IMG/VR virus record: IMGVR_UViG_3300048591_000801
Location: 1 to 38,293 of that record
Origin: a virus
DNA: 38,293 bases
Direction: 5' to 3' (one strand)
In this document: in pieces, positions 1 through 38,293 of the stretch
Position numbering within the stretch: the stretch's first letter is position 1
How the letters are laid out: every line of letters starts with the position of its first letter
Program-made: the position numbers and the translations under genes
The notes under the pieces: generated by a model
The model's database searches: none
What the model saw: only the letters and a program-made list of their open reading frames with translations
Told to the model about the DNA's origin: nothing

Positions 1-2
1 CC

Positions 3-242
3 ACGCGCAACGACATCCACGTGCTGCGCGCGATCGCGAAGCTGAACGGCTCGGCGTTGAAGCCGCGGCCCGCCGGCGCCGGCCTGATCGCCAGCCAGCT
101 GCAGGACATCGACCGCATCGAGATCCGTGACGAGATCGAGCCGTTCCTCCTGCGCAACAACTACATCGCCAGCACCGAGCGCGGCCGCGTGATCACCTCG
201 CGGGGCCGCATGCTCCTGGACGAGTTCCAGGAGGAGCAATAG
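3..242 (+). CDS. RuvB-like protein, C-terminal fragment (5' end outside window)
   Basis: The frame is open to the left edge, so this is the 3' end of a longer gene. The visible 79 residues look like the C-terminal winged-helix domain of the RuvB Holliday-junction motor. The best match is the stretch around EPFLLRNNYIASTERGRVIT, which lines up with the family pattern EPFLIQQGFLQRTPRGR. That domain contacts DNA while the AAA+ part, which would lie upstream, drives branch migration. In a phage this would serve recombination or replication. The stop codon TAG shares its last base with the GTG start of the next gene, so the two are probably translated together. Without the ATPase part the assignment rests on one domain, and another winged-helix protein is possible. 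Confidence 0.5.
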   Translation, partial: TRNDIHVLRAIAKLNGSALKPRPAGAGLIASQLQDIDRIEIRDEIEPFLLRNNYIASTERGRVITSRGRMLLDEFQEEQ

Positions 243-580
243 TGAACAAGCCAGAACCGACCCGCGAGCTGGTCATCGAACCCTCCGACGCGTGCGAGCG
301 CTGCCTGACGCTGTATGCCGTCAGCGAGCCGGCGCGCGCCTTTCTCAAAAAGGAGTGTGAATGCTTCGGCATCCTCAAGCCTGTCGACCACAACAGCGCG
401 CCGGCGTCCATCCTCGCCATGTTGACAGGCCGACAGACAGCGCAACCCACGGCGCCGGAGACGCTCTTCACGCTGCATGTTTGGCCGAACTACGACCTGC
501 AGCAGGTGCGCACGTGGATGGAAGCCTGGCCGCATGTGAGCGAGCCGTTCGCGCGCGCCATTGAGGAGGCCAAGCCATGA
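242..580 (+). CDS. hypothetical protein, CxxC-containing
   Basis: A 112-residue protein of unrecognised family. It starts at GTG in a TAGTG overlap with the gene before it and ends in an ATGA overlap with the gene after it, so it sits inside a tightly packed early operon. Two Cys lie close together near residue 20 (ACERC) and two more near residue 40 (CEC), which could bind a metal, but no complete zinc-ribbon spacing is clear. The C-terminal half is Trp-rich and acidic. Codon use matches its neighbours. The overlaps on both sides make it likely to be a real gene. I cannot name a function. Confidence 0.6.
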   Translation: MNKPEPTRELVIEPSDACERCLTLYAVSEPARAFLKKECECFGILKPVDHNSAPASILAMLTGRQTAQPTAPETLFTLHVWPNYDLQQVRTWMEAWPHVSEPFARAIEEAKP

Positions 581-726
581 GCATCGAGATTTGCATGGCC
601 GGCTTTCTGGCGCTGGCATTGATCGGCGCTGCGCTCGCGCGGTATGCCTGGGTGCACTGGATCATGACCGAAGAGGAGATCGAGGCCGAGCACCGCCGGC
701 TATTGGGCGGGTCGAGGCGCTGGTGA
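577..726 (+). CDS. small single-pass membrane protein
   Basis: A 49-residue ORF that begins at the ATG overlapping the previous stop (ATGA). Residues 7-22 are hydrophobic (MAGFLALALIGAALA) and are followed by a Trp/His-containing stretch and a charged, acidic then basic tail, as in small inner-membrane proteins. It ends just before a hairpin that may terminate transcription. Translational coupling and the clear hydrophobic segment support it. No family is recognised. Confidence 0.55.
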   Translation: MSIEICMAGFLALALIGAALARYAWVHWIMTEEEIEAEHRRLLGGSRRW

Positions 727-757
727 GGCCTTTGATCGGCCTCAGTATTGCTTAATT
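724..757 (+). terminator. possible weak intrinsic terminator
   Basis: A perfect 7-bp stem (TGAGGCC at 724-730, GGCCTCA at 738-744) with a 7-nt loop starts on the stop codon of the small membrane protein and is followed by a T-rich but interrupted tail (ATTGCTTAATTT). The stem is short and the T run is broken, so termination may be partial. Confidence 0.35.
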
Positions 758-782
758 TAAGTCCAGGTAAAGGAAGAAACAC

Positions 783-1004
783 ATGGCATCAAAAGATTTC
801 TATGAGCAAATGAACCAAGCAATTGAAGGGCTGCAACGTGCGGCTGAGGAGTCAGGCGAGGCGCAAGTTCAACGATTCTCAACCCAGGGGTGGCAGCCAA
901 TCATGCGCGACGGTAAGCGTGTCGGGCGGGTCCGCATCGTCATGGCTGAGATGACCGTGACGCCGGCGAAGAAGCAACGCAAGCCAAAAGCAAAGAAGAG
1001 TTAA
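783..1004 (+). CDS. hypothetical basic-tailed small protein
   Basis: A 73-residue protein preceded by a Shine-Dalgarno-like AAAGGAAG about 8 nt before the ATG. The N-terminal half is a likely amphipathic helix rich in Glu and Gln. The middle reads as two short beta strands (GWQPIMRDGKRVGRVRIVMA), and the end is strongly Lys/Arg-rich, suggesting nucleic-acid contact. It stands between a weak terminator and the integrase promoter region, so it may form its own transcription unit. It could be a small DNA-binding accessory protein, such as an excisionase-type partner of the next gene, but no such motif is seen. Confidence 0.6.
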   Translation: MASKDFYEQMNQAIEGLQRAAEESGEAQVQRFSTQGWQPIMRDGKRVGRVRIVMAEMTVTPAKKQRKPKAKKS

Positions 1005-1065
1005 CGCATCACAGCACACTCGTTCTATCGTTGCCTATTAGAGTGATTACAGGCCGCCTTCACAG

Positions 1066-1092
1066 CCTTACATTATTTATGAGAATGTAAGG
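1066..1092. promoter_or_regulatory. 9-bp inverted repeat upstream of the integrase
   Basis: CCTTACATT at 1066-1074 is the exact reverse complement of AATGTAAGG at 1084-1092, with a 9-nt AT-rich spacer. It lies in the 138-nt gap between the small basic protein and the tyrosine integrase, about 50 nt before the integrase ATG. There is no T run after it, so an operator or recombinase arm site fits better than a terminator. The rest of the gap shows nothing I can name. Confidence 0.4.
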
Positions 1093-1142
1093 AACGGCAC
1101 AAAAACACCAGAAATGGGGTATCAGGAATTGGAGAATCAAGA

Positions 1143-2171
1143 ATGACGAATTTGCCAGCCGTCCCGGTCGACCTCGGCGAGATGGCCAACCGCGTCGCCG
1201 CCGGCGCCGTGTTCGATCTGTATGCCGATGAGATGTCGCAAGCCACGCTGGAGACGCAGGTCGACGCGCTCAACCTGTTCGCGCGCTACCTCGGCGAGAA
1301 GAAGCACGCGACCACCGGCCCGCGACTGGCCACCGACCCGGCCCAGTGGCGCGGCATCACCTGGGGCCTTGTCGAAGGCTTCAAGCAGTGGATGAAAGAA
1401 TCGCAGGGGTTTGCCATCGGCACGATCAACAACCGGCTGAGCGTAGTGCGCACCTATGCCGCCCTCGCCCACAAGGCCGGCGTGATCGAACCCGAGGAGG
1501 CCTCACTCATTGCCGCGGTGACGAACATCCGTTCCGCCGCCGGCATGAACATCGACAGCCACCGCGCAACGACGCGCGTGAGCACGAAGAAGGCGAACTT
1601 CAACACGCTTTCGCGCCAGGAGGTGCAGGCGCTGCTCGATCAGCCCGACACGCCGCGCGGCCGGCGCGATGCAGCAGTGATCGCCACGCTGTATTACTTC
1701 GGCACGCGCGCCGAGGAGGCCGCCGGCATCCAGGTGAGCGACGTGAACATGATCGAAGGCCTGGTGCACGTGTTCCGTCCCAAGGTCAAGGGCACCGACC
1801 AGGCGCATGGCGTCTATGACCTGAACGCGCCGGAGTTTGCGCCGGCGCGCCGGGCGTATGAGTCCTACCATCGTCATGACGCGCCGCCGATCGGGATGTT
1901 CTTCCGCGGGTCGATCCAGAACAGTGACGAGCTGGGTGATCACCCGATGACCCGCGTCACCATATCGCAGCTCGTGGCCACGCTGGGCCGGCGCATCGGC
2001 TTCAGCAACCTGAGCGCGCATGACCTGCGCCACACCGGCGCCACGCACATCGCCGCAACAGACAACAACCTGATCCGTCTGCGCGACTGGGGTGGCTGGA
2101 ACTCGATTCAGATGCCGGCGCGCTATGCGAAGCGCGCGAAGACGGCCAATGAAGGCGTGAGGTTTGGGTAA
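1143..2171 (+). CDS. tyrosine recombinase / phage integrase
   Basis: A 342-residue protein with the two-domain layout of phage integrases. Residues 20-130 are a helical core-binding (SAM-like) domain and residues 155-342 the catalytic domain. The catalytic set is visible: Arg189 in GTRAEE, a Lys in the PKVKG beta hairpin (214 or 216), His293 and Arg296 in HDLRH, Trp319 in place of the usual third His, and the nucleophile Tyr328 in PARY. It should cut and join DNA at att sites by a covalent 3'-phosphotyrosine step. It starts at ATG after a palindromic region. A second, unrelated integrase (the serine recombinase) lies 3 kb downstream, so which one integrates this element is open. Confidence 0.93.
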   Translation: MTNLPAVPVDLGEMANRVAAGAVFDLYADEMSQATLETQVDALNLFARYLGEKKHATTGPRLATDPAQWRGITWGLVEGFKQWMKESQGFAIGTINNRLSVVRTYAALAHKAGVIEPEEASLIAAVTNIRSAAGMNIDSHRATTRVSTKKANFNTLSRQEVQALLDQPDTPRGRRDAAVIATLYYFGTRAEEAAGIQVSDVNMIEGLVHVFRPKVKGTDQAHGVYDLNAPEFAPARRAYESYHRHDAPPIGMFFRGSIQNSDELGDHPMTRVTISQLVATLGRRIGFSNLSAHDLRHTGATHIAATDNNLIRLRDWGGWNSIQMPARYAKRAKTANEGVRFG

Positions 2172-2216
2172 TACCAACTCATTAAATGAAACCACCGATT
2201 AACAAGGAGAAAAACA

Positions 2217-2786
2217 ATGTCAAGTATGAAGTTCAGAATCACAGGAACGTCGCCACTGCTTTTGCACAACGGCCAAACGAGCGATCCGCTCAACGAATGG
2301 TCGAAGAAGCTGAAGAAGGTGACAAGCAAGCGAAACAAGACAGACGAAGACCACGCCGAAATTGGACGAATAGAGTTTTTCGCAGGACTCTACTCAGAGA
2401 ATGGACGCATCGTCATTCCCGCTGACGTGATAGATGCGTGTCTGCTGAATGGCGCGAAGCGCTTCAAGCTTGGCCAGAAGTATCAATCTGGCTGCTACGT
2501 GAAAGAAGTGGCCCCGCTTGTTTTTGATGGTGACAAATTGCCGTTCGACAAGCTCTATGAGCGTGGGCAAAACGCGCTTCGCGTTGCCGTTCGCGTTGGT
2601 CAAGCGAAGACGATGCGCACCCGCCCCATGTTCAATGAGTGGTCTATGACCTTCGATGTCGAATACTTCGAAGACACATTGGATGGCGATCAGGTTGAGT
2701 TGATTGTCAAGACCGCCGGCGAACAGATCGGGGTTGGTGATTGGCGGCCACGCTATGGTCGGTTCAAGGTGGAGATGGTCAAGTAG
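2217..2786 (+). CDS. possible RAMP/Cas7-like phage protein
   Basis: A 189-residue protein preceded by AAGGAG. It is not a standard phage gene that I can name with certainty. Features seen: an N-terminal strand and loop (FRITGTSPLLLHNG), a basic linker rich in Lys/Thr, then GRIVIPADVIDACLLNGAKR, which looks like the strand-helix after a Cas7-type insertion. A basic strand with VRVGQAKTMRTRP follows, and a Gly-rich loop near the C-terminus (GVGDWRPRYGRF) sits where RAMP proteins carry their G-loop. I remember similar uncharacterised proteins in other phages, some near recombination genes. The stop codon overlaps the first base of a highly ordered repeat array. I infer a nucleic-acid-binding, perhaps filament-forming, role; fold prediction would settle it. 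Confidence 0.45.
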   Translation: MSSMKFRITGTSPLLLHNGQTSDPLNEWSKKLKKVTSKRNKTDEDHAEIGRIEFFAGLYSENGRIVIPADVIDACLLNGAKRFKLGQKYQSGCYVKEVAPLVFDGDKLPFDKLYERGQNALRVAVRVGQAKTMRTRPMFNEWSMTFDVEYFEDTLDGDQVELIVKTAGEQIGVGDWRPRYGRFKVEMVK

Positions 2787-3195
2787 GTAAGGTCGGAGGC
2801 GTGGCGAGGCTCGGCAAGGCGCGGTCCGGCGCGGCGTGGCCCGGCTAGGCAAGGCCTGGTGAGGTGAGGAAATGTCGGGGGCGAGGTCGGGACGGGCGAG
2901 GCACGGTCGGGTGAAGTCAGGCGCGGCGCGCTCTGGCATGGCATAGTGAGGAAGTGTCAGGGGCATGGCGCGGCTAGGCGCGGCGAGGCGCGGCCGGGTG
3001 CGGCCAGGCATGGTAAGGAAGTGTCGGAGGCGCGGCGTGGCAAGGCCGGATGTGGTCGGGCATGGCGCGGCTAGGCGCGGCGAGGCGCGGCCGGGTGCGG
3101 CCAGGCATGGTAAGGAAGTGTCGGAGGCGCGGCGTGGCAAGGCCGGATGTGGTCGGGCATGGCGCGGCTTGGTGCGGTCTGGCAAGGCAAGGGAA
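2786..3195 (+). repeat. five-unit array: 17-nt element plus blocks of GGYNN pentamers
   Basis: Non-coding, G-rich on the plus strand. A 17-nt element (consensus GGAARTGTCRGRGGCNN, the first copy diverged) occurs at 2786, 2868, 2950, 3017 and 3114. Between copies lie uninterrupted 5-nt units beginning GG, nearly always GGC or GGT plus two variable bases: 13, 13, 10, 16 and 13 units. Element spacing is therefore 82, 82, 67 and 97, and the last unit is 82 nt to the closing hairpin, giving 410 nt or 5 x 82 in total. Each 17-nt element moves the pentamer register by +2, so a reading frame is not what is conserved. A few units deviate (for example AGTCA, GCTCT, AGTGA, GATGT). Confidence 0.9.
2964..3157 (+). 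repeat. perfect 97-bp tandem duplication inside the pentamer array
   Basis: Positions 2964-3060 and 3061-3157 are identical over all 97 bases, and a third partial copy starts at 3158. The duplication joins a 10-unit block and a 16-unit block; together they hold 26 pentamers, twice the usual 13. This fits an unequal exchange that conserved the total number of units. Confidence 0.93.
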
Positions 3196-3225
3196 GGATG
3201 GGTGAAGGTCAATCTTCACCCATCC
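3196..3225 (+). other. perfect 12-bp hairpin closing the array
   Basis: GGATGGGTGAAG at 3196-3207 pairs without mismatch with CTTCACCCATCC at 3214-3225 around a 6-nt loop. It begins exactly where the fifth 82-nt unit ends, in pentamer register. No T run follows, so it is more likely a 3' cap or processing structure of an RNA, or a DNA landmark, than a simple intrinsic terminator. Confidence 0.8.
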
Positions 3226-3238
3226 AGAGAGATTTCAT

Positions 3239-3262
3239 CCGACGAATGGAAACTTACGTCGG
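3239..3262 (+). promoter_or_regulatory. leader hairpin with GAAA loop (copy 1)
   Basis: A 24-nt hairpin, arms 3239-3248 and 3253-3262, with a GAAA tetraloop. Six outer pairs are perfect (CCGACG/CGTCGG) and the inner four contain two mismatches. It is followed by GGAATATATGGGAG, which supplies the ribosome-binding site for the gene at 3280. Its twin lies at 4101. Confidence 0.6.
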
Positions 3263-3279
3263 AATATATGGGAGCAACG

Positions 3280-3687
3280 ATGAGCGAAGATCATGAGGCC
3301 TATGCGGCAACGCCAGAGATAGACGATCTCGATGTTTGGCTGGGCGAATTGCACAGCGCGATTCATGCATGGCTATTCGCCGCCGGCATCACTGACGGGC
3401 CGGTGTTTGTGAAGCTGGCCTACGGCAAGCTCACGCGCCAGCCATTGACCTGCGAGAGCTACATCAACGAGATCGTGGCGCGTGTGGCAGATCGGGCAGG
3501 GCTGGAAGTGAAACGCATCGCACCGCACCGCGCCTTCAGAGCGTCACCGATCACTGCGGCTGCACACGCCGACGAAAACCCGGCGCTCATCTCCAAGCGA
3601 GCGCGGCACAAGAGTTTTGAGACCACGAAGAAATACATTGACCGCAATGCCGGCGACGATGTGCGCGTCGGCAGGGCGGCGTATTAG
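3280..3687 (+). CDS. truncated tyrosine-recombinase-like protein
   Basis: A 135-residue protein. I start it at the ATG after the leader hairpin and GGGAG, not further up in the repeat array. Residues about 45-130 match the C-terminal half of a tyrosine recombinase catalytic domain: a GPVFVKL strand, then HRAFRASPITAAA where recombinases have HxLRAGFxTAAA, then HKSFETTKKYI ending in the usual Tyr. The N-terminal core-binding domain and the first catalytic Arg are absent, and in box II the His sits one position too far from the Arg. So it is either a decayed integrase end rescued by a new start or a small protein that keeps only the DNA-binding or multimerising part. It shares its leader type and its MSE start with the Ea22-like gene at 4143. 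Confidence 0.65.
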   Translation: MSEDHEAYAATPEIDDLDVWLGELHSAIHAWLFAAGITDGPVFVKLAYGKLTRQPLTCESYINEIVARVADRAGLEVKRIAPHRAFRASPITAAAHADENPALISKRARHKSFETTKKYIDRNAGDDVRVGRAAY

Positions 3688-3694
3688 GAGCAGC

Positions 3695-4093
3695 ATGGCG
3701 GCAAAAAGCGAAGTCGAAGTGATTCAGTGGGCGCAGGAGAATCCTGTATACGCATTACTACTTGAGCAAGGCTTAACGCCACGGGAGATCGAGGAAGTGC
3801 GCTTCGCCAATCACTATGCTCATGAGTTCCTGCACGGCACAGATGGGCACTCGCGCCTTGTGGTGATTGCAAAGCTCGCGGCAGCGCTATTCGAGGTGGC
3901 TGAGACGATAGGGTTGCACGGGCACATGCTCCAATGCCCCGACTGCAAAGAACAATTGACGAGTCTTCTGCTTTGCACGAAATGCGGTAAGCGGTTCGAG
4001 TTGGTTGAACAGGGCACACGCGCCGCGATGGATTGGGCGCAAAAACACATGCCCAGTGCATACGACGACATGATCAGCCACACAGAGTATTGA
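3695..4093 (+). CDS. zinc-ribbon protein of unknown function
   Basis: A 132-residue protein starting at an ATG seven bases past the preceding stop, with TAGGAG as the binding site. The N-terminal 75 residues are helical. Residues about 81-102 hold CPDC and CTKC separated by 11 residues, a typical zinc ribbon. The C-terminal 30 residues are helical again with Trp and Met. Zinc ribbons of this kind often contact DNA or RNA, but no family is recognised. It lies between the truncated recombinase and a leader hairpin, on the early strand. Confidence 0.65.
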   Translation: MAAKSEVEVIQWAQENPVYALLLEQGLTPREIEEVRFANHYAHEFLHGTDGHSRLVVIAKLAAALFEVAETIGLHGHMLQCPDCKEQLTSLLLCTKCGKRFELVEQGTRAAMDWAQKHMPSAYDDMISHTEY

Positions 4094-4100
4094 TTGATGA

Positions 4101-4124
4101 CCGATATAAGGAAACTTATATCGG
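4101..4124 (+). promoter_or_regulatory. leader hairpin with GAAA loop (copy 2)
   Basis: A perfect 10-bp stem, CCGATATAAG at 4101-4110 and CTTATATCGG at 4115-4124, around a GAAA tetraloop. It is followed by AATATGGGAGGG, the binding site for the gene at 4143. Compared with the copy at 3239, stem positions 5 and 6 change from C-G and G-C to T-A and A-T, so pairing is kept although bases differ. Confidence 0.7.
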
Positions 4125-4142
4125 AATATGGGAGGGCAAAGC

Positions 4143-4901
4143 ATGAGCGAAGAACGAGAGACCCACACGACAACGCCGGCGCTTGATCTGGACGCCATCG
4201 AAGCGCGGGCGAACGCTGCGACGCCGGGGCCGTGGGAGAAGTGCGGCGCAAATGATGGACGCTGCGCGTGCGGGATGATTAACACGCCGTTGCCGCCAAA
4301 TGGTGTTGACCCATTCATGTTTGCTTATCGCGCCATTGATGGTGTTGCAACAATCCCAATGCGCGATGAAGACTATCGCAACATTGACTTCATCGCCGCC
4401 GCCCGCACCGACGTGCCGGCGCTGGTGGCTGAGGTGAGAAATCTACGCGCTTACGTTGCGGCATTGGATAATGAAATAAAGGCGTTTTACGGTGAGCCAA
4501 TCAACACGGCCCAGCGATCACCCGAGGCTACGACTGCGGTGCTGGTGCAAGAACTCGAAGAATGTGTGAGTGCGTTCTGCGCGTCGAAGGTGTTAAACCG
4601 AGCCGTGTCCAGTGCGGCGAATGAGATGCAGTGTGCACGCGCTCGACTGTTGCGGCGGGGCTGGGCATTGGAGAGCGAGAACGCCAAGCTTCACACCGAC
4701 CTCGAGCGCATCGGCCGCGAGCGTGACGACATGGCCAGAGCCAACGCCGAGCTGCAGCCACTTGCAAGCATAGCAAATGAAGTGATTGCATATCGTCGAC
4801 GTGTTGGCCCTCTGGGTTTTCAGTTGGAGAAGCTTGACGACTATCTCAGCAAGGCGGGTTTACCCCTTGATGCACCAAACAATGAGCACGCGCACAAATA
4901 G
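4143..4901 (+). CDS. Ea22-like phage protein with coiled coil
   Basis: A 252-residue protein. The start is set at the ATG giving MSEERE, because it follows the leader hairpin and GGGAGGG; an upstream in-frame ATG at 4128 would overlap that binding site. Residues 15-30 contain ARANAATPGPWE and residues about 80-100 IDFIAAARTDVPALVAEVRNLR, the signature of a widespread phage accessory family related to lambda Ea22. The C-terminal half is a long predicted coiled coil. The biochemical role of the family is not known to me. The gene overlaps the next one by 32 bases. Confidence 0.75.
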   Translation: MSEERETHTTTPALDLDAIEARANAATPGPWEKCGANDGRCACGMINTPLPPNGVDPFMFAYRAIDGVATIPMRDEDYRNIDFIAAARTDVPALVAEVRNLRAYVAALDNEIKAFYGEPINTAQRSPEATTAVLVQELEECVSAFCASKVLNRAVSSAANEMQCARARLLRRGWALESENAKLHTDLERIGRERDDMARANAELQPLASIANEVIAYRRRVGPLGFQLEKLDDYLSKAGLPLDAPNNEHAHK

Positions 4902-5064
4902 GATTCTCGCCCTACCGCTGATGGGCGTGTTGATCGTTGCGCACTGCTGGCAACTCAGCAATCAATTCTCTGTCATCTCTGCGCTTGGAATCGCCGTTTG
5001 GAGTTTTTACGCCGGCATGATTGTTCATGCGTTGATGTGTGACAAAAACGGAGGCGGCAAGTGA
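4870..5064 (+). CDS. small two-span membrane protein
   Basis: A 64-residue protein with two hydrophobic segments, around LALPLMGVLIVAHCW and SALGIAVWSFYAGMIVHAL, and a short charged end (CDKNGGGK). The ATG at 4870 has AAGGCGGG about 12 nt upstream; an ATG at 4882 would give a slightly shorter product and has no visible binding site. It overlaps the Ea22-like gene at its start and the next small gene by GTGA at its end. It could be a superinfection or membrane accessory protein, but that is a guess from size only. Confidence 0.5.
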   Translation: MHQTMSTRTNRILALPLMGVLIVAHCWQLSNQFSVISALGIAVWSFYAGMIVHALMCDKNGGGK

Positions 5065-5240
5065 CCCGCAAACTCCCCCACCCTCGCCGGCCGGGCCGGC
5101 CCAAGCGCGCGCCAAACGTCGCACGCTTGCCGGTCGTGCCGCGATCCAAGCTCAGCGCCTACCCGCCGCGCGTGCAACGCCTCATGCGCGCAATCGCCGC
5201 TGCTGAAGGCCAGCTCGAGCCGCAGCCGGAATCTGCATGA
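5061..5240 (+). CDS. small Arg/Pro-rich protein preceding the serine recombinase
   Basis: A 59-residue ORF starting at GTG, which overlaps the preceding stop (GTGA) and has a strong GGAGG eight bases upstream. It ends in an ATGA overlap with the serine recombinase, so it is translationally coupled on both sides. The N-terminal 30 residues are rich in Arg, Lys and Pro (HPRRPGRPKRAP), and a helix follows. Basic composition and position next to a recombinase suggest a DNA-binding accessory factor, for example a directionality factor, but there is no sequence evidence beyond this. Confidence 0.55.
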   Translation: MTRKLPHPRRPGRPKRAPNVARLPVVPRSKLSAYPPRVQRLMRAIAAAEGQLEPQPESA

Positions 5241-6781
5241 CGCGCATCGCCATTTACATGCGCTACTCCAGCGAGGAGCAATCCGAAGGCTGGAGCATCG
5301 AAGCGCAGGAACGCGGCTGCCGGGCGTTCGTCGCCGGCAAGCCTGGCTGGAACATCGTCGCGCTCTACACCGACGAGGCACGCAGCGGCAAGAGCACCGA
5401 CCGCCCCGGATTTCAGGACATGCTCAAGGGCGCGCACGCCGGCGCCTTCGATGTGCTGGTGTGCCATAAGCTCGACCGCTTCTCCCGCAACCTGGTCGAC
5501 GTGCTGCTCACGCTCGACGATCTGCAAAAGCACGATGTGACCTTTGCCAGCGCGACAGAGCCGATTGACTTCACCACGCCGCTGGGCAAGGTTGTGCTGA
5601 TCATCCTCGCGTTCTTCGCCGAGTGGTATCTGCAAAACCTCAGCGCCGAGACCACCAAAGGCAAGCGTGAGCGCTTTCAGGCCGGCCTATGGAACGGCGA
5701 CCTGCGCTACGGCTACACACGCAGCGCCGACGGCAAGCCCCAGCTCGTGGATGAATCGCAGCACGTGCGCACCGCCTATGAGGCATGCGCCGCCGGCAAG
5801 AGCGACACACAGGTGGCCGCCGCGCTGAATGCAGCCGGCTCGCGCACACTCCGCCTGCGCAGCAACAGCAGGATGAAAGCCGGCTACGACACGCCGATCG
5901 ACGAGCGCCGGCCGTGGACGAAGGATGGCATCGGCGCATTGTTCACGCCGGAAGCCGCCGCGTTCTACTGCGGCCACACCACCTACATCGGCGAAGAGGA
6001 GCGCAAGAAGCCGAAGCACAAGCGCGAGATGCAAGTGCGGCGCAACACCCACCCCGCCGTTATCGATGATGAGCTGGCGCAAACGGCACTGGCTGCACGA
6101 GCGCGCCGGCGCAACCCCGGCCGGCTGGCCACCGTGCCACTTAAACATGACTACATCTTCGGCGAGCGCGTCGCCGTGTGTAGCGTGTGCGGCAAGCCAA
6201 TGCGCGCCTGGCACAGCACCACCGGCCAGAAGGCCTACTATCGCTGCGCAGCCGCCCAGCGCGGGGAATCGTGCACGGCGCCGGCGCGCCCGGTGGCTGA
6301 AGACGTGCTGGTCGATTGCATGAACGATTACATCGCCGATCTGGAACTGCCCGACGACTGGCGCGAGGCGATCCGCGAGGTGAACGCCCAGGACGACGCC
6401 CGGGCGCAGGCGATAGAGGCGCGCGAGCGGCTGGCCGGCCAGCTCAGGCGCATCAACTACCAGATCAACGCCGGCATGGTGCTCGACGATGACCTGCCCG
6501 GCATGGAGCGCCGCGCGCGATCGTTGAAGGAGCAGATTGAAACGATGGCCATTCCAGCGCCGGCACGGACCGTGGAGGCCGGCGAGCGCATGGTGCGGCT
6601 GCGGCAGATCTGGCCGACGGCCAGCAAATACATCCGGCGCGAGATCGTGCAGGCGATGTGCGCAGCGGTGATTGTGGACACGGAACGCCGGCGCATTGCC
6701 GGCATCAAGCCGCATCCGGAGTTCCTGGTGTTGTTTGATCGCACACGCCTGACCCGTGACGGCGACGTGTGGCGCATATGA
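5237..6781 (+). CDS. large serine recombinase / serine integrase
   Basis: A 514-residue protein. Residues 1-140 are the resolvase-type catalytic domain, with YMRYSSEEQ placing the nucleophile at Ser11 and with the conserved DKLDRFSRN-type stretch at residues 76-83 (HKLDRFSRN). Residues about 170-290 are the recombinase DNA-binding domain. Near residue 315 a zinc ribbon starts (CSVCGKP), with further Cys at YYRC and GESC. Residues 380-440 form a coiled coil, as in phage integrases that control attP x attB against attL x attR recombination by this part. Length is normal for the group. It is the last gene of the early strand and its stop lies in the left arm of a 50-nt dyad. Confidence 0.93.
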   Translation: MTRIAIYMRYSSEEQSEGWSIEAQERGCRAFVAGKPGWNIVALYTDEARSGKSTDRPGFQDMLKGAHAGAFDVLVCHKLDRFSRNLVDVLLTLDDLQKHDVTFASATEPIDFTTPLGKVVLIILAFFAEWYLQNLSAETTKGKRERFQAGLWNGDLRYGYTRSADGKPQLVDESQHVRTAYEACAAGKSDTQVAAALNAAGSRTLRLRSNSRMKAGYDTPIDERRPWTKDGIGALFTPEAAAFYCGHTTYIGEEERKKPKHKREMQVRRNTHPAVIDDELAQTALAARARRRNPGRLATVPLKHDYIFGERVAVCSVCGKPMRAWHSTTGQKAYYRCAAAQRGESCTAPARPVAEDVLVDCMNDYIADLELPDDWREAIREVNAQDDARAQAIEARERLAGQLRRINYQINAGMVLDDDLPGMERRARSLKEQIETMAIPAPARTVEAGERMVRLRQIWPTASKYIRREIVQAMCAAVIVDTERRRIAGIKPHPEFLVLFDRTRLTRDGDVWRI

Positions 6782-6824
6782 CTCGCGCACAAGCGACGCC
6801 CGTCGCTTCCGTCTGAGTCATATG
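6775..6824. other. 50-nt composite dyad at the end of the serine recombinase gene
   Basis: Outer arms CATATGACTC (6775-6784) and GAGTCATATG (6815-6824) are perfect reverse complements. Inside them AAGCGAC (6791-6797) pairs with GTCGCTT (6802-6808) around GCCC. The stop codon of the recombinase is in the left outer arm. The size and symmetry would suit an attachment site of a serine integrase, or an RNA structure competing with the next terminator, with which it shares three bases. Confidence 0.55.
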
Positions 6825-6851
6825 ACCACCGAGAGACCGGTGGTCATTTTG
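6822..6851 (+). terminator. intrinsic terminator between early and late genes
   Basis: ATGACCACCG at 6822-6831 pairs perfectly with CGGTGGTCAT at 6838-6847 around AGAGAC, followed by TTTT. It closes the plus-strand transcript after the serine recombinase. On the minus strand the matching A-rich side is poor in T, so it mainly serves the plus strand. The rest of the gap to 6951 holds only the palindrome at 6916. Confidence 0.8.
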
Positions 6852-6915
6852 TATACTGCACCTGCGCCGGCGGTTGAACCGTATCCCCCTTGAGGTTCAG
6901 CCGCCGGCGCATTTC

Positions 6916-6929
6916 ATTTCCGCGGAAAT
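6916..6929. repeat. palindrome ATTTCCNNGGAAAT, copy 1
   Basis: ATTTCCGCGGAAAT, a perfect palindrome (extending to 16 bp with flanking C and G), in the non-coding gap between the convergent early and late genes. Related copies are at 11893 and 23647. Confidence 0.7.
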
Positions 6930-6951
6930 GCCCCGCCCTACTGCCGGCCCT

Positions 6952-7143
6952 TTATCCGGCGGCCGGTGCGTCTTCTTTTGGGGCTGGATCCGGCTGCGCT
7001 TCCAGGGCTGCAGCGGGTGCAGCTTCCGGCACGGTGACAGTTGCGCCCACCTCTTTCAGCGCCTGCCACACCTGGAGCGCGCCCTGCAATTGCACGATCT
7101 GCGTTTCAATTGCCTTGATGTTCTGCTCGATCAAATCGTTCAT
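6952..7143 (-). CDS. small coiled-coil protein at the end of the late operon
   Basis: A 63-residue protein, MND start, whose ATG overlaps the stop of the gene before it (ATGA). Residues 3-30 form a clear heptad-like helix (LIEQNIKAIETQIVQLQGAL), and the tail is Ala/Pro-rich and low in complexity. A longer version of this frame exists upstream, but the overlap and the change to Arg-rich shadow sequence favour this start. It is the last gene of the late operon. Trimeric coiled coils are common in tail-fibre chaperones or base proteins, which would fit the place after the tail genes, but this is inference. Confidence 0.55.
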   Translation of the reverse strand: MNDLIEQNIKAIETQIVQLQGALQVWQALKEVGATVTVPEAAPAAALEAQPDPAPKEDAPAAG

Positions 7144-7415
7144 GATTGTTCTGTGGCTCCCTGTGGAATGATGCCGCGCGCGATGGCGTCGGCATACAGC
7201 ATGGCCTTGATCGTGCCATACAGCTGCGGCATCCCCTCGATGCTCAGCAGCTCGGCGCCGGCGGCTGATATGGTTGTGCGTTGAACCTCCGCCCCGTTCA
7301 GCTTTGCGACGACCTGATAGGACACCGACGGCAGCGCCGGGTCGATCTTCACATCGGCTATCACCCATTGATTTGCGCTCACCAGCGCGACGGGCGTTTC
7401 GGTTATCAGTGGCAT
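7140..7415 (-). CDS. hypothetical late protein after the tail fibre
   Basis: A 91-residue protein starting at ATG after AGGAAGG. It is mainly beta-type in the first half (ALVSANQWVIADVKIDPALP) and helical in the second. It is followed without a gap by the coiled-coil gene. No family recognised. Together with that gene it lies downstream of the giant tail proteins, where many siphoviruses keep small accessory tail or lysis genes; no transmembrane segment is seen, so a holin is unlikely. Confidence 0.6.
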   Translation of the reverse strand: MPLITETPVALVSANQWVIADVKIDPALPSVSYQVVAKLNGAEVQRTTISAAGAELLSIEGMPQLYGTIKAMLYADAIARGIIPQGATEQS

Positions 7416-7470
7416 ATCACCTTCCTGTCATCCTTGCGTCATGCGCTCATCGCCGCATCGTACGACCATC

Positions 7471-7494
7471 AGTATAAGGGTATACGGGTATACG
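7471..7494 (+). promoter_or_regulatory. three 8-bp direct repeats (GTATACG type)
   Basis: AGTATAAG, GGTATACG and GGTATACG stand in direct tandem, followed by ATTGTC and, at 7508, the start of a small membrane gene. The same pattern (TGTATACG AGTATACG ATT) lies just before the TerL start on the other strand at 29305-29287. It could be a promoter with a TACGAT -10 box or a repressor operator. Confidence 0.45.
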
Positions 7495-7507
7495 ATTGTC
7501 ATAGTCG

Positions 7508-7747
7508 ATGAACAACGATCTTCACTACTTCAGAATCCGCATGTGGGCGGCCGCAACCATCATCATCGTCCTGCTCGCCCTCGCCATCCCGGGCTTCAGC
7601 AGCCAGCCCCACATCCAGATCAAGCTTGCATTCGCCATTCCCTGCATCCTGGCCGGCGCATGGTCGCTGCCGCCGCTGCTTGCGCGGATGGTGCGCGAGA
7701 TGATCCGCGCCTATGAATCGCTCACTGGCCGGCGGGTGCGGGATTAA
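7508..7747 (+). CDS. small two-span membrane protein, opposite to the late operon
   Basis: A 79-residue protein on the plus strand in the 306-nt space between the tail-fibre stop and the next late gene. Two hydrophobic segments are evident, WAAATIIIVLLALAIPG and LAFAIPCILAGAWSLPPLLA, with a basic C-terminus. No Shine-Dalgarno is seen, but tandem GTATACG repeats lie 14-37 nt upstream, so it may be transcribed alone with a very short leader. Its end overlaps the tail-fibre stop by 26 bases, convergently. An isolated gene in reverse direction within a late operon is often a prophage-expressed (moron) gene; function unknown. Confidence 0.5.
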   Translation: MNNDLHYFRIRMWAAATIIIVLLALAIPGFSSQPHIQIKLAFAIPCILAGAWSLPPLLARMVREMIRAYESLTGRRVRD

Positions 7748-10700
7748 CATCGAGCACCGACGGCGGCGCGAATGATTCATCAAGGCCGTGTTCCATCCAC
7801 GTATACACCGTGCCCTGATGTGATTCTTCTTTCTCGACCTCGACCGTGAACGGATGCGCCGCTGCCCACGGATCGCGCCGCTTGCCGGTTGCGATCCATG
7901 ACACTTTGGCATGCGGTTCGCCGGTAATGATCCAGCCATTCGGGATGAGGTCGAGCGTGCGCGCCGGTCGCTCGCCTGGCTTCGCCTCGCCCCAGGCGCC
8001 ATAGGTGACAGCCAAATCCTCATTCAGCGCGTCGAACCAATTCGGCATCTGCACCACCGCCCGCCCGCGTGCATCCAGCACGACGTTGCCGCGATAGAAG
8101 GTGAAGTGCCCGTCACCCTCAACGGCCACATGGTCAAGCCAGTGCGTTGTCGGCCTCAATGGGTGGTCGATGCGCCACGACTTTGAGCCGGCGGTGACGA
8201 CAAATGACGTTGTGCCGTTGTTGTCAGTCAGTGCCGCCGTCGCGGACGATCCTGTTTTTGAATAGACTTCCAGCGTAACCGTCGCAGACGGTGTGCCCAC
8301 GTTGACGGTGTTTGAAACTACGGCGCGCGGGCGGTCATAGAAAATGGTTGACTGGACAAACTTTGACGCAATGAGTTGCGCCGTCGCTGTGCCGCTTCCG
8401 GCTTCGATTTTTGAGTCCACATAGACAACCGGCGAGCGCGATGAGCTGTTGGAGTAGGTGCCGATCCGCATCGCGTTATACGTGCTGCCGTCGGTGTAGC
8501 TGTAAACCTCTCCCAGCTTGGTGCCGTTTGATTGCACAAACGACAAGGCGCGCTTGCCTTCATAGCCCGTGCCACCAACGATGGTGATGGCATTCGACGG
8601 CGTGATGCTCATCGTGTAAGCGCCGCTATCAAACACGCCAATGATGCAATCGCCCGCCACACCGCCGTCCGTTGTGCCATTGCCGCGCCAGATCTTGATG
8701 CCGGTGCCCACGCTTGAGAATGAGCCGGTGCTGCCCTGATAGATGCCGCCCGACGCGCCAAGGTTCATGGCGCCCTCGATTACGCCGGCGCTTGAGAATG
8801 ACAGGATGTTGGTTGTGCCGGCGCGGATGTTGAGCGCCCCTGTCGACTGGTCGAACAGCACATTGCCCTTCCCGCTCGAGTTATCGCCCAGCATCGTGTC
8901 GCCTGCGGTCATCACCTCGCCGTTGACCGTCGTGCCGGCGTTGACCAGTGAGAATGTCGGCTTGTTCGATGTGTCTGTGCCATAGATGCCGGCGGCGTTG
9001 GCGATGACCTTGCCATAGCCGTCTTCGGTCAGCATCAGCTCATAGTTCGAGCGCGACACATTCAGCGGCGCGTTGCTGTTGTAAATGGCTGTTATCTCAT
9101 CCGCCGTCAGCGCGCGATCGAGAATGGCGAAGTCGTCAATCAGGCTGTTGTGGTTGTAGGTTGTGCCGATCAATGAACTGCCGCCGATCTGGATGGTTGA
9201 TGGGTGCAGCGTTGGCAGTGTCGTCGAAGGCGTGCCAGCGCTGGTCGAAGGCACGCCATCCAGATACACGCGCATCGTGTTGGCGGGCACATCCCATGTA
9301 AACGCAACGTGATGCCAGCCGGCAGGCACCTGTGTTTGGTGCGTGACGGTGTTCCCGTTGATATACAGCTGCAACGACCCCGCTGCACTCACCTGGCCCT
9401 GGAATTCCCCGTTGGCGTCGCCGGCATTCCACAACACCCCGCCCAGGCCGACTTTGTAGTATTCCATCAGGATCCACATGCTGACGGAGCCCCTGACAGG
9501 CGAAATGGTGTTGTTGATTGGATACGCAAGCACGGCGGCCGTGCGCGACGATGTGGATGCGTGCGCGGTGCCCGTCCATGCATACCCGCTGCCGAGCGAG
9601 CCATCGACATAGGGCGTGGTGTATGCCCGCGCCTCAACCTGCCAGCCATCAAAGAACCATTGCGTGTTGGTCGCCATGCCGGTCAGCCCGACGATGTGGT
9701 TGCCCAGCGCGGAGATTGCGCGCGTGCCATACACGCGATACCAACCGTTGCCGACAGGCGTGATGGTTGGCGTGAGGGTGCCGTAGGAACTGTCCAGATA
9801 CATCGACAACCCCGACACCACGCCACCATCGAGCCGCCGCACGTAAACGCTGAAGGTCAGCGTGGTGGACGCGGCCAGCGTGCCGGACACGTTGTAATAA
9901 ACGTTGGCCGAGCCGCTTGAGTAAACCCACTTCAGCGAATACTGCCCGAACAGCGCATGCTCAGATGAGCGCGACAGCGTCACTGTGCCATCGGATGCAT
10001 AGCCGGTGGTGTTCGTTTCAATTGACGGATTCAGGATGCGGTTGGTCGTTGCCTCGCCCACGGCCACCGCGCCGCTGAATTTACCCATCATGCCGCTGAC
10101 GCCGCCGGTGATGGTCGGCACCTGGCCCTTGTGCCCGTTGGTATTGACGGCATTGCCCTGCCTGGGCGTGTCGAACGCGCAATGCATCAGCGCCGGCACA
10201 CTGAAGCCGACGCCCGGGCCGATGATCAGCGAGCCGTTGATGAACCCGCCGTTGATGTAGACACGGTTGCCGTAAAACCCATAGCCTGCCAGCGTGCCGA
10301 AGAAGCTGTCCGTGATGCCGGTGAGCTTGCCGATCCTCGTCTTGGTTTTGCCGCTGGTGTTGAAGTCTGCGTGCGCAGCGACGCCGTCGTAGATGTCCAT
10401 GAACGGCGCGCCCGAGTCATCGGCAGTGAGGAACAACCCGCCCTGCCGGCTCGTGTTCGACGAGTTGCCGACCACCGCATATTCATAGCCGGCCGCCGGC
10501 GCCACGCCGCTGGACAGCGTCACGGTGGCCGTCGTGCCGGTCGGCACGGCCGTAACAGCCAGCAAACTCAGATACGTGCCTGAGCCGGTGAATTTTTGCG
10601 CCCTGAGCAGGTCACCGACAGCCAGGCCGTGATCGTCGTCAAACGCAAGTGTATACGGCCCGCTGCCCGACACGGTCGCGACCTTGCCGCCGCCAGGGGA

Positions 10701-11606
10701 CACGATCATGCTGCCACGGCTGACGCGGATCTTGTTGATGACCAGTTCATAGACCCTGAGCAACCCGCGCACCACCAGGTTGTCGAATTCTGCGGTCGCC
10801 TGGCCGGCATAGCTGACACCCTGATCGACACGCCAGCCCGCGCCGGCAAAGCCCGATACAAACGTCGTCGAGCCGCCGATGGTCTTGCCGTCGGTCAACA
10901 CCACGCCGGTGGCCGGCGTCAGTGTCAGCGCGCCAGATGCCGTGTCAATCAAGGGTGTGCGCACCTTGGTGGTCGCGAGGAATTGCGGCAAGGTCAGAAA
11001 GCCGTTGGCGTCACTGGCGAGGATGGATGCCGCTGCGCCCGGGCTGCTCGAGCTGGTCAGCCGCACCGCATCGGCCTCGACCGTCAGGCCGGCTGCGCCG
11101 GTGTTGGCCACGGCAACGTTGAGCGTCGGGTTGCCTCGAACGTCACCGCCGCCCGTCAGGCCGTTGCCGGCGCCGATGGTCATCGCCGGCAGGTCATTGA
11201 CGCCCAGCGCCCGGAAGGACGGCTGGCCAGAGCCGGACAAGAGCGATGCCAGGACCAGGTTGGGCGACAGCGTCGGCAGCGTGTGGTGCGCCCCGAGCAG
11301 GTCGTGTGGCGAAGGCGCGCCGGTGAGTGCGCCGCCGGCGCCGGCAGGGGCAGTCAACACCGTCGAGCTGCTCGACCCCGCGGCATCGCCGGATGTGATC
11401 ACGCGCGCGCCGTTGCCGCCGATCTCCACATCGACCACGTCGCCGACAGCCAGTCCGCTGCCGGAGGCCACGCGACGCAGGCGAACACCGTCCGGCAGCT
11501 CCACCCCGGCGGTGCCGCTGCCTGTTTCAAACACGACCGCGCGCATCGTCCTGCCGATGTTGCGCCCGCGCGCGATCTGCTGGCCAAAGCTTTGTGGGTC
11601 CCTCAT
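7722..11606 (-). CDS. tail fibre / receptor-binding protein with LamG-like domain
   Basis: A 1294-residue protein with GAGG before the ATG. The N-terminal 60 residues look like a virion-anchoring beta domain. Residues 70-230 carry low-complexity Gly/Ser/Thr tail-fibre sequence (GAGNGLTGGGDVRGNPTLNV). A block near residues 690-850 reads as a LamG/concanavalin-like jelly roll, with WHHVAFTWD, MRVYLDG and LIDDFAILDRALTADEI. After it come typical fibre repeats (GIYGTDTSN, GNVLFDQSTG, GGIYQGSTGS) and a final globular region. Such proteins bind cell-surface glycans. No reverse transcriptase or template repeat for directed variation is visible. It follows the giant tail protein directly. Confidence 0.8.
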   Translation of the reverse strand: MRDPQSFGQQIARGRNIGRTMRAVVFETGSGTAGVELPDGVRLRRVASGSGLAVGDVVDVEIGGNGARVITSGDAAGSSSSTVLTAPAGAGGALTGAPSPHDLLGAHHTLPTLSPNLVLASLLSGSGQPSFRALGVNDLPAMTIGAGNGLTGGGDVRGNPTLNVAVANTGAAGLTVEADAVRLTSSSSPGAAASILASDANGFLTLPQFLATTKVRTPLIDTASGALTLTPATGVVLTDGKTIGGSTTFVSGFAGAGWRVDQGVSYAGQATAEFDNLVVRGLLRVYELVINKIRVSRGSMIVSPGGGKVATVSGSGPYTLAFDDDHGLAVGDLLRAQKFTGSGTYLSLLAVTAVPTGTTATVTLSSGVAPAAGYEYAVVGNSSNTSRQGGLFLTADDSGAPFMDIYDGVAAHADFNTSGKTKTRIGKLTGITDSFFGTLAGYGFYGNRVYINGGFINGSLIIGPGVGFSVPALMHCAFDTPRQGNAVNTNGHKGQVPTITGGVSGMMGKFSGAVAVGEATTNRILNPSIETNTTGYASDGTVTLSRSSEHALFGQYSLKWVYSSGSANVYYNVSGTLAASTTLTFSVYVRRLDGGVVSGLSMYLDSSYGTLTPTITPVGNGWYRVYGTRAISALGNHIVGLTGMATNTQWFFDGWQVEARAYTTPYVDGSLGSGYAWTGTAHASTSSRTAAVLAYPINNTISPVRGSVSMWILMEYYKVGLGGVLWNAGDANGEFQGQVSAAGSLQLYINGNTVTHQTQVPAGWHHVAFTWDVPANTMRVYLDGVPSTSAGTPSTTLPTLHPSTIQIGGSSLIGTTYNHNSLIDDFAILDRALTADEITAIYNSNAPLNVSRSNYELMLTEDGYGKVIANAAGIYGTDTSNKPTFSLVNAGTTVNGEVMTAGDTMLGDNSSGKGNVLFDQSTGALNIRAGTTNILSFSSAGVIEGAMNLGASGGIYQGSTGSFSSVGTGIKIWRGNGTTDGGVAGDCIIGVFDSGAYTMSITPSNAITIVGGTGYEGKRALSFVQSNGTKLGEVYSYTDGSTYNAMRIGTYSNSSSRSPVVYVDSKIEAGSGTATAQLIASKFVQSTIFYDRPRAVVSNTVNVGTPSATVTLEVYSKTGSSATAALTDNNGTTSFVVTAGSKSWRIDHPLRPTTHWLDHVAVEGDGHFTFYRGNVVLDARGRAVVQMPNWFDALNEDLAVTYGAWGEAKPGERPARTLDLIPNGWIITGEPHAKVSWIATGKRRDPWAAAHPFTVEVEKEESHQGTVYTWMEHGLDESFAPPSVLDVNPAPAGQ

Positions 11607-11627
11607 GCTGTATTCCTCACGCTGTCC

Positions 11628-14600
11628 TCATGCCGGCACGTCCTTGTAAAGCCTGAGCTTGTAGGTTGCCTTCACACTGGCGTTCTGCGCGTCCAGCCGC
11701 ACGCCGGTGATCACCATGTTCGTGCTCGCCTGCGTGGCGATGTCGCCGCCCGGGCCGTAGGCCAGCGCGCAGCGATCTTCCGGCTGCGCGGCGAGCCGGC
11801 CGTAACCGCTCAGCTCATGCTCCTCGGCAAATTCGGCGCTCTCGCGCCCCTGCAGCCGGCTTTCTACCTGGCAGGCGTTCGGCGCGCCGGTGATTTCCGT
11901 GGAAATGCCCGAGAAGTCATAGCCGTCGGCGGCGATCACCGTCATGTCCAGCACCTCGCCCACATCGTCCAGGCCGGTCACCTTCTGGTGCGCCGTGCGC
12001 GCCTTGTCGGCCTTCTCCCAGTTGTGCTTGAGCAGGTTCTTGCGCAGTTCGCCGATGTCGTCGCGCGTCCAGAACTGCGAGAACTCCACCCCGCCCGCCT
12101 GCGTGGCGCGGCTGCGGATCATCCGCGCGCCGATGATGCTGTCGATCACGCCGCGGGCGCTTCTTCCGTCGCCGCGCGCGCTCTCCTCGATCACGATGTC
12201 GCCGGCCTCGTCGAACAGCTCGATCAGCTCGAAGGTCGCCGAGTTGCCCGACTGCGTGGCGGTGTATTCCACCTGAATCGGGCCGGCCGTCTGCACGTTG
12301 TAGTTCCAGGTGTCGCCTTCGAACAGCGTCAGGTCGAAGGTGAAGAGCGGCTGGCCGCCCAGCTCGATCACGATGTCGTCGCCGACCACCGCCAGCGTGA
12401 TCTCGACATTCTTGGTTGCCGTCGTTGAGATCCATGCGTTCACCGGCACCGTGAGATAGCCCAGCCAGCGGTCGCCGGATCCGTCGGCATCCACCCCGCC
12501 CTGCGCGGTGGTCTTCGTCGTGGCCAGGCCGACCAGCACGCCGCCTGAGCCGTTGTGCTGGAGCGTGAGGCGGTAGTAGCTCCGGAAATACACGTTCAGC
12601 CGGCCGCTCACCGGCAGGAAGGCCTGCATGCGCAGGACAAAGTCGCTCAGGTTCTCGCGCGCTGGCAGACTGTAGGGCGTGGTGGTGATCGCCTGCGTGA
12701 TCACCGCAGTGGGCGTCGAGAAGGCATAGCGGAAGGCGGCGCTGCGCATGCCGGCCAGCCGCGCCGTTCGCTGGATCGCATCGCGCAGGGACACATACAG
12801 GCCGGAGAAATAGCGGTAGGACTCCAGCGTCACCGTGGCCTGCGCGCCGTTCGCGTCGCACGGGTAATACACCACCGGCGCGTCGGCTTCATGGGTGGTC
12901 TTGGCCGTGCCCCACTGGCCGCGCCCGCTCAGCACGGCGAGATCGCCTTCGAGCTTGGTCTTGGCCAGCGCCGGGTTGATTGTGCCATCGGCAAGCACGC
13001 TGTCAGGATCCGGGCCGCGCACGCTGTTTTCATACGGCTCGGTCAGCGTGACGTAGGAAGTGTTGCCGGCTGTCGGCGAGCCCACCTTCGTGGCGCTGGC
13101 CACGTAGTATTGCTTGTCGCCCTCGCCGGGCGCGCCGTTCTTCGACACAACCTCCACCATGAGCCCTGCGGGGTTGACGCCGAAGTTGGTCTGGATGTCG
13201 CCGAGATCGTCGCCGGGCTGCGCGCCGCCGGACGAGCGCCAGTTGCGCAGCGTCGAGGTCGGCCCTGTGGCCGCCGCGAGCGGCGCATAGAAGGCCGGCA
13301 CAATCGTCCACGTGTTCTGCGCGGCCATGCCGCGCTTGTAGAACGTGAACGACGCGTAGCGGATCACCTCATCATCGACCATGAGGTAGCCGATCGACGG
13401 CAGGCCCTTGGATGCCGGCGCGCCGTCGAACACGTAGCCGTGGTGCATCACCACGCGCCACACGCTCGGGTCGGAGGATGAATCGTAAAACGGGTCATCG
13501 TCTGCGGCGATGGGGTTGGTCAGGTCCCAGCCCACCCGCGTGCCGTTCTCGCCGCCGCTCCACAGGTAGAACCGCACGCCGTCGGTCTCCAGCATGCGGA
13601 TCGACGCGGCTGTGTTGTCGTCGGTGACGAAGATCCCGCGCCCGCGCGAAGCGCGCCCCTTCTTCTTCGCCTTCGGGTCGATCGGCATGGGCAGGTCGCC
13701 GAGCTCGTCGGCCTCGGTCGCCACGTAATTGCGTTTGCCGCAGTCGGCAGTGCCCCACACGTTGTGGGTATACAGCGTGTAGATCGTGCCGTTTGCGCCG
13801 GGGGCAGACAGGCCGTAATGCGACGTGAACTGCACGTTGTTGCCTGTGATGCCGGCAATGCGCAGGATCTGGTCAGAGTTGTCAGGGATGGCGAGGCGCA
13901 CATACTGCCCGACGATCAGCATCGACGGCGTGGCGGTGCAGTTCACGCTCAGCCGGTCGCCGATCGGCGACTGGCCGTTGCAGTTCACCGCCGCCACGTT
14001 GAAATCTTCCTGCACCGCCCAGTTGACCGCGTGCGTCAGCGTCTGCTCGAAGTCCTCGTAGCTGCTCGCTGACAGCGCGCTCGAGTCGCCCCACACGTCG
14101 GTCGAGATGGCCACGCCGCTGCGGGGGGTGTCGCTGTGGCTTTTGCGCGCCTGATAGCCGAAGACGAACTCGCTGCGCAGGGTGTAGCCGGCGTTGGCCG
14201 CACAGGACGCCGGCGCCAGGTTCCACGCGCGTGTCCAGAGTTGCGCTCGCCGGCCGGCGGTGCGCACGGCCACGCCATACTTCGTGCCGGGCGTCATGGC
14301 GAAGCTGGACGAGGTGAGATATGAGCCCGTCGCCGCCACGCTGCGCACGTTGCCGGTATCCACCGCTTTCACCAGGCCGTTGGCGCGCGGGGTCATGTTC
14401 CAGCCGGTGTCGTCCTTGTTAGGGTCGAGCGGGTCGATGCTGTTGAGGCTCAGCACGCGCATCTGCGGGCCGGTCAGCACGTCATCGCCCCACGTGCCGT
14501 CCTTCGGTAGCACGAACACGTTGCCCCTTCCCTCGTCGCTTGCGCCGATCAGCACGCCGATCGTCGACAGGTGATAGGCGTCGCTCACATCCGCCTTTGT

Positions 14601-16214
14601 CACCAGGTGCGTCAGGCCGTCGCCGTGGTCGTATTCGTCGGCCAGCGCAATCCACGGCTCGTTCAGGCCGCGATATACCATGCCGGTCGAGTTGAAGCCG
14701 AGGCGCGCGCTGTTCATCTCCGCCGTCTTCTGGATCAGGCCGGCCAGGCCGTCGGCGAGGTCGGTCTTGATTCGAGAGCGCGCCATGAGTTGCAGCGTGA
14801 GCGGGCTCTTCCAGTTCAAGAGCGTCTTGTCGCCCAGCGAGCGGCCCGAAATGGCCAGCGGCGCGCGCCCCGACACGCTCACGCCCACGCGCGGCCGGTC
14901 GAGCCCATACTCGCCCATATTGGCCAGCGTGGCGCCCTGCCCAGACTGCAGCTGCAGGACCTTGCCGCCGGCGAGCAGGCTGTCGGTGGATAGCGCGCCG
15001 TCGGCGTTGTCGAGCGTGGCGCTGAATCCGTCCGCGCCGTTCGTGCCCTGGTCGAGCGTCCAGCCGATCAGCCGGCTCGTGTATTCGGTGCCCGTGATCG
15101 ACGAGTTCTGGAAGGGCGTGGCCGCGGCGGTGGTGTGGTTGCCGTTGCCGATGTAATACACCGTCGAGCCGCCGGCGGGCAGGAGCAGCGCGCCGTAGCA
15201 CGTCGAGGTGGTCACGACATGGCTGCGCTCGCCCAGGCTGAACATGCCCGACGCGTCGCCGATGAGATAGCCGTCGAAGGCGGTCAGCGCCGCGCCGGAG
15301 GTGCGCTTGCGGGTCATGCGGCCGGTCAAATACAGCCAGCCGTTGATGCTCGTGAGCGACGCCGGCAGGAAGTTCACCGTCGTCACCGATGCATCGATCG
15401 GGATCACGCTGCGCACGGCCGACTCAACGCCGTTCTGGATCGTGAAATACACCGCCCGGCCGCTTGCGGCTGCGTTGGCCACGACGATGATGCGGTCGGT
15501 GGCCGACTCGTAGGCCGCGCTGATGAAGGCGCAGTGTTTGGCGTTGCCATACCAGGACGAATACGCCTCGCCGAACGGCACGTGCAGGATCGCGTTGAGC
15601 TGCACCGCGGCGGCGTTGGTGGGCAGGAACCAGAAGGTGATCGTCGACAGGCTGTTGGTGAAGTCGTGCTCGCCGACGGCGACGACCACCTGCCCGTTGT
15701 CGCACGGGCACACCGCCTCGACGCGCCGGATGAAGGTCGCGGTGTTGGTGAGCGCGCTCCCGAAGGTCGGCCCGTAGTTGCTGAAGCTCGCGGTGAGCGG
15801 GTTGGTGGTGCCAGACAGCGACGCGCGCTGCACCTGGATCGCGCCGCCGGACGGCACGGCCGTGTAGATGTAATGCGTGCCGGATTCGATGCTGAAGCCG
15901 CTGCGCAGGGCGGCCATCGTGCCGCTGTTGGCAATCGTCACGGCATTTGCGGCAGCCAGCGACGCATTGGCCGCGCTCGTCACGTCGACGGCGCGCAGGT
16001 AGTGCGTGCCGTTGGTGTGGCGATATGCGGCATAGGCCACGTTGCCGCTCGAGCGCATGCGATACGTCTGCGGCGCGGCCAGGTCGAGCGCGCCGTCGGC
16101 GTTCGAACTCGGCGCGGCAAAGGCCAGCAGCGGGTTATAAATGAAGGCCTTGTGCCGGTAGGCCGGCGCGGGCGAGATCTCGCCGGCGGTGATCGCAGCA
16201 TCAACGGTTCGCAT
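11628..16214 (-). CDS. giant tail protein (tail hub / tip)
   Basis: A 1528-residue protein, third after the tape measure, where siphoviruses encode the tail hub or tail-associated lysin. The first 370 residues look like a beta-propeller or repeated beta domain. Residues about 380-620 resemble a hub-type region (YTSRLIGWTLDQ, GFSATLDNADG), and the C-terminal third has a concanavalin-like part (NVEITLAVVGDDIVIELG) and a cohesive end with GDIVIEE. No peptidase or muramidase motif is evident, so I do not call a lysin. Reading is continuous with no frameshift. Anything more precise would need structure prediction. Confidence 0.7.
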   Translation of the reverse strand: MRTVDAAITAGEISPAPAYRHKAFIYNPLLAFAAPSSNADGALDLAAPQTYRMRSSGNVAYAAYRHTNGTHYLRAVDVTSAANASLAAANAVTIANSGTMAALRSGFSIESGTHYIYTAVPSGGAIQVQRASLSGTTNPLTASFSNYGPTFGSALTNTATFIRRVEAVCPCDNGQVVVAVGEHDFTNSLSTITFWFLPTNAAAVQLNAILHVPFGEAYSSWYGNAKHCAFISAAYESATDRIIVVANAAASGRAVYFTIQNGVESAVRSVIPIDASVTTVNFLPASLTSINGWLYLTGRMTRKRTSGAALTAFDGYLIGDASGMFSLGERSHVVTTSTCYGALLLPAGGSTVYYIGNGNHTTAAATPFQNSSITGTEYTSRLIGWTLDQGTNGADGFSATLDNADGALSTDSLLAGGKVLQLQSGQGATLANMGEYGLDRPRVGVSVSGRAPLAISGRSLGDKTLLNWKSPLTLQLMARSRIKTDLADGLAGLIQKTAEMNSARLGFNSTGMVYRGLNEPWIALADEYDHGDGLTHLVTKADVSDAYHLSTIGVLIGASDEGRGNVFVLPKDGTWGDDVLTGPQMRVLSLNSIDPLDPNKDDTGWNMTPRANGLVKAVDTGNVRSVAATGSYLTSSSFAMTPGTKYGVAVRTAGRRAQLWTRAWNLAPASCAANAGYTLRSEFVFGYQARKSHSDTPRSGVAISTDVWGDSSALSASSYEDFEQTLTHAVNWAVQEDFNVAAVNCNGQSPIGDRLSVNCTATPSMLIVGQYVRLAIPDNSDQILRIAGITGNNVQFTSHYGLSAPGANGTIYTLYTHNVWGTADCGKRNYVATEADELGDLPMPIDPKAKKKGRASRGRGIFVTDDNTAASIRMLETDGVRFYLWSGGENGTRVGWDLTNPIAADDDPFYDSSSDPSVWRVVMHHGYVFDGAPASKGLPSIGYLMVDDEVIRYASFTFYKRGMAAQNTWTIVPAFYAPLAAATGPTSTLRNWRSSGGAQPGDDLGDIQTNFGVNPAGLMVEVVSKNGAPGEGDKQYYVASATKVGSPTAGNTSYVTLTEPYENSVRGPDPDSVLADGTINPALAKTKLEGDLAVLSGRGQWGTAKTTHEADAPVVYYPCDANGAQATVTLESYRYFSGLYVSLRDAIQRTARLAGMRSAAFRYAFSTPTAVITQAITTTPYSLPARENLSDFVLRMQAFLPVSGRLNVYFRSYYRLTLQHNGSGGVLVGLATTKTTAQGGVDADGSGDRWLGYLTVPVNAWISTTATKNVEITLAVVGDDIVIELGGQPLFTFDLTLFEGDTWNYNVQTAGPIQVEYTATQSGNSATFELIELFDEAGDIVIEESARGDGRSARGVIDSIIGARMIRSRATQAGGVEFSQFWTRDDIGELRKNLLKHNWEKADKARTAHQKVTGLDDVGEVLDMTVIAADGYDFSGISTEITGAPNACQVESRLQGRESAEFAEEHELSGYGRLAAQPEDRCALAYGPGGDIATQASTNMVITGVRLDAQNASVKATYKLRLYKDVPA
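11893..11906. repeat. palindrome ATTTCCNNGGAAAT, copy 2
   Basis: ATTTCCGTGGAAAT inside the giant tail gene, where the minus strand encodes GISTEI. The reading frame across it differs from that at 23647, so shared protein sequence does not explain the match. Confidence 0.65.
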
Positions 16215-16223
16215 GTCTTGTGC

Positions 16224-16643
16224 CTATATCTGGTGCAACTGAATCGGGATGGTGTAAACAGCCGCCGCGTCGTATTTCGCCTTCGTCAACAGCCGCGGCG
16301 CCCATGCGCCCTTCGCGGCGTTGATCACGTCATACACGGTCGTGTCCTTCATCGCCCTGAACTTGAACTGCACGCCGGCGGTGGTGTCGGTCGTGAAGAG
16401 CGCCTGCGCGTCGCTGTAATTGGCGTAGCCCGTCGGCGCGCCGGAGTAAGGGAAGATCAGCGTGTAGCGAAAATACTTCTTCCCCGGCCCGAACGCGATC
16501 ATCGGGCTGCCGTCGAGCGTCTGCGGCTGGTAGTCGACGGCCTGCGTGTAGCCGTCGTCCACAATCTCCGCAGACAGCAGCACGCGGAATTTCTTCGCGC
16601 CGCTGATGTTGCCGGTGGTCGAGATCTCGATATAGTCCGCCAT
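16224..16643 (-). CDS. small tail protein, Dit-like position
   Basis: A 139-residue beta-rich protein between the tape measure and the giant tail protein, the place of the distal tail protein in siphoviruses, although it is shorter than usual Dit proteins. Visible elements include a Lys/Arg strand (AKKFRVLLSAEIVDDGYTQ), a FGPGKKYFRYTL hairpin and a C-terminal basic part. The start ATG is followed by a typical MADYIEIS beginning. Function is inferred from position alone. Confidence 0.6.
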   Translation of the reverse strand: MADYIEISTTGNISGAKKFRVLLSAEIVDDGYTQAVDYQPQTLDGSPMIAFGPGKKYFRYTLIFPYSGAPTGYANYSDAQALFTTDTTAGVQFKFRAMKDTTVYDVINAAKGAWAPRLLTKAKYDAAAVYTIPIQLHQI

Positions 16644-16664
16644 GGTTTAGCCTCACAAGCGCGC

Positions 16665-18935
16665 TCACGGGGCGCTGTAGCGATCCACGTCAACCTGGGT
16701 CGCGTTGTTGAGGTGCTCCAGCAGGACGCTGCCCAGGGCGCGGCCGTCCAGCACCAGTTCCACGCGCGTGCCGCCGCCATTCAACCCGCCGCCCCCGTTG
16801 GGGCCGCCGGCTGCATTGCCGGTCAGGCCGCTCGCCTCCGGGCGGGAGATTTCATTCGGGTCCATGCCGCGGTTCGGCAGCGCGTCCTGAGCGGGCGTGG
16901 CAGGCTGCGGCGCATTCATCGCATACATCAGCGGGTGCCGGTCGAACACGTCCTCCCAGCCATACACGAAGCCCAGCGCGCTCATCTCGCCGAAGTAGTG
17001 CATCAGCTTCGAGGGCGACGCGATGTTCAGGATCTTGCGCACCGGCTCGGGAATGAGGGCGTAGATCTTCGCCTTCAGCGCCTCGCCCATCTGGTTCATG
17101 CCGTCGATGAAGCCCTGAATCACCTGCCTGCCGAATGAAACGAACTTCTCCGGCAATGACTCGATGAACTTCACGACCTCGCCGAACACCGTTTCGAAGG
17201 TGGTCTTGAGCGTTTGCAGCGCGCCGGCGGTGTCGCCGTTGATCAGCTGCAGCACGCTCTTCACCACACCGAGCACCAGGTTGAGCGCGCCCTCGACGAT
17301 GGGCTTGAGCGCGTTGAAGACGCTTTCAAACACTGTGCGCACAATCGGCAGCACCACCTGCACGATGTTCTGGATCGCCGTCAGCACCCGGCTCACGATC
17401 GGCGTGATGAGCGGCCAGTATTCGGTCACCGCGGCCACGATCTTCTGGAAGAGCTCATAGGCAAACGCCAGCGCCGGCTTCAGCGGCGACTCGATGAACG
17501 CCGCGATGTTGGTGAGCACGGTCTCGATGATCGCCTGGATCGTCGGCCAGTTCGACTGCACGAACGTGACCACCTCGCCGACCACCGACTGGAAGGCCGC
17601 AAGGAACGCCGGCAGGTTGGCCTGCGCAAACGCAACCAGGTCGCGCACGTTGCCGATCAGGCCGTCGATGAAGCCGCCGACCGCCTCCGCGTCGAACCAG
17701 TCGCGGAAGAGCTCGGTGAAGCTGTTGGAGCCGCTGAAGACGCCGGTGATGTTGTTCCAAAGCGCCGTGACAAACGCGATGATGTCGTTGATGGATGACC
17801 CCACCTGCTCGGCCACCGCGCCGACGTTGTCGGCAAATGCGCTGGCCTCGTCGCCGCCCAGCCCCAGCGCATCAGCGATGAAATAGACGGCGTTGCTGAC
17901 CGCGCCAAAGGGGCCGGCGGTGTCAAAGCCGTCGACCACCATGCGGACGAAGTAATCGATCTGGTCGGCAAAGGTCGTGAAGAGCGCGATGCCCTGGTCG
18001 ATGATCGGCGTGATGAACGCGATCGCCGCGCCGATGCCGTTGGACAGCGTGGTGGCGAAGCCGGTGATCGCGCCCTGCACCGCCGGCGAGCCAAGAAACT
18101 CCAGCACCCCGCCGAGCTTGTCCTTCAGCAGTTCGAAGATCGGCTGGCCGATGGTGCGCAGCGTGCCGGCGACCCAGTCGTTGAGGTTCGACATCATGCC
18201 CTCGAACGTCCCGCTCTGGGCGTCCATCATGCCGCCGTATTTTTTCTTCATCAGGTCCAGCACGACCTGCGTGGCCTCGGGCAGCGGGCTGAGCAAGGAG
18301 CCGGACTTGTCGAACTCCAGGCCGAGCTTGGTCAATTCTTCGCGCGTGGTGATGCCCAGCTCCTGGAATCGGCTGATCACCTCGCCGGTCGCGCCGGCGC
18401 TGAACTTGCCGATATACGCGGCCATCTCTTCGAAGGAGGTGCCGGCGCCGCTCGCCGTGTCGCCGGCGATGGTGCGGATCTCCTCGCCGGTGAAGCCGAA
18501 TTTCTTCGCCGACTCCTCGCTGTGCAGCCCGAAGCCCTGGATGATCTTGTCTGCCTTCACGACCTCAGGCAATTCGAACGGCGTGGATGCGCCGAACTTC
18601 GCAAGGTCTTCGAGGCGCGCCTTGGCGGCGTCGGTCGAGCCAAGCAACACGCCGAACTGCACGGTATATCGCTCGAACTCGGCGTTGCCGTCGATCATGC
18701 CGCTCTTCAGATTGCCGAGCGAGCCGACCACGGCGTCGATGCCCTTCATGATCACGTTGCCCGTGACCCAGCTCATCGCGCCCTGCATGATCGAGCCCAG
18801 GCCGCCGATGCGCCTGGCCTCGCCTTCGAACTTGTCGGCGAATTGCCTGGTCTGGCCGGCGGCGCCACTCATGCTTTCAGAAAAGCCGGAGGTGTCGCCG
18901 ATCAGCTTAACGGCCAGTGTTGCCAGCGTTGCCAT
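16665..18935 (-). CDS. tape measure protein
   Basis: A 756-residue protein. The N-terminus (LAVKLIGDTSGFSESMSG) is the typical beginning of siphovirus tape measures. Residues 90-260 contain the family region with FGVLLGSTDAAKARLEDL and FELPEVVKA. A long helical and partly hydrophobic section follows, and the C-terminal part holds NIASPSKLM, a common tape-measure motif, then a Gly-rich linker. By the usual rule of about 0.15 nm per residue the tail would be near 110 nm. It overlaps the gpGT reading frame by 29 bases, as usual. The hydrophobic stretches around residues 290-340 may act in membrane passage of DNA. Confidence 0.92.
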   Translation of the reverse strand: MATLATLAVKLIGDTSGFSESMSGAAGQTRQFADKFEGEARRIGGLGSIMQGAMSWVTGNVIMKGIDAVVGSLGNLKSGMIDGNAEFERYTVQFGVLLGSTDAAKARLEDLAKFGASTPFELPEVVKADKIIQGFGLHSEESAKKFGFTGEEIRTIAGDTASGAGTSFEEMAAYIGKFSAGATGEVISRFQELGITTREELTKLGLEFDKSGSLLSPLPEATQVVLDLMKKKYGGMMDAQSGTFEGMMSNLNDWVAGTLRTIGQPIFELLKDKLGGVLEFLGSPAVQGAITGFATTLSNGIGAAIAFITPIIDQGIALFTTFADQIDYFVRMVVDGFDTAGPFGAVSNAVYFIADALGLGGDEASAFADNVGAVAEQVGSSINDIIAFVTALWNNITGVFSGSNSFTELFRDWFDAEAVGGFIDGLIGNVRDLVAFAQANLPAFLAAFQSVVGEVVTFVQSNWPTIQAIIETVLTNIAAFIESPLKPALAFAYELFQKIVAAVTEYWPLITPIVSRVLTAIQNIVQVVLPIVRTVFESVFNALKPIVEGALNLVLGVVKSVLQLINGDTAGALQTLKTTFETVFGEVVKFIESLPEKFVSFGRQVIQGFIDGMNQMGEALKAKIYALIPEPVRKILNIASPSKLMHYFGEMSALGFVYGWEDVFDRHPLMYAMNAPQPATPAQDALPNRGMDPNEISRPEASGLTGNAAGGPNGGGGLNGGGTRVELVLDGRALGSVLLEHLNNATQVDVDRYSAP

Positions 18936-19604
18936 GTAGTTTTGCCCAGGTGCGGAAGCGCGCGTAGATGTCGCTTTCGGTCTGCTCTTCCCGTTCGACG
19001 CGCTTCAGCATGAAATCGTCTGCGTCCAGCAGCTTGCCCTTCTTCGGGTCGCGGTTGACGTTGTAGATGGCTGCAACCACCTGCGCCATCATGCGATGAT
19101 CAATCGCATGCCCGAACGGCTCGATCGTGTCATAGGCCATCCACTCGGTCAGTTCATGGCTGCTGATGCGACTCAGCAGCTCCTCCACCGTGCAGCCCAG
19201 CGCCAGAGCTAGTCGGAAGTAGAACTGTCGCTCTGGCCGCTCCCTGAGTTTTTTGCGAGCTCGTCGATGTCGTTCTCGGTCAGCCCGCTCAGCCGTTGCG
19301 CCGCGCTGAACACGCGGTCGAGCGCCGCCGCGCTCTTTTTGCCGAGCAGCTCCACGTCCGCATCGGTGAACAGCCGGTTGCCGGCCTCGTCGATGAGCGA
19401 CAGCGACACCAGGCGGGCGCGCGCATTGCGCAGGTTCAGCTCGCGGCTCTTGCCGCGCTGCTTCACCACGCTGTCTTCAAACGCGTCGCGCTCGACGCCG
19501 GTGAGGGACTTCACGATCACGTCCCCGCCCCACTCCGGCACGGCGATGGTTTCGCGCTTGAGGTCGTCAGCCGCGAGGATCTGCTCGCGTGTGAGTAGTG
19601 GCAT
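18907..19604 (-). CDS. tail assembly chaperone gpGT (frameshift product)
   Basis: The gpG frame is left by a -1 slip at the A AAA AAC heptamer (19254-19248) and reading continues in the overlapping frame to 18907. The product would be about 119 plus 113 residues. The second part reads RERPERQFYFRLALALGC, then EELLSRISSHELTEWMAY and NRDPKKGK, a pattern well known in gpT-type chaperones. The heptamer is in the right frame (GCA AAA AAC) and lies 13 codons before the gpG stop. Such fusions hold the tape measure for tail tube polymerisation in lambda-like phages. Alternative: the gpT frame is translated separately from an internal start, but it lacks a good one. Confidence 0.82.
19209..19604 (-). 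CDS. tail assembly chaperone gpG
   Basis: A 131-residue protein starting at the ATG giving MPLLTREQ, after GGGAGG. An upstream extension is Arg-rich shadow sequence and is rejected. Residues 20-60 (AVPEWGGDVIVKSLTGVERDAFE) match the general pattern of phage tail assembly chaperones that sit between tail tube and tape measure. It ends in a Ser/Asp-rich tail, 13 codons after the slippery site used to make gpGT. Confidence 0.8.
   Translation of the reverse strand: MPLLTREQILAADDLKRETIAVPEWGGDVIVKSLTGVERDAFEDSVVKQRGKSRELNLRNARARLVSLSLIDEAGNRLFTDADVELLGKKSAAALDRVFSAAQRLSGLTENDIDELAKNSGSGQSDSSTSD
19248..19254 (-). other. programmed -1 frameshift heptamer A AAA AAC
   Basis: On the minus strand the gpG codons GCA AAA AAC form the classical X XXY YYZ slip site. 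After slipping one base back, the frame opens into gpT. Confidence 0.85.
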
Positions 19605-19617
19605 GCTCCAGCCTCCC

Positions 19618-20031
19618 TTACGGCGTGATCGTCGGCGCGCCGGTCGGCGTGATCTCGACCTCGGCGCTATAAACCTCTTCCTGCTCGGCGACGCGCCCGA
19701 TCTTGTTGATGAACGCTGCAAACGCGATGATCTCGCTGCCGGACGGGTCCTCGATCGACATGTTCACCGCCGACGTGCTGCTGAAGGCGGTGACCATCGC
19801 CGCGTGCGTGGCCTGCGCCTTGTCCCAGTTCAGCGTCACCGTGAACGCGTTGAGCGACTTCTTGCCGGTGTCGATCATCTCGCGCCAGCCGCCCGACGAG
19901 TCGTGCGAGGTGGCATCCGCGAGCATCTTCTCGAACTCCGGGAACTCCACTTCGCGCACGCCGGCGACGACGGTCAGCGCGGTGCCGACTGTGATCTTCA
20001 GCTTGACGCCAAATCCACCTTGCTCTGCCAT
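19618..20031 (-). CDS. major tail tube protein
   Basis: A 137-residue protein directly before the tail chaperones, in the expected place of the tail tube subunit. It begins with a beta-rich core (VKLKITVGTALTVVAGVREV), contains an insertion with GGWREMIDTGKKSL, and ends with FINKIGRVAEQEEVYSAEV, a final strand typical of tube proteins, where IGR followed by strands builds the ring. Length is normal. The name rests on position plus these general features. Confidence 0.8.
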   Translation of the reverse strand: MAEQGGFGVKLKITVGTALTVVAGVREVEFPEFEKMLADATSHDSSGGWREMIDTGKKSLNAFTVTLNWDKAQATHAAMVTAFSSTSAVNMSIEDPSGSEIIAFAAFINKIGRVAEQEEVYSAEVEITPTGAPTITP

Positions 20032-20060
20032 GTTATTAACTCCTTGCTCTATGCCTTGCT

Positions 20061-20459
20061 CTATTCCTTATAGAGAAACTCAAAATCACAGCGGCTGACC
20101 GCTGCATCAAACAATTCATCCTGGTCGTTCTCATTGACCTGGTTGCAGAAGTGCACGTCGACCGGATCCGCGCCCATCGACCCGCGCAGGCCGCTCAGGT
20201 CGTGCCTGAGCGCCAGCGTCAAGGCCTTCACACCGGCGAACGTCGGCGCGTGGCAGGTGAACTGAATCACCGCGCGCGTCCAGCCGCCCGGGCCGTCGTG
20301 CGCCATCTTCGGCTGCGTGCCGACGCGCTGATATGCGATGGACGGCATCGGCTGCTCCTGCGGCACCAGCAGCGGATACAGCCGCGTGCTGACCAGCGCC
20401 GCCGTCTCGCGCGGCGCGCTCGTGAGGTAGCTCCACAGGGCTTCTTCAAGCGTTGCCAT
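20061..20459 (-). CDS. tail terminator / completion protein (DUF3168-like)
   Basis: A 132-residue protein. The beginning (LEEALWSYLTSAPRETAALVSTRLYPLLVPQEQPMPSIAYQ, given here only as a region, residues 3-43) has the pattern of DUF3168 tail completion proteins: a helix with a short Thr-rich loop, then RLYP and PSIAYQR. The rest alternates strands and one helix (VKALTLALRHDL). These proteins cap the tail at the head-proximal end. It overlaps the upstream small gene by 14 bases. Confidence 0.75.
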   Translation of the reverse strand: MATLEEALWSYLTSAPRETAALVSTRLYPLLVPQEQPMPSIAYQRVGTQPKMAHDGPGGWTRAVIQFTCHAPTFAGVKALTLALRHDLSGLRGSMGADPVDVHFCNQVNENDQDELFDAAVSRCDFEFLYKE

Positions 20460-20724
20460 TCGGCAATGCCTCCGTGCGCAATGTCACATCCAGAATCGGG
20501 ATCGTCTCGCCCCACAGAATTTCAGGGAATGACGGGTGCGCAAACACCAGATTGACCGTGCAATTCGATTCATTCATCCAGCCGCGCACATACTGCGCGC
20601 CAGCCGGCAGTCCGCTGATGCAGCGCACAACGCGTTCTGTGCCAGCCGTCCACCCTTCGGTCAGCATTTCTGCCAGTATTGCAACTGATAGTTCGACGCG
20701 CTTCACATTGCTTGGATTCGCCAT
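20446..20724 (-). CDS. hypothetical small connector-region protein
   Basis: A 92-residue protein. I choose the ATG at 20724, six bases after GGAGGG, rather than the GTG one codon earlier. It contains CISGLPAGAQYVRGWMNE and a beta-rich end (IPILDVTLRTEALP). Not recognised; it lies between the HK97 gp10-like gene and the tail terminator and overlaps both, so it is most likely a structural or assembly protein. Confidence 0.6.
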   Translation of the reverse strand: MANPSNVKRVELSVAILAEMLTEGWTAGTERVVRCISGLPAGAQYVRGWMNESNCTVNLVFAHPSFPEILWGETIPILDVTLRTEALPNGNA

Positions 20725-21302
20725 CACGCGCCCTCCAGATACTTCGCAATCACCGCTTTCGAGATCACATAGCCGAACTTGTCCTTCATCGGGTTCTCGC
20801 TGCCGAGGAAGTTGCGCCGCATAAATGGCTGGGCAGCCATCGGGCCGCGCTGGACCCGCTTGGCGAACACCACCGCGCCGCCCACGCCGCCGGACGCCTC
20901 GAAGGCCAGCACGCTGCCCTCGCTGCGGATCCTGCGGCCGCGCATCCGCTTGCCGCTCTTCTTCTCCGTCGCCGTGCGCCTCGTGCGGCGCTTGACCATG
21001 TTGATCTCGAACGCGCTCACGCCGGTTTCAAAGAACTGGTAATACCAGTGATCCTTGTCCGGCCCCACGACAAACACCGCCACGCCGGATGCAGGCGACT
21101 TGTCCGGCGCCATCACGATGCCAGGCCCGGGCGCGTCGGCTTCGATCTTCGCGCGCGAAACTTCCATCGCCTCGCGTGTGGCCACATCGGCCACCTTCTG
21201 CGCATCAAGCCCCAGGCCTTTCAGCTTGCGCAGCAGATCCTCGCCGCCCTTCAGCGTCGTCGAGACCTGTATGCCCTTGCCCCAGCGCTTGCTCGATGCC
21301 AT
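20724..21302 (-). CDS. HK97 gp10-like head-tail protein
   Basis: A 192-residue protein. The start is the ATG giving MASSKRW, with AAGGGG upstream; a TTG two codons earlier is less likely. The N-terminal part (GGEDLLRKLKGLGLDAQKVADVATREA) and the later HWYYQFFETGVSAFE then AQPFMRRNF follow the HK97 gp10 family plan (FVEFGT-type strand, then PAxPFLRPA). It has an extra basic insert around residues 95-125 (KRRTRRTATEKKSGKRMRG). Members join tail and head or complete the tail end. Confidence 0.75.
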   Translation of the reverse strand: MASSKRWGKGIQVSTTLKGGEDLLRKLKGLGLDAQKVADVATREAMEVSRAKIEADAPGPGIVMAPDKSPASGVAVFVVGPDKDHWYYQFFETGVSAFEINMVKRRTRRTATEKKSGKRMRGRRIRSEGSVLAFEASGGVGGAVVFAKRVQRGPMAAQPFMRRNFLGSENPMKDKFGYVISKAVIAKYLEGA

Positions 21303-21315
21303 CGTCAATAACCCC

Positions 21316-21633
21316 TTACATCAACTCCCTGCACATCAGCACGATCTCCTTGCCGGCCGTGTCGATGTTCTGCACGTCGAGGATGTCGAACGTGCGGCTG
21401 CCGAGATGCACGCGCATCGCCGGCACGATGCCCGTGCGGTGCCGGATGCGGATGCGCGCGGTCTGCTCTTCCTGCAACTGCTTGCCCTGCAAATATTCGC
21501 GCCCGGTGATCGGCTGCACCTGCGCCCATACCGTGCACACGTCCGTCCATGTGACGGTCTCGCCGCCGAAGGTGTCCTGTGTGGCCACCTTCTGCTTGAT
21601 CGTGATGCGCTGGTCGAGTCGTCCGGCTTGCAT
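21316..21633 (-). CDS. head-tail joining (head closure) protein
   Basis: A 105-residue protein with the pattern of the phage head-tail joining family (SPP1 gp16 / HK97 head closure): GRLDQRITIKQKVATQDTFG at the N-terminus, then VWAQVQPITGREYLQGKQL, RIRHRTGIVPAMRV and FDILDVQNIDTAGKEIVL. Length is typical. It closes the capsid after DNA packaging and makes the platform for the tail. Neighbours on both sides belong to the same assembly module. Confidence 0.88.
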   Translation of the reverse strand: MQAGRLDQRITIKQKVATQDTFGGETVTWTDVCTVWAQVQPITGREYLQGKQLQEEQTARIRIRHRTGIVPAMRVHLGSRTFDILDVQNIDTAGKEIVLMCRELM

Positions 21634-21661
21634 GGCTATAGCTGTCCTTAAAACCTGATCA

Positions 21662-22297
21662 CTAGAACCTGATGACGCGCGTCGGCATGAGCAGCGCGCT
21701 CACACCCAGCGGCAGCTGGGCTGGCGTCAGGCCGGCGCCCATCGTCACTTCCTCGCGGTTCTCATACAAATGCGCCGCGATCAGCCGGATCGCCTGGCGG
21801 TGCCGCATCGGGATCGCATTGCGCGCCGCGGTGATCTCAGCCTGCGTTGAATCGGCATCGAGCAGGTCGGCGTAGCCCGCCACATAGCGGATCTTCACGC
21901 CGGCAATGGCCTGCAGGTCAACCGCCGGCCAGTCCGCATTCGGCTTCAACATCAGCCGGCCCGGCTCGCTCCCAGTGTCGATGTAGTAGTTGGCGGATGA
22001 ATAGGTGGCCTCCACGCCGTCTTCATCGGTGTATCGGATCGACACAATGCTCCGCAGGGGCGCGCGCGGGATCTCGACCGGCACGGCCGGCCAGGCGTCC
22101 AGCGTCCATTCCCACGTGGTCGGCATCAGCGTGCGTCGCAGCTCGTCCTCGACGTGCTCGCGCGCAGCCTGGATCAGCGACAGCACATACGTGTATTCGG
22201 CATCGCTGTCGATGCGGGAATGCTGCATGAGGTCGTCCACATTGACAGGCTCATACAGCGGCTGCGTGACGCGCTGCAGGTTCATGGCGGGTGTCAT
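21662..22297 (-). CDS. head-tail connector, gp6-like
   Basis: A 211-residue protein. The ATG at 22297 overlaps the stop of the preceding small gene (ATGA); an alternative ATG lies four codons on. Family features: VNVDDLMQHSRIDSDAEYTY at the start (the LxxhlRidxddED pattern), then IQAAREHVEDELRRTLMPTTW, a proline-rich strand part (PVEIPRAPLRSIVSIRYTD) and a C-terminal helix (RHRQAIRLIAAHLYENRE). These proteins form the ring below the portal. Confidence 0.87.
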   Translation of the reverse strand: MTPAMNLQRVTQPLYEPVNVDDLMQHSRIDSDAEYTYVLSLIQAAREHVEDELRRTLMPTTWEWTLDAWPAVPVEIPRAPLRSIVSIRYTDEDGVEATYSSANYYIDTGSEPGRLMLKPNADWPAVDLQAIAGVKIRYVAGYADLLDADSTQAEITAARNAIPMRHRQAIRLIAAHLYENREEVTMGAGLTPAQLPLGVSALLMPTRVIRF

Positions 22298-22509
22298 CCT
22301 TCGCCTCGCTGGGGCGGCGCATCGGCGCGCTCCGCCGGCGGCGACCATGGCTGCACAAGCTTCTGGTTCAGCAGCTGCGCGGCCTCCTCGCCTTCCACCT
22401 GCAGCACGGCGCCGGTGTGCCACACGCCGCCGGCGATCACGCACGGCAGGAGCACCTTCACCCACACCTTCGCCGGCATTTCTGCTTGAGTCTCTGCTTG
22501 TTCGCTCAT
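22294..22509 (-). CDS. small conserved-type phage protein in the head module
   Basis: A 71-residue protein with a beta-rich middle (VKVLLPCVIAGGVWHTGAVLQV) followed by EEAAQLLNQKLVQP. The pattern of a short barrel with a helix ending in GLVQ is frequent in small proteins encoded between capsid and connector genes. It begins with MSEQAETQ and ends in an ATGA overlap with the gp6-like gene. Role unknown, probably a head accessory. Confidence 0.65.
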   Translation of the reverse strand: MSEQAETQAEMPAKVWVKVLLPCVIAGGVWHTGAVLQVEGEEAAQLLNQKLVQPWSPPAERADAPPQRGEG

Positions 22510-22510
22510 G

Positions 22511-23425
22511 CTATTTGCTCCGCTTGCGCCTGGGCGCGGTTACCTGCACTTCGTCAATGGTCTGGCCATCGATCTGCACCTGCACGTTGACGGGCTCCGC
22601 TTCATCTGGCTCAGGCTTCCCTTCAAACGCAAACGCGATGTAGTCGGGCACGTTCAGGTAGCCGGCGGCAACCAGCGGTTTCGCCTGCGCCACCGTCAGC
22701 TTGATCACCTCGCCCTCGACCAGCCGGGTGAACCGCCCTTCGCCGTCGATCGCGTTCACGGTTTCGCGGGCGATATACATTGCGCGCTCGCTCGCCTGAT
22801 ACGGCGTGAGCGCCTGGTCACCATCCATGTGCACAACCTCCACATCAAATCGCGCCATGCTGACGAACCCGGCCCGCAGCGCGTCTTCTGCGAACGGGAT
22901 GTCCGGCGCCACGTTCATCGCGTCGCCTTCGCGAAAGGCGATCTTCTCCAGCACATGCCGGCGAAAGAGCGTGCAGCCATGCCCCACCCCGCTCACGCGC
23001 GCCACGCCGGCGCGCCGCGCCGCGGCCAGCTCGGCCGGGTAACGCGACAGACTCATGCCAAGGTTCACGTCGTTCTCATACCTGAAGGCATTGATCACGA
23101 AGGTGTCATGCCGGAGCAGGTAGACGCCATACACCACGTCGGCCGGCGTGTCGATCAGCGCCTGCGCAGCGCCCGCCGGCAGCACCATGTCATGCTCGAA
23201 CGTGAGCAGCGCGTCGCAGTCGCTGGCCAGAAAGCGCTCGCGCGCCTTCACATACTGGTGCGCGACGTTGCGCAGGTCGCCTGCGCCGAACGGGTTGTCG
23301 CGCCCGATCACCCACTCGATCTCGCCGTTGATCTTCTGCGCCTCGACCGAACGCCGGCAGTCGGGGTGGATCGCATCGGATCCATCCGGCTTTGTCCAGG
23401 TGGGCGTGAAGATCATCAGCTTCAT
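22511..23425 (-). CDS. glycosyltransferase-like protein 1 in the head module
   Basis: A 304-residue protein starting at the ATG giving MKLMIFTPTW; upstream frame is shadow sequence. Residues 1-180 look like a GT-A type fold: first strand IFTPTW, VIGRDNP, then LLTFEHDMVLP, where EHD would be the metal-binding DxD-like site, followed by DVVYGVYLLRHD and GVGHGCTLFRR. The last 90 residues are a separate beta-rich tail with KLTVAQAKPLVAAGYLNVP and a basic end (APRRKRSK). It lies with a second such gene between the major capsid gene and the connectors. A role in glycosylating virion proteins is inferred. Confidence 0.65.
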   Translation of the reverse strand: MKLMIFTPTWTKPDGSDAIHPDCRRSVEAQKINGEIEWVIGRDNPFGAGDLRNVAHQYVKARERFLASDCDALLTFEHDMVLPAGAAQALIDTPADVVYGVYLLRHDTFVINAFRYENDVNLGMSLSRYPAELAAARRAGVARVSGVGHGCTLFRRHVLEKIAFREGDAMNVAPDIPFAEDALRAGFVSMARFDVEVVHMDGDQALTPYQASERAMYIARETVNAIDGEGRFTRLVEGEVIKLTVAQAKPLVAAGYLNVPDYIAFAFEGKPEPDEAEPVNVQVQIDGQTIDEVQVTAPRRKRSK

Positions 23426-23433
23426 GTTTGCGC

Positions 23434-24081
23434 TCAATGCCAGGCCTCGCCGAAGCGGGGCAGATACGCGTGCTTCACCACGATCTCGCTTGTGGCCAGC
23501 GCTTTCACGCCGCGCTCGCGCGCTGCGGCCATGAACGACTTGTGCTCCACGTCGTCGCCGTTGGGCCGATAACGCAGGCCTTCGCGATACAACTGCGCCG
23601 GCGACAGGTAGCAGCAACCGACGCTATCCAGCTCCATCAGCCGTGTATTTCCACGGAAATGTGGCGGCCATGCGCTCGCATCGCGCCCGTCCTGGATGAA
23701 GCCGCCGGTGTCATAGAACCATCCGCCGTTCTCCATGCTGGGCGGCTTGCGCTCGTCGAGCGTCTCCATGAACACAAACGGCGCGACGATGTCCGTTTCA
23801 GAGATCGCGAGCAGCCGCTCGATCAAATCGGCCGGCACGTCGACCAGGTCGACATCCAGCCACAGCACATGCGTGTGCGATTCGCACAGGCACGTGTCGA
23901 TGAGATGGTTGCGCGCCCGGGCGTTCGGGCCATATTTGCGCGCCTCACGCGGGAACGCGTTGGGCACCAGCGCCAGGCTCTTCTCCCGGTGGGACATGCG
24001 AGTGAAGTGCTCGCATGTCCCACGGAGGAAGACGGCAGGCGTGGAGTCGCGATACGGGACGGCCACCAGAACGCGCGCCAT
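23434..24081 (-). CDS. glycosyltransferase-like protein 2 in the head module
   Basis: A 215-residue protein. The first strand is VLVAVPYRD; residues 45-60 hold ARARNHLIDTCL, the usual helix in GT-A enzymes of this type; residues about 70-80 hold HVLWLDVDLVDVP with a DVD motif, and IVAPFVFMETLDER follows. GCCYLSPAQLYREG and a late SEIVVKHAYLPRFG complete the pattern. It resembles nucleotide-sugar-dependent transferases of the Anp1/GT62 or GT2-like type. The acceptor is unknown. It is followed 8 nt later by the sister gene at 23425. Confidence 0.68.
   Translation of the reverse strand: MARVLVAVPYRDSTPAVFLRGTCEHFTRMSHREKSLALVPNAFPREARKYGPNARARNHLIDTCLCESHTHVLWLDVDLVDVPADLIERLLAISETDIVAPFVFMETLDERKPPSMENGGWFYDTGGFIQDGRDASAWPPHFRGNTRLMELDSVGCCYLSPAQLYREGLRYRPNGDDVEHKSFMAAARERGVKALATSEIVVKHAYLPRFGEAWH
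23647..23660. repeat. palindrome ATTTCCNNGGAAAT, copy 3
   Basis: ATTTCCACGGAAAT inside the second glycosyltransferase gene, where the minus strand encodes HFRGNT. Confidence 0.65.
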
Positions 24082-24098
24082 TCGTCTACACCAAAGGC

Positions 24099-25271
24099 TT
24101 ACGCCGTCGGGTGCTTGCCGTAGAGGACTGCCTCAGCCTGCAGGACCTTGTAGACCGCGTCGAAGTAATAGAACAGGTTGACCTGCCCCGTGCCCGCCGC
24201 AGAATACGGATCGCGCAGGATCTGGAAGCCGCTGCTTTCGCGCAGGCCGACGTAGCCGAAATCGCCGAACACGCTCGACTTGTTGCCGGCGCCGATGGCC
24301 GCGATGGCCTGCTCGGAGTTGAAGACCGGGAAGCCCCACAGCGTGGATCCGGCAACCGAGCCGGGCGGCGTCGCCACGAACTGCCAGTTGTTGCCGGTCA
24401 GCGCGCGGTAAGCGCCTTCGTTCGCGCGCGGGAACACCCACTTCGCGGCGTCGGCATACTCAGACTTTAGCGAATACACCACCTTGGGGATGTCGCCGGC
24501 GGACGCAGCCGCAGCCGCGCCGAGCGTGACGCTCGTGCCGTTGGCCAGCACCTCAGTGAACAACAGCTTGTTGTGGGTGATCGCCATGGCGCGCCCAACG
24601 TAGTCGTTCAGGAAGTTGAGCAGGTTCGCATCCTCGTCACGCAGGAGCTCGACCGACAGCTGCACCTTCTTGGTGTATTTCACCAGCGTCATCTGCACGC
24701 GGCCCAGCGCCGCCGCGTCGCGATCAAAGGCGGACCCTTCGTTCGTCGAAACGAACTCATTGGCAGTGCCGTTGTCCGTGGTGACGTTGACCGTGGTGCC
24801 CTGGCCAGGGATGCGCAGCACGCCGAGGCGCGGGGCCAGCATGCCCTCGTTGCGCTTGGCGATGATGCCCTGGTAGTGACCGGTGGGCACGGCATAGCCG
24901 CCGTCGGCCGGCGTGCCGATGTTCATGTCGGTGTCGTTCGAGGCACGCAGCTCGCGGCTCAGGTCGCCAGTGCGGATGTAGTGCGCCAGGGCGCGGGACT
25001 CGCTGTCGCCGGGCTTGGTCTTGTTGACCGCCGGCGCGCCGTTGACCTCGCGGGTCTCCGGCTTGGCGGCCGGCGCACCCTCGGGCTGCGCCAGTTCGGC
25101 CTGCTCGGCTTCCAGCTTCTCGACGCGGGCGATGTCGCCTTTCAGCGCCTCAGCCTGCTTCATGATCTCGTCGAAGGCGGCGCGGGTCTCATCGGTCTGC
25201 GGGCCTTCGGCGATTGCCTTGGCGCTGTCGATGAGGCTCGCGCGCTTCTGCATCAATTCGCGCTTGTTCAT
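24099..25271 (-). CDS. major capsid protein, HK97 fold
   Basis: A 390-residue protein with AGGAG before the ATG. The first 100 residues are a charged helical delta/scaffold domain (KRASLIDSAKAIAE, IARVEKLEAEQAELAQ), to be removed by the protease encoded just upstream. The HK97 core follows: DGGYAVPTGHYQGIIAK, the N-arm and E-loop region, VKYTKKVQLSVELLRDED, then WVFPRANEGAYRAL in the P-domain and GFPVFNSEQ, FGDFGYVGLRES and NLFYYFDAVYKVLQAEA at the end. Length and order are normal for phages with a fused scaffold. Confidence 0.93.
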   Translation of the reverse strand: MNKRELMQKRASLIDSAKAIAEGPQTDETRAAFDEIMKQAEALKGDIARVEKLEAEQAELAQPEGAPAAKPETREVNGAPAVNKTKPGDSESRALAHYIRTGDLSRELRASNDTDMNIGTPADGGYAVPTGHYQGIIAKRNEGMLAPRLGVLRIPGQGTTVNVTTDNGTANEFVSTNEGSAFDRDAAALGRVQMTLVKYTKKVQLSVELLRDEDANLLNFLNDYVGRAMAITHNKLLFTEVLANGTSVTLGAAAAASAGDIPKVVYSLKSEYADAAKWVFPRANEGAYRALTGNNWQFVATPPGSVAGSTLWGFPVFNSEQAIAAIGAGNKSSVFGDFGYVGLRESSGFQILRDPYSAAGTGQVNLFYYFDAVYKVLQAEAVLYGKHPTA

Positions 25272-25312
25272 TTCTGTAAATCTCCTGTGAAAGAATGCGA
25301 TCCCGTGCGGGA

Positions 25313-26002
25313 TCAAAGTTCAACGTCAGCGATCCGCAGCCTCATGCGCATCAGCTCTTGCGCCGCCTGGCGCTCCGCTTCACGCTCAGCCTGCATGCTG
25401 GCCGCCTGGCCTTGCTCCTGCTCGGCTGCGCGCTGGTGTTCACTGTTCTGGTTGCCCGCCTGCAGCTCGGTGAGGCGGCTGCGCGCGCTCACGCTCGTCT
25501 GCGGGTAGGCGGGATAGGTGACCGGGCTTACGTCGTAGAGCCGGTCAACTTCGATGATGGTGCGTCGGATCGTGCCATCGTCCGCCCACACCCAGTCGTC
25601 ATTCAGGACCGAAAAGCCAAAGCTCATCTGGTCGATGTCGCCGCGCTTGACGCTCTCGGCGAGGTCGCGTGCATACTGCGTGTCGGGCAGCGTCACTTCC
25701 ATCCACAGGCCGGTGTCGTCTTCGCGCACCGACAATGTGCCGTTCTTGGTGCGGCCCAGAATGAGCGATGGATCGTGATTGATCAGCGCGCGCACGTCCG
25801 AGGCTTTCACGGCATTGCTGAATGCGCCCGGCTGAACGCGCTCGCGAAAGCCGCCGAGATCCTCCGACCACGCGTTGAACACGGAGGCGTAGCCCACCAG
25901 CTTCGCCGGCGCATCGCCTTCCTGCGCCACGCGCAACTCGCGCACGGGGAGCATGCGAATCTCTCGGTCGTTGGCTGGAATCTCAGCCGGTCGTTTGTTC
26001 AT
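25313..26002 (-). CDS. HK97-type prohead protease
   Basis: A 229-residue protein. KLVGYASVFNAWSEDLGGF and ERVQPGAFSNAV form the classical start, ALINHDPSLILGRT carries the catalytic His, and DQMSFGFSV the catalytic Ser. After about residue 170 it has a Glu/Gln-rich coil (EQEQGQAASMQAEREAERQ), perhaps a scaffold-like extension. It cuts the delta domain of the capsid protein encoded directly after it. It is the first gene after a strong terminator, so it needs its own promoter or read-through; no clear promoter is seen in the 20 bases between. Confidence 0.92.
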   Translation of the reverse strand: MNKRPAEIPANDREIRMLPVRELRVAQEGDAPAKLVGYASVFNAWSEDLGGFRERVQPGAFSNAVKASDVRALINHDPSLILGRTKNGTLSVREDDTGLWMEVTLPDTQYARDLAESVKRGDIDQMSFGFSVLNDDWVWADDGTIRRTIIEVDRLYDVSPVTYPAYPQTSVSARSRLTELQAGNQNSEHQRAAEQEQGQAASMQAEREAERQAAQELMRMRLRIADVEL

Positions 26003-26022
26003 TGCGATTGCCTCCAGGCCGG

Positions 26023-26067
26023 AAAAGCAAAAGCGCCCGCCAACCTCATCACGAGGTTGGCGGGCGC
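26023..26067 (-). terminator. intrinsic terminator after the portal gene (copy A of a repeated element)
   Basis: On the minus strand a perfect 15-bp stem (26067-26053 and 26047-26033) with a 5-nt loop is followed by TTTTGCTTTT. The element continues upstream on that strand with AAATAAAAGGC near 26090-26080. A near-identical element is at 36201-36265. It should stop or reduce transcription from portal into protease. Confidence 0.85.
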
Positions 26068-26109
26068 AAGGTTGCGACGGCCTTTTATTTGTGTGTCTGG
26101 ATTATAGGA

Positions 26110-27696
26110 CTAATTTGGTTCAAGCGTTGGCCAATCCAAGATCCGTTCGGCCAACGTGGCGTGGTCAATGCCAGGCACGTTATACCAAACACTCGCGAAG
26201 TATTGGGTGACATCTTCAACGTCTTTCTCGTTGTATTCAGGATTCGTGGCGCGCACCAGCGGCCGCACAACATCCTCCACCCATGGGATGTGCTTGCGGT
26301 CGCGATCTGTTGCCCGATCCGCAATGCGCCTGCAGGCGTCAAAGATCAGCGTGCGCAGGGCGCGCTGGGCGTTGGTGTCTGCCGGCGGTTGATCTGATGG
26401 CGAATCCGCCGGTGGTGTTGCCGGCGGCTCGACCTGCGGCGGCGGTTGGGGCGCCGGCGGCTCCTCGCCGAGCACGGTCATGTTCATCGGCGTGAGGTAG
26501 TCGTCGCCGCCCTCGATCGGGTTCATGTTCTCCATGCGCCGAATGTCGTTGCGGCTCAACCAGCCCCACTGCCGGCCGATGCTGTAGGCGCTGTAGCGGC
26601 TGGCGATGTCGCCGCGCAGAAAGCCGTCGATCATGAACTCGGCAAAGATGGCGTTGCGCTCGATGGGGCCGACCAGGTCGCGCGAGATCGACTGCTCGAT
26701 GCGCACCAGCCACGGCGTGAGCGAATACGTCACGAAGTCGATGCCCTGGTGCTCGATGTTGGAGAACGTCGCACGGTCGAGATCCTGAATCATGTGCGGT
26801 GGCACGCGGAAGACGCGCGCAATCTCGCCGATCTGGAACTTGCGCGTTTCCAGAAACTGCGCGTCGTCGAGCGGCATGCCGACATCCTTCCACTGCATGC
26901 CCTCTTCCAGAATGGCCACACGGTTGACGTTATCCAGGCCTTGGTGCCGCGCTTCCCACGAGCCCTTCAGGCGGTCGTAGGCCTCGTCGCTCAGCTTGCC
27001 GGGATGCTGCAACACGCCGCCGGGCTTTGCGCCATTGGCGAAGAAGCGGTTGCCCAGCTCCTCGCCGGCCTTGCTGAGTCCGATGGCTTCGCGCGCGAGC
27101 GCGATCGGGCTCATGCCCATGATGCCGCCGACGCTCAGGTTGCGGATGTGCCACACGCGATATTTCGGCAGCGCGACCTCGCGGTTGTTCGGCAGGCGCG
27201 TGTGATACCAGAGCTGGCCGTCGTCGTGGCGCGCCGGCCAGGTGCGATCCGGCCGCAGCGGCCACAGCGCGAGCACGTCGCCGCGCCGGTTCATCTCGAT
27301 CTCGCAGTAAGCGTTGCCCCACAGCGTAAGGTGCATCATCAGCGTCTCGCGCAGGTCGAATGAGGTCATCTCCGGGTTGGGCAGGCTGTGCAGGACCGTG
27401 TAAAGCGCGTGGCTGCTGGCGCGCTCCTTGCCGTCGGCGGTGCGGCGATACGTGATCAGCGGCAACGACGCGACAGACTGCGACAAGACCATCACGCAGC
27501 CGAGCACGGCCGTGTTGGTGATTGCGCTGGACGGCGTGACGGATGCGCCCGGCGTCAGCCCCAGGCTCAGAAAGTCATTGAGCACCACAGGCTCGCCGAT
27601 CGGCCCGGGCGGCACCTCGCGCGCCCTGAGCTCGGTGGCGGCCGGCGCGCCCCAGAAGCCGTCCCAGACTGAAAGAAGCGATTCTCGAATGCCCAT
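26110..27696 (-). CDS. portal protein, HK97 family
   Basis: A 528-residue protein. The N-terminal part (SAITNTAVLGCVMVLSQSVA, ASLPLITYRR) and the middle (LWGNAYCEIEMNRRGDVLAL, YRVWHIRNLS) follow the HK97 portal family, as do GVLQHPGKL, VPPHMIQDLDRATFSNIEHQ and the late LSRNDIRRMENMNP. Residues from about 410 onward form an unusual Pro/Gln/Glu-rich linker, and a further 110-residue helical domain (ACRRIADRATDRDRKHIP) not part of the minimal family. The dodecamer is the DNA gate of the capsid. Gene order TerL-portal-protease-capsid is canonical. Confidence 0.93.
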   Translation of the reverse strand: MGIRESLLSVWDGFWGAPAATELRAREVPPGPIGEPVVLNDFLSLGLTPGASVTPSSAITNTAVLGCVMVLSQSVASLPLITYRRTADGKERASSHALYTVLHSLPNPEMTSFDLRETLMMHLTLWGNAYCEIEMNRRGDVLALWPLRPDRTWPARHDDGQLWYHTRLPNNREVALPKYRVWHIRNLSVGGIMGMSPIALAREAIGLSKAGEELGNRFFANGAKPGGVLQHPGKLSDEAYDRLKGSWEARHQGLDNVNRVAILEEGMQWKDVGMPLDDAQFLETRKFQIGEIARVFRVPPHMIQDLDRATFSNIEHQGIDFVTYSLTPWLVRIEQSISRDLVGPIERNAIFAEFMIDGFLRGDIASRYSAYSIGRQWGWLSRNDIRRMENMNPIEGGDDYLTPMNMTVLGEEPPAPQPPPQVEPPATPPADSPSDQPPADTNAQRALRTLIFDACRRIADRATDRDRKHIPWVEDVVRPLVRATNPEYNEKDVEDVTQYFASVWYNVPGIDHATLAERILDWPTLEPN

Positions 27697-27710
27697 GTTT
27701 TTACACCCTG

Positions 27711-29282
27711 TTAAACCTCGCGGATGCCCCGCTGTTCATATACGCTCACTGTGCTTTGATGCCGCATCGCGCGATCCAGCGCCATGATGCCGGCGACGAT
27801 GCCGTCGATCTTCTCCCGCGACTTCTGCTTGTTCGGCTTGACATTGCCGGCCGGATCCGTGCTCACCACGACGTTGTCAGCCATCCATCGCAAGACAGGA
27901 TGGCCGCCGTGCCTGAGCTTGCCGTCGAGCACCAGGCGTAGCAATTCCTTTGTCGGCCCGCTCATCGAGTTGAAGCCCTGGCCGAAGCCGACCATCGTCA
28001 GCCCTGCCCCTTCGAGCTGCTGGCTGACCTGGAACGCACCCCAGCGGTCGAAGGCGATCTCGCGGATGTTGTATATCTCGGCCAGTTCCTCAATGTCGCG
28101 CACAATCCGCCCGTAGTCGATCACGTTGCCGGGCGTGGTGCGGATCAGGCCGGCGCGCTGCCAGGCGTCGTAAGGCACGCGGTCTTTTCTCGCGCGCTCG
28201 ATCAGGTTGTCCTGTGGGATCCAGAAGAACGGCAGGATCGTGTGCATTTCATCCTCGCCCGCTTCATTCGGGAAGTCGAGCACGAAGGATGCAATGTCAC
28301 TCGACGAGGCCAGGTCGAGCCCGCCATAGCACTGCGCGCCCTCGAGCAGCTTCGCGTCGAACGGCTCGCCGCACTTGTCCCATGCCTGCAGGTCAAGCCA
28401 GCGCGTTTCCTGCTGCGTCCACTGATTCAGATGCAATCGCCTGAACGTGTTCTGGTAGGCCGGCGATGCCCGCGCCTTCCGGCATTCCCCTTCCAGGTAT
28501 TCCAGCTTCACGGTCTGGCCGAGCGAAGGGTTGGCCTTTGTCCACGTCGCCGGCGCCGTCCAATCGTCCTTCTCGTCGGCGGCTGCGATGTAAGCGAAGA
28601 AGGTCGGATCGTCGATGATGCCTTCAAGCACCTGGCGGCCGTATTCATGCTGCTCATAGCAGATCGAGTTGCGGTCAAAGCCGGCCGTGGTGATTGCCAC
28701 CGTGAGCGGCTGCCGGCGCGCGCCAGTCGACGTGGTCAGCACGTCCCACAGCTCGCGATTCGGTTGGGCGTGCAGCTCGTCGAAGATGATGCCGTGGGCG
28801 TTCAAGCCGTGCTTGGTCGGCGCGTCCGCGCTCAGGACCTTGTAGCTCGACATCGACTCCCCCACATAGATCGAGCGCTTGTATACGTTCGAGCGCTTCT
28901 TGAGCTCGGGCGACGCGTCGACCATGCGCTTGGCCTCCTCGAACACGATGCTCGCCTGGTCGCGATCTGCAGCCGCGCTGTAAACCTCAGCAGCCGGCTC
29001 GCCGTCGGCATACAGGAGGCACAGCGCGATGCCGGCTGAAATGGTGGACTTGCCGTTCTTGCGCGGGATCTCGATATAGGCGGTGCGATACCGGCGCGTG
29101 TTGTCACTCGCGCGCTTCCAGCCGAACAGCGGCCGGATGATGTCGCGCTTTTGCCAGTCGAGCAGCGAGAATGGCTTGCCCGCCCACTCGCCTTTGGAGT
29201 GGCGCAGGAGCCGCTCGAAGAAGTTGCACGCAATCTGCGCTGCCTTCTCGTCGAAATAAAACTCGCTGGTGTCGCTGCTCAT
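27711..29282 (-). CDS. terL: terminase large subunit
   Basis: A 523-residue protein. I take the ATG giving MSSDTSEF; an upstream in-frame ATG would place the start inside the GTATACG repeats. The ATPase domain shows IPRKNGKSTIS (Walker A type), GIIFDELHAQ (Walker B) and the coupling motif near ITTAGF. The nuclease domain shows GGLDLASSSDIASF with the first acidic residues, then IAFDRWG and, near the end, the last acidic part (KIDGIVAGIMALDRAM). Domain order is that of the Terminase_1 family. It drives DNA packaging through the portal, which is encoded next. Confidence 0.94.
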   Translation of the reverse strand: MSSDTSEFYFDEKAAQIACNFFERLLRHSKGEWAGKPFSLLDWQKRDIIRPLFGWKRASDNTRRYRTAYIEIPRKNGKSTISAGIALCLLYADGEPAAEVYSAAADRDQASIVFEEAKRMVDASPELKKRSNVYKRSIYVGESMSSYKVLSADAPTKHGLNAHGIIFDELHAQPNRELWDVLTTSTGARRQPLTVAITTAGFDRNSICYEQHEYGRQVLEGIIDDPTFFAYIAAADEKDDWTAPATWTKANPSLGQTVKLEYLEGECRKARASPAYQNTFRRLHLNQWTQQETRWLDLQAWDKCGEPFDAKLLEGAQCYGGLDLASSSDIASFVLDFPNEAGEDEMHTILPFFWIPQDNLIERARKDRVPYDAWQRAGLIRTTPGNVIDYGRIVRDIEELAEIYNIREIAFDRWGAFQVSQQLEGAGLTMVGFGQGFNSMSGPTKELLRLVLDGKLRHGGHPVLRWMADNVVVSTDPAGNVKPNKQKSREKIDGIVAGIMALDRAMRHQSTVSVYEQRGIREV

Positions 29283-29286
29283 CTTA

Positions 29287-29305
29287 AATCGTATACTCGT
29301 ATACA
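29287..29305 (-). promoter_or_regulatory. two 8-bp direct repeats (GTATACG type) before TerL
   Basis: On the minus strand TGTATACG AGTATACG ATT ends five bases before the TerL ATG. It is the counterpart of the array at 7471-7494. There is no Shine-Dalgarno between, so if a TACGAT -10 box acts here the transcript would be nearly leaderless. Confidence 0.45.
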
Positions 29306-29347
29306 ATATTGTTGCGCGCGGGCATCGCGGGATGATCGTTGGGCGGC

Positions 29348-29412
29348 TTGATGGGTGGTGTGTAGAAGGACTGCCTGAAAGCTTGTCCGCTCACCGCTGG
29401 AACACCCATCAA
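29348..29412. other. 10-bp inverted repeat between TerS and TerL
   Basis: TTGATGGGTG at 29348-29357 and CACCCATCAA at 29403-29412 are perfect reverse complements 45 bases apart. The right arm covers the TerS stop codon. The 126-nt gap could hold a packaging site or a folded RNA, but no direct evidence decides between these. Confidence 0.4.
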
Positions 29413-29936
29413 CCTCCGCCGCGCTGCGCATCCCGCCCTGCCACCTTCGTCTCATCGACGCCGTCAAACAACATCTCCGCCAGTGTCTTTTCTTCTTCTT
29501 TCTTCTCGACATGCAGGCTCGACCGCGCGCTCGGCGTCATGCCAAACTCCGCCGCATACTGCCTGAACGCCGCGCTGTTGTCCCGCAGCACCTGCAGCAG
29601 CGGATGCTTGCGATCCAACCCGTTTTCATCCTTCACACGCAGGCCTTCCTTGCGGATGAGCTGCGCCACTTCGCGCGCGAGTGACCAGTGCACGGCCATC
29701 ATGTCAAACGCGGCCTCGTCGGCCTCGGTCAGCACACCCAGCTCGCGCAGCAGCTTGCCGTAGCGCGCATGGAAGTCGGCCAGGCCATCGATGAGCGGAT
29801 CGCGCTTCTTTGCCGCAAGCCGCTTCGCCGGCAACGGACGCGGCTTCGGCTCTTTGTCATTCAAGCGCCGCTTGCCGGGGTTGCCCCTCGCTTTTTTAAT
29901 CGCCGTCGGCGTCGGCTTTGGTCCTCGCCTACCCAT
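29409..29936 (-). CDS. terS: terminase small subunit, P27 family
   Basis: A 175-residue protein with the P27 family beginning: MGRRGPKPTPTAIKKARGNP followed by KRRLNDKEPKP, then a helical region (LADFHARYGKLLRELGVLTEADEAAF, residues about 52-77) and HPLLQVLRDNSAAFRQYAAEFGMTPSARS, a pattern ending in the family's GLTPSSRSR-like motif. The last 35 residues are Lys/Glu-rich and then Gly-rich. It recognises the packaging site and loads TerL. A gap of 126 nt with a long inverted repeat separates it from TerL. Confidence 0.92.
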   Translation of the reverse strand: MGRRGPKPTPTAIKKARGNPGKRRLNDKEPKPRPLPAKRLAAKKRDPLIDGLADFHARYGKLLRELGVLTEADEAAFDMMAVHWSLAREVAQLIRKEGLRVKDENGLDRKHPLLQVLRDNSAAFRQYAAEFGMTPSARSSLHVEKKEEEKTLAEMLFDGVDETKVAGRDAQRGGG

Positions 29937-30006
29937 ACATCAACCTTCCGTCACCATGGAAACTCGAAAAAACCTGCGCACGCGCGCGTAGGGCTTCCGG
30001 GCGGTC

Positions 30007-30435
30007 TCAGCATGGAACGGCCAGAGATTCACCATCCCCCTCCCCGCGCTGCTCCGCCATCGTCTTCCTGCTGTGACAGGCCTTGCATAAACATTGCAGA
30101 TTGGCAGGGGTGTCCGGCCCGCCGCGGCGCTTTGGAACAATGTGATCGACCTCGCTGGCCAGCACCACATCGTCGCCATGAACCTCGAAGGGATCGGCAC
30201 ACAGCGGCTGGTCATTCAGCATCATCCGCCTGAGCCGGCGCCACCGTGCGTCATATCCGCGCTGCGCTGCGCTGCCTCGTCGCTCTCGATCCCGTTGCTC
30301 GACCTTCGACCTGCATGCTTCGCAGTAACGTTCCATGTCTACCAACCCGGCACAGCCAGGCGTGGCGCACGGCCGGCGCGCCCGCCGCACACTGCCGCCC
30401 CGCTCTGTTGTGACTGCCCCTGTTGCCTTGACCAT
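30007..30435 (-). CDS. HNH endonuclease
   Basis: A 142-residue protein, ATG after GCAGGGCGGC; a GTG four codons earlier is an alternative. Near the N-terminus CATPGC and CEAC form a zinc site. The HNH core is in the second half: EVDHIVPKRRGGPDT, NLQCLCKACHSRKT, with Asp-His, Asn and final His in place. Phage HNH proteins encoded next to TerS assist terminase in cutting cos DNA in HK97-like phages, so this neighbour relation fits packaging rather than homing. Confidence 0.92.
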   Translation of the reverse strand: MVKATGAVTTERGGSVRRARRPCATPGCAGLVDMERYCEACRSKVEQRDRERRGSAAQRGYDARWRRLRRMMLNDQPLCADPFEVHGDDVVLASEVDHIVPKRRGGPDTPANLQCLCKACHSRKTMAEQRGEGDGESLAVPC

Positions 30436-30452
30436 GCCGCCCTGCACGCCCC

Positions 30453-30773
30453 CTACTTCTCCACAACAACGCGCCTGAACTCGTCATAGGGCACGCTGTC
30501 TACGGAATACCTGAAGTGAATGCGCAGCACCTGCTCCGGCTTGATGCCCCCCGCCTTCACCGCTGATGTGGTGATCACCGTCGGCGTGCCGCTCGCAGTA
30601 ACAGTAGCCCCGCTTGCAAACACATCCGTCGTCACGTCCTCATCTGTGGTGTCGATGTATGCAACCACCGATGCAGCGGTGTAGGTGCCGCTCTTGTTGG
30701 GCTGGTAACTGAATGCGCCCAGCTCGCTGGATCCTCGTCGAATGGGATCACCGATCTCTCTTGCTGTGGTCAT
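30453..30773 (-). CDS. hypothetical protein following the repeat protein
   Basis: A 106-residue protein starting at the ATG in an ATGA overlap with the repeat-protein stop, six bases after GGAGGG, which itself lies in the end of that gene. It contains an Ile/Asp/Thr-rich beta region (VVAYIDTTDEDVTTDVF, ATVTASGTPTVITTSAV) and ends with RIHFRYSVDSVPYDEFRRV. It looks like a small beta domain, perhaps a virion or fibre accessory. No family recognised. Confidence 0.62.
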   Translation of the reverse strand: MTTAREIGDPIRRGSSELGAFSYQPNKSGTYTAASVVAYIDTTDEDVTTDVFASGATVTASGTPTVITTSAVKAGGIKPEQVLRIHFRYSVDSVPYDEFRRVVVEK

Positions 30774-32596
30774 GTGCCCTCCCATGGGCCATCGTCTCGC
30801 GCGCCTGGCCACGTGGCCGCCGAGCGCGCACCCTGCCATGCATCCGGGTCCCGCTGCCCCTGCCAGATATTGGCGTTCAAGCCAAGACTGCCAGCTGCCA
30901 TCACAATCAACGCACCCAACGTGATACTGGCGATACCAATGACCTCGATGTTGCCGGCGGCCGTGGTGGTCAGTGCCCCCAGCGTGACGTTGACTTCACC
31001 CTCGATCAGCGACGGGTCGCTTTCAGCTGTGGCCACCAGCGCGAGTGCGCCGAGGGTTGCAGTCACCTCGCCCACCACACCCACGCCGCCGGCGGCTGCA
31101 ACCGTCAGCGTGCCAAGCGTGGCATTCAGGGCGCCGGCGATGGCCACATTGCCATCTGACGACGCGGTCAACGCGCCGAGCGTGATGCTGGCCTGGCCAT
31201 CGATCGAGGAGACGCCGGCGGCCGCAACCGACAGCGCTCCAAGCGTGTTGCTCGCCTGGCCTTCAATGCTGGAGTTGCCGGCACTGTCAGCAGTCAGTTC
31301 ACCCAGCGTGGCGTTCAGCGCGCCGGTGATGGTGCCGTCCTGGACTTCACCCGTGGCCACCAGGGTCAGCTCGCCCAGGGTGGCGTTCACCTGGCCATCA
31401 ATCGAGGAGACTGCCGCGCCGGCGGCTGTCAATGCGCCCAGCGTGATACTGGCCTGGCCCTCGACGAGCGCATGGCCGGCGCTGGATGCGGTCAGCGCGC
31501 CGAGCGTGGCGTTCACCTGACCATCGATTGAGGATCCGCCCTCAATGGTGGCCGTCAGCGCGCCAAACGTCACATTCATAGCGCCGGCGACGGCCACATT
31601 GCCATCCGACGATGCGGTCAGCTCGCCCAGGGTGGCGTTCACCTGGCCATCAATCGAGGAGACTGCCGCGCCGGCGGCTGTCAATGCGCCCAGCGTAATG
31701 TTGGCCTGCCCCTCGACGGTGGCGTTGCCGGCTGCCGCCGAAGTCAACGCGCCGAGCGTGGCATTCACCGCGCCTGCAATAGAGGTGACGGCGGTCGCGG
31801 CGGCAGTCAACGCGCCGAGCGTGTTGTTCGCCTGGCCATCGATCGACGAGCTGCCGGTGGCTGACGTGGTCAGCGCGCCCAGCGTGGTGTTCGCCTGGCC
31901 TTCGACGGTGGTGTTGCCGGCGGCCGTGGTGGTCAGCGCGCCCAGCGTGGCATCGAGTGTCGCAGTTGCTGCGCTCGACCCGGGCTTGATCGCGAGTGCG
32001 ACAGTCGCCCAATGACGCGATGAGCCCTGCGTAAAAACGACATTCCCGCCATACCATCCGGCGGTGGGCATCACCTTCGAACAAATCCGCCAGCCGCGCG
32101 AGGTGCCGTTGCCGTTGCTAATGTCCGTCCAGCCGCTTGGCAGTGACGGGATGTTGCTCGTGCTGTCTACACCGACGATGATGACGAACAGCGCGTCATC
32201 GGTGTTGGTCGTGACACCGTAGGCGGAAATTTGTTCCGACAGGCCGGTGTTGGATAACACCGTCGCGTCACTCCACGACGCATCATGCCCCGTGTAACGA
32301 ACTGTTTGAGCCGAGCCGACGACGCTGCTGCCCAGGGTGTAGGTGTAGCTGCCCGCCTCGCTCCCATCCGCGATGCGTTCATACACCGCGACCAAAAACG
32401 AGCCGGTGCCGTTGTCAGCGCGGTGAACGAGTGCCCAGCCAGTCGGCGGCGTGATAGAAAGGCTGGAGCCAGAGTCCAGCATCAGACTCGTCTGCAGCAG
32501 GTTGCCGGCCGAGATGCCAGACGGCATCGTGACGCTGGGCGACGATGTGGCCGAGGAATAGCTGTTGGTGGCGACGGCGGCGGGAGCAGCTGTCAA
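30770..32596 (-). CDS. repeat-rich structural-type protein
   Basis: A 608-residue protein. The first 205 residues look like a single beta domain (SSATSSPSVTMPSGISAGNL at the start, WATVALAIKPG at the end), a pattern seen in phage and bacterial surface proteins. Residues 210-575 consist of about 17 tandem repeats of 20-24 residues with the pattern NATLGALTAAAAGxxSIDGQ. The end is Trp-rich (IWQGQRDPDAWQG, ATWPG), perhaps an anchoring motif. It lies upstream of HNH and terminase with other small beta proteins. The repeats would form a regular beta solenoid or fibre; the place and look suggest a virion fibre or surface protein. Confidence 0.7.
   Translation of the reverse strand: MTAAPAAVATNSYSSATSSPSVTMPSGISAGNLLQTSLMLDSGSSLSITPPTGWALVHRADNGTGSFLVAVYERIADGSEAGSYTYTLGSSVVGSAQTVRYTGHDASWSDATVLSNTGLSEQISAYGVTTNTDDALFVIIVGVDSTSNIPSLPSGWTDISNGNGTSRGWRICSKVMPTAGWYGGNVVFTQGSSRHWATVALAIKPGSSAATATLDATLGALTTTAAGNTTVEGQANTTLGALTTSATGSSSIDGQANNTLGALTAAATAVTSIAGAVNATLGALTSAAAGNATVEGQANITLGALTAAGAAVSSIDGQVNATLGELTASSDGNVAVAGAMNVTFGALTATIEGGSSIDGQVNATLGALTASSAGHALVEGQASITLGALTAAGAAVSSIDGQVNATLGELTLVATGEVQDGTITGALNATLGELTADSAGNSSIEGQASNTLGALSVAAAGVSSIDGQASITLGALTASSDGNVAIAGALNATLGTLTVAAAGGVGVVGEVTATLGALALVATAESDPSLIEGEVNVTLGALTTTAAGNIEVIGIASITLGALIVMAAGSLGLNANIWQGQRDPDAWQGARSAATWPGARDDGPWEGT
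30870..31965 (-). repeat. about 17 tandem repeats of roughly 63 bp inside the repeat protein gene
   Basis: The repeats encode TLGALT followed by a small-residue stretch, then SIDGQ or similar and N or S. Some neighbouring copies are nearly identical at DNA level, for example around 31385-31450 and 31630-31695, so recent copy exchange is likely; others have drifted. Confidence 0.8.
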
Positions 32597-32640
32597 TTAA
32601 GCTCCTATGCGCAGGTTTAGGCGCAGGTCTTTGCGCAGGT

Positions 32641-33054
32641 TTATGCGTTGGCGTCGTTGAGCGTGAAGCCGCTGATCGTCACGGGCTGGGTGGTGTTGAT
32701 GCTCGTGTTAACGAGCGTCATGTCACCGCCGCCGCCGGTGGTGGTCACCGTGCCCTGCAGGTGGCAGGTGGTGCCGTCGCTGGCGAAGAGCCGGAAGAAG
32801 TCGGCGACGCCGTCGGCGTTGGCCGAGGTGTCTTCCCAGGTGCCGCTCTTCGCCTTGCTGCCGCCCGACGCGGCGGCCATCCAGTCGCTCGGCAGCGTCA
32901 TCTCGACCAGCACGGTGCCGGTGATCGAGGCGGCGCAGTTGGCCGGCGCCGCGCCCGACAGGTCATAGATGCGCAGAATGGCGCCGGTGCCGATCGCGGT
33001 TTCAATCGCATCCAGGCGCGCGTTTCGGACGTTCGTTGAAAGTTGTATGGCCAT
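32641..33054 (-). CDS. conserved-type small virion protein
   Basis: A 137-residue protein starting MAIQLSTNVRNARLDAIETA, the usual beginning of a widespread family of uncharacterised phage proteins. It continues with RIYDLSGAAPANCAA, VLVEMTLPSDWM and SGTWEDTSANADGVADFFRLFASDGTTCHLQG. AGGAG lies about 11 bases upstream of the ATG. The fold seems all-beta. Members are usually found among structural genes, so it is probably a virion part; exact role not known to me. Confidence 0.72.
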   Translation of the reverse strand: MAIQLSTNVRNARLDAIETAIGTGAILRIYDLSGAAPANCAASITGTVLVEMTLPSDWMAAASGGSKAKSGTWEDTSANADGVADFFRLFASDGTTCHLQGTVTTTGGGGDMTLVNTSINTTQPVTISGFTLNDANA

Positions 33055-33145
33055 AGTTGTATCGTTCTCCTGAACGCCGGCGCGCCACACGACGCGCCGG
33101 CAATGCTTATCCGTTCGCTTGTCAGCTCACTTGTCAGTTCGCTTG

Positions 33146-34954
33146 TCAGTTCGGGTATTGAATCAATCGCAGATCTGGGCGCGGGTCGTGCTCCAGCTCG
33201 ACCCCCAGCATTTGCGCCTTCACGCCCGGCGGCATGTTCTTCGCCGGCTGATCGGTGAAGAAGTCGTCCCTGTATTGCAGCGACTTGCCCGCCGGCACGT
33301 TCTGCAGTTCGTAGGGGATGCAATCCGGCGCGGCCATCGTGCAGCCCTGCACGATCTGCCCGAAGCGGTTCGTGAAGCCCTTGTAGGTGATCAGGCCGTT
33401 CGCAACCGTCGCGCCGCTGATGCTCGAAGGCGTCTGCCCGAACACGCCGTGCAGCTGGCGCTTCGAGTTGTCGTTGCCGCAGGTGTTTGCATACACGCGC
33501 CGGTTCTCTGCGAGGTTGTAGTTGTCGGCGCTGCTCTGGCCGGTGCAGAGCGAAATGCCGTTTCTTGGCATCGCGCCGGGCGTGAAGTAATCCCACGTGT
33601 CGGATGCCTGCACCGACACACTCAACACCTGATCATCGCAGGGATACCAGGTCACGAAGTTGCGGTTGCCGGTGTTGTAATAGTGCAGCTTGCCGTTTGT
33701 GCGGCACACCTCCGGCCCCAGCGGCTGGCCATCCAGCACGATGGTGCCGAAGTTGAGGTGCCGGCCGGCGCGGATAATGCCGCAGCGCGCCGGGTTAGCC
33801 ACTTCGCACACGCGCGCCTCACCGTAGAAGCTGTGTCGCTGCGCATTGGCGTCCAGCTCGCTGCCAACGAAATGCACCCAGAAGCGCATGTCGGTGACGC
33901 ACAGTTGAGAGCCGAACACGCTCCGGCACGGCATGCCTTCACGCGTGACGATCTTGTAGCCCTGGTGCTTGCCGTTCGGCCACACATCGTTTTCCATCAT
34001 GATGTGGCCGCTGGGCATCGTCATGCTTGTTTGCCATGGGTAGCCAAGCTCGAAGCCGCCCATCGTCTTGTAAATATCCGTGCCGAACACGTCGTCGAGC
34101 GCATGCGGATCCTGCCCGTGCTCATGGTCGTGATAGCAGTTGTTCTCAGGGTCATACAAACCGTGCCACATGCGCGGGTCGTGCACAGCACAGCGCGTCA
34201 CGCCAGACGGCAGTGGCGTGGACACGGCGGCGGGTGTGGCCGTCGGCGGAATGGGCGTGGCGCTGGGTTGCGCGGTGGGCTGTGCAGTGGGTTGCGCGGC
34301 GTTGTCGATGCTGAATGAAATAGCGCTGGCCGGTGTCAATGCGTTGCCGGCGCTGTCGTATGCAATCGCGGTCAGCGTGTAGTTGCCGTTGGGGAATGCC
34401 TTGGTGTCCCAGCCGAACGGCGCGCCTTGAAAGTCGCCGAAGTAGAAATATGGCGCGACGGCTTCTGTGCGCGTGTCTGTTGCCGCGCCGGCGAGACTGA
34501 ACACCACCGTGGCCGGCGTCACGCCTTCAACAATGGCTTCGATGTTCGCCACGCCGTTGATCGCCGTGCCCGCCGCGATGCCGCGAAAGATGATCGAGCC
34601 GGCGATGGGTGTGGCGCTGGGCTGCGCGGTGGGTGCGCTGGTCGGGGTCAGCGTCGGGGTCAGCGTCGGCGTGAGATAGGCGAGCAGCTCGAGCGCGTAG
34701 ATGCGCTTCTCCTGCTCGTTGATGCGATTCACCGCGCCGTCGACGAAACCCTCCAGGTTGGCGATGCGCGTTTCAAGCGCACTCACGCGCTCCTCGGCGG
34801 CGACCGTCGCCACCTGCTGGGCGACCGCCTGGTAGCGCGAGGTGTAGGGCGCGGCGTTGTAGCCGGTGTTGGCGTCGCTTGTGGCGGGCCGCCACGCAGC
34901 GATGACCAGCGCAGTGATAAACAGCACCGAAGATGCAACGATTCTTCCTTTCAC
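33146..34954 (-). CDS. secreted Chloroflexota-type protein of unknown function
   Basis: A 602-residue protein. I start it at GTG 34954, which has AAGGAGAA four bases upstream; the open frame further upstream includes ATG 35005 but no better site. Residues 8-21 form a signal or membrane anchor (SVLFITALVIAAW), residues 50-90 a coiled coil, and residues about 95-115 a Thr/Pro linker (TPTLTPTLTPTSAPT). A beta domain follows, a second Pro linker, then a large Cys- and His-containing domain with LYDPENNCYHDHEHGQDP, GRHLNFG and RFGQIVQGC. I recall that domain type in secreted proteins of Chloroflexota. In a phage it may be a surface or lysogenic-conversion protein; its virion role is unproven. Confidence 0.6.
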   Translation of the reverse strand: MKGRIVASSVLFITALVIAAWRPATSDANTGYNAAPYTSRYQAVAQQVATVAAEERVSALETRIANLEGFVDGAVNRINEQEKRIYALELLAYLTPTLTPTLTPTSAPTAQPSATPIAGSIIFRGIAAGTAINGVANIEAIVEGVTPATVVFSLAGAATDTRTEAVAPYFYFGDFQGAPFGWDTKAFPNGNYTLTAIAYDSAGNALTPASAISFSIDNAAQPTAQPTAQPSATPIPPTATPAAVSTPLPSGVTRCAVHDPRMWHGLYDPENNCYHDHEHGQDPHALDDVFGTDIYKTMGGFELGYPWQTSMTMPSGHIMMENDVWPNGKHQGYKIVTREGMPCRSVFGSQLCVTDMRFWVHFVGSELDANAQRHSFYGEARVCEVANPARCGIIRAGRHLNFGTIVLDGQPLGPEVCRTNGKLHYYNTGNRNFVTWYPCDDQVLSVSVQASDTWDYFTPGAMPRNGISLCTGQSSADNYNLAENRRVYANTCGNDNSKRQLHGVFGQTPSSISGATVANGLITYKGFTNRFGQIVQGCTMAAPDCIPYELQNVPAGKSLQYRDDFFTDQPAKNMPPGVKAQMLGVELEHDPRPDLRLIQYPN

Positions 34955-34980
34955 GGTTCTCCTTGGGGTGTTCCCGATGA

Positions 34981-35163
34981 TTACGGCCAGCTTGCGACTT
35001 CCCATGCGCCGCCGGCCAGCGCCGCGCAGGGCGAATACGTCACGGTGTAATCGGACGGCGGATTCACCTGGACGCGCTGCACGGCCGTCTTGCACATCGC
35101 GTCGCCAACCTGCTCGATCAGGCGGACGCCGGCGCCGGCGGCAAGGGCCACGAGCACCGTCAC
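34981..35163 (-). CDS. small membrane-anchored protein
   Basis: A 60-residue ORF starting at GTG in a GTGA overlap with the stop of the effector-associated-domain frame. Residues 2-14 are hydrophobic (TVLVALAAGAGVR), then QVGDAMCKTAV and a beta-like end with a second Cys (YSPCAALAGG). It could be a lysis accessory such as a spanin-like lipoprotein, but no lipobox is seen. Start and function uncertain. Confidence 0.4.
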   Translation of the reverse strand: MTVLVALAAGAGVRLIEQVGDAMCKTAVQRVQVNPPSDYTVTYSPCAALAGGAWEVASWP

Positions 35164-35390
35164 GAGGGCGGCGGCCGCACGGTCTCGACGAGCCGCAAGA
35201 GCGAGGGCAGCGCGCCATGGCGTGTGCACGCTTCGACCAGCACGCGGGCGCGCTCGTTGATCGTGGCGTCGTCGCTCCAGAGTTCGTCCTGCTTCCATCC
35301 GAGTTTCAGTCTCAGGTCGTCGATCTCGTCGTTGTTGAATTCATTCGCCAGCCGGCTCAGCAGCGTTTCACGCGCGACCGCGCCGCCTAG
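35160..35390 (-). CDS. effector-associated-domain (EAD)-like frame, probably reached by -1 frameshift
   Basis: The frame holds a compact domain of about 65 residues (positions 35372-35163): ETLLSRLANEF, then IDDLRLKLGW, ERARVLVEACTRHGALPSLL and VETVRPPP. This matches the EAD plan known from bacterial conflict systems, where a helical bundle with an F..eEL..L.f.LG start and an RxLv..RRGrl end couples sensors and effectors. No ATG, GTG or TTG start precedes the domain in a sensible place. The frame lies -1 to the upstream TM-coil gene and overlaps its end, where a CCCAAAC slip site stands. Fusion would give membrane anchor, coil and EAD in one chain of about 165 residues. A sequencing error or a CTG start is the alternative. 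Confidence 0.55.
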   Translation of the reverse strand, partial: LGGAVARETLLSRLANEFNNDEIDDLRLKLGWKQDELWSDDATINERARVLVEACTRHGALPSLLRLVETVRPPPS

Positions 35391-35656
35391 CCGGCTGCTG
35401 GGGCGGCGCTGTAGGCGTTTGGGTCGTGCCCATTCGCGCGCATCAATGCGGTCAGCGTCTTGACCTGAATCTCTAGATCCTCGATCTTCCGGTCCTGGCG
35501 CACCTCGTTCTCTTTCAACCTGGCGATCTCGGCGCGGTCGATGTCCTCGCGCCGCCCGAAGTGCCGCACCAGTGCTGCAGTCGAGCCGAACGACGCAGCG
35601 ATGGCCACCAGCACCAGCCTTGCAATGTCCAAAATAACGATTACGGTTTGATCCAC
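35387..35656 (-). CDS. membrane-anchored coiled-coil protein
   Basis: An 89-residue protein starting at GTG, about nine bases after AAAGGG. Residues 4-28 are a transmembrane segment (VIVILDIARLVLVAIAASFG), residues 35-70 a charged coiled coil (EIARLKENEVRQDRKIEDLEIQV), and the end is Ala/Pro-rich. It lies right after the holin-like gene, so it could be a lysis accessory. The last ten codons overlap the EAD-like frame, and the codons GAC CCA AAC just there could shift ribosomes into it. Confidence 0.65.
   Translation of the reverse strand: MDQTVIVILDIARLVLVAIAASFGSTAALVRHFGRREDIDRAEIARLKENEVRQDRKIEDLEIQVKTLTALMRANGHDPNAYSAAPAAG
35417..35423 (-). other. candidate -1 frameshift heptamer C CCA AAC
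   Basis: In the frame of the TM-coil gene the codons GAC CCA AAC form an X XXY YYZ site ten codons before the stop. A -1 slip continues into the EAD-like frame to 35160. Confidence 0.45.
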
Positions 35657-35685
35657 GGTGTCTGCCCTTTACACCCTGATGCAAT

Positions 35686-35970
35686 TCAGCCTTTCGGGCT
35701 GATCGTGTAGGTCGCCTGGTTGGCCACGAGCGCGGCGATGAGCGCGGTCACCAGCCCAACGGCGCCGGGTTGGTCGCACGAGGCCACCGTGAGCACGCCG
35801 GCGCAGCTCAGGCCGAAGATTGCGGCGGTTGCGACCAGCAGCACGACGGCCATGAGGAGGCGCTTCTCGGTCGGGTTCTTCCCGTCGAACCAGCCCGACA
35901 AGCCGGGGAGATACGAGAAGGCCAGCGACAGGATCACGCCGGCGATTGCGGACAGTTCAGTTGCGGTCAT
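35686..35970 (-). CDS. holin-like protein
   Basis: A 94-residue protein with three hydrophobic segments: AIAGVILSLAFSYLPGL, LLMAVVLLVATAAIFGLSC and VGLVTALIAALVANQATYTI, short loops, and a basic C-terminus (SPKG). Size and topology fit class I holins that open the inner membrane for lysis. The expected endolysin is not adjacent; its absence from the window makes the holin call less certain. It overlaps the preceding small gene by 14 bases. Confidence 0.65.
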   Translation of the reverse strand: MTATELSAIAGVILSLAFSYLPGLSGWFDGKNPTEKRLLMAVVLLVATAAIFGLSCAGVLTVASCDQPGAVGLVTALIAALVANQATYTISPKG

Positions 35971-36184
35971 CGTTTGCTCCTTGCGAAGCCGGCTCGATCA
36001 GTCGAATCGGCTCCAGAACCAGTGCCCTGTTGCGCGTTTCCCGGCCGGTGACGTGCTGGAGGAGGGTGCACGCGGCATCCACTGCGACCTGCGCCTGCTC
36101 ACTCACCGCGCGGCCTTCGTCCTCGCCTCGCTGCTCGATCAGGAGCTTCACGGAGATCACATGGAATGCCTTCAGCTCGTCCAC
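35957..36184 (-). CDS. small hypothetical protein before the holin
   Basis: A 75-residue frame from GTG 36184, with no clear Shine-Dalgarno; an internal GTG about eight codons on, after GAAGG, is another possible start. It is helical, with QAQVAVDAACTLLQHVTG in the middle. Its end overlaps the holin start. It is the first gene after a terminator. Existence is moderately likely, function unknown. Confidence 0.42.
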   Translation of the reverse strand: MDELKAFHVISVKLLIEQRGEDEGRAVSEQAQVAVDAACTLLQHVTGRETRNRALVLEPIRLIEPASQGANDDRN

Positions 36185-36200
36185 GATTTGTTTACGGCGG

Positions 36201-36245
36201 AAAATGCAAAGCGCCCGCCAACCTCATCACGAGGTCGGCGGGCGC
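36201..36245 (-). terminator. intrinsic terminator after the deoxyribosyltransferase-like gene (copy B)
   Basis: On the minus strand 36245-36231 pairs with 36225-36211 around a 5-nt loop, followed by TTTGCATTTT. One base differs from copy A at 26033-26067; on the minus-strand RNA it becomes a G-U pair, while on the plus strand it would be an A-C mismatch. The upstream AAATAAAAGGC is also shared. Confidence 0.82.
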
Positions 36246-36294
36246 AACAGCGACTGCCTTTTATTTAAGTGATTTGATTATATGACCTTTTAGG

Positions 36295-36936
36295 TCATCT
36301 GCCCCACTTGCCCTTGCGAAGTAATGCCCCTATCACCGCATACACCGCCGCGTCGATGAGCGTGTCGTCGATCGATTCGTTCTTCGGCGCGCGCGGCGCT
36401 TCGAAGCGCACGCTGTCTGGATTGATGTCAAAGCGAAAGCCGAGCAGGTTCATCAGGCGCGCAATCTTGTCCCACAGCCGCGTGGCCAGGCCGATCTCGC
36501 CTGTCGCCAGGATGTTCGCCGGCGAGTAATCCGCGTTCTTCGACAGGTGCGTGCGATACATCCGGCCCATCATCTCGCGGAAGGCCCGCGCCTGCTCCGG
36601 GCAGCGCACCTCGGTGATGTGCAGCGCCGGCAGATCGGGCGCATAGTAAATGGGCATGCCGAGCGATGAGGCATAGGTGTGCTCTTCGACCGCGCCTTTG
36701 CTGTCGCGCCACCCTTCCATCATCACCATCGCATCGACGCGCGCGATCATGTTCAGGTCGCCGTCGAGCCATTGCCGGTGCGTGATCTCCGGCGCGAACT
36801 CGGACACGAGATGGCTGTTGGTGTGCGGGCAGATCACGGCATGGCCGGCGCGCCACAGCTCCGCAGCGATCGCCGCCGCTTTCTCGGTGTTGCCGTCGGG
36901 GTCGCTTGAATACGGTCCTGCGAGATAGATCAGCAT
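36295..36936 (-). CDS. nucleoside deoxyribosyltransferase-like (DUF4406) / Nmad1 (DUF1599) fusion
   Basis: A 213-residue protein, ATG seven bases after AGGAGG. Residues 1-105 match DUF4406-type nucleoside 2-deoxyribosyltransferase-like proteins: IYLAGPYSSD, a GHAVICPHTNSH strand-loop, then GWRDSKGAVEEHTYASSLG with the Glu expected in the active site. Residues 110-213 match nucleotide-modification-associated domain 1: KNADYSPANIL, LATRLWDKIARLMNLLGF and ESIDDTLIDAAVYAVIGALL. The domains are known from phage nucleotide salvage and DNA base hypermodification. The fusion suggests one enzyme or subunit acting on modified deoxynucleotides. No other base-modification gene is in the window. Confidence 0.82.
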   Translation of the reverse strand: MLIYLAGPYSSDPDGNTEKAAAIAAELWRAGHAVICPHTNSHLVSEFAPEITHRQWLDGDLNMIARVDAMVMMEGWRDSKGAVEEHTYASSLGMPIYYAPDLPALHITEVRCPEQARAFREMMGRMYRTHLSKNADYSPANILATGEIGLATRLWDKIARLMNLLGFRFDINPDSVRFEAPRAPKNESIDDTLIDAAVYAVIGALLRKGKWGR

Positions 36937-36960
36937 GTGTGCCTCCTGTGTATATACAAA

Positions 36961-38250
36961 TCAACCAATCTCCCACCCGCCCATGTCATACGCCGGCGCA
37001 TCCGGCTCCGTGCTGGCATACAGCGGCCAGCGGTGCGTGACGCCATGCTCGGGGTGGATGCCGAACATGAGCTGGTTCGGCGGATCCGCCGCGCCCATGC
37101 CATTCACTGTGAACTCAGTGCCGCCGCACAATGAGCCGTTGATGAACACCTCGCCGGCGGCCTGCGGCAGCGACGACTGCGAGTGGAAGTGCGAGATCAG
37201 CCAGTAGTTGATCGTGTTGCGCCGCGCCGCCTCGAGCGCGTTCTGGTTCCTCGTCGAGCGCTGGATGCCGTAGAAGGGAATGCCGGCCCAGCCCTTGATG
37301 TCGTGGCCATGCATCATGCCGAACGTGAAGCCCTGCACGGCGAACAGGCACGAGTAAGCATTCGGGATGTGCCATTCGATGTTCGTGAGGTTGCTCAAAA
37401 ACGCCTTCGCATACAGATACACGAGCGTGTCCCAGTTGCGCAGCGGCTCCTTCTGCTGCATGCGCTTGGCATCCGGCAGCCGGCCGTGGTTGCCGGACAG
37501 GCAATACACCCGCACGCGCGGATATGCCGCGGCCAGGTCGCGCAGGGCCTGCGCGAGGATCCATGCGGTGCCGTGCACGTTCAGCACGATGTTCTCCGCG
37601 TCGGTGTGCTTTTCGGCTTCGTGAATCGTGCCCGGCACGAAGTCGCCGTTGATGCCGACCACCAGCTCGTCGAAGCGCCAGCCGCCGGCTTCCAGTTTGC
37701 TCTTGATCGAGATCGCGCTTTCGATGACGCGCCGGGCGCGCTGCGAGGTGATCTGCGCGTTGTATTCGTTGATGCCGCGCGTGCCTTCACGGCTGATCAG
37801 CTCGGCGCTGTGCCAGTCGGAGAGAAGCAAGCCCATCGACTCGCGTGTGGCGTGCTTCGGGGCCTTGGGTGGCCTGTATGCCGGCGGCGCCGTGAAGCGC
37901 GCGGCGGCCTTGTCTGCCAGTGCCTCAAGGAAGGCCCGCAGGCTCTTCTCGCCGGCCACCGCCTTCAGCAACTCCTGCTCTTCCTTCAGCCGGCGCACGC
38001 GATCGCGCCGCTCGGCCTCCTCGACGATGGGGTCTTTCGGCGGGGTGCGCGCCGGCGGGTTGTCAGCCCGGCCGCTCTGCACGGCGCGGGCGTATTGCTG
38101 CTGGCAGCGCTCTGCCGATTTGCCGGGGAACAGTTTTGAGATCTCCGTCCAGCCGCGCATCGGCATGACGCCGTCCACCATGCGCTTGCGCGCTTCAGCG
38201 ATCAGTCGGGGTTCGTGTTCGATCCAGTAGGGGGATATTGTGCCTGCCAT
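36961..38250 (-). CDS. calcineurin-like metallophosphoesterase with Myb-like N-terminus
   Basis: A 429-residue protein if started at the ATG giving MAGTISPYW; the open frame goes on to GTG 38274, near the window end, and an even earlier start cannot be excluded. The N-terminal 55 residues resemble a Myb/SANT-type helix-turn-helix (GWTEISKLFPGKSAERCQQQ). Metal-binding motifs follow in order: LLLSDWHSAEL, GINGDFVPG, CLSGNHGR, MMHGHDIKG and ISHFHSQS. This is the set of Mre11/SbcD-like and other phage phosphoesterases. It probably acts on DNA ends or nucleotides in phage replication. It is the first visible gene of the minus-strand operon. Confidence 0.85.
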   Translation of the reverse strand: MAGTISPYWIEHEPRLIAEARKRMVDGVMPMRGWTEISKLFPGKSAERCQQQYARAVQSGRADNPPARTPPKDPIVEEAERRDRVRRLKEEQELLKAVAGEKSLRAFLEALADKAAARFTAPPAYRPPKAPKHATRESMGLLLSDWHSAELISREGTRGINEYNAQITSQRARRVIESAISIKSKLEAGGWRFDELVVGINGDFVPGTIHEAEKHTDAENIVLNVHGTAWILAQALRDLAAAYPRVRVYCLSGNHGRLPDAKRMQQKEPLRNWDTLVYLYAKAFLSNLTNIEWHIPNAYSCLFAVQGFTFGMMHGHDIKGWAGIPFYGIQRSTRNQNALEAARRNTINYWLISHFHSQSSLPQAAGEVFINGSLCGGTEFTVNGMGAADPPNQLMFGIHPEHGVTHRWPLYASTEPDAPAYDMGGWEIG

Positions 38251-38293
38251 TCGATGCGCCGCCCCACCCAGCACGGGTGAAGGCGGGCGCGCG

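Follow-up and report, generated by a model that had tools for sequence, protein, structure and literature searches.

An NDT-like domain fused to an Nmad1-type domain in a phage protein family, with a possible role in two-step deoxynucleotide degradation

The joining of an NDT-like domain to an Nmad1-type domain in one polypeptide chain is a real domain combination, and it varies an established theme in which an NDT-like domain is paired with a dNTP pyrophosphohydrolase. The two-domain architecture within a phage family, the NDT-like fold of the N-terminal part with its conserved catalytic-type residues, and the strictly conserved charged residues of the C-terminal domain (C-domain) are directly supported. 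Tentatively, we read the fusion as a single-chain nucleotide-degrading enzyme for nucleotide-pool control, which would take a dNTP to the dNMP and then to base plus deoxyribose-5-phosphate, a function that we regard as plausible but as falling somewhat short of probable.

The window, that is, the whole stretch of DNA analysed (38,293 bases), is an entire IMG/VR record, classed as linear and possibly a fragment. It contains tailed-phage structural genes (terminase, portal, major head protein and tape measure) and integrase-type genes. An initial annotation had placed a deoxyribosyltransferase-like part and Nmad1 in one chain at 36295–36936, and this was borne out, by a DUF4406 match for the former and through relatives for the latter; its view of both parts as nucleotide-related likewise holds. 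The features of the locus are as follows:

36295..36936, minus strand: NDT-like (DUF4406) plus Nmad1-type fusion gene, 213 aa (single ATG-to-stop ORF, family matches, relatives, AlphaFold2 model)
36643..36936, minus strand: DUF4406/NDT-like domain, residues 1–98, with catalytic-type residues Tyr4, Asp60 and Glu85 (Pfam, model, alignment)
36295..36600, minus strand: Nmad1 (DUF1599)-type helical domain, residues 113–213 (PHROG, relatives, model, alignment)
36942..36947, minus strand: AGGAGG, Shine-Dalgarno-like, 5 bases 5' of the fusion-gene ATG (sequence reading)
36211..36245, minus strand: terminator-like hairpin of 16 pairs, a GC-rich inverted repeat with a T-rich tail, downstream of the fusion gene (hairpin scan)
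36961..38292, minus strand: upstream co-directional gene, PHROG 284 "exonuclease", open at the contig end (ORF and PHROG)

The exonuclease gene lies 24 bases before the fusion gene on the same strand. The terminator-like hairpin at 36211–36245 is not above chance by the scan itself, which found one such hairpin against a mean of 0.7 in shuffled sequences. Elsewhere in the window, plus-strand ORFs match integrase PHROGs 1 and 216 (1143–2171), PHROG 216 (2965–3687), and PHROG 95 integrase together with PHROG 125 DNA invertase (5237–6781); with three integrase/invertase-matching ORFs, the left end of the window thus holds more than one recombinase gene.

Full-length relatives of the fusion were found in 14 other viral contigs, six from a set of 33 loci and eight further ones from a set of 36, which excludes a chance origin of the fusion ORF. 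Their identity to the window protein is 43–60% in the best segment, with one at 33%. In the genome-contig set, a single pattern match out of 67 encodes a relative, in Nodosilinea sp. FACHB-131, and its DNA is identical to that of viral contig L005. None of 50,697 phage records had a place covering 80% of the window-protein query; the C-domain alone was found in four of these records, and many viral contigs have the C-domain without an NDT part. Twelve full-length rows entered the fusion alignment, after removal of L002, L010 and L041, whose translations equal those of L001, L004 and L040, and of L070, whose DNA equals that of L005. The window protein is 34–49% identical to the other 11 rows in residues 1–104 and 35–69% identical in residues 113–213.

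The N-terminal part belongs to the DUF4406 branch of the NDT superfamily: the Pfam score, the fold and the catalytic residues all place it there, and its activity is a prediction. Pfam DUF4406 matched residues 1–98 at 58.7 bits (E 8e-16), above the curated cut-off of 22, and the NDT family itself (PF05014) reached 21.7 bits, below its cut-off of 28.8; the PHROG 355 "nucleoside 2-deoxyribosyltransferase" match of this part was at 5e-30. In the whole-chain AlphaFold2 model (31 rows, mean pLDDT 90.6), the best structural row for the N-domain was 1T1J (Z 14.5, rmsd 2.4, 105 aligned, model residues 1–110), and NDT, DNPH1 and MilB entries gave Z 9.2–11.2 over 87–107 residues. Since two SPARTA entries resemble the N-domain model as well (Z 10.4 and 9.2), function is not fixed by the fold alone.

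We aligned the window protein with DmtZ. Window residues Tyr4, Asp60 and Glu85 fall opposite DmtZ Tyr6, Asn77 and Glu103, which the DmtZ report gives as catalytic (PMC12884076). Tyr4 and Glu85 are kept in all 12 fusion rows and Asp60 in 10, the exceptions being Tyr in L045 and Thr in L004. Judging from the fold and these conserved residues, Glu85 would be the nucleophile of the N-domain. The position of DmtZ Asp12 is occupied by Arg (Arg10) in 9 of the 12 rows and by Ser in the window; in the same report, Arg at this position is described as common in hydrolases, and DmtZ Pro57, which aligns with a Pro37 present in 12/12 rows, as conserved among known transferases (PMC12884076). Signs of a hydrolase and of a transferase are thus mixed, and from these residues hydrolysis is predicted as only the likelier activity, with transferase signs also present.

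The C-terminal part matched PHROG 1485 at 2e-12 (residues 113–205), and the window protein gave no match to Pfam Nmad1/DUF1599 (PF07659) at E ≤ 1. Relatives supply the connection. Three of the 10 scanned with PF07659 passed its curated cut-off of 25 bits (L014, 30.5; L019, 26.7; L023, 33.8), and the fusion rows among the ten all remained under it (L001, 12.3; L003, 17.9; L005, 16). At E ≤ 1 the family was matched by 24 of the 30 aligned C-domain rows, and ten residues, K133, D136, Y137, K157, R160, L164, E187, D191, D195 and Y199, are invariant in 30/30 rows. Judged by sequence, the window C-domain is Nmad1 by family relation through these relatives, without a direct PF07659 match. When 98 chromosomes of Nodosilinea's phylum were searched with PF07659, none matched, although the set includes the fusion-carrying Nodosilinea genome; PF07659 therefore misses this branch of Nmad1. 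Two fusion members that differ by four residues, L040 (5001–5729) and L043 (1403–2131), have an extra ~30 residues in the Nmad1-type domain, inserted between its helices 2 and 3.

We asked whether the C-domain resembles the all-alpha NTP pyrophosphatases. Modelled alone (30 rows, mean pLDDT 89.3), it folds into a long helical hairpin with one further helix. The first VIA-align row was 2P06 (AF0060; Z 8.4, rmsd 3.3, 82/84 aligned), other all-alpha NTP pyrophosphatase entries gave Z 4.4–5.8, and on VIA-align's own scale all of these scores are of a size commonly seen with helical domains. Of the first 22 rows, ten were entries of this superfamily from about five proteins, which we take to be AF0060, human and mouse DCTPP1, AF1178 and YpjD, six of the entries presumably being mouse DCTPP1. 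Ten of the other twelve were ribosome entries, aligned over 62–70 residues. In Foldseek, PDB rows 2, 3, 5, 7 and 8 were DCTPP1/dCTPase/RS21-C6 chains (E 2.2–3.1), the NTP pyrophosphatase matches overall ranged over E 2.2–7.7, and the top-ranked row (E 1.0) was an unrelated chain. Compared with BFVD, the whole model matched A0A6J5LQ71 best (226 columns, rmsd 15.7), a possible lead whose name refers to a dATP/dGTP diphosphohydrolase N-terminal domain.

Profile methods gave no such link. Comparison of the C-domain with MazG by hhalign (31 MazG proteins picked by phmmer) returned probabilities of 0.2 and 0.7%, against 95% for the control, in which MazG domain 1 finds MazG domain 2; comparison with DUF5664 returned 0.1%, a weak result in that the set comprised 11 closely related sequences retrieved with the Wayne protein. 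On these values no sequence link from Nmad1 to either family was found. A C-domain profile search of PDB sequences yielded nothing relevant, three GCN4 constructs appearing at E 0.47–1.0. All-alpha NTP pyrophosphatases have a classical metal-binding signature, ExxE...ExxD; it is absent from the C-domain alignment, in which the invariant acids are D136, E187, D191 and D195. AF0060 is tabulated under "all-alpha NTP pyrophosphatases" in PMC4030988. An NTP-pyrophosphatase-like fold is suggested by the model of the C-domain, and Nmad1 may work like an all-alpha NTP pyrophosphatase; because the scores are weak, no profile link was found and the signature is absent, we do not file it in that superfamily.

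With these properties of the two parts, degradation in two steps can be outlined. In the first, the C-terminal Nmad1-type domain would act on a dNTP to leave the dNMP. In the second, the NDT/DNPH1-like domain at the N-terminus, judging from its fold and conserved residues, would split this dNMP, releasing the base and deoxyribose-5-phosphate. A particular dNTP, either made by the host or damaged, might thereby be removed from the pool during phage replication. NT5C is another type of enzyme that consumes dNMPs, and in one viral contig (L006:5512–6387) an NT5C 5'-deoxynucleotidase domain (E 3e-37) is fused to the same Nmad1-type C-domain, which fits an Nmad1 that makes dNMP. Pairing of an NDT-like dNMP hydrolase with a dNTP pyrophosphohydrolase is moreover known, from phages Wayne, KashFlow and Bobby (see below), and this makes two-step degradation the best reading.

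Two trees bear on the history of these fusions. In the first, L046, the most divergent fusion, has a long branch next to L032/L033, and three changes of the fusion label are required, so a single origin of all 12 fusions is not shown. The second tree left out the long branches L046, L068, L054, L064, L032 and L033, plus L043; here L006 groups with ten NDT fusions in a single clade (support 96/99), and with the same rows a constraint holding the NDT fusions together without L006 inside was not rejected (p-AU 0.44). That L006 arose within the fusion clade, by replacement of NDT with NT5C, was favoured by the first tree and, given this p-AU value, is a possibility only.

To our knowledge no activity has been shown for Nmad1, and we found no activity report in the literature on Nmad1/DUF1599, nor any published report of an NDT-like plus Nmad1 fusion in the literature searched on both domains and such fusions. 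The fusion partner of Nmad1 comes from a superfamily whose biochemistry is understood, and in one relative it is a deoxynucleotidase, which allows a concrete guess at the role of Nmad1. The fusion is also compatible with an Nmad1-type domain that has no chemistry of its own and binds a nucleotide or a partner, thereby regulating or oligomerising an N-terminal dNMP hydrolase. NDT enzymes work as oligomers, the modelled long helical hairpin plus third helix would suit such a role, and neither the PDB profile search nor the profile comparison proved homology of Nmad1 to an enzyme. However, the ten invariant residues are mostly charged and resemble an active site, and the domain occurs without an NDT part in many contigs; we consider a purely regulatory role unlikely.

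We next consider what the fusion might do in phages with non-canonical DNA. The C-domain could supply a dNMP on which the NDT-like domain swaps the base for a modified one, the product then being phosphorylated to the dNTP and incorporated into phage DNA. Pro37, at the position of the Pro57 that the DmtZ report describes as conserved in transferases (PMC12884076), favours exchange by its presence in every fusion row, and so does the L046 locus, where the FolE2 gene directly precedes the fusion gene and its end overlaps the fusion start by 7 bases. Against exchange stand the modification-gene searches, which covered 12 records (the window, 10 of the 14 fusion contigs, and L006), any of which may be a fragment. 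Adenylosuccinate synthetase/PurZ (PF00709) was found in 0/12 of these possibly fragmentary records, with controls at 14/14; the ThyA-type (PF00303) and QueC (PF06508) families were likewise found in none of the 12. FolE2 (PF02649) and ThyX (PF02511) each occurred in one record, L046 and L005, respectively. The Tet/JBP search (PF12851; 0/12) was uninformative, its control being without a match as well. We judge base exchange for phage DNA distinctly unlikely. A broader proposal carries a similarly low probability in our estimate: that Nmad1 is a divergent dNTP pyrophosphohydrolase and the fusion takes dNTP to free base, with base exchange as an alternative mode of the last step, which would let phages lacking any recognised modification cluster produce or eliminate a non-canonical deoxynucleotide.

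The same searches bear on the initial annotation, which had noted that the remaining genes of the phage show no modification pathway: the modification families searched are indeed absent from the window record. Hypermodified bases, which it had suggested, found no support, given PurZ, ThyA-type and QueC at 0/12 records and FolE2 and ThyX at 1/12 each, and hypermodified phage DNA is on these gene contents an unsupported conjecture. Thymidylate synthase-like genes, which it had proposed to look for beyond the window, were represented by no ThyA-type gene in the 12 records and by ThyX only in L005. In L005, whose sequence is identical to a segment of Nodosilinea sp. FACHB-131, that ThyX gene (4436–5176) is the second gene upstream of the fusion. 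The FolE2 gene of L046 (3127–5007) is interrupted by an intein-like insert that contains a LAGLIDADG domain but stays below the cut-off of the intein model. Among 59 neighbour ORFs from 11 loci, the best 25 of 46 families are mostly those of replication, recombination and packaging; within the same best 25, DNA_methylase occurs in two ORFs and N6_N4_Mtase in one, which makes ordinary DNA methylation possible as a context.

Counter-defence, in which the fusion would destroy a nucleotide of host immunity, either a signalling one or a modified one that a defence system produces, draws on a nucleotide modification associated domain listed among domains predicted in defence systems (PMC13092281), so that chemistry of this kind may figure in phage–host interplay; we think it very unlikely to be the role of this protein.

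Two-step dNTP degradation, the reading we prefer, has its nearest characterised counterpart in the DmtZ-DutZ fusion of Arthrobacter phage Wayne. From dATP this enzyme yields mainly adenine, and dAMP when only its C-part is present; the phage has 2-aminoadenine DNA, and the enzyme can also transfer deoxyribose-phosphate to 2-aminoadenine (PMC12884076). The degradation of dATP to adenine points to pool control, and the transfer activity keeps salvage of a special deoxynucleotide, which the initial annotation had raised, among the possibilities. Like DmtZ-DutZ, the window protein has an NDT/DNPH1-like N-domain and a C-domain acting, in our prediction, on dNTPs in one phage chain, and the catalytic Tyr and Glu align. 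Unlike that of the window protein, the Wayne C-domain is a dUTPase (PF00692) rather than Nmad1, and the Wayne fusion lies near a PurA-like synthetase gene, from a family present in 0/12 of the records searched here; at the Wayne locus the dUTPase-domain gene comes after the PurA-like gene and a DUF5664 gene.

A second comparison is offered by KashFlow, a Mycobacterium phage, and Bobby; of eight phages whose proteins were scanned, these two showed such a pairing. KashFlow gp162 has DUF4406 and then PRA-PH in one chain (PRA-PH 20.1 bits, cut-off 21.3), and the Bobby DUF4406 and MazG genes (gp156 and gp157) overlap by 4 bases; both pairs lie at the corresponding place, before MRE11. In the other six phages the DUF4406-type domain was alone or had a partner without a Pfam match. 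Equivalence of the fused KashFlow pair to the split Bobby pair was unsupported, gp162 and gp157 having no BLASTP similarity. As in the window, DUF4406 is here an N-domain or an adjacent overlapping gene, with a partner of the NTP-pyrophosphohydrolase type in these phages; unlike in the window, that partner is PRA-PH or MazG. In BLASTP, the window protein aligned with KashFlow gp162 over residues 4–131, with little of the C-domain. N-terminal fusions are described as frequent in MazZ-1 dGTP pyrophosphohydrolases, too (PMC8342488).

Each half also has relatives of its own. With DNPH1 and MilB, which are nucleoside 5'-monophosphate N-glycosidases, the N-domain shares its fold and the position of the catalytic Glu, a likeness confined to that domain and at 15–22% identity over the structural alignment. 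With Nmad1/DUF1599 proteins (PF07659; PHROG 1485), some of which exceed the Pfam cut-off, the C-domain shares the invariant residues; unlike the other members, the window copy is fused to an NDT-like domain and lies below PF07659 detection. If the proposed scheme is true, Nmad1 would join dUTPase, PRA-PH and MazG as phage partners of NDT-like dNMP hydrolases, and two-step removal of a selected dNTP would look like a scheme that recurs among phages.
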